Program-made: the position numbers and the translations under genes
Notes under the pieces: generated by a model
What the model was told of the DNA's origin: nothing
The model's input: the letters and a program-made list of their open reading frames with translations, nothing else
Databases searched by the model: none
Shown: piece after piece, positions 1 to 32,236 of the stretch
Layout of the letters: every line of letters starts with the position of its first letter
How positions within the stretch are numbered: position 1 is the stretch's first letter
DNA from: Acetobacteraceae bacterium
Lineage (GTDB): Bacteria > Pseudomonadota > Alphaproteobacteria > Acetobacterales > Acetobacteraceae
Length of the DNA: 32,236 nt
Reading direction: 5' to 3'
Assembly: GCA_025452005.1 (NCBI GenBank)
Contig: JANWJK010000350.1
Location: 1-32,236 of the forward strand

Positions 1-2
1 AA

Positions 3-95
3 TCCTGCTCCGAACGCCAGCTCGAGGAACTTGACCGGCTCATCGGGCCGTGGCTCGACGACTATGAGCGTACGTCACGGGCTGCCAAAAAATAG
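3..95 (+). CDS. 3' end of an unidentified gene (truncated by window edge)
   Basis: An open frame runs in from the left edge and ends at TAG (93-95). It gives about 30 residues, with a charged helix (ERQLEELDRLIGPWLDDYER) and a basic Ala/Lys tail. Such a tail would suit the C-terminal dimerisation helix of a small regulator, for example of the MarR type. The fragment is too short to assign. It is followed by two hairpins, consistent with a true gene end. Confidence 0.4.
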   Translation, partial: SCSERQLEELDRLIGPWLDDYERTSRAAKK

Positions 96-148
96 CCGAA
101 AACTCGGCACTCTCAAGATCCTTACTGTAACAGGCCCTCCGCCTGTTA
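95..148 (+). terminator. Hairpins after the truncated gene
   Basis: GCCGA (95-99) pairs with TCGGC (104-108) across an AAAC loop. A stronger perfect 8-bp stem pairs TAACAGGC (128-135) with GCCTGTTA (141-148) around a 5-nt loop. Neither has a downstream T run, so intrinsic termination is only suggested. The second stem could also be a palindromic protein-binding site. Confidence 0.35.
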
Positions 149-202
149 TCCGATGATCCGACCTCTGCCGGACGAAGCACGAACCAGCGGCCGCATCGAG
201 TG

Positions 203-217
203 CGTCACGTGAACCGG
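203..217 (+). promoter_or_regulatory. Candidate regulator site upstream of the AraC-family gene
   Basis: CGTCAC (203-208) abuts GTGAACCGG (209-217). The same two blocks, in the same order but 9 nt apart, occur before the amidohydrolase (1512-1517 and 1527-1535). Two shared blocks in two neighbouring promoter regions suggest a common transcription factor, plausibly the AraC-type protein encoded just downstream. This is inference; no binding data exist here. Confidence 0.25.
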
Positions 218-331
218 CCACGTTAATTTGCTCTCGACACACGCCCTCGAGTATCTTGTCAGCCATCAAAAGCGTACATATCGTGCCTGGAAGGCCCGCG
301 ATAACGCCGGTCACATGGGGAATGTCGGCTT

Positions 332-1441
332 ATGGGCGCAACGATTGGTCACAGTCGCGACGCGAGCCAGGCCGAGAGGGACGCTCGCGCGCGGATGAGT
401 GAGCCTCTGCGGGCCAATTCTGTCGCTGTCAGAACGGTCTTCACCACGGGAGACTTGCCGCCATCCAAACAGTTTGACGCCTACCGAGAGTATTGCGCCC
501 CAGTAATAGAGATTTCTCCAAACGAAGGATCAGGCTCGGGCTTCGATGCGGTCTGCGAGATGTGGCAGCTCGGGCGCTTCGGATTCCGGCGTATCCGTAC
601 TCCGGCAGGCAGCTTCGGGCGCAGCGATGCACAGGTGCGCCGCGACGGCCTGGATCATTGGGTCTTCAATGTGCTCCGGCACGGCGAACAGGAAGCACGC
701 ACTACGACCGGCGAACTAAGGACAGGTGCTGGCGAACTGTCCGTCTTCTCACTTGCTGGCGCATATCAGGCTCGCCGGACGCAAGTCGACTGGATGGGCC
801 TCTTCGTTCCTCGTGGAGCCTTCCCCGCTATAGACGCATCGCTCAATCACAATCACCATCAGGCCCTGGATAACTCCCTGGGCCGCTTATTGGCGGCTTA
901 CCTGATTGCTCTGGCGGACGAGCTCCCGACCATGAAAGAGGACGACCTTCCTCGCGCAATCCAAGCAATGCAGTTGCTGGTCGAGGGTCACGCCGCGCCG
1001 TCTTCCGCGGTTCTGGATTCCGGCAATACGTGCCTCGATGTGCCACGGATGCGTCTTCTCCGCGATATTATCGACAGAAATCTTGGCTCGTGGAATCTTC
1101 ACGCGGGACGGCTCTGCAAACTGGCGGATGTATCGCGCTCGAACCTCTACAGGATGTTCGAGCCCTATGGGGGCGTGGTCCGCTACATCCAGCGGCAACG
1201 GCTTCAGCGAACGCATGACCTGCTCGCTGATCCGACCTGTACCAGGAAGATCAGTTCGATTGCCAACGATTACTGCTTTTCCGATTTGTCGACCTTCAGC
1301 CGTGCCTTTCGTCATGAGTTTGGATATTCGCCGACGGATTTAAGAAGGCGTAGTGAAAGCGGTGGCGCCGCATTCAGCAAGGGCCGACTGACTCACGGGA
1401 TTTCGGCCGGAGGGAGTTGGGAACTCCTGTTCAATTCTTAG
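332..1441 (+). CDS. AraC-family transcriptional regulator
   Basis: A 369-aa DNA-binding regulator. The N-terminal half (about residues 30-220) resembles the ligand-sensing domain of the AraC_binding_2 type. Residues about 239-341 form the double helix-turn-helix, with the family signature FSDLSTFSRAFRHEFGYSPTDLR in the second HTH. The domain probably binds DNA upstream of this gene and its neighbours. The start is uncertain: ATG 332 has a GGGGA about 11 nt upstream, while an internal ATG at 395 (residue 22) would give a more typical N-terminus. It lies directly upstream of the amidohydrolase, separated by a hairpin at 1452-1470. It is the only obvious regulator for the nearby transport module. 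The effector cannot be read from the sequence. Confidence 0.9.
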   Translation: MGATIGHSRDASQAERDARARMSEPLRANSVAVRTVFTTGDLPPSKQFDAYREYCAPVIEISPNEGSGSGFDAVCEMWQLGRFGFRRIRTPAGSFGRSDAQVRRDGLDHWVFNVLRHGEQEARTTTGELRTGAGELSVFSLAGAYQARRTQVDWMGLFVPRGAFPAIDASLNHNHHQALDNSLGRLLAAYLIALADELPTMKEDDLPRAIQAMQLLVEGHAAPSSAVLDSGNTCLDVPRMRLLRDIIDRNLGSWNLHAGRLCKLADVSRSNLYRMFEPYGGVVRYIQRQRLQRTHDLLADPTCTRKISSIANDYCFSDLSTFSRAFRHEFGYSPTDLRRRSESGGAAFSKGRLTHGISAGGSWELLFNS

Positions 1442-1451
1442 CTGCGGGGAT

Positions 1452-1470
1452 CGTGGCAGGTGTTGCCACG
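1452..1470 (+). terminator. Perfect 7-bp hairpin after the AraC-family gene
   Basis: CGTGGCA (1452-1458) pairs with TGCCACG (1464-1470) around a GGTGT loop, starting 11 nt after the stop codon. No T tract follows, so it is either a weak terminator or a dyad operator for the next gene. Confidence 0.4.
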
Positions 1471-1483
1471 AACAAAGCCAGGT

Positions 1484-1541
1484 TCACAACTGTGACATGG
1501 GTTGCTGGCATCGTCACATCGCACAGGTGAACCGGTGGTAC
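1484..1541 (+). promoter_or_regulatory. Candidate operator region before the amidohydrolase
   Basis: TCACA (1484-1488) and TGTGA (1491-1495) form a 5-bp dyad. CGTCACATCGC lies at 1512-1522 and GTGAACCGG at 1527-1535. The 11-mer CGTCACATCGC recurs at 8303-8313 upstream of the porin operon. CGTCAC plus GTGAACCGG recur upstream of the regulator gene. I could not identify convincing -35/-10 boxes. Confidence 0.3.
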
Positions 1542-1582
1542 ATTGGATCGTAGCTCCTAGCGCGTAGGGCCCGGAGGTCAGA

Positions 1583-3040
1583 ATGCTGTCATGTGCGCAG
1601 GTCGACAAGCCGGATGCAGCCGGATCGGTCGGGTGCCTCTGCCACCGGCCGGAGATCCAGTCGCTTACACGGCGGATCGGCGCCGATCTGTCGCGCAGGA
1701 GCTTCATAGGGGGGATCGCCGCGGCGACTTCCACGCTTGCCGTGTCCAGACGCGCCGGGGCGCAGGCTCCTGAACCACCGCGGCCCGTCGTCTTTACCAA
1801 AGTCCGGGTCTTCGACAGCCGCGCGGGCGCAATACGTGATGGTATGTGTGTCCTTGTCGAAGGCGGTCGCATCAAGGACGTCATTGCCGGCAATCCGCCG
1901 CCGCCGGACGGTGCGCAGGTCATTGACTGCGGCGGCCGTGTCATCATGCCGGGCCTGATCGATGCGCACTGGCATTCGCTCTTCGCTGGCCTGCCGTTGT
2001 CGGCCGCAATGACGGCCGATGTCGGGTATGTCTTTCTCGCCGCGAGCGCGGAAGCCGAGCGCACGCTGATGCGCGGTTTCACCACCATTCGTGACCTCGG
2101 CGGCCCCGCCTTTCCGCTTCAGCAGGCAATCGATCAAGGTCTGGTGGCAGGACCGCGAATCTACCCCTGCGGTGCGATGTTGACCACGACCGGTGGCCAT
2201 GGCGATTTGCGGCCGCTCTCCGACCTGCCGAGAGTCGCAGGCGCCGCGCTGAGCGCGTTGGAGAAGTCCGGTGGCAGCATGATCGCCGACAGTGCGGACG
2301 AGTTGCGGCTGCGCGCGCGCGAGCAACTGATGCAGGGTGCCTCGCAAATCAAGGTCGTGGGCGGCGGTGGGGTATCCTCGCCACGAAGCCCATTGGACAT
2401 GTCCACCTTCAGTCTGGACGATCTGCGTGCCGCGGTCGGAACGGCCGCGGATTGGAATACCTACGCGACCGTGCATGCCTACGCGCCGCAGACTGTTCAG
2501 CGGGCGATCATGGCCGGCGCGAGATGCATCGAGCATGCCCACCTGATGGACGATCAGACAGCAAGGCTCATGGCGGAGAAAGACGTCTGGCTCAGCATTC
2601 AGCCGTTCGTCGGGCAAGAGGACGCGGTCCCGCTCACCGGTCCAAGCCAGACAAAGATGCTGCAGGTGATCGCCGGGACCGACTCGGCCTACAGGCTGGC
2701 CAAGGCACACAATCTGAAGACGGCGTGGGGGTCGGATTTGTTGTTCTCAGCGGCCCTGGCACGCCGACAGGGGACTATGCTGACGCACCTGACGCGCTGG
2801 TATTCGAACGCGGAAATCCTGACGATGGCGACGGCCACCAACGCGGAACTCCTCGCGCTGTCTGGTCCGCGAAACCCCTATCCGGGAAAGCTTGGTGTCA
2901 TTGAAGCAGGTGCCTTTGCGGATCTCCTGGTCGTGGATGGCAATCCGGTTGAAGACATCAAGCTCGTGGCAGATCCCGACAGGAATTTTCTGATCATCAT
3001 GAAAGACGGGAAGATCTGGAGAAACGCGCTCAAAGCGTGA
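1583..3040 (+). CDS. Tat-exported metal-dependent amidohydrolase
   Basis: A 485-aa amidohydrolase-superfamily enzyme of the imidazolonepropionase/prolidase-like branch. It probably hydrolyses an amide or cyclic amide bond in the periplasm. A twin-arginine motif (SRRSF, residues 38-41 region) precedes a hydrophobic stretch ending near AGAQA. A complete binuclear-metal ligand set is visible: DAHWH (H129, H131), a candidate carboxylated Lys in QIKVVGGGG (K257), H298, H318 and the catalytic Asp in WGSD (D385). The start is fixed by GGAGGT 4-5 nt before ATG 1583, although this leaves an unusually long n-region of about 36 residues before the Arg pair. It converges on the SLC13/AbgT/porin operon, so it may process the substrate those proteins import. 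The exact substrate is unknown. Confidence 0.85.
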   Translation: MLSCAQVDKPDAAGSVGCLCHRPEIQSLTRRIGADLSRRSFIGGIAAATSTLAVSRRAGAQAPEPPRPVVFTKVRVFDSRAGAIRDGMCVLVEGGRIKDVIAGNPPPPDGAQVIDCGGRVIMPGLIDAHWHSLFAGLPLSAAMTADVGYVFLAASAEAERTLMRGFTTIRDLGGPAFPLQQAIDQGLVAGPRIYPCGAMLTTTGGHGDLRPLSDLPRVAGAALSALEKSGGSMIADSADELRLRAREQLMQGASQIKVVGGGGVSSPRSPLDMSTFSLDDLRAAVGTAADWNTYATVHAYAPQTVQRAIMAGARCIEHAHLMDDQTARLMAEKDVWLSIQPFVGQEDAVPLTGPSQTKMLQVIAGTDSAYRLAKAHNLKTAWGSDLLFSAALARRQGTMLTHLTRWYSNAEILTMATATNAELLALSGPRNPYPGKLGVIEAGAFADLLVVDGNPVEDIKLVADPDRNFLIIMKDGKIWRNALKA

Positions 3041-3076
3041 TCGGACTCGCTCCTCGCGGGCACCAGTTGCCGCTTT

Positions 3077-4888
3077 TCAGAAGCTCCAGAACACTGGGAC
3101 GAGGAACTCCGCGACCACGAAGAACAGCAGCAGCAGCGGCAGCCCGAGTTTCCAGTAGTCTCCAAAGCGATAGCCGCCCGGGCCCATCACCATCAGGTTG
3201 ACCGGGGTCGCGACCGGGGTGAGGAAGGCGGCTGCGGAGGCCACCGTGACGCTCATCAGGACGGGTCGTGGGGACACCCCGATCTCGTGCGCGGCTGCCA
3301 CCGCGATGGGGATGATGATGAGCGCTGTCGCCGTGTTGCTGATGAGCTGACCGAGGACTGCCGTCAGCACGAACAGTCCGGCAAGCAGTGCATAAGGGCC
3401 GGCGTCACCGACCAGATGCACCAAGGACTCCGCCAAGAGGTTCGCTGCACCACTCTTGGACATGGCTGTGGATAGCGGGATCATGGCGCCGACCAGGATC
3501 ACCGTTGTCCAGTTGATCGAGCGGTAGGCCTGTTCGACTGTGACAACACGAAACAGTACCATGGCGCAGGCGGCGACCAGGCCGGCGATCGCCGAAGGCA
3601 CTGCGCCGGTCGCGAGCAGGACCACCATGCCGAGCAGCACGGTGATCGCCGACTTCGCCCCCGTGCCCATGGGAACCGCCTGCCGGCGAACGACTTCCGG
3701 AGAGTCGACGACCAGCACATCGGGATCGTCGAGATGTTTGTCGAGCGCCTGCCAGGTCCCTTGAAGCAGCAGCGTGTCGCCGGCGGCCAATATTGTTTCG
3801 TCCGGACCCTGATCTTCGTTTCTGCGCTGCACCGCGAGGATGACCAGGTCGCCGCTCGGTGTGACCATCCCGGGGAACACAGACTGCCCGATCAGCCCGG
3901 AACGCGGTGGGATCACGACCTCAGCCAAGCCGGAGCTGCGGTTGAACAGCGTCTCGGCGACGTCGGTGGGGGCGTCTTCTGCTCGAAATGCGAGCAGGTT
4001 GTCGGACGCCAGACCGCCGACGGTTTCTGCGTCGCCCCGCACGATAAGGATATCGCCCTCGGCGAGTGCGGGACGCCGGAGCCGACCGCTCCCGTCGCCG
4101 GCCTGGATGGCGACCAAAGTGAGTCCCGCATAGTCGGTCAGGTCGATGGCAGAGGGTGACGCCCCGACATATGGCGAGCTCGTCCGTACGCCGAGTTGGA
4201 ACAGCCCGTCCTCCAGGCGGTACTGTTCGACAAGGGTTCGGGCGTGTTTGCTCAGATCGAGTGGAAGCGTTCGCCCACTACGCTCCGGCAGCAACCTCTG
4301 CCCGAACAACACCACGATCACGATCGTTCCGACCACCAGCGGAATGCCGGCAATGGCGAATGAGAAGAAACCGAACGGTGGCAGTCCGGCATCCGTAGCG
4401 GCTTCCGACACGAGCACGTTCACCGGCGTGCCGGTGAGCGCCAGAAGCGATCCGGAATGGGCGGCAAATACCAGCGGCATAAGCAGTTGCGAGGGAGAGC
4501 GGCCGAGGCGGATTGCCATGACGACAACCACCGGAAGCAGTGCGGCGACCGCTCCGTTGACGCTGATCAGCGCGGTGAGCAAACCCACCAGGGTCATCAT
4601 GAGGACGATCAGCCGGACCCGGCTTTGCCCCGCCTGGGCGATTAGGCCCTGTCCCGCCCATGCGGTTACGCCGGTGGCCTCGAGGCCGGCGCTGACGACG
4701 AACAACGACGCGATGAATATGACGGCGGGGTCGCCTAGGCCGCCCAGCGACTCGGTGAGATTGAGCACACCAGTGAAATACAACGCGAGCGCCGTGCCGA
4801 GGGCTACCAGGACGACCGGAACGCAATTCCAGACGAACAGAACCACGATCGCTGCGACGATCGCGAAGGTAATTGCGATATGGCTCAT
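3077..4888 (-). CDS. SLC13-family transporter with two TrkA-C domains
   Basis: A 603-aa inner-membrane carrier of the divalent-anion:Na+ symporter type. Membrane segments fill residues 1-200 and 410-600. The two halves carry the SNT-like re-entrant motifs: SVNGAVAALLP with TGTPVN in the first, ISNTATAL with TPVNLMV in the second. Between them, residues about 215-295 and 310-385 form two TrkA-C (RCK-C) regulatory domains facing the cytoplasm. The frame stays open 115 codons further upstream, but that stretch lies inside the AbgT gene and reads as non-protein. ATG 4888 begins the first membrane helix (MSHIAITFAIVAAIVV). It is the last gene of a minus-strand operon, 62 nt after AbgT. Likely substrates are di- or tricarboxylates or sulfate; the sequence does not decide. 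Confidence 0.88.
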   Translation of the reverse strand: MSHIAITFAIVAAIVVLFVWNCVPVVLVALGTALALYFTGVLNLTESLGGLGDPAVIFIASLFVVSAGLEATGVTAWAGQGLIAQAGQSRVRLIVLMMTLVGLLTALISVNGAVAALLPVVVVMAIRLGRSPSQLLMPLVFAAHSGSLLALTGTPVNVLVSEAATDAGLPPFGFFSFAIAGIPLVVGTIVIVVLFGQRLLPERSGRTLPLDLSKHARTLVEQYRLEDGLFQLGVRTSSPYVGASPSAIDLTDYAGLTLVAIQAGDGSGRLRRPALAEGDILIVRGDAETVGGLASDNLLAFRAEDAPTDVAETLFNRSSGLAEVVIPPRSGLIGQSVFPGMVTPSGDLVILAVQRRNEDQGPDETILAAGDTLLLQGTWQALDKHLDDPDVLVVDSPEVVRRQAVPMGTGAKSAITVLLGMVVLLATGAVPSAIAGLVAACAMVLFRVVTVEQAYRSINWTTVILVGAMIPLSTAMSKSGAANLLAESLVHLVGDAGPYALLAGLFVLTAVLGQLISNTATALIIIPIAVAAAHEIGVSPRPVLMSVTVASAAAFLTPVATPVNLMVMGPGGYRFGDYWKLGLPLLLLFFVVAEFLVPVFWSF

Positions 4889-4950
4889 GCTACCCGCCGT
4901 ATACGTGTCTTCGGTAACGAAACATGGTAATCGGTCATCGCGACCGATGG

Positions 4951-6486
4951 TTAAACGCCGAGGGGGATTCCAAGCAGGTACCAAAGGATCAGGACTACGG
5001 TCCACACGACATACAACACTACCGTGTAGGGCAGCATCATTGCGACGACCGTACCGACGCCTGCTTCCTTCTGGTACTTCTGTGCGAATATAACGATCAT
5101 GCCGAAGTAGGCCATCAATGGGGTGATCACATTCCCCGGCGAGTCCCCGACCCGATAGGCGGCCAGCACGACGTCGGGTGCGACATTCAGCTTCAGGAAC
5201 AGCGGTACAAAGATCGGTGCGAGGATCGCCCACTTCGCGATCGCTGCGGGAATGATCAGATTGACCACGGCGGTGACGACGATGAATACGATCAATAACG
5301 GAAGCGAGCCAAAATTGACGCTTTCGATAATATCCGACAGCCGAACGGCCGCGATCGTGGCGAGGTTGCTGTAATTGAAGTGCGCAAGGAATTGGCTGAT
5401 CACCAGGAACAGGAAAAGCAGGCCACCGAGGCCAGCAAAGGTCTTGGTGATCGCGGCGATGGCTTCCGTCATGGTGTTGATCGTGCCGGCGCCCTTGCCG
5501 TAGGCAAATCCGGTGACGAGAAACAGCAGCATGATCAGGACGATCAGGCTGTTCATCAGCGGCGAGTTGCCGATCAGCGAACCCGTTTCAGGGTTTCGCA
5601 GCGGTGCGCCCGGAGGAAGCGCAAGCAACGCGATCACGATGAGGATGCCGATCAGCCCATAGACCGCAAATTGCAATCCCCGTGCCTCTTCGGCGGACGT
5701 ACCCGCATTCTCCTCGGTTGGACGCTCCCCATGGTACTCGCCGAGGCGGGGCTCAATGACCCGTTCGGTGATGACTGTGCAAACCACGCAGAGCACGATG
5801 CTCGACACTATGGAAAAATACAGGTTCGCGGTCAGGTAGATCGTGTACCCCGGGTTGAGCAGATGAATGGCATCATTGGTGATTTCGGTCAGCACGCCGT
5901 CGATGGGCGTGATGATCAGGTTGACGCCGAAGACCGCGGCAACACCGGCGAATGCCGCGGCCAATCCGGCGATTGGATGCCTTCCCAGGCTCAGGAAGGC
6001 AGCGGCTCCCAGGGGGATCAGGACCAGATAGCCGGCGTCGGACGCGACGCTCGACAGCACGCCCATCGCGACGATGATGAAGGTGATCGCCTTGCGCGGA
6101 GCGACGATCACGATCTTGCGGATCAGCGCGTTGATCAGGCCGGCCTCTTCCGCCAGGCCAACGCCCACCATGGCGACAAGTATTACGCCGACCGGGGTGA
6201 ACCCCAGGAAGTTTCTGATGGTGGAGGTGATGATGAAGCGGATTCCCTCCGCCGACAGGAGGCTGTTGACAACAGCAGTGGTGGTTACAGCCTTATGCGT
6301 CTCCGGGTCGATGACCTGATAGGTGACACTCGTTCCCAGTAGATGAAAGATAAACGACAGCACGATGACGATGGCCGACATCAGCAGAAAGATAACAGCG
6401 GGATGCGGCACCTTGTTGCCGACAACCTCCACGCCGTCGAGCAGCTTTTGCAGGAATGTCTTTCGGTCCAACGTGGCCTGACTCAT
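4951..6486 (-). CDS. abgT: AbgT-family transporter
   Basis: A 511-aa polytopic membrane protein matching the AbgT family (p-aminobenzoyl-glutamate uptake in E. coli; related MtrF proteins export antimetabolites). Length equals the usual 500-510 aa. Typical family stretches are visible: NKVPHPAVIFLLMSAIVIVLS near the N-terminus, SSVASDAGYLVLIPLGAAAF, and VGDSPGNVITPLMAYFGMIV near the C-terminus. The start ATG 6486 is preceded by GGGAGGGG about 8 nt away. It sits between the porin and the SLC13 carrier on the same strand. The convergent Tat amidohydrolase makes import of an amide-linked aromatic or dipeptide plausible, but the substrate is inferred only from the family. Confidence 0.9.
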   Translation of the reverse strand: MSQATLDRKTFLQKLLDGVEVVGNKVPHPAVIFLLMSAIVIVLSFIFHLLGTSVTYQVIDPETHKAVTTTAVVNSLLSAEGIRFIITSTIRNFLGFTPVGVILVAMVGVGLAEEAGLINALIRKIVIVAPRKAITFIIVAMGVLSSVASDAGYLVLIPLGAAAFLSLGRHPIAGLAAAFAGVAAVFGVNLIITPIDGVLTEITNDAIHLLNPGYTIYLTANLYFSIVSSIVLCVVCTVITERVIEPRLGEYHGERPTEENAGTSAEEARGLQFAVYGLIGILIVIALLALPPGAPLRNPETGSLIGNSPLMNSLIVLIMLLFLVTGFAYGKGAGTINTMTEAIAAITKTFAGLGGLLFLFLVISQFLAHFNYSNLATIAAVRLSDIIESVNFGSLPLLIVFIVVTAVVNLIIPAAIAKWAILAPIFVPLFLKLNVAPDVVLAAYRVGDSPGNVITPLMAYFGMIVIFAQKYQKEAGVGTVVAMMLPYTVVLYVVWTVVLILWYLLGIPLGV

Positions 6487-6596
6487 TCGCCGCCCCTCCC
6501 ACCATACGCCAGGCTATGCCTGTTTTGCACTTGGCCCATCGTTGGTCCAGCCATCGAGCGACCTTCGGGGCTATTTTCCATGACAATCCGCAACTG

Positions 6597-8231
6597 TCAG
6601 AACCGTGCGACCGCCGCGGCAAGGAAGCGATTGGCGACCCCAAGGCCGGACCCGGCGGAGCCCGCAGCCGCTGTTCCGCCGAACAGGTCGCGTCGCGTGA
6701 AGACGTATTCGAAACCGACATCGAGCCAGCCGCTGTTGAAGGTCACGTCGTGAATCGTCCCGAAGGGACTCCAGATCAGGTTGACGAAGACCTGCTGCAT
6801 GTCGGAGTTCAGCGCCAAAGCCGCGCCCGAGCCTGGCGTGAAGCCGAGCGCATAAGATGGATAGTCCTCATGCGCGTAGGCATAGGAAATGTTGCTGCGG
6901 AGCTGCGGCGTCCAGAAGCGGCGGTACGCCACGATCGCGCCGTAGGTCGGTAGCGGGTTCAGGCTGAAATTGGCGAAGGTGCCAGGCAAGCCGATGTTCG
7001 ACAGCGCATCCTGGCCCGACGTGTTGCCGGGGAAATAGCGTCCGATGCCCTGCCCGTAATAGGCCATGCCGATCAGTTCGTCGGCGCCAAATGCGTCTGC
7101 AATCCATCGCATCGGCAGGCGGGCATGGATGGCGATACCCCAGCCAGGCGCATTCCGGGTCAGTGCGGGCGGCGCGGCCGTGGTGCCGGCGGTACGGATG
7201 CTGAGCTGCCGCAGCAAGCCACGCATGTCGAGCACGAGGCCGTCATAGCGATATGTCAGCCGGCCGAGCAGATCGGGAGCGGCATTGAACGCGGGGCTCG
7301 GACTTCCGGTCACGCTGGAGTCCGGGGTGAACACGCCGGCTGCCGAGGTATACTGGGTTTCAGGCACTTCCAGCGAAACCTGGCCGATCAACCCGGTGGC
7401 CAACCGTCCGGTCACTCGCACCTGTGCCTGGCGGACGAAGGACTGGTTGAGGTTGGTTGCGTCGATCAGGGTCTCGAAGACACCCTCGTTCCAGAGGCTG
7501 TTGGCCTGGCCGATCAGAACCCTGAACTCTTCAGTTCCTAGCTCGGCCCAGGCCTGTCGCAGGCGGAACAACGCGTTGCTCGAGGTCGGCGAACCGCCGC
7601 CGAAATCGCCCTCGATGCGGGTCTCCAACGTGCCCCAACTGGTCAGCGTCCTGGTGTCTACGCCGATCCGGCTGAAGCGTGCCGTCATGCCGAAATCGCC
7701 GCCCTGCATGTCGGCGCGACTGCCGTTCAGGGGGATCGTCTGAGCCGTCGGCGCATCAGTCTGGTTGCGGCCGTTCAGATCGTACCAGCCGGAGAGTTTC
7801 GCGAACCCATAGAGGCGCACCTGGGTGTCGGTGCCCGGAATGCGGATGGACAGGCCCGGCAGATCGGACCGCAGCGCATCCTCGGTCGAAAACTGGTTGC
7901 CCATCGGCTCCGGCGGGAGCAGCCCAGGTACGGTGGTTTCGAACGCTGGTGCCGGGGCTGTTGCGGCAGATGCAGTCGCCGGTGCAGCGGCTGCGGCGAC
8001 CGCTGGCGGCGCGGGAGGCGGAGTGGTCGCTGTTGTCTGGGCTGCTTCGTGACGCGATCGAGCAGCCTGTGTCCTGGCCGCTTTCTGCTGGCTCTCCAGT
8101 TGGTCGACCCGGCGCTGCAACGCGTCGATCTTCCGCATCAGGTCTTCGATCGAGGGTTGCTGCGCCAGAGCAGGGCCAGCCGCCACCGCTGTCAACAGGA
8201 CGCCTACGACGAGAGTACTTAAGCTTTGCAC
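6597..8231 (-). CDS. DcaP-like outer-membrane porin
   Basis: A 544-aa trimeric beta-barrel porin of the DcaP type, which passes small negatively charged compounds such as dicarboxylates. The start is a GTG at 8231 preceded by AAGGGG at good spacing. An upstream ATG at 8276 would add 15 residues of poor signal-peptide quality. Residues 1-23 form a Sec signal ending ALA. A coiled coil (about 27-60, IEDLMRKIDALQRRVDQLES) precedes an Ala/Pro/Thr-rich linker, then beta strands to the C-terminal Phe (AVARF) recognised by the BAM machinery. It is the first gene of the operon, followed by AbgT (110 nt) and SLC13. This order gives outer- and inner-membrane steps for one nutrient. Confidence 0.85.
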   Translation of the reverse strand: MQSLSTLVVGVLLTAVAAGPALAQQPSIEDLMRKIDALQRRVDQLESQQKAARTQAARSRHEAAQTTATTPPPAPPAVAAAAAPATASAATAPAPAFETTVPGLLPPEPMGNQFSTEDALRSDLPGLSIRIPGTDTQVRLYGFAKLSGWYDLNGRNQTDAPTAQTIPLNGSRADMQGGDFGMTARFSRIGVDTRTLTSWGTLETRIEGDFGGGSPTSSNALFRLRQAWAELGTEEFRVLIGQANSLWNEGVFETLIDATNLNQSFVRQAQVRVTGRLATGLIGQVSLEVPETQYTSAAGVFTPDSSVTGSPSPAFNAAPDLLGRLTYRYDGLVLDMRGLLRQLSIRTAGTTAAPPALTRNAPGWGIAIHARLPMRWIADAFGADELIGMAYYGQGIGRYFPGNTSGQDALSNIGLPGTFANFSLNPLPTYGAIVAYRRFWTPQLRSNISYAYAHEDYPSYALGFTPGSGAALALNSDMQQVFVNLIWSPFGTIHDVTFNSGWLDVGFEYVFTRRDLFGGTAAAGSAGSGLGVANRFLAAAVARF

Positions 8232-8302
8232 GTTCCCCTTGCGATCAGTTCGACAGATCGTCTCGCCGCGTTGCATCGTTGCGCGCGGCCACTGAGTTCC
8301 AG

Positions 8303-8313
8303 CGTCACATCGC
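8303..8313 (-). promoter_or_regulatory. Candidate regulator site upstream of the porin operon
   Basis: CGTCACATCGC on the plus strand lies 72 nt upstream of the porin start. It is identical to an 11-mer 61 nt upstream of the amidohydrolase start (1512-1522), though inverted relative to the gene. It may be a shared AraC-type site. The rest of the 246-nt region 8232-8477 shows no clear promoter by eye. Confidence 0.25.
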
Positions 8314-8477
8314 CAACTCTAGACAGTTGCGGGTACGCTTCGCGTGGGGCAGGTGTCCCAGCACTATCCCGAACGTCCCAATCGGGATCGCGTGGCTGCC
8401 GCTAAGGGTGAGTACGGTTTAGGGCAATCGGCAGCCCGTGAAGTCAGCCTGCGAAGCGACGGGCAGCGCCGTCGCAC

Positions 8478-9011
8478 TCACCGAGCGTTCTGGCCGCTCC
8501 GACAACCAAGCGACCAGGCGGTGCCATTGGTGCCGCTCGGCGGAGCGGCACACTGCTCGGCCGAACCCCCCGCGAACCCAACGTCGAAGCCCCTTGTCCA
8601 GTCGTCATCGGGTGCCTCCATGGTCGCAGGGTTACTCCGGGCTTGCTCGGACCAGCCCGCTGCATTCATGCATTGCCTGAAGAGCTGGGTGCGGATCCTG
8701 GCGTTGGCATCGGTTCGAATGGTGAGAGGGCGTGTGTAGCGACCGCGCGACGTGATACAGCTTCCGTTGGACCCGCGGCCGGAGCAGGTCGTGAATGAAG
8801 GCGACGCAACATCGCTGCCGATAGTGGCGACTGTCGGAGCCGACGGCGCCTGTAAATACGCGGTGGACAGACACCGGTCCATCGCCACCTGGGAATCCGC
8901 GTCTGTTGCTCCTGCGTTCACCCAAACCGTCTGCGAGCATCCCGTCAGGATCAGCAATACAGGTGCGAAGAGCCAACTGACAGCGGTGCCGTTCGCATAC
9001 TTGGTCTTCAT
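8478..9011 (-). CDS. Small lipoprotein of unknown function
   Basis: A 177-aa protein with a lipoprotein signal: MKTKY, a hydrophobic stretch, then the lipobox LTGC (Cys about residue 25). The mature part has several Cys residues (DRCLST, FTTCSGRGSNGSC, FRQCMNAAGW, EQCAAP, LGCRS), suggesting disulfides in the periplasm. I chose ATG 9011 because it gives a clean signal peptide. An ATG at 9035 would add 8 residues and overlap the patatin stop codon by 11 nt. Either way the gene is translated right behind the phospholipase gene, probably by coupling. I do not recognise the family. Confidence 0.7.
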   Translation of the reverse strand: MKTKYANGTAVSWLFAPVLLILTGCSQTVWVNAGATDADSQVAMDRCLSTAYLQAPSAPTVATIGSDVASPSFTTCSGRGSNGSCITSRGRYTRPLTIRTDANARIRTQLFRQCMNAAGWSEQARSNPATMEAPDDDWTRGFDVGFAGGSAEQCAAPPSGTNGTAWSLGCRSGQNAR

Positions 9012-9024
9012 GGGCGGATTCCCG

Positions 9025-10080
9025 TCAGGTGCCATCCAATAGCCGGTCTATGTCGAGCGACGATCGGTGTCCAAGATCCTCGCGGTGCGTTGCCAGGAAA
9101 GTTTCAGCAGCCCGCCGCCCCTCGTCGCGCAGCATCGTCAGGAACGCCCATTCGGCGTTGAGTTTGGAGGAATAGCCAAGGTCCGCCATGATTGCGTTCG
9201 GCACCATATGGATGCGCATGCCCGCCCATTGCGCACCCTCGCCATGGCCTGCGTCGGCCAACTCGCGGAGCAGCGCAATCATCTTGAGCTCCTTCAGCAA
9301 CACGGCGTTGAATGACACCTCGTTCAGACGGTTCAGAATGTCGCGTGCGGTGCGCGGCGTGCCCGGCCGTTCTACCGGGTTCAGAGGTATCAGAATTGTA
9401 TCGCGTGAGATGCATTCCCGCACCAGCGGGGTGATGGTGGGGTTACCTGCGTAACCACCATCCCAGTAGGCCTCACCGTCGATCTCGACGGCCTGGAAGA
9501 GCGACGGCAAACAGGCCGATGCCAACAGCACCTCGGGCGTGATTTCGTGGTTGCGGAACACCCTGCCACGTCCCGTCCGCACATTGGTCGCAGTCACGAA
9601 TACCTTGATCGGCCCCGCCGCCAGTGCAGCGAAATCGACGCTGTCCTTGAGCAGCGACGTCAACGGATTACCGCCGAATGGCGTCAGGTCGTACGGCGAG
9701 ACGAGGCGGGCCATGAGATCCATGGCGATGAATAGCGGTGAACTGTCGAGCGTCCAACGATTGAGCATGATGTCAACCGGTCCGCGCTGGAACGGGCTCA
9801 GTAGCGCCGCGCGGGAGACACTGCGCCAGAACTCCTCCAGCGTGCTGCGAGCGCGTTCCGGGCCGCCGGACGCATAGCCCGACGCCAGAACGGCCGCGTT
9901 CATCGCGCCGGCCGACGTACCTGAGATGCCGTCGATCCGCAGCCACTTCTCTTGCAGTAAGCGGTCCAACACGCCCCAGGTGAAGGCGCCATGCGAGCCG
10001 CCCCCTTGCAGGGCCAGATCGACGTCCAGCGGTGGACGGTCTGTGGGCTTCGACGGCGCTTCGGACTTTTGGGCTGTCAT
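9025..10080 (-). CDS. Patatin-like phospholipase
   Basis: A 351-aa cytosolic acyl hydrolase with all patatin signatures: the oxyanion loop GGGSHG (26-31), the nucleophile elbow GTSAG (Ser56), and the catalytic Asp in WDGGYAGNP (D207). It acts on phospholipid or other acyl esters through a Ser-Asp dyad. The start ATG 10080 (MTAQKS) has GGGA 6 nt upstream. The open frame extends 39 codons further, but that part looks non-coding. No signal peptide is seen. It is followed with overlap by a lipoprotein gene. The role could be membrane remodelling or polyhydroxyalkanoate/lipid turnover. Confidence 0.9.
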   Translation of the reverse strand: MTAQKSEAPSKPTDRPPLDVDLALQGGGSHGAFTWGVLDRLLQEKWLRIDGISGTSAGAMNAAVLASGYASGGPERARSTLEEFWRSVSRAALLSPFQRGPVDIMLNRWTLDSSPLFIAMDLMARLVSPYDLTPFGGNPLTSLLKDSVDFAALAAGPIKVFVTATNVRTGRGRVFRNHEITPEVLLASACLPSLFQAVEIDGEAYWDGGYAGNPTITPLVRECISRDTILIPLNPVERPGTPRTARDILNRLNEVSFNAVLLKELKMIALLRELADAGHGEGAQWAGMRIHMVPNAIMADLGYSSKLNAEWAFLTMLRDEGRRAAETFLATHREDLGHRSSLDIDRLLDGT

Positions 10081-10390
10081 GTTGTCCCACTGTCGCGTAC
10101 GCAAACCGCTGATGACGCAGCCCTCGTACCGGTTTTCGCGAGTTGCAGCATCCAATGAAGGATTGAGGATCGCGCCACGTAAGCAAGCGACGCTCAACTG
10201 TCAATGTCACGTACTTGGTCACCCGCAGCCGCTCAAGCGTGGCCAACATCCCGCAGATTGCCACCAGGCCTGCGATCGCCAGCTTGACTCGGGCGCCCGG
10301 CGTCACAATTGTGCCAGCAACACCGGCGCTGATCGTTACCAGCGCGAGAGCACCACTGATCGAAGCACCGTGCAGCAGCCTGCAATCCAT
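9773..10390 (-). CDS. Possible small two-helix membrane protein (3' end doubtful)
   Basis: ATG 10390 is preceded by a strong GGAGG at 8-nt spacing. The first 55 residues contain two convincing membrane helices (ISGALALVTISAGVAGTIV and VKLAIAGLVAICGMLATL) joined by PGAR. After about residue 90 the frame runs through the start of the patatin gene in another phase and reads as nonsense, with no stop until 9773. Either a short gene has lost its stop by a frameshift near 10100, or the ORF is spurious. It would occupy most of the otherwise empty gap before the LLM gene. No family is recognised. Confidence 0.35.
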   Translation of the reverse strand: MDCRLLHGASISGALALVTISAGVAGTIVTPGARVKLAIAGLVAICGMLATLERLRVTKYVTLTVERRLLTWRDPQSFIGCCNSRKPVRGLRHQRFAYATVGQHDSPKVRSAVEAHRPSTAGRRSGPARGRLAWRLHLGRVGPLTAREVAADRRHLRYVGRRDERGRSGVGLCVRRPGTRSQHAGGVLAQCLPRGATEPVPARTG

Positions 10391-10502
10391 AACGCGACCT
10401 CCGCTCGCACTATGCCTCGCTGCTTCTTGGCGAGTGCGTAAGCCGGCATGTGCGCGGGACACCGTGGTCGTATTGCTCGCGACGCCGCAGCGGAAGGGAA
10501 AC

Positions 10503-11504
10503 ATGAAAGTCGGAATTCTGCAGTTCTTCGGCTGGCGCGACCGGTCCGTACCGCTCAATTCGGTGTACGAAGCGGCGCTCGAGCGATTCTCCATCATGGA
10601 CGCGACCGGTTATGATGCGGTCTGGCTCGCCGAACATCACTTCTCAAGCTTCTCCGTCTGCCCGTCGGTGCACATCATGGGCACCATGGCCGCGGCACGC
10701 ACCAGGCGACTTCGGATCGGCACGGCTGTCTCGCTGGCACCGTTCTACAATCCGCTGCGGCTCGCCGAGGAAGTTGCGCTGTTGGACGTGCTCTCGGGCG
10801 GCCGGGTGAACTGGGGCGCGGGGCGTGGCTTTGAGCGCAGCGAGTTCGCCGCCTTCGGCATTCCCGGCGAGGAGAGCGCACCCCGCTTCCACGAGACGGT
10901 CGACATCGTCCTGAAAGCCTGGACGAGCCAGCGGATCACCTACCACGGTCGATTCTATCATTACGACGACGTCGAGGTGCTCCCCAAGCCGTTGCAGGCC
11001 CCGCACCCGCCGGTGTGGATGGCGGCATCGTCGATGCCGGCCATCGACTGGGCGGCAAGCCACGGCCACTCGATCCTGATGGATCCGCATGCATCCCGCA
11101 CTGAACTTATCAGGAAGCGCAGGCATTATGCGGCAAGGCTCGCCGATGCCGGCCACAGCGACGCCGGCCGCACCATCCCGATGGCACGTCTCGTCGCCGT
11201 CGACGAGACAGAAGAGAAGGCGCGCGCGGTGGCGAAGCGCGCAGCCGAATGGACGGTCGCCTCCTATGTCGGCCCACAGCACGCCGGCAACGTGCGCCAG
11301 GGTCCGGCCCGGGATTTCGGCGGCAAGGATCCAATCGATTTCTATCTGGATGACGTGATGATCCACGGCACCGCGGACAGCGTGGTCGACCAGATCCAGT
11401 CGTTCGGCGCCGAGATCGGCATGACCTACCTGATGGCGGCTCCGCTCAGCGGCCGCTCATTCCGGCTGTTGACCGACAAGGTCCTGCCGCGCATCGCGGG
11501 GTGA
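10503..11504 (+). CDS. LLM-class flavin-dependent oxidoreductase
   Basis: A 333-aa bacterial-luciferase-like monooxygenase using FMNH2 and oxygen. The TIM-barrel family features are clear: MKVGILQFFGW at strand 1, WLAEHHF (41-47), the RIGTAVSLAPFYNPLRLAEE region, LLDVLSGGRVNWGAGRGF, and a C-terminal substrate loop near HGTADSVVDQI. ATG 10503 follows GAAGGGA by 5 nt. The open frame extends upstream, but those codons overlap a doubtful antisense ORF. It is 32 nt ahead of the decarboxylase-like gene on the same strand, so the two probably form an operon in which an organic acid or aromatic is oxygenated and decarboxylated. The substrate is unknown. Confidence 0.9.
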   Translation: MKVGILQFFGWRDRSVPLNSVYEAALERFSIMDATGYDAVWLAEHHFSSFSVCPSVHIMGTMAAARTRRLRIGTAVSLAPFYNPLRLAEEVALLDVLSGGRVNWGAGRGFERSEFAAFGIPGEESAPRFHETVDIVLKAWTSQRITYHGRFYHYDDVEVLPKPLQAPHPPVWMAASSMPAIDWAASHGHSILMDPHASRTELIRKRRHYAARLADAGHSDAGRTIPMARLVAVDETEEKARAVAKRAAEWTVASYVGPQHAGNVRQGPARDFGGKDPIDFYLDDVMIHGTADSVVDQIQSFGAEIGMTYLMAAPLSGRSFRLLTDKVLPRIAG

Positions 11505-11536
11505 CTGAAATCCCGGCAAGCACAGGGGAAAAATCA

Positions 11537-12532
11537 ATGCGCATCGTCGCCCTGGAGGAGCACTACACCGTCCCACGCATCGTCGCCGGCATCTCCGCCG
11601 ACGCGATCGCCCGCCGAGGCTTCCCCGGTCCGGACTTCGTCTGGGCGCAATCCACCAAACGCAACGAACTCGCCGATCTCGGCGACGCGCGGCTCGCCGA
11701 TATGGACGCCAGCGGGATCACCGTGCAGGTGCTGTCGGTCGCCGGTCCGGGAGCCGACCTCGTGCCCGGCCAACCGGGCATCGACCTGGCGCGCGCCTAC
11801 AACGACGCGCTGGCCGAGGCCTGTGCGCGCCATGCAGCGCGCTATCGCGGTTTCGCGCACCTGCCGATGCTGGCACCCGAGGCCGCCGCGGATGAACTGG
11901 AGCGCACGGTCAGGCACCTTGGTTTCCATGGCGCTCTGGTGAACGGCGCGACCGACGGACGCTTTCTGGACGATCCCGCGTTCGAGCCTATCCTCGCGCG
12001 GGCGGAAGCGCTCGATGTGCCGATCTACCTCCATCCCGGCATCCCGACCGAGGCCGTGCGCAACGCCTACTATGACGGGCTGCCCGGCAATTTCAGCTTC
12101 ACCATGGCGCTGTCCGCCTGGGGCTGGCACGCCGACACCGCCATCCACACGCTCCGCCTGGTACTCGGCGGCGCACTCGATCGCCATCCTGGACTGAAGA
12201 TCGTCATCGGCCACATGGGCGAGGCGCTGCCGTTCATGCTGGACCGGATCGACGAAACCACGTCCATCCAGGCGAAGGCGCTGCTCCGGCGTTCGGTGCG
12301 GCAGACGATCCTCGACCAGGTGTGGATCACGACCAGCGGGTTCTTCACGACGGTGCCGTTCATCGCGGCGCTGCTGTCGTTCGGCGTGGACCGCATCATG
12401 TTCTCGGTCGACTACCCGTTCGCGTCGAACGCCCGCGCCCGTGCGTTCCTGGACGCATTGCCGGTTTCACCGGCCGACCGCGCGAAGATCGCCCACGGCA
12501 ACGCCGACCGGTTGTTGCGGCTGCCCGGCTGA
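11537..12532 (+). CDS. Gamma-resorcylate-decarboxylase-like amidohydrolase
   Basis: A 331-aa amidohydrolase-2 family protein. It begins MRIVALEEHY, matching the EEH form of the metal motif found in gamma-resorcylate (2,6-dihydroxybenzoate) decarboxylases rather than the HxH of hydrolases. The metal and catalytic ligands line up: E7, H9, H166 (YLHPG), H226 (IGHMGE) and D292 (FSVDYPF). The expected reaction is reversible, non-oxidative decarboxylation of a hydroxybenzoate-like acid using Zn or Mn. ATG 11537 has AGGGGAA 8 nt upstream. It follows the LLM monooxygenase by 32 nt. The stop lies 4 nt from the convergent binding-protein stop. A simple hydrolase function is the alternative. Confidence 0.85.
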   Translation: MRIVALEEHYTVPRIVAGISADAIARRGFPGPDFVWAQSTKRNELADLGDARLADMDASGITVQVLSVAGPGADLVPGQPGIDLARAYNDALAEACARHAARYRGFAHLPMLAPEAAADELERTVRHLGFHGALVNGATDGRFLDDPAFEPILARAEALDVPIYLHPGIPTEAVRNAYYDGLPGNFSFTMALSAWGWHADTAIHTLRLVLGGALDRHPGLKIVIGHMGEALPFMLDRIDETTSIQAKALLRRSVRQTILDQVWITTSGFFTTVPFIAALLSFGVDRIMFSVDYPFASNARARAFLDALPVSPADRAKIAHGNADRLLRLPG

Positions 12533-12536
12533 GGAG

Positions 12537-14132
12537 CTATTTGTCGAGCCAGATCGTCGCCAGATCCTGGTTGACGTAATGGCTCGGGCTTATCTTGAAG
12601 CCTTTGACGTAGCTCCTGTACGGCACGATGCGGTAGCGCCAGAGCAGGAAGCTCTCGTGCGCCTCGGTGTCGAGTACCCGCCTCTCGAACTGGCGCATCA
12701 ACTCGCGCTGCCGGGCAAAATCAGGCTCGCGCAACATCCGGTCATAGATGTCGATTTCCGTCGGGTCGTCGTAGTTGCCGTAATTCGCGTCGGAGACCGA
12801 GTGTGGCAGGTACTTGGTACCGTCGAGCAGCGGGTTGACGATATTCTGGCACTCCGCATCGATCGCCACCGCGAAATCGCCGTGGCGCAGCGCCTCGGTA
12901 TAGGGGCCCGTCGGCAACACACGCTGGGTCGCCTGCACGCCGATCTTGCGCCACTCGTCGATGACCCAGGTGCCGTTGAACTTGTACGGCTGGTCGACGT
13001 TGCGATTGAGCAGCTCGAACGTCAGCCCCTCGGCACCGGCCTCCTTCAGCAACCGCCGCGCCTCGGCGCGCGACTTGTCGATGTCCGGCCAATAGCCGGC
13101 CAGTTGTTCGAGTTCTTCCTTGCGGGCGGCCAGAGGCGAGCCGGGAAACACGATGCCGCCCACCGTGCGCGACACGGTGATCCGCGACATCGGCTCCGCG
13201 CCATGCCAGCGGTCGATCGCCAGTGTCAGAGCGCGACGCACCCTGGCATCGTCGAACGGCTTCCGTGCATGGTTTGGCGTGACCAGCGCGCCGCAGTTCC
13301 AGTCGCTCTCCTGCACGGTGAGTCTGTCGCCCAGAGCCGCGACAAGCTCGTCGCGCGTGGCGGGAGGAAAGCCGCGAAACTCAATCGCCGCCCGATCGGA
13401 TTTTATAGCGGCGACCCGGACCGCCTGCTTGTCCGCGAAGATGCCGATGAACCCGTCCAGATAGGGCAGTCCCGGCCGGTAGTAATCGGGGTTGCGCACG
13501 CCGGAGACCGACTGTCCCGCCTGGTAGTCCTTGAAGCGGAACGGCCCAGAGCCCATGATGTTCTTCTCGAACCAGCGCGGGTCGCGGTCGAGGATCTCCT
13601 TCTTGTAGATGAAGGCGTATGGATCGGCGAGCGCCGGCAGAAACGCCGCCGTCGCGAACTTGAGGTGAAAGACGACCGTCTTGGGATCGGGCGCCTCGAT
13701 CGTATCGATCATCGAATAGTAGCCGCGACGCACGCTGATCACGCCTTCCGGCGGATCGACGATCTTGTTCCAGCTTGCCGCCACGTCGTGTGCGGTCATG
13801 ACGGAGCCGTCCTGGAACCTGACATCGCCGCGGATCTGGAACGCGTAGCTGCGGCCCCCATCCGTCGGCTTGGGAATCTCGACGCAGACATCGCAAACGA
13901 ATTCGGTGGTGTCAGCGGGGTTCTCCGGGTTTGCCCGGATCAACACGCTGTAGAACGGTGCCACCGAGTGAATGGTCGCGAAGGTGTTCTCGCGATGGCC
14001 GTCGAAGCTCGGCGGCGAGTCCGCCGGGATCATGAACGTCAGCGTCCCGCCGTGCTTCGGCGTGTCGTCGGCGAGAGCAGGCAAGCCCAGCGACAGGATG
14101 ATTGTCACGCAAGCGGCAAACCATCGGCGCAT
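12537..14132 (-). CDS. ABC transporter substrate-binding protein, family 5
   Basis: A 531-aa periplasmic binding protein of the peptide/nickel/opine (SBP_bac_5) family. A Sec signal (MRRWFAACVTIILSLGLPALA) precedes the start HGGTLTFMIPADSPPSFDGHRE. The lobe signatures DVRFQDGSVMTAHDVAASW and FDDARVRRALTLAIDR are intact. ATG 14132 has GGGAG 7 nt upstream. No permease or ATPase gene lies next to it, so it must share a transporter encoded elsewhere or act alone. It is divergent from the class II aldolase across a 137-nt gap that should hold both promoters, though none is obvious by eye. Length and domain order are normal. Confidence 0.92.
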   Translation of the reverse strand: MRRWFAACVTIILSLGLPALADDTPKHGGTLTFMIPADSPPSFDGHRENTFATIHSVAPFYSVLIRANPENPADTTEFVCDVCVEIPKPTDGGRSYAFQIRGDVRFQDGSVMTAHDVAASWNKIVDPPEGVISVRRGYYSMIDTIEAPDPKTVVFHLKFATAAFLPALADPYAFIYKKEILDRDPRWFEKNIMGSGPFRFKDYQAGQSVSGVRNPDYYRPGLPYLDGFIGIFADKQAVRVAAIKSDRAAIEFRGFPPATRDELVAALGDRLTVQESDWNCGALVTPNHARKPFDDARVRRALTLAIDRWHGAEPMSRITVSRTVGGIVFPGSPLAARKEELEQLAGYWPDIDKSRAEARRLLKEAGAEGLTFELLNRNVDQPYKFNGTWVIDEWRKIGVQATQRVLPTGPYTEALRHGDFAVAIDAECQNIVNPLLDGTKYLPHSVSDANYGNYDDPTEIDIYDRMLREPDFARQRELMRQFERRVLDTEAHESFLLWRYRIVPYRSYVKGFKISPSHYVNQDLATIWLDK

Positions 14133-14269
14133 TTCTCACTCCCTGCCTGACCGCGCCGATGGCCGGCGCGAAGCGGACAAGCCTACACCGATTTCGACGG
14201 GCAACAGAGGCTGGTCACTGGCCTGCCACGCGCATAGGCTTCGCGTCGACAGTCCCAGGGAGCGCCGTA

Positions 14270-14977
14270 ATGAGCACTGCCGATATCCTGCGCAACCTCG
14301 TCATCGCGAACCGCATCCTTGCCCATGAAGGCGTCGTCGATGCCTACGGCCACATCAGCGTACGCCACCCGGAACGGTCCGACCGGTTCTTCCTGTCGGC
14401 ATCGCGCAGTCCGGAACTGGTCACGCTCGACGACATCATCGAATACGATCTCGACTGCAACCCGGTGGACCTGCGGGACCGCGTGCAATACACCGAGCGC
14501 CCAATTCACGGCTGCATCTACCGCAGCCGTCCTGACGTGATGTCCGTGGTGCACAACCACGCCTACGAGGTCATCCCCTTTACCGTAACGCAGGGCGTGA
14601 GGCTCAGGCCCGTCCTACACCTGGCGGCAGGACTTGGGACGGAGGTTCCGGTCTGGGACATTCGTGACAGGTTCGGCGATACCAATCTGCTCGTGACGAC
14701 AGCGGCACAGGGAGCCGATCTTGCGCAAGGGCTCGGGGCAAACCGTGTCGTGCTGATGCGTGGCCACGGCGCGGCCGTCGCCGGCGCCTCGATACAGGAC
14801 GCGGTGCACACATCGGTTTATCTCAAGGTCAACGCGCTGCTCCAGGCCGAGGCGATGCGCATGGGCGGCGACCTCGTCTACCTCAGCGACGGCGAAATCG
14901 CCGAGATGCGGAAGTCCACGGCGGGCCATGCCCGCGCCTGGGAATACTGGACACGTCGCGCCGGCGTGACGGGCTAG
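14270..14977 (+). CDS. Class II aldolase/adducin-family protein
   Basis: A 235-aa Zn-dependent lyase or decarboxylase of the fuculose-phosphate-aldolase fold. Motifs are GHISVRHPE (27-35), SASRSPELV, a catalytic Glu at E77 (YTERPIH), zinc ligands H95 and H97 in VVHNHAY, and H166 in MRGHGAAV. These match the E73/H92/H94/H155 set of fuculose aldolase. ATG 14270 follows CAGGGA by about 8 nt. The aldo/keto reductase starts 12 nt downstream, indicating an operon in which a keto- or hydroxy-acid is cleaved and the aldehyde or sugar is oxidised or reduced. This subgroup also includes hydroxypyranone-type and 3,4-dihydroxyphthalate decarboxylases, so the reaction is not certain. Confidence 0.87.
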   Translation: MSTADILRNLVIANRILAHEGVVDAYGHISVRHPERSDRFFLSASRSPELVTLDDIIEYDLDCNPVDLRDRVQYTERPIHGCIYRSRPDVMSVVHNHAYEVIPFTVTQGVRLRPVLHLAAGLGTEVPVWDIRDRFGDTNLLVTTAAQGADLAQGLGANRVVLMRGHGAAVAGASIQDAVHTSVYLKVNALLQAEAMRMGGDLVYLSDGEIAEMRKSTAGHARAWEYWTRRAGVTG

Positions 14978-14989
14978 CGGGTATCCTGC

Positions 14990-16012
14990 GTGGATCCGGT
15001 TGTCCGTCGCAGGCTTGGCCGTACCAACGTCGAGGTCACGCAGCTCGGCCTCGGCGGTGCCGGATTGGGAGATCTGTTCGATGTGGTCGAGGATGCCGAT
15101 GCCAGTGCGACGTTACAGGCGGCGTGGGACGCCGGCATCCGCTACTACGATACATCGCCGTGGTACGGTCGCGGGCAGAGCGAGCATCGCCTCGGTCGCG
15201 CGCTGTATCGGCGTCCGCGCGCCGACTATGTGCTCTCCACCAAGGTCGGCCGGCTGTTCCGCGCATTCCACGACGCGGAGAATTTCGAGCACGGCTTCTG
15301 GCGCGGCGGACTGAAGTTCCAGCACCGCTTCGACTACAGCTACGACGGGGTGATGCGCAGCTTCGAGGACAGCCTGCAACGCCTCGGTCTGCCGCGCATC
15401 GATCTGCTGCTGATCCATGACCTGGACATCTCGCATCACGCCACCGACGCAAGGGTAACGGCCTATCTGACCGAGTTGCACAATGGCGGCTTCCGCGCGC
15501 TGACGGAACTCAGGCAGGCCGGGTTGATCAGCGGCATTGGCGCGGGCGTCAACGAAGTCGGGATGATGCCGCGCTTCCTCGATCTGATGGACATCGACTT
15601 CTTCTTGGTCGCGCTGCCGTACACCTTGTTGGACACCGACGTGCTGGACCGCGAATTTCCACGCTGCGTCGCGCACGATGTGGGTTTCGTCATCGGTGCG
15701 CCATTCGCCTCGGGCATCCTCGCAACCGGTGCGGTGCCCGGCGCGCGTTACCGCTATGCCGATGCCACGCCGGAAGTACTGGCGAAGGTGCGGCGGATCG
15801 AGGCTGTCTGCTCTCGCCACGAAGTGCCGCTGCCCTCTGCCGCATTGCAGTTTCCGCTCGGTCACTCGTCGGTGGCGTCGGTGATTCCGGGCGCGCTGCT
15901 GGCGGAGCACGTCGCCCGCAACGTCGCGGCATTCCGTCACGTGATTCCGGCGGACTTCTGGGCCGAGTTGAAGCACGAGGGCCTGCTGCGGCGCGACGCT
16001 CCGGTGCCGTAA
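14990..16012 (+). CDS. Aldo/keto reductase
   Basis: A 340-aa NAD(P)-dependent oxidoreductase resembling the D-threo-aldose/L-fucose 1-dehydrogenase branch. The catalytic tetrad is complete: D54 (YYDTSPWYG), Y59, K85 (LSTKVGR) and H143 (LLIHDLD). The start is a GTG at 14990 with only a weak upstream GCGGGT. It is 12 nt after the class II aldolase, whose product or substrate is its likely partner. A long inverted repeat just after the stop probably ends the transcript. Confidence 0.9.
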   Translation: MDPVVRRRLGRTNVEVTQLGLGGAGLGDLFDVVEDADASATLQAAWDAGIRYYDTSPWYGRGQSEHRLGRALYRRPRADYVLSTKVGRLFRAFHDAENFEHGFWRGGLKFQHRFDYSYDGVMRSFEDSLQRLGLPRIDLLLIHDLDISHHATDARVTAYLTELHNGGFRALTELRQAGLISGIGAGVNEVGMMPRFLDLMDIDFFLVALPYTLLDTDVLDREFPRCVAHDVGFVIGAPFASGILATGAVPGARYRYADATPEVLAKVRRIEAVCSRHEVPLPSAALQFPLGHSSVASVIPGALLAEHVARNVAAFRHVIPADFWAELKHEGLLRRDAPVP

Positions 16013-16021
16013 CCGTGCCCT

Positions 16022-16108
16022 CTGTCATTGCGAGCGAAGCGAAGCAACCCCCCAATGCATTGGCGCAAAATCCCCCTGCAGATTGCTTCGCTTCGCTCGC
16101 AATGACAG
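16022..16108. repeat. Perfect 26-bp inverted repeat (REP-like; bidirectional terminator)
   Basis: The arms at 16022-16047 and 16083-16108 are exact reverse complements. Each contains GCGAGCGAAGCGAAGCAA, a core that recurs in dispersed intergenic repeats of many proteobacteria. The 35-nt loop holds its own palindrome CCAATGCATTGG (16052-16063). It fills the gap between two convergent genes, so it can fold as a terminator in either transcript. Two inverted copies of one mobile repeat are the likely origin. Confidence 0.85.
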
Positions 16109-16134
16109 CGTTAGCCGCCGTCAGGGTCACAACA

Positions 16135-17139
16135 CTATCGCCTGGGTACCTGATACTCGAGCGGCGCACCGCTCGAGACGCCGTCGTGAATGACCAGCAC
16201 GCGGTAGCCTTTGCTGTTTTCTCCGAGCACGAGAAGCCCCTCGGGTTTTACGCCTTTCCGGCTCGGACCCAGATCGCGAAGCATCCGCGGAGCGGCATCT
16301 TCCTGCCAGTGGAAGATGGCTGCGCTGCCGGTCGCGTCGTCTCCCTCCGGCAGCGACGGGCCCGCCAGGACAAGGAAACCGTCGGAGACCGCGGCGAGAT
16401 CGCGGACGCCGAGGTCGCGGCTGTTCGCATCCTGCCCCAGATGTAGCCTGAAGATAGTCGGGACCGGATCGGCACGCCCGAACACCGCGTCTTCCGCGAC
16501 ACGCGCGACGAACGCCTCGCCGTCCGGCGACGGTGCTCTGAACCCGACGTACAGGCTGCCGCTACGCGCGGCGAGTCCCTCGATGTTCGCGCCACCCTCT
16601 TGCAGGGTCTCGCACGATCCGGGTTTCGCTCCTGTACAGAAGTGCTCGCTTATGCCCGGCAGGGTTGCAAGAATGTCGGCGAGGCGATCGCTCGCCCGCA
16701 CGGAACCGTCTTCGTCGATGCGGTACACTGAATAGCGTGAAGCCTGGAACTCATTCTTCTTGCGCGCGGTACCGTGTGACCCGATCGCATAGAAGTGGTG
16801 ATCATCGTAGGCGACGGCTTCCGTGTCCGACTCGTCGCCGCCCTGTGCGGGCTGCAGCCGTATTCTATCTCCGGTCAGAATCCGCGGCTCATCGACGTTC
16901 GTTTCGTCGCGGGTGAACAGCCATGCGCGGTGCTTCTCGTCGCTGACCAGGACGCAGATTCCATCCGGAGAACAGGCTGCACCGCTCAGGTCACTGTCAT
17001 CCGCCGCTTCGCCGGCCACGGTCCATGGTTTGCCGTCGGACGCCTGCGCGAACGCCGGCTGCATGCACGCCTGCGATGTCGGCAGAAGGAATGCGGCCGC
17101 CGCAAGAACCTGCAGCAACGTTGATACACGATGCGTCAT
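16135..17139 (-). CDS. Secreted DUF3616 beta-propeller-like protein
   Basis: A 334-aa exported protein. A Sec signal (MTHRVSTLLQVLAAAAFLLPT to about AFA) precedes a repetitive beta-rich body with the DUF3616 signature DTEAVAYDDHHFYAIGSHG and later IEGLAARSGSLYVGFRAP and KPEGLLVLG. Such E/D-G-L-A blades resemble esterase-like phytase or propeller proteins, but no catalytic function is established for the family. Cys residues near ACSPDGICVLV and EHFCTGAKPGSCE could form disulfides. ATG 17139 has AGGGA 7 nt upstream. It stands alone, divergent from the glycan cluster and convergent with the aldo/keto reductase. Confidence 0.8.
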   Translation of the reverse strand: MTHRVSTLLQVLAAAAFLLPTSQACMQPAFAQASDGKPWTVAGEAADDSDLSGAACSPDGICVLVSDEKHRAWLFTRDETNVDEPRILTGDRIRLQPAQGGDESDTEAVAYDDHHFYAIGSHGTARKKNEFQASRYSVYRIDEDGSVRASDRLADILATLPGISEHFCTGAKPGSCETLQEGGANIEGLAARSGSLYVGFRAPSPDGEAFVARVAEDAVFGRADPVPTIFRLHLGQDANSRDLGVRDLAAVSDGFLVLAGPSLPEGDDATGSAAIFHWQEDAAPRMLRDLGPSRKGVKPEGLLVLGENSKGYRVLVIHDGVSSGAPLEYQVPRR

Positions 17140-17312
17140 GGCGTTTCCCTTTCATTGTTCAAAGGCAATGCTGTCACAAGTAAACGTAATGTTACGGCAC
17201 CCATCTGGTTGGTTGCCCATCCGAATTTTGCTTATGGCAATTTCCATTTTGCTCGACAAACTCGAGGTGTCACGCGTATTATTACCGGATATCGAATGCT
17301 TGGGGGGATCAG

Positions 17313-18389
17313 ATGAGAGCGGTCGAGTCCCGCTTGAGGGCGGCCTATGCTGGCCGTCGCGTCGCCATCACCGGCGGGGCCTCCTTCATCGGCAGCCATC
17401 TTGCCGAAGTGCTCGTTCATGCCGGTGCCAGAATCACCATATCGGATGACATGTCCAGCGGGCGGATCGGACATCTGTCTGCGATCGCACGGCAGGTCAC
17501 CGTGTTGCAGGGAGATTTGCGGGAGCCGGCATTCGCCAAAGCCGCGATGGCTGACCAGGACGTGGTGTTCCACCTCGCGGCGTCGCACGGCGGACGCGGC
17601 TATATCGACACGCACCCGGTCGAGTGCGTCAGCAACATGCAACTGGATCACACGGTGTTCGCTGCGGCCGCCGCCGCCGGTGCAAGAAAGATCGTATTCG
17701 CCAGCTCGGCCTGCACATATCCGATCAACCTCCAGGGCAACGAGAGCGCCAGCTATCTTCTGAAGGAGGACGATGCGAATTTCGACGAGCCGGGGAAGGC
17801 GTTCGCGGATGGCGAATACGGCTGGGCGAAGCTGATGGGCGAACTCCAGTTGCGCGCCTTCTGCAAGGAGTTCGGCCTATCCGGCGTTGCCTGCCGGATC
17901 TTCACCGCGTACGGCGAGCGGGAGAACGAAAGCCACGCCGTCATTGCGCTGATCGCCAAGGCGGTCGCGCGTCTCGATCCATTCCCCATCTGGGGCAACG
18001 GCCTGCAGACCCGCAACTTCACCTATGTGCGCGATACCGTCACTGGAATGGCGCTTGCCGGTGCCGGACTGGATGGGTTCGACGTGGTGAATGTAGGTAC
18101 CGACGCCCACCATACGATCCTCGAGCTCATTCAGGAGATCTTTCGCTGCCTGAACTGGGAGCCGCGGCAGATCCAAAGACAGCTCGACAAGCCGGTCGGT
18201 GTCAGGAGCCGTGCCGCGGATCTTGCCAAGTGTCGCGACAGGCTGAACTGGGTGCCGTCGCACAGCCTGGGTGACGGCGTCGCGCGGACGGTGACGTGGT
18301 ATCTGCAGTCATCCGAACCGCCAGACCGGAAGGCGCTCGACCATTTGCTGATGGAGCGAAGCGGATCGCCCGTGCCGGCGCGCGTGTAA
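17313..18389 (+). CDS. NAD-dependent epimerase/dehydratase (extended SDR)
   Basis: A 358-aa nucleotide-sugar enzyme of the UDP-glucose 4-epimerase/GDP-mannose 3,5-epimerase group. The cofactor loop is TGGASFIGSH (20-29), in which the usual middle Gly is Ser24. Catalytic S131/S132 (FASSACTYP) and YGWAK (Y169, K173) are present, and RNFTYVRDTVTGM is the typical substrate-domain motif. ATG 17313 follows GGGGGA. It is the first gene of a four-gene cluster with two glycosyltransferases and a methyltransferase, so it probably supplies the activated sugar. Which sugar it makes cannot be read from the sequence. The 173-nt region before it is more AT-rich than its surroundings and probably holds the promoter. 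Confidence 0.88.
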   Translation: MRAVESRLRAAYAGRRVAITGGASFIGSHLAEVLVHAGARITISDDMSSGRIGHLSAIARQVTVLQGDLREPAFAKAAMADQDVVFHLAASHGGRGYIDTHPVECVSNMQLDHTVFAAAAAAGARKIVFASSACTYPINLQGNESASYLLKEDDANFDEPGKAFADGEYGWAKLMGELQLRAFCKEFGLSGVACRIFTAYGERENESHAVIALIAKAVARLDPFPIWGNGLQTRNFTYVRDTVTGMALAGAGLDGFDVVNVGTDAHHTILELIQEIFRCLNWEPRQIQRQLDKPVGVRSRAADLAKCRDRLNWVPSHSLGDGVARTVTWYLQSSEPPDRKALDHLLMERSGSPVPARV

Positions 18390-18396
18390 GTTTCCA

Positions 18397-19350
18397 ATGA
18401 AACTACACATCGTCTGCGAACGCGATGTCGGCCTGTTCTCCCTGTTCCACCAGGTGATCGCCAACGTCCCGTGGGCGTTGGGCGGCAACTTCATTCCTGT
18501 CGTCTATTTCGGGCAGCGCACCTGTTACTGGGTACCGGGCGGCTACCGCGGCGCCGATACTGTCTGGGAGTACTATTTCGAGCCGCTCGTGAAGGACTAT
18601 CCGGTCGCCGCGATCCCCCAGCACATCCGCCACTTGATCGAGGTCAACCCGCCGATCATCGGCGACGTGGGCTATGCGGCAGACGAGGACACGTTCATCT
18701 GCGCGCAGTATGGCGACCACCACCTCATCGAGGGCAAGGCGCTGCCAATTCCCTACCTTTACCATGATCCGGATGAGGCGCTCCGCCGTTCCGCCGGCGC
18801 GATCATTCGGGAGTTTATCCGGCCACGCGACTACCTGGCCGCGAAGGTCGACGAATTCTTCGAGCGGCACATGCGCGGACACGCGCTGATCGGTGTGCAT
18901 GTGCGCGGCACCGATGCAATCTCGTCGCTGGAGCAGCGCGACTACCGGCGTGGCTCGCTGGTGCTGTCACGTTACGCCGACGCGGTCTCGTACCTTCTGG
19001 AGGGACACGCGGATGCCAGGATCTTCGTTGCGACAGACGACCAGTCGTCGCTCGACTTCTTCCGGGACGCATTCGGCGACAGGGTGATCGCTTACGACAG
19101 CCTTCGCCACGTCGGCGGCGAACCGGCGGGCAAGGGGCCTCTGGGCTGCATCATGCCGGCATACATCGCCACGGACCGCGAACTTGCCGCCCGCAACGGG
19201 GAAGAGGCGGTTATCGAGTACCTCCTGCTCTCGCGCTGCGACCAACTCGTGCACAACGGATCGAGCCTTGCCAGGACGGTTCTCCTGAAAGAACCGGATC
19301 TGCCGCACATCAACACGCATAGACGCGAGGACTTCGGAGTTCGTTCATAG
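18397..19350 (+). CDS. NodZ/FUT8-like fucosyltransferase
   Basis: A 317-aa glycosyltransferase with the GDP-fucose-binding motif of alpha-1,6-fucosyltransferases: LIGVHVRGTD (164-173), where the Arg is the key nucleotide contact. It also has IFVATDDQSSLDFF (209-222) and SRCDQLVHNGSSLARTVL near the C-terminus, the family's third block. NodZ adds fucose to Nod factor; FUT8 adds it to N-glycans. Here a surface polysaccharide or protein acceptor is more likely, given the cluster. The start ATG 18397 lacks a clear ribosome-binding site and is 7 nt after the epimerase stop, so translational coupling is probable. Donor and acceptor are inferred from the fold. Confidence 0.75.
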   Translation: MKLHIVCERDVGLFSLFHQVIANVPWALGGNFIPVVYFGQRTCYWVPGGYRGADTVWEYYFEPLVKDYPVAAIPQHIRHLIEVNPPIIGDVGYAADEDTFICAQYGDHHLIEGKALPIPYLYHDPDEALRRSAGAIIREFIRPRDYLAAKVDEFFERHMRGHALIGVHVRGTDAISSLEQRDYRRGSLVLSRYADAVSYLLEGHADARIFVATDDQSSLDFFRDAFGDRVIAYDSLRHVGGEPAGKGPLGCIMPAYIATDRELAARNGEEAVIEYLLLSRCDQLVHNGSSLARTVLLKEPDLPHINTHRREDFGVRS

Positions 19351-19379
19351 GCCCATTGCAAAGTTCGGGAGTGTCATCT

Positions 19380-20411
19380 GTGGATGCAGAGGGGACGGCT
19401 TCGTCGGTCAACCTGACGGGTGAAACACCCGCACGCTGGCACCGGACGGCAGGACCGTTCTACTCGCTGCTGAACCGCGCGCGGCAGACCGCGCGGCGGG
19501 TGCGATGGTACATGTTCACCCAGCCGCGCAAGCGGACTGTCGCACGGGTCAAGGCGCAGAAGCTGGAGCGACGTCGCTCCGGGCAGGTTTACCAGGAGGC
19601 GCCGCGGGTATCCGTCATCATCCAGTCCTTCAATCAGGTGAGGAATGTCGGCTTCCTCGAAAGCCGGCTGCGCGCGACCTGCATGGACGAACTGATCGTG
19701 TGCGAGGACGGATCGCTCGACGGTTCTCTGGAGGCGTGGACGGGCCGCCTGACCCGGCCCAACGACTTCCTGCTGCGCTCGAACGACCTCCACGAGATCC
19801 GCACCTACACACGGGCGATCAGTCATGCCCGCGGTGAGTTCATCTGCCTCATGCAGGACGATGACCGACCGCCCAAGGATGGACGATGGTTGGATGACGC
19901 GTTGCGGCTGTTCGAATGCTATCCGCAACTGGCAGTCCTCGGCGGCTGGATGGGCTTCATGCAATACTTCGCCGAGGAGTACAACTCGCCGTGGCTGCTG
20001 CCCGACAAAAGCCAGATCCCCTACCAGGATCCGCACAGCGGCCGCAACTTCATGTTCGTCGAGAACGTGAACATTGGTCCTTATCTGCTGCGCCGGCGTG
20101 CCTATCTCGATCTTGGCGGCTTCGATCTAACGTTCTCGCGGCCTGGCTCGCCGGGCATCTGTTTCGAGTCAGAACTGTGCTATCGGGCCTGGCGACGCGG
20201 CTACCAGGTGGCACTGACCGAGCTGCCGGTGAAGGCGCCGATCGACAACGGGTACCTGTTGCCGGGCGGGACGATGCTCTGGGCCAAAGAGGAGCGCGAC
20301 CGCAATGACGCGCTGAACAAGCAGCGGATCATCGAGCTCCATGACACGCATTTGCCAGCCATCCAGGCGAAGGTGAGGCAAGCCAACGCGACGCTGCATC
20401 GCCGTACGTAG
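19380..20411 (+). CDS. Family 2 glycosyltransferase
   Basis: A 343-aa GT-A enzyme. After a basic N-terminal segment of about 70 residues come VSVIIQSFNQ (about 77), the nucleotide-binding CEDGSLDGS (108-116), and the metal-binding LMQDDDRPP (DDD at 160-162). An acceptor region follows with GGFDLTFSRPGSPGI and ESELCYRAWRRGY. I placed the start at GTG 19380, 9 nt after CGGGA. A TTG at 19356 and a GTG at 19371 are in frame but poorly spaced. No membrane helix is seen. It lies between the fucosyltransferase (29 nt) and the methyltransferase (16 nt) in one operon. Confidence 0.87.
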   Translation: MDAEGTASSVNLTGETPARWHRTAGPFYSLLNRARQTARRVRWYMFTQPRKRTVARVKAQKLERRRSGQVYQEAPRVSVIIQSFNQVRNVGFLESRLRATCMDELIVCEDGSLDGSLEAWTGRLTRPNDFLLRSNDLHEIRTYTRAISHARGEFICLMQDDDRPPKDGRWLDDALRLFECYPQLAVLGGWMGFMQYFAEEYNSPWLLPDKSQIPYQDPHSGRNFMFVENVNIGPYLLRRRAYLDLGGFDLTFSRPGSPGICFESELCYRAWRRGYQVALTELPVKAPIDNGYLLPGGTMLWAKEERDRNDALNKQRIIELHDTHLPAIQAKVRQANATLHRRT

Positions 20412-20427
20412 CATTGGAGATACACCG

Positions 20428-21252
20428 ATGCAGATCGTCCTCGACTACCCATTCCGTCCGGTCCCACGTTATGGCCACGGCAGAAATCCTCACCCACAGC
20501 TCTATGCGATCATCGACGCGAGGCGCGACGCCTTTGCCGGCCATCTGCGGGAATTCGCCGACTTCCGTGACGATCTTCAGAAGATCCCCCTGGACGAACA
20601 TCCGGATGCTCCGGGAAGCCCCTTCTGGAACAACGGCTTCATTCCGGGCCTGGATGCGATAAGCCTGTATTGCTTCCTGCGCACCGGGCGTCCGCGCATA
20701 TTCTGCGAGATCGGTTCAGGACACTCGACACGGTTTGCACGTCGCGCGGTGCAGGACGAAGGCCTGTCCACCCGGCTCGTGTCGATAGACCCGCACCCCC
20801 GTGTCGAGATCGATGCCCTTTGCGATGTCGTGATACGACAGCCTGCCGAAGACGTTGATCCGGATTATTTCAGCGATCTGCGGGCGGGGGACATCCTGTT
20901 CATCGACAGCTCGCACCGGTCCTTCACCAATTCCGATGTGACCGCCCTCTATCTCGACGTACTGCCTCGGTTGCCGCCGGGCGTCGTCATACACCTACAC
21001 GATGTCTTCCTGCCGTACGACTATCCCGAAGAATGGGGCGACCGCTTCTATAATGAGCAATACCTGTTGGCGTGCAGCCTATTGGCAAAGCAGCCGTCGT
21101 TCGAGATTCTCCTGGCGAACACGTTCATCAACTGCGACGAACAGCTCAATGCGTGCGTGGACGACCTGTTCGATCATCCCGCCATGGCAGAAATCAGCGA
21201 GCACGGCTGGATCGTCCGCTCCGGCTGGTCTTTCTGGCTGAGGAAGCTCTGA
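20428..21252 (+). CDS. Class I SAM-dependent methyltransferase of a glycan cluster
   Basis: A 274-aa methyltransferase of the Methyltransf_24 type common in polysaccharide loci. Motif I is FCEIGSGHSTRFARR (92-106), the acidic ribose ligand is D121 in SIDPHPR, motif IV is GDILFIDSSH (154-163), and VVIHLHDVFLPYDYP (187-200) carries the metal or catalytic His/Asp pair. It probably O-methylates a sugar residue. ATG 20428 has GGAG upstream. It is the last gene of the four-gene cluster and is closed by the 21262-21321 hairpin. Confidence 0.85.
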   Translation: MQIVLDYPFRPVPRYGHGRNPHPQLYAIIDARRDAFAGHLREFADFRDDLQKIPLDEHPDAPGSPFWNNGFIPGLDAISLYCFLRTGRPRIFCEIGSGHSTRFARRAVQDEGLSTRLVSIDPHPRVEIDALCDVVIRQPAEDVDPDYFSDLRAGDILFIDSSHRSFTNSDVTALYLDVLPRLPPGVVIHLHDVFLPYDYPEEWGDRFYNEQYLLACSLLAKQPSFEILLANTFINCDEQLNACVDDLFDHPAMAEISEHGWIVRSGWSFWLRKL

Positions 21253-21261
21253 TCGCCGGCG

Positions 21262-21321
21262 CTTCGGGCCGCATCGGCCTGCCTGTGGTGACGGCGGCAC
21301 AGCCGATGCGGCCCCCCGAAG
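21262..21321. terminator. Long bulged hairpin between convergent genes
   Basis: The left arm 21262-21278 (CTTCGGGCCGCATCGGC) pairs over all 17 bases with 21302-21311 and 21315-21321, leaving a 3-C bulge on the right side and a 23-nt loop. It begins 10 nt after the methyltransferase stop and ends 3 nt before the glutathione transferase stop. It can therefore terminate both transcripts. No strong T run is present. Confidence 0.75.
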
Positions 21322-21324
21322 CCG

Positions 21325-22077
21325 CTAATCCGCCGCGGCGCTCATCCATTCCGCGGGCACCTTCTGCGCCCGCTGGTCCGCGACCAGTTTCTGCCGGCGG
21401 GCCTGCTCATCGGCGCTGATCGAGGCCGGGTCCTCGCGAAACTCCGGTCCCAGCGCCATCGCCTTCTTGACCGCCGGCCGCTCGCCGATCTCCTCCAGCC
21501 AGCGCTTCATGTTGGGGAATTCCTCGATGTCGATGTCGCGCGTGGCCCAACTCGAGGCCCAGGGGTAACAGATCATGTCGGCGATGGTGTATTGGCCGGC
21601 GGCGAGATACTGCTTGTTGAACAGTCCAAGATTCATGACGCCGAATATGCGGTGCGCCTCATTGTCGAAACGGCGCAGGGCATAGGTGAGGTCGCCGTTG
21701 GTTCCGGAGGCCTTGGCGCGGCGGAAATGTCCCTGCTCGCCAAGCTTCGGACCCTGGTTGGCCATTTGCCAGAACGTCCACTGCGCCACGTCGTATCTGC
21801 CGCGCGGGTCGGTGGGGAGGAATTTTCCCTCCTTCTCGGCCAGGTAGGTCATGATCGCGCCGGACTCGAAGATAGAGATCGGCTCCCCGCCGCCCATCGG
21901 TTCGTCATCGACGATCGCCGGCATGCGGCCATTTGGCGAGATCTTCAGGAACCCAGGCGTGAGCTGGTCGCCGCGGCCGATGTTGATGGGCTTGAAGGTG
22001 TATGGGAGGCCGAGTTCCTCGAGCAGGATGACGATCTTCTTGCCGTTGCCGGTGGGCCAGAAATAGAGGTCGATCAT
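21325..22077 (-). CDS. YfcG-like glutathione transferase
   Basis: A 250-aa Nu-class glutathione transferase/disulfide-bond oxidoreductase. The N-terminal thioredoxin fold starts MIDLYFWPTGNGKKIVILLEE, parallel to E. coli YfcG's N-terminus with its Thr/Asn glutathione-activating residues. ISPNGRMPAIVDDEP gives the cis-Pro, and ISIFESGAIMTYLAEKEGKF gives the Glu-Ser gamma-glutamyl site. The helical C-terminal domain includes YTIADMICYPW. A charged tail of about 35 residues exceeds the YfcG length (about 215 aa). ATG 22077 has GGGAG 9 nt upstream. It is divergent from the GMC dehydrogenase across 83 nt. The role is probably thiol redox defence or reductive cleavage. Confidence 0.88.
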   Translation of the reverse strand: MIDLYFWPTGNGKKIVILLEELGLPYTFKPINIGRGDQLTPGFLKISPNGRMPAIVDDEPMGGGEPISIFESGAIMTYLAEKEGKFLPTDPRGRYDVAQWTFWQMANQGPKLGEQGHFRRAKASGTNGDLTYALRRFDNEAHRIFGVMNLGLFNKQYLAAGQYTIADMICYPWASSWATRDIDIEEFPNMKRWLEEIGERPAVKKAMALGPEFREDPASISADEQARRQKLVADQRAQKVPAEWMSAAAD

Positions 22078-22160
22078 TGCGCTTACTCCCTATGTGCGGC
22101 TTGCATACTGCCGCGAAGCCTCGCGGTGTGATAGGCCTGCCCTGGTCCGGGGAGTGAGCG

Positions 22161-23759
22161 ATGAACGAGACGGTGGACGTGCTGATCATCGGCGCCGGCG
22201 CATCGGGCGCCGCCGTGGCGTGGAGCCTGGCCGACACGCGGATGCGGATCCTCTGCCTGGAGCAGGGCGACTGGATGAAGCCCACGGACTATCCGACCAA
22301 CGGGCGGGATTGGGAGGCGCGGCTCTACAGCGACTTCGCCACCAGCCCGAACCGTCGGGCGCGGCCGGCCGACTATCCGATCAACGACGACAATTCGCCG
22401 ATCAAGGTGGTGAACTTCAACGGCGTCGGCGGCAGCACGATCATGTACACCGCGCATTATCCCCGCCTTCACCCGTCGGATTTCCGCGTGCGAACGCTCG
22501 ACGGCGTCGCCGACGACTGGCCGGTGGACTATGCGACGCTGGAACCGTTTTTTGCCGAGAACGAGCGCATGACCGGCGTTTCCGGCCTGGCCGGCGATCC
22601 GGCCTATCCGCCGAAGCAGCCGCCCATGCCGCCGCTGCCGCTGGGCAAGAGCGGTGCACGGTTCGCCAACGCGATGAACCAGCTCGGCTGGCACTGGTGG
22701 CCGTCGGATACGGCGGTCGCCACCGTCGAGTACGAAGGCAGGGCGCCGTGCATCAATCTCGGGCACTGCACGCCCGGCTGCGCGCAGGGCGCGAAGGCGA
22801 GCACCGACATCACCTACTGGCCTGCAGCGATCCGCGCCGGGGTGGAACTGCGCACGCGCTGCCGGGTGCGCGAGATCACCGTGAATGAGCACGGCATGGC
22901 ATCGGGTGCGATCTACTACGATGCCGACGGGGTGGAGAAATTCCAACCGGCCGAGGTCGTCGTGATGGCCTGCAACGGCGTCGGAACGCCGCGTCTGCTG
23001 CTCAATTCGGTATCAGGATGCTTTCCCGGCGGGCTGGCGAATTCCAGCGGCCTCGTCGGCAAGAACCTGATGTTCCATCCGTACGCCCAGGTGTTCGGCT
23101 ATGTAGAGGAACCGCTCGACAGCAATCGCGCGCCACCGCTTTGCCTCTGGAGCATGGAATTCTACGAGACCGACCCGAGCCGCGATTTCGTCCGCGGCTA
23201 TGCCTTCCAGTTCGGACGCGGCATCGGCCCCGTCACCGAGGCGATCTTCAGCGATGCCGATGGACGCCTGCCCTGGGGCAAGGACCATCATCGCGTGTAC
23301 CGCAAGCTGGTGGGACGGCGCATCGGATTGTCGGCGATCTGCGAGGACCTGCCCGAGGAGCACAACAGGGTGACGCTCGATCCCGTACTGAAGGACGGGC
23401 ACGGCATTCCCGCGCCGAAGGTGGACTACACGCTGAGCAGCAACTCGCTGCGCATGATGGACCACGGCATTGCGCGGGCGAAGGAGGTGCTGGCCGCGGC
23501 GGGCGCCACCAATGTCGGGGTGCACAGTCCCATCCTCAACGGCGGCTGGCACCTGCTCGGCACCGCGCGCATGGGCAAGGACCCGTCGCGGTCGGTGGTC
23601 AACGAATGGGGCCGCAGTCACGACGTGAAGAACCTGTTCATCGTCGACGGCAGCATCTTCGTCACCTCCGGCGGCGTGAACCCGACCTGTACCATCCAGG
23701 CATTGGCGTTGTATATCGCCGACAGCATGAAGCAACGTCTGGCAACCCTGTTCGACTGA
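22161..23759 (+). CDS. GMC-family flavoprotein dehydrogenase, large subunit
   Basis: A 532-aa FAD enzyme like the gluconate 2-dehydrogenase/sorbitol dehydrogenase large subunit. It has the Rossmann GAGASG (11-16), GVGGSTIMY contacting FAD, and a three-Cys cluster CINLGHCTPGC (C197, C203, C207), typical of the membrane-bound sugar-acid dehydrogenases. The catalytic His464 lies in GGWHLLGTARMG and Asn507 in GVNPTCTIQALAL. It oxidises an alcohol or sugar acid and would pass electrons to a partner or quinone. ATG 22161 follows GGGGAG. The small-subunit gene begins 7 nt after its stop. No cytochrome c subunit gene is adjacent. Confidence 0.9.
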   Translation: MNETVDVLIIGAGASGAAVAWSLADTRMRILCLEQGDWMKPTDYPTNGRDWEARLYSDFATSPNRRARPADYPINDDNSPIKVVNFNGVGGSTIMYTAHYPRLHPSDFRVRTLDGVADDWPVDYATLEPFFAENERMTGVSGLAGDPAYPPKQPPMPPLPLGKSGARFANAMNQLGWHWWPSDTAVATVEYEGRAPCINLGHCTPGCAQGAKASTDITYWPAAIRAGVELRTRCRVREITVNEHGMASGAIYYDADGVEKFQPAEVVVMACNGVGTPRLLLNSVSGCFPGGLANSSGLVGKNLMFHPYAQVFGYVEEPLDSNRAPPLCLWSMEFYETDPSRDFVRGYAFQFGRGIGPVTEAIFSDADGRLPWGKDHHRVYRKLVGRRIGLSAICEDLPEEHNRVTLDPVLKDGHGIPAPKVDYTLSSNSLRMMDHGIARAKEVLAAAGATNVGVHSPILNGGWHLLGTARMGKDPSRSVVNEWGRSHDVKNLFIVDGSIFVTSGGVNPTCTIQALALYIADSMKQRLATLFD

Positions 23760-23766
23760 GGCAGAC

Positions 23767-24222
23767 ATGGAAAACGACAATGCCGGCGGCCTGTCCGCCG
23801 CGGAGCTGAAAGACCTGCGCTGCGTCGCCGGGATGATGGTTCCGGCGAGCACGGAATACGCTGTGCCCGGTGCCGACGATGCGGCGATCTTCGCCGACAT
23901 CGTGAACTCGCTGGGGCGCGATTTGGGCGACGTAAGGCGGGCGTTGAGCACGCTGTCCTCGCTGGCCGGTGGTGCGTTTGCCGAGCAGGACGTGTCGCGG
24001 CGAGAGACCGCTGCCGCGGCGTTCCGCGAGCGCGGCGGCGCGGAGGTCGCGGCGCTCTCGCGCGCGGTCCTGCAATGCTACTACCGCGACGACCGCGTGG
24101 TGCGCTCGCTCGGACTGGAGCCGCGCCCGCCCTTCCCGAAGGGACACACGCTGGAGCAGGGAGACTGGTCGCTGCTCGACCCGGTGCGCGCGCGCCCGAA
24201 GATGTGGCGCGACGCGCCCTAG
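23767..24222 (+). CDS. Gluconate 2-dehydrogenase subunit-3-like protein
   Basis: A 151-aa partner of the preceding flavoprotein. Typical small-subunit features are LRCVAGMMVPASTEYAVPGADD near the N-terminus, the middle VLQCYYRDDRVVRSLGLEPRPPFPKG, and a Pro/Trp-rich tail. Known members carry a Tat signal that exports the folded FAD complex, but this one begins MENDNAGGLSAAELKDL with no Tat or Sec signal. The complex is therefore either cytoplasmic or exported by other means. ATG 23767 has GAGG 5 nt upstream. Confidence 0.8.
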   Translation: MENDNAGGLSAAELKDLRCVAGMMVPASTEYAVPGADDAAIFADIVNSLGRDLGDVRRALSTLSSLAGGAFAEQDVSRRETAAAAFRERGGAEVAALSRAVLQCYYRDDRVVRSLGLEPRPPFPKGHTLEQGDWSLLDPVRARPKMWRDAP

Positions 24223-24237
24223 TCTGATGCGCGGTGT

Positions 24238-25857
24238 CTACACGAGCCGGATGTCCTCCCAGGGATAGCAGTAGCCGGTGGTGACGGTGGGGAACACGTC
24301 CTGCCATTTCCGCGCCGCCACGCGTGGGCCGATGGCGTTGACGAACGCATGGCGGAATACCGGAACGAAGTAGTACTCCTCGAGGATCGTCTTCTGGATC
24401 TGCTCCGCGATCTGCTTGCGTTCGTTGCGGTCGTACGATGCCAGGTATTTCTGGAATTGGTCGTCGAGGTCCTTCACGCAGAAGAAGTCCTTGGCGTTGA
24501 AGCCGCCACACCTGAACCGCGTGTCGTACCAGTTCGACCAGGTCCCGCCGATGCGCGTCGCTGCGAAGATGATCTGCACGCCGGGCCATTCCCGCAGCCC
24601 GCCCTGTATCTTCTTCAGGTACACGCCGCGTTCCATCACCTGGAGCTTCGAACGGATCCCGATAGCCTGGAGCTGTGAAACGATGCGCTCGCCGCGCGAG
24701 TAGTAGTTCGGCGCCGGCGTCACCCAATCGACGTCGAAACCGTTGGGGTATCCGGCTTCGGCCATCAACTGCCTCGCCTTGGCGAGATCGTACGGCCATT
24801 TCGGCCACTCCATGCCGTACTCGACATCGTTGTTGATCCAGTTGCCGTCCACCACACCCATGCCGCCGCATTCAGCCTGGTTGATCGCATCCCGATCGAC
24901 CGCGAGGCTGATCGCTTGGCGTACGCGCTTGTCGTGGAACGGGTTCGCCGGGTTCTGGAAGCCAGGGAATTGCAGCCACCAATTGCCGGACACCACGGGC
25001 GCCAGCCGCAGCTTCGGATTGTCCTTCACCCGCTCGATCAGCTCGCCGGGAACGAAATACATGATGTCCGCTTCGCCGCGTTCCAGCATGGCGACCCGCG
25101 TCGTCGCCTCTGGCACGCTGACCATGGTCAGTTGTCTGATATGGATCGGGCGGTAGTAGTCGGCGAACGCCTCGAACTCCAGCCGCACACCGGGCTGCTG
25201 CGAGACCAGCCGGTAGGGGCCGGCGCCGATCGGCTTCTGCACAAACCCCGCCGATCCGAGTTGCTCGTAGTATTTCGCCGGAACCACCCAGCCGGCGCCG
25301 CAGACATTGCCGGTTCCCAGCAGGATCGGGAAATCGAGGAACGACTCCGTGAAATGGAATCGGACGGTGCGGTCGTCCACCAACTCGATACCCTGCGTCC
25401 GCTCACGCAACACCTCGCCCCAGGCACCGCGATAGTGCTCGTAGCTCCATTTTACATCGGCCGGCGTGACCGGTGTGCCGTCGTGGAACTTGGTGCCCGC
25501 GCGCAGCCGGAACGTGGCGCTCTTCGCGTCCTCGGCGAAGTCGAAACGTTCGGCGAGCGCCGGATGATCATACAGTTCGTCGCGGAAGTTCTTGATCAGC
25601 CCGTCATGCAGCGCCATCAGGAAATTGTCGGGTGTCGCCGTGCCGTCGTGATGCTGCGGATCGAGCCAGCGCGGTGCGATGTTGGTGTGCCAGGCCAGCG
25701 TCAGCCTGCCCTGCGGCGCAACGTCCGCCGCGCGCGCAGCGCCCCACGGGGACACGATCCCGGCCAGCGCCGCGGTGCCGCCCGCGAGTACGCTGCGTCG
25801 GCTTGGTGCGCCGAACGGCATCGCGGAGCGATCCAAATTCTTGTCTGCCTGCTGCAT
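24238..25857 (-). CDS. Tat-exported ABC substrate-binding protein, family 5
   Basis: A 539-aa periplasmic binding protein of the peptide/opine (SBP_bac_5) family. A twin-arginine signal (PSRRSVLAGGTAALAG, from residue 18) precedes mature sequence GRLTLAWHTNIAPRWLDPQHHDG. Lobe signatures GTKFHDGTPVTPADVKWSYEHY and FHDKRVRQAISLAVDRDAIN are intact. I chose ATG 25857, which has GGGAGG 6 nt upstream. The frame stays open for 101 codons beyond it, but that stretch has no signal quality. No permease or ATPase genes adjoin it, as for the other binding protein in the window. It converges on the GMC small subunit with 15 nt between stops. Confidence 0.9.
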   Translation of the reverse strand: MQQADKNLDRSAMPFGAPSRRSVLAGGTAALAGIVSPWGAARAADVAPQGRLTLAWHTNIAPRWLDPQHHDGTATPDNFLMALHDGLIKNFRDELYDHPALAERFDFAEDAKSATFRLRAGTKFHDGTPVTPADVKWSYEHYRGAWGEVLRERTQGIELVDDRTVRFHFTESFLDFPILLGTGNVCGAGWVVPAKYYEQLGSAGFVQKPIGAGPYRLVSQQPGVRLEFEAFADYYRPIHIRQLTMVSVPEATTRVAMLERGEADIMYFVPGELIERVKDNPKLRLAPVVSGNWWLQFPGFQNPANPFHDKRVRQAISLAVDRDAINQAECGGMGVVDGNWINNDVEYGMEWPKWPYDLAKARQLMAEAGYPNGFDVDWVTPAPNYYSRGERIVSQLQAIGIRSKLQVMERGVYLKKIQGGLREWPGVQIIFAATRIGGTWSNWYDTRFRCGGFNAKDFFCVKDLDDQFQKYLASYDRNERKQIAEQIQKTILEEYYFVPVFRHAFVNAIGPRVAARKWQDVFPTVTTGYCYPWEDIRLV

Positions 25858-26337
25858 TGTCGCCTCCCTTGGCAATCGTTGACGCGAGGCGTCCGCCGGC
25901 GGGTGCAGATGACATATCGACGAGGGCTCCTGCCCGGCCGAGACGGAACCCGGTCGCTTGTTATCATTCAGGATCAGGCCACCCGTGGCGGCGCGTCCCG
26001 AAGGCGGCTCGATGGAGTCCGCCACTGGAGTGCGACGCGAATATCGCAGAAATCCGCGCGGCAGGCGACTCAAATGCCGGGTAGTTCGCCTGGGCGTGGC
26101 GATCGCTTGAGCGAAGCCCCAAGTCCGGGGCCGGTGCGCACTCCGCGCGAAGCGCAACATTGTCCTTCTCTGAACCCTCTGAGCCCCTCGGCGACCTTTG
26201 TGTCAAATAAGCCAGCCGCCCCAGTCTCCGTCGCGCGAATTGCGCACGATGGTTCGAGCGGTCGCCCCGCTTTCGCGGGAACGACGACGGGGGTACTGTC
26301 GCCGCCATAAGCCAGGACACCAACGGAGGAAACCAGC
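25858..26337. promoter_or_regulatory. 480-nt divergent intergenic region
   Basis: This region separates the minus-strand binding protein from the plus-strand lactonase-like gene and must contain both promoters. A perfect TTGACA lies on the minus strand (26206-26201), but no fitting -10 box follows. A hairpin (26261-26285) pairs GTCG..CCCGC with GCGGG..CGAC around TTTC, resembling widespread CCCGCTTTCGCGGG intergenic repeats. No gene is supported here. Confidence 0.4.
26261..26285. repeat. REP-like hairpin CCCGC-TTTC-GCGGG
   Basis: CCCGC (26266-26270) pairs with GCGGG (26275-26279) around a TTTC loop, extended by GTCG (26261-26264) with CGAC (26282-26285) after a small mismatch. The core equals a palindrome often dispersed in proteobacterial intergenic DNA. 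Only one copy is seen in this window, so repeat status is inferred. Confidence 0.4.
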
Positions 26338-27411
26338 ATGCCCCGGTTCGGAGACGCCAAAGGCGAATTCCGCGGCACCACCGTACGCAACGACGCAGAC
26401 CTGAAGGCGTGGCTGGCGAAGCGCCCCACTGAAGCGGCGCTCGAGCCCGATCTGCCGATCATCGATCCGCACCACCATTTCTGGGACATGCCGCAACGCG
26501 GCCACTACCTGCTGCCCGAACTGCTGGCCGATATCGGCAAGGGACACAACATCGTCTCGACCGTCTTCCTCGAATGCCGCGCCATGTACCGCAAGGACGG
26601 TCCGCGCGAGATGGCCGCGCTGGGCGAGGTCGAGTTCGTCACCGGCATCGCCGCTATGAGCGCCTCGGGCGGCTACGGCGCCTGCCGCGTCGCCGAGGGC
26701 ATCGTCGGCGGCGGCGACCTGACCGTCGGTGCGCGCGTGCGCGAGCTGTTGGAAGCCGAGATGGCCGCCGCCGGCGGACGGCTGCGCGGGCTCCGCCACG
26801 GCGTGGCATGGGACGCCCACGAGGCGGTCAGCAAGTACGCCTCCCGCACCGTCCCCCTGCATCTAGTCCTCGACGCCAAGTTCCGCGAGGGCTTCGCTCA
26901 GCTTGCGCCGCTCGGCCTGAGTTTCGAGTCATGGCAGTACCATCCGCAACTGCCGGATGCGATCGATCTAGCACGCGCCTTTCCGGACACCACCATCATC
27001 CTCAACCATGTCGGGGGCGTACTCGGCGTCGGGCCGTATGCTGGCCATCGCCAGGAGAACCTGGCCAGTTGGCGCAAGGACATCAACGAACTCGCCAGGT
27101 GCCCCAATTTCTATTGCAAGCTGGGCGGCGTCGGCATGGTGTCGTTCGGCTTCGACTTCCACGAGCAGGACAATCCGCCTTCGTCCGAGGATCTCGCGGC
27201 GGCGTGGCGGCAGTACATCGAGCCCTGCATCGAAGCCTTCGGCGTGGACCGCTGCATGTTCGAGAGCAATTTTCCGCCGGACAAGCAATCCGGCGGCTAC
27301 ACCGAGCTGTGGAACGCGTTCAAGCGCATCACCGCCAATGCATCGACGAACGAAAAGCGGGCGCTCTACAGCGGCACCGCGGCAAAGGTGTATCGGTTGA
27401 CGGTGCCATGA
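26338..27411 (+). CDS. Lactonase-like amidohydrolase (COG3618 type)
   Basis: A 357-aa TIM-barrel metal hydrolase of the amidohydrolase-2 family, similar in motif pattern to L-fuconolactonase and 2-pyrone-4,6-dicarboxylate lactonase. It has IIDPHHHFWD (H45/H47), WQYHPQLPDAIDLARAFP (H202), IILNHVGG (H224) and CMFESNFPPDK near the C-terminus. The likely reaction is lactone hydrolysis. ATG 26338 follows GGAGGAAACC. Its stop overlaps the next gene's start (ATGA at 27408-27411), so it is tightly coupled to the oxocamphor-hydrolase-like protein. Together they suggest ring-opening steps of one alicyclic or aromatic pathway. Confidence 0.88.
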   Translation: MPRFGDAKGEFRGTTVRNDADLKAWLAKRPTEAALEPDLPIIDPHHHFWDMPQRGHYLLPELLADIGKGHNIVSTVFLECRAMYRKDGPREMAALGEVEFVTGIAAMSASGGYGACRVAEGIVGGGDLTVGARVRELLEAEMAAAGGRLRGLRHGVAWDAHEAVSKYASRTVPLHLVLDAKFREGFAQLAPLGLSFESWQYHPQLPDAIDLARAFPDTTIILNHVGGVLGVGPYAGHRQENLASWRKDINELARCPNFYCKLGGVGMVSFGFDFHEQDNPPSSEDLAAAWRQYIEPCIEAFGVDRCMFESNFPPDKQSGGYTELWNAFKRITANASTNEKRALYSGTAAKVYRLTVP

Positions 27412-28178
27412 CCCGGTTCGACGACTACGCGACGAAATACTCGTGTATCCACATGCGCCGCGAGCACGGCATCCTCGAGATGCGGTTCCATACCGACGAG
27501 GGTCCGCTGCGCTGGGGGCTCGTCCCGCACGGCGAACTTCCCGATGCCTTTGCCGACGTCGCGCGCGACCGCGAGAACCGTGTGGTGATCCTGACCGGCA
27601 CCGGCGACGAATGGTCCGGCGTCCGCGCCACACCTGGGCAGAGCGCGATCGGTCCGGGCCTGACCGCCAACGCGTTCGACCGCGTGCACTGGGAAGGCCG
27701 TGCTCTGCTGATGAATCTGCTGAGCATCGAAGTGCCGGTCATTTCGGCGATCAATGGACCGGCATGGCGGCACGGCGAGATCCCGTTGCTGTCGGACATC
27801 GTGCTCGCCGCTGACACCGCGGCGTTCCAGGATTCCGCGCACTTCCCGAACGGCCTCGTCCCGGGCGACGGCATGCACATCGTCATGCCGCTGCTGCTGG
27901 GTCTGAACCGGGGCCGTTACTTCCTGCTCACCGGCCAGACGCTGTCGGCGCGGGAGGCCAAGGATCTTGGCCTGGTGGCCGAGGTGCTGCCGCCCGACAA
28001 GGTCCTGGCGCGCGCCTGGGAACATGCCGAGGCCCTCGCTGCGAAGCCGACGCTGCTGCTGCGCTACACGCGGCTGATGTTCACGGAATACCTGAAGAAG
28101 CGCATGCAGGACCTGCTTGGCTACGGGCTGGCGATGGAAGGCCTGGCGCTGATGGAACAACTCGACCCGCCGAAGTAA
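27408..28178 (+). CDS. 6-oxocamphor-hydrolase-like crotonase
   Basis: A 256-aa crotonase-fold protein. From recall of Rhodococcus 6-oxocamphor hydrolase, extended blocks agree closely: DRENRVVILTGTG, NLLSIEVPVISAINGP, HFPNGLVPGDGMH and GRYFLLTGQTL. The residues known to drive its retro-Claisen cleavage fall at identical numbers here: H122, H145, D154 and E244, with W36 matching W40. It lacks the need for CoA shown by typical hydratases, so a C-C bond in a cyclic beta-diketone is the expected target. ATG 27408 overlaps the preceding stop by 4 nt. A simple enoyl-CoA hydratase is less likely given the residue match. Confidence 0.82.
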   Translation: MTRFDDYATKYSCIHMRREHGILEMRFHTDEGPLRWGLVPHGELPDAFADVARDRENRVVILTGTGDEWSGVRATPGQSAIGPGLTANAFDRVHWEGRALLMNLLSIEVPVISAINGPAWRHGEIPLLSDIVLAADTAAFQDSAHFPNGLVPGDGMHIVMPLLLGLNRGRYFLLTGQTLSAREAKDLGLVAEVLPPDKVLARAWEHAEALAAKPTLLLRYTRLMFTEYLKKRMQDLLGYGLAMEGLALMEQLDPPK

Positions 28179-28261
28179 GGTCCGAGCCTGAACAACCGGC
28201 TGGCGGCGTGGCGCGGCCAAATCCACGCAATGACGCAGGGCAATCGGGTCGTCCACCGAGA

Positions 28262-28274
28262 ACCGCGCCGCGGT
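28262..28274 (-). terminator. Small GC hairpin at the kinase stop
   Basis: ACCGC (28262-28266) pairs with GCGGT (28270-28274) around a 3-nt loop, beside the kinase stop codon, between convergent genes. The stem is short and lacks a T run, so a terminator role is weakly supported. Confidence 0.25.
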
Positions 28275-29551
28275 CAGGGTCGCTTGCGCAGGAATGCCTG
28301 CCGGTCGGCCTCGCGTTCGATATGCGAGGCCAGCCGCTGCCAGAAATCGTCGGGTGAGGTCGCAGCCTCCAGAGCGCGCTTCGCCAGGATGCGGGCGATC
28401 GGCCCCACATGGACCGCGAGTTCGCGTTCGCCCTGTTGCGCCAGCGCCTGCGGGACGGGGTGCGCCGACCGGCCGCTGGCATCGCCCGTCGGATCCTGGC
28501 GGAATCGCGAGCGCTGCGCCGGCTCATCGATCCGCCGCGCCACGATGTCGCGCAGTTCCTCGAGCGAGCCTGCATGCCGCGCCGCGGTCTGCACCAGATG
28601 GTGCGCGATCGGACCGACATGCTGCGCCAGTTCGCGTTCGATCGTGCTGAGTGCCGCCTCGGTGAAGCCGGCGTGTCCTCGCGGCAGCACAACGGTCCGA
28701 TCCGTCAGATCGTTCGGCGCGCTCCGGAGCGCCTGCCCGAGCGCTGCCGCCATATCGCCAGCCGTTGCGAAGCGATCCTCGGGCAGCTTGGCCAGGGCGC
28801 GTTCGACGGCCGCGACCAGCGCGCGCGGCAGAGAGGGATCGGTCGCGCCGAGGTCGGGCGGCGGCTGGTTCATCACCTGCAAGGCGATCTCGGTCATGTT
28901 GCGGCCGGTGAACGGCCGCATTCCGCTCAGCAATTCGTAGAGCACGACGCCGGCGCAGAACAGGTCGCTGCGCGCATCCGCCGCCTCGCCGCGACATTGC
29001 TCGGGCGACATATAGCTGGGCGTGCCGATCACCGTGCCGGCCTGCGTGAGCGCGGAGGTGTCCAGGCGCGAGATGCCGAAATCGGTCATCTTCACCTGCC
29101 GGTCGGCCATCAGCAGTATGTTCGCCGGCTTCACGTCGCGATGCACGACGCCGAGACCGTGCGCACAACCGAGCGCATCCAGCACCTGGCCGATCAGCGC
29201 GACGGCGTCCGGCGGCGGGAACCGGCCGGACCGGGCGAGTACCTGGCTGAGGTTGCTGCCCTCGACATACTCCATTGCCAGGTAGGGATTTCCCTCGTGC
29301 ACCGCGAAGTCATACACGGCGACGATGTTCGGGTGGGCACAGCGTCCGGCCGCCTGCGCCTCGTGGCGGAAGCGGGCGACATACTCGGCACGTTCGTCGC
29401 CCCCGAGCAGGTCCGCCCTGATCAGCTTGATCGCCACCTTGCGGTCGATCGCCGGATCATGCGCCAGATAGATCATGCCCATCGCGCCGCGGCCGAGCAG
29501 ACGCTCGATGCGATAGCGGCCGATCGCGACAGGCAGGGCGGCGTCGGGAAT
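28274..29551 (-). CDS. Ser/Thr protein kinase with duplicated C-terminal motif
   Basis: A 425-aa soluble Hanks-type kinase. The glycine loop LLGRGAMG (18-25), VAIKL (K42), the catalytic HRDVKPAN (D139), DFG (157) and GTPSYMSPEQ are all present, so it should be active. The first in-frame ATG (29482) would remove the glycine loop. The likely start is ATT at 29551, 7 nt after GGAG and 1 nt after the stop of the sensor gene. No ATG, GTG or TTG lies between the upstream in-frame TGA and residue 24. The tail has two similar segments, ERELAQHVGPIAHHLVQTA (about 305) and ERELAVHVGPIARILAKRA (about 376). There is no membrane helix, so it probably depends on the coupled sensor for input. Confidence 0.9.
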   Translation of the reverse strand: MPDAALPVAIGRYRIERLLGRGAMGMIYLAHDPAIDRKVAIKLIRADLLGGDERAEYVARFRHEAQAAGRCAHPNIVAVYDFAVHEGNPYLAMEYVEGSNLSQVLARSGRFPPPDAVALIGQVLDALGCAHGLGVVHRDVKPANILLMADRQVKMTDFGISRLDTSALTQAGTVIGTPSYMSPEQCRGEAADARSDLFCAGVVLYELLSGMRPFTGRNMTEIALQVMNQPPPDLGATDPSLPRALVAAVERALAKLPEDRFATAGDMAAALGQALRSAPNDLTDRTVVLPRGHAGFTEAALSTIERELAQHVGPIAHHLVQTAARHAGSLEELRDIVARRIDEPAQRSRFRQDPTGDASGRSAHPVPQALAQQGERELAVHVGPIARILAKRALEAATSPDDFWQRLASHIEREADRQAFLRKRP

Positions 29552-29552
29552 A

Positions 29553-30425
29553 TCAGCTCTCCAGCAGCTTCATGGCGTTCGCCAGGCTGCGCCGCATACG
29601 GTTGAACGATCCGGCGAGCGAGGCGATCTCGTCGCGCCCGCGTTCGGCGAATTCCGGCGCATCCATATTGCCCAGGCTCACTTCGCTGGCGATATCCGAC
29701 ATCCGCCGGATCGGCTTCACGATGACGAAATGCAGCAGCAGGTTCAGCAACACGATCGTGACGGCGAAGACGGTGACCAGCGCGAGCAGGTATATCTTGA
29801 ACGCCGCGCTGGCGCGATCCAGCGCGACCTGCATCGGTACCGAGACGATCTGCGCGGCCGCCACGTCGCCCAGCTTCCAACCGAAGCCGTTGGCGCTGCC
29901 GTACAGGTCGATCATCGAGGTGGGCGCGGCGGACGGCGTCGAATGGCAGGACAGGCAGTCCTTGTCGGTGATGCGGATCGGACGGGAGATCGACAGGATC
30001 GGCCCGGTCGGACTGTCGCGGGTGCTGGTGAAACTGGTGAGCGATGGATTGCGGGCGAACTCGGCTATGATGCCGCTTTCCCAGTCGGTGGCACGATCGG
30101 CGGGATTGGTCGGATTGAGGGCAGCTTCCTTGTAGGTGTAGTCGGGGAACTGCGCGGCCAGGGTGCGCAGGTTGGTCTGCGCCGCCCAGGACGGCACTGT
30201 ATGCGGCAGGAAGCGCACCTTGATCTGCCCGGCGAGCAACGGACCTATCTCCTTGGCGGTGTAGTCGCGAATGGCGGAGGCCTGCGCCATCATGACCTCG
30301 GCCTGCTGCACGACCTCGCGGCGGGCGTTCTCGTGCACGATCTGCCAGGACAGCACCGCGGCGAGGAGGAGGCCGACCAGGAACGCCAGCAGCAGCACCA
30401 GATTGAACTTGGCCTTCAGGCCCAT
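29553..30425 (-). CDS. Membrane heme sensor: Tll0287-like (DUF3365) domain plus HAMP
   Basis: A 290-aa inner-membrane sensor. Membrane helix 1 (about 8-28) and helix 2 (about 211-235) flank a periplasmic Tll0287-like domain. It contains a CLSCH c-type heme motif (157-161) and an IRITDKDCLSCH lead-in typical of the family. Residues about 237-288 form a HAMP linker ending within 2-3 residues of the C-terminus, with no kinase, cyclase or methyl-accepting output domain. The output is presumably the Ser/Thr kinase encoded immediately downstream, whose start is 1 nt after this stop codon. It probably senses redox state or a heme ligand such as NO. ATG 30425 follows GGGGAGA. Confidence 0.87.
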   Translation of the reverse strand: MGLKAKFNLVLLLAFLVGLLLAAVLSWQIVHENARREVVQQAEVMMAQASAIRDYTAKEIGPLLAGQIKVRFLPHTVPSWAAQTNLRTLAAQFPDYTYKEAALNPTNPADRATDWESGIIAEFARNPSLTSFTSTRDSPTGPILSISRPIRITDKDCLSCHSTPSAAPTSMIDLYGSANGFGWKLGDVAAAQIVSVPMQVALDRASAAFKIYLLALVTVFAVTIVLLNLLLHFVIVKPIRRMSDIASEVSLGNMDAPEFAERGRDEIASLAGSFNRMRRSLANAMKLLES

Positions 30426-30450
30426 GCGCGTCTCCCCTCGGCGTCGTCGG

Positions 30451-31461
30451 TCATGGACCGCCGACCAGCCTGGTCGCCTGCGCGGCGGTGAGCCGGCCCG
30501 TCATGTCGGCGCCAAGCTCGTGCTGGTAGCGGCGGATCGCGGCGCGGCTGTCCGGGCCAAAGACGCCGTCGATCCTGCCGTCGTAATAGCCCAGCCGCAC
30601 CAACGCGATCTGCACGCGCCGGCGATCGCTGTCGGTCAACTGCTCGTCCGCCGGCAGGGCGGCTGCCGGCCCCGCCACCGCCGGCGCCGGTGTCGTGGCG
30701 GATGGGGATGGGGCCGGCGGCGGAGGCGGCGGCGCACCGGCGAGATAGCCCGGCGCGACCGGTGGCCGGAACGCCGCCAATGTCACCGATCGGTTGGCGC
30801 CGACCTGCTGCTGGACGCCGTTGAGCAGCGCTGCCACCTGGACCTCCGGACCCTTCAGATTGGCCACCAGGGAAGCGGCGAGCGGGGTCGGCGCATCCGG
30901 CGGCTTCGCCTGGCTCGCGGCGATCAGGCCCAGACCGTCCGGCAGGCTGGCCTGGGCCAAGGCATCGAGATGGAGGGCGGCGGGCGCCTCGGGCATCGGC
31001 ACCACGTCGAATGCCACCACCGACGGGCCGGCGCCGCCGCGCGCAAGCACGTCGATCAGCGACTTCGCCAGGATGCCCTGGGCGAGCACATCGGCCGCAC
31101 GTGCGATCCGTGCCGTGACCGGCGCCAGGAACGGCCGGTCGTTGAATGAAGTGGCGTAGCCGCAACTATAGATGAAGGCGGCTGCGCCGGGTGCCGCCGC
31201 CACCTGGGCGGCAAATTCGCCGATCGCGGCATCGGCGCCGCCGCTGGAGACGTCCTCGCGCTCCACCACGTGGAAATCCAGCGCGCGCAGCGCCGCGGCG
31301 ACCGCATGGGCGGACAGCAGGCAGGCAGGCAGCGGTGCCAGCGCGCTGTAGGTGCCGTTGCCGATCACCAGCGCCTCGCGTGCAGGCGCGGCGTGCAGCG
31401 CGGGCGATGCCAGCAGCAACGCGGCCCCGAGCGCGACAAGGCTTGCTCTCACGCATGTCAT
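30451..31461 (-). CDS. Secreted caspase-fold pseudoenzyme with peptidoglycan-binding domain
   Basis: A 336-aa exported protein. A Sec signal (residues 1-24, ending ALHA) is followed by a caspase/peptidase C14-like domain opening REALVIGNGTYSALAPLP. The two catalytic positions are changed: the usual YxGHG is IYSCGY (97-102, His to Gly), and the usual LDAC is AFDVV (C to V154). A Pro/Ala linker (about 243-265) leads to a PG_binding_1 domain (RRRVQIALVRLGYYDGRIDGVFGPDSRAAIRRYQ, about 281-330) that should anchor it to the cell wall. It is the first gene of a three-gene operon, 25 nt before the heme/HAMP sensor. It is more likely a binding or scaffold module than a protease. Confidence 0.82.
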   Translation of the reverse strand: MTCVRASLVALGAALLLASPALHAAPAREALVIGNGTYSALAPLPACLLSAHAVAAALRALDFHVVEREDVSSGGADAAIGEFAAQVAAAPGAAAFIYSCGYATSFNDRPFLAPVTARIARAADVLAQGILAKSLIDVLARGGAGPSVVAFDVVPMPEAPAALHLDALAQASLPDGLGLIAASQAKPPDAPTPLAASLVANLKGPEVQVAALLNGVQQQVGANRSVTLAAFRPPVAPGYLAGAPPPPPPAPSPSATTPAPAVAGPAAALPADEQLTDSDRRRVQIALVRLGYYDGRIDGVFGPDSRAAIRRYQHELGADMTGRLTAAQATRLVGGP

Positions 31462-31522
31462 GGTTTCCAGTTAGCAGGATGATGCATTCCGGGCCAACGG
31501 CCCAAACGGGAGGAGAGACACC

Positions 31523-32236
31523 ATGGCGAGCAGGCAACCTGTCGCAATCGTATTCGACACGTTCGGCACAGTGGTTGACTGGCGCAGCAGCCTGATCGCG
31601 GAGCTGACTGCATTCGGCCGCCAGCGCGACATCAACGCCGACTGGACGGCGCTGGTGGATGCCTGGCGCGCTTCCTACCACCCGTCGATGGATCGCGTGC
31701 GCAAGGGCGAGCAGCCGTGGACCACGCTGGATGCGCTGCACCGCGCCTCGCTCGACAAGCTGGTGGCGGAGTTCGGCATCAAGGGACTGACCGAGGCCGA
31801 TCTGCAGCACATCAACCGCGGCTGGCACCGGCTGAACCCTTGGCCGGATTCGGTGGCGGGTCTGACGCGCCTGAAGCGGAAGTTCATCATCGGGCCGCTG
31901 TCGAACGGCAACGTGTCGCTGCTGCTCAACATGGCGAAGCACGCCGGCATTCCGTGGGACATGATCTTCGGCTCGGACCTGTTCCGGCATTTCAAGCCGG
32001 ATCCGGAGACGTATCTGGGGGTGGCGAAGCTGCTGGACGTGGAGCCGGGGCAGGTGATGATGGCCGCGGCGCACAACAACGACCTGGCGAATGCGCGCAA
32101 GGTCGGGCTGATGACCGGCTTCTTCGCGCGGCCGGGAGAGTATGGGCCGCACCAGAAGCGCGACTTTGCCGCTGATCAGCAGTGGGACGTGGTGGCGAAG
32201 GACATCGAGGATCTGGCGACACAGCTTGGCGCTTGA
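31523..32236 (+). CDS. Type II haloacid dehalogenase-family hydrolase
   Basis: A 237-aa HAD hydrolase complete to the last base of the window. It has nucleophile D12 in FDTFGTVVDW, R49 in the WRxxY motif, S127-N128 (PLSNGN), K158 in HFKPDPETY, and D187 in AAAHNNDLANA. In classical L-2-haloacid dehalogenases the last block reads SSNAWD. Here it is AAHNND, a variant common in this family, so dehalogenase activity is not assured. ATG 31523 has a strong GGGAGGAGAG upstream. It is divergent from the pseudocaspase gene over 61 nt. Confidence 0.88.
   Translation: MASRQPVAIVFDTFGTVVDWRSSLIAELTAFGRQRDINADWTALVDAWRASYHPSMDRVRKGEQPWTTLDALHRASLDKLVAEFGIKGLTEADLQHINRGWHRLNPWPDSVAGLTRLKRKFIIGPLSNGNVSLLLNMAKHAGIPWDMIFGSDLFRHFKPDPETYLGVAKLLDVEPGQVMMAAAHNNDLANARKVGLMTGFFARPGEYGPHQKRDFAADQQWDVVAKDIEDLATQLGA

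Follow-up and report, generated by a model that had tools for sequence, protein, structure and literature searches.

A periplasmic heme receptor and a soluble Ser/Thr kinase with STAC-like repeats as a possible input branch of type VI secretion in Acetobacteraceae

The window analysed here is a stretch of 32,236 nucleotides from an Acetobacteraceae bacterium (assembly GCA_025452005.1, contig JANWJK010000350.1, positions 1 to 32,236). It contains three tightly spaced genes, which encode a secreted caspase-like protein, a membrane receptor that lacks an output domain and a Ser/Thr kinase that lacks a sensor. Such a locus raises the question of whether the three proteins belong to a single pathway and, if so, which cellular process that pathway controls.

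The three genes and their products

All three genes lie on the minus strand, in the following order: (i) the pseudocaspase gene (30451-31461); (ii) the sensor gene (29553-30425); and (iii) the kinase gene (28274-29551), with intergenic gaps of 25 nt between pseudocaspase and sensor and of 1 nt between sensor and kinase. Pfam assigns Peptidase_C14 (7e-7) and PG_binding_1 (1e-12) to the first product, Tll0287-like (6e-38) and HAMP (7.7e-11) to the second, and Pkinase (4e-48) to the third. Coordinates and domains agree with the original prediction of three minus-strand genes separated by 25 and 1 nt. Sigma-70 promoter and terminator scans found nothing.

The first gene encodes a protein of 336 residues with a signal peptide, a C14-like fold (Pfam part, 31111-31377) and a C-terminal peptidoglycan-binding domain (PG_binding_1, 30469-30633). 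In Foldseek, the best PDB matches of its AlphaFold model (pLDDT 87) are the MALT1 paracaspase (E 1e-11) and then caspases. As modelled, the protein has a real caspase fold although both catalytic residues are gone, with GH changed to GY and DAC changed to DVV. The DAC/DSC nucleophile motif occurs in 0 of 36 module-linked homologues, and only 3 of the 36 have a His at the catalytic position. At the dead active site, 34 of the 36 homologues retain two cysteines that the other two lack together: Cys47 (LPAC, after strand 1; codon 31321-31323) and Cys100 (YSCGY, two residues ahead of where the catalytic His has been lost; codon 31162-31164). Since they are retained and lost jointly, the pair may form a disulfide. 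Descriptions of bacterial metacaspases and orthocaspases include secreted forms and links to the cell wall (PMC3501461). They share the caspase fold with the pseudocaspase, but the latter has no catalytic Cys, its His is mostly lost and it sits in a receptor-kinase module.

The second gene encodes a membrane receptor of 290 residues in which a periplasmic c-heme Cache domain (Tll0287-like, PF11845) lies between two TM helices, the latter recognised by reading the sequence. The HAMP domain (29583-29723) is its sole cytosolic part and no output domain follows. A heme c attachment motif, CLSCH, is directly readable at 29943-29957; CxxCH is kept in 80 of 85 sensors, and the window's genome encodes CcmE, involved in heme c attachment. 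The only cysteines of the window sensor are the two of CxxCH, as in a sensor of P. azotoformans (WP_033902098); the redox type, by contrast, has an axial Cys. The P. azotoformans protein, an sCache_heme (DUF3365/Tll0287) NO sensor, is a dimer that binds NO and releases it at 6e-4 per second (PMC12889525), and it shares with the window sensor the periplasmic c-heme Cache domain, the two TM helices, the HAMP end and the lack of an extra Cys ligand. The difference is that PMC12889525 names no downstream partner (Ser/Thr kinase, operon or T6SS); by likeness of architecture, NO would be a candidate ligand of the window sensor too.

The third gene encodes a soluble Ser/Thr kinase (kinase domain, 28772-29515) in which the active-site motifs VAIK, HRD and DFG are kept and no TM segment is evident. 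The first ATG (29482) falls within the Gly-rich loop and, in consequence, the true start must lie upstream of it, although no ATG, GTG or TTG is found between the upstream in-frame stop and that loop. An ATT at 29549-29551, which would give a protein of 425 residues, is preceded at good spacing by a GGAG (29559-29562) located within the end of the sensor gene. Among the roughly 40 loci whose junctions were compared, six have only ATT or ATC at this place, five relatives among them, behind GGAG or GGAAGG. The simplest reading of these junctions would be a weak, non-canonical AUU/AUC start coupled to translation of the sensor. PADLOC matches to a defence-system kinase were of the generic kinase-domain kind, with none for the other two proteins, and this candidate was rejected.

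Several elements of the original prediction are borne out by these data: (i) the wall-binding, secreted caspase-like protein, on which signal peptide, PG_binding_1 and caspase-like model all agree; (ii) the periplasmic c-heme sensor with a HAMP but without an output domain, by Pfam, CLSCH and sequence reading; and (iii) the active-looking cytosolic kinase without a sensor, by its Pkinase match, its motifs and its lack of an evident TM segment. As for the extent of the kinase gene, the gene is present but its start had to be moved upstream of the first ATG.

Conservation of the module and the kinase tail

Sensor homologues were gathered from a draw of Acetobacteraceae genomes (60 of 397), from named genomes and plasmids, and from a phylum sample (PF11845 search). 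A kinase lies directly downstream, on the same strand, for 62 of 85 distinct sensors. A pseudocaspase with a peptidoglycan-binding domain is found upstream of the sensor in 27 of 59 Acetobacteraceae loci, and also in Reyranellaceae, Thiodictyon and Lamprocystis. The order caspase-sensor-kinase is conserved, and it spans Alpha-, Beta- and Gammaproteobacteria. Within the phylum sample, a kinase follows three HAMP-ended sensors (G394, G397 and G287) but not a fourth (G179). The place of the pseudocaspase is taken by FecR-like secreted proteins in Burkholderiales and by an FGE-sulfatase-like protein in one genome, and elsewhere nothing is recognised there; being replaceable, the pseudocaspase is best regarded as an accessory and not as part of the core. 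Tree distances of the three genes are correlated (sensor-caspase, r 0.84; kinase-caspase, 0.62; sensor-kinase, 0.54; Mantel p 0.001 each), with shared descent contributing to these values.

Beyond the kinase domain, the kinase carries two tandem helical repeats of about 50 residues (28277-28663), and a G-P-x-A motif is invariant in both among 17 aligned kinase tails. The repeat has no match in Pfam or NCBIfam. It was found in 37 of 200 Acetobacteraceae genomes, all of them sensor-positive except one (G074, short contig), and it adjoins the sensor in all those sensor-positive genomes but one (G022). Among genomes of the phylum it appears in 2 of 200, both sensor-positive. Kinases are not its only carriers: behind nine Acetobacteraceae sensors lies, in place of a kinase, an MscS-like channel with the same repeat (Pfam was run on one of these channels), and a Bryobacterales sensor is adjoined by a TIR protein bearing it.

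A possible relative of this repeat is Af1502 of Archaeoglobus, a STAC protein translationally coupled to Af1503, which is a receptor with a HAMP as its sole cytosolic part; STAC proteins have in common an LGPx(x)A motif (PMC4834066). The predicted repeat fold matches Af1502 (PDB 5A1Q) with a Foldseek probability of 0.80 (E 2.9) and with Z 4.9 over 62 of 69 residues, a value not above those of unrelated helical rows. In the profile comparison, the repeat is matched to Af1502 at its GPIA motif with 12.2 bits (E 1.9 for the whole PDB, roughly 1e-5 for a single sequence). With the repeat alone, Foldseek gave no significant match, and Af1502 stands out only when motif and genomic context are added. 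The top structural row, 6frk_y (Z 5.0), and the PDB profile matches to IFT57 were treated as chance helical matches. Each of these statistics is weak by itself, but fold, motif, alignment and the near-exclusive presence of the repeat beside the sensor in Acetobacteraceae combine to make a relationship between the kinase repeat and STAC likely. Both systems would then couple genomically an effectorless, HAMP-ended receptor to a partner with a small helical LGPx(x)A unit. In the Acetobacteraceae, however, the STAC-like unit occurs twice and forms part of a Ser/Thr kinase or an MscS-like channel and, therefore, the output is visible, which is not the case for the Af1503-Af1502 pair. The original prediction had missed this tail, the likely coupling part of the kinase.

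The idea that the missing output of the sensor and the missing input of the kinase fit together gains from the conserved adjacency of both genes and from a repeat nearly confined to sensor loci. The broader claim that the trio forms one pathway is favoured by adjacency, correlated trees and the sensor-confined repeat, and weakened by the replaceability of the pseudocaspase, which belongs to the module in many lineages but can give way to a FecR-like protein, an FGE-like protein or nothing.

Co-occurrence with type VI secretion

The module travels with the type VI secretion system (T6SS). TssC (PF05943) is encoded in 51 of 60 sensor-positive versus 25 of 60 sensor-negative Acetobacteraceae genomes, and in 49 of 49 kinase-type versus 2 of 9 channel-type genomes. 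For the kinase type, the association with TssC has a Fisher p of 1.4e-12 against the sensor-negatives and of 3.7e-9 against the sensor-positives without an adjacent kinase; these are raw genome counts, not fully corrected for kinship, with which six within-genus contrasts agree (genera g4, g17, g31, g53, g54 and g99, each with both states). Nine sensor-positive genomes are without TssC: seven of the channel type (G021, G024, G129, G554, G596, G630 and G705), one without an adjacent kinase (G022) and one whose module has lost the kinase (G548).

Gene neighbourhoods point in the same direction. In at least 13 cases, tssC is no more than 30 kb away from the module, and several modules are ordered tssM-tagF-caspase-sensor-kinase with a PP2C nearby, which corresponds to the region of the P. 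aeruginosa H1 cluster that comprises ppkA, pppA, tagF and tssM. Among the Acetobacteraceae, the module is part of a T6SS cluster in G777, G641, G025, G037, G686, G142, G642, G043, G774 and others; the same holds for G287 and G397, which come from the phylum sample chosen regardless of T6SS. Further instances are: (i) plasmid pSR-2 of Skermanella rosea, with sensor and kinase in the cluster order TssM-TagF-sensor-kinase-TssH; (ii) Caballeronia sp. Lep1P3, with FecR-sensor-kinase-PP2C adjoining TagF-TssM; and (iii) plasmid pBN1 of Paraburkholderia aromaticivorans, with a sensor-kinase pair inside a T6SS cluster. The window trio does not adjoin T6SS genes; in this draft of 368 contigs, a different contig, C273, carries those found, together with PP2C and TagF. 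Two further Ser/Thr kinases are encoded in the genome.

The nearest known systems are the T6SS Thr-phosphorylation pathways, namely, TagQRST-PpkA-Fha-PppA in P. aeruginosa, RtkS-PpkA in Serratia and TssW-PpkA-Fha in Acidovorax citrulli. The PpkA kinases described so far sit in the membrane, carry a periplasmic domain and are driven by TagQRST, RtkS or TssW (PMC10482370, PMC12607579). The module resembles these pathways in that it combines a Ser/Thr kinase under periplasmic input with a periplasmic accessory and lies, in relatives, beside tagF, tssM, PP2C and an FHA protein. But the module kinase has no TM or periplasmic domain of its own, a separate heme-HAMP receptor being the probable source of its input, and the accessory is a pseudocaspase or a FecR-like protein. 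Searches of open-access papers for DUF3365/Tll0287 with a kinase, a caspase or T6SS returned no prior report; the individual parts have known counterparts, and on the evidence of these searches their combination is new.

Proposed pathway and its alternatives

We read the operon as the input branch of the T6SS Thr-phosphorylation pathway in a split, PpkA-like form, with a probability of about 0.7. Most likely, then, the pathway served by the trio is T6SS activation, and the term "envelope signalling" in the original prediction was too vague: the comparative data lead to type VI secretion, a pathway it had missed. Since the module co-travels with T6SS across genomes, the operon probably helps to time T6SS switch-on.

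For the ligand, the HAMP-STAC contact, the kinase substrate and the role of the pseudocaspase, we infer a chain that is based on the separate gene for membrane sensing, on NO binding by the P. azotoformans protein and on the presence of CxxCH cysteines only. The periplasmic c-heme Cache domain would sense NO or redox state, and the receptor dimer would relay the change via its two TM helices to the HAMP. The effectorless HAMP would then contact the tandem STAC-like repeats of the separate, soluble kinase. This kinase, as the PpkA equivalent, may phosphorylate a target of the Fha/TagH or TssL type, leading to T6SS assembly, while PP2C (PppA) and TagF would counteract it. The wall-bound pseudocaspase would not act as a protease but as a periplasmic co-sensor or receptor anchor, in a role like that of TagR or RtkS.

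Other accounts of the locus were also considered. That the three genes are chance neighbours with unrelated functions has a practically negligible likelihood: the pseudocaspase is missing or replaced in many loci, but the gene order is kept across three proteobacterial classes, the trees are correlated, and both the repeat and T6SS co-occur with the module. Because the arrangement recurs in relatives, it is more than coincidence; absence of the trio from related genomes, the first outcome named in the original prediction as speaking against it, was not observed. Only marginally better are the chances of a single split protein, in which ribosomes would shift frame at the 1-nt junction and so join receptor and kinase into a fusion. 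The six loci without ATG, GTG or TTG upstream of the Gly-rich loop region would be in keeping with it, but the frame of the kinase relative to the sensor changes from locus to locus (0, 1 or 2) and a normal kinase start is present in most relatives; a conserved, programmed frameshift was ruled out because the frame relation is not conserved.

A more serious, though still unlikely, alternative makes the module a general HAMP-to-STAC-kinase unit that answers redox or NO stress by acting on targets other than T6SS, its association with the latter arising from shared horizontal transfer or lifestyle. The lack of adjoining T6SS genes in the window and in many other genomes speaks for it, as does the pairing of similar receptors with MscS-like channels in genomes mostly without T6SS. 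Against it stand the TssC found in every kinase-type genome and often missing from channel-type or sensor-less relatives, the module at the ppkA position of several T6SS clusters, and the genome (G548) that has lost the kinase and is also without TssC. Somewhat less probable again is the view in which the pseudocaspase, equipped with a redox-active Cys pair, does the main sensing, of peptidoglycan or damage, and the heme protein is a mere relay. Its peptidoglycan-binding domain, the Cys pair so widely kept at the dead active site and the sensor-caspase correlation, the strongest of the three, would fit such a role; nevertheless, the caspase gene is absent from many modules, whereas CxxCH is nearly constant.

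A wider, tentative reading, to which we give somewhat less than even odds, returns to the preferred chain from heme receptor to STAC-bearing kinase and extends it: HAMP-to-STAC may be a general coupling code by which HAMP receptors without an effector bind any of several exchangeable outputs (Ser/Thr kinase, mechanosensitive channel and perhaps TIR) via STAC repeats. In T6SS-bearing bacteria, the secretion system would then be controlled by a periplasmic heme sensor of NO or redox state, aided by a pseudocaspase that is bound to the wall and has a redox-active pair of cysteines. If the proposed pathway holds, HAMP-only receptors would acquire an output, a gap in their description ever since Af1503, and a function as the receiving part would be suggested for STAC. 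Likewise, the newly described NO-binding heme Cache domains would be linked to a response, and a direct chemical signal, NO or redox, would become an input to type VI secretion.

Cysteine pair and kinase start codon

The dead active site of the pseudocaspase contains a pair of cysteines (codons at 31321-31323 and 31162-31164 of the window) which is present in 34 of 36 homologues; in the remaining two, both cysteines are gone together. As regards the Ser/Thr kinase, translation probably starts at an AUU or AUC codon in six loci, namely the window itself (29549-29551), L004, L031, L034, L035 and L038. In all six, the Shine-Dalgarno sequence of the kinase falls within the 3' end of the sensor gene.

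Variant and decaying modules

The caspase-sensor-kinase module was also encountered in other arrangements: (i) in L106, the kinase is followed by a second caspase-sensor copy within the same locus; (ii) in L127, L133 and L138, another, longer Ser/Thr kinase lies closely downstream of the module kinase; and (iii) in L139, the caspase is accompanied by a truncated sensor, HAMP and kinase both being missing. The latter is a decaying module; the T6SS marker TssC was not found in its genome (G548).

Possible other outputs and neighbouring genes

The STAC-like repeat, a GPxA helical repeat doubled in the C-terminal tail of the module kinase, also occurs on other proteins. At nine loci (L140, L141, L142, L143, L144, L146, L148, L149 and L150), an MscS-like channel with this repeat lies, in place of the kinase, downstream of a heme receptor whose only cytosolic part is the HAMP; T6SS is absent from seven of these nine genomes. 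Likewise, in a Bryobacterales genome, a TIR-domain protein carries the repeat at its C-terminus; its gene (L053:6886-7530) and that of a HAMP-only heme sensor are convergent.

In L130 (one genome), the sensor gene is preceded by that of an FGE-sulfatase-like secreted protein (about 3688-5229, sensor-strand coordinates; Pfam 2e-29). TagR, a periplasmic accessory protein of the P. aeruginosa T6SS, belongs to this family too. Finally, an FHA-GAF-guanylate cyclase protein gene convergent to the sensor-kinase pair of L047 (L047:8331-9950) encodes a possible target of the kinase.
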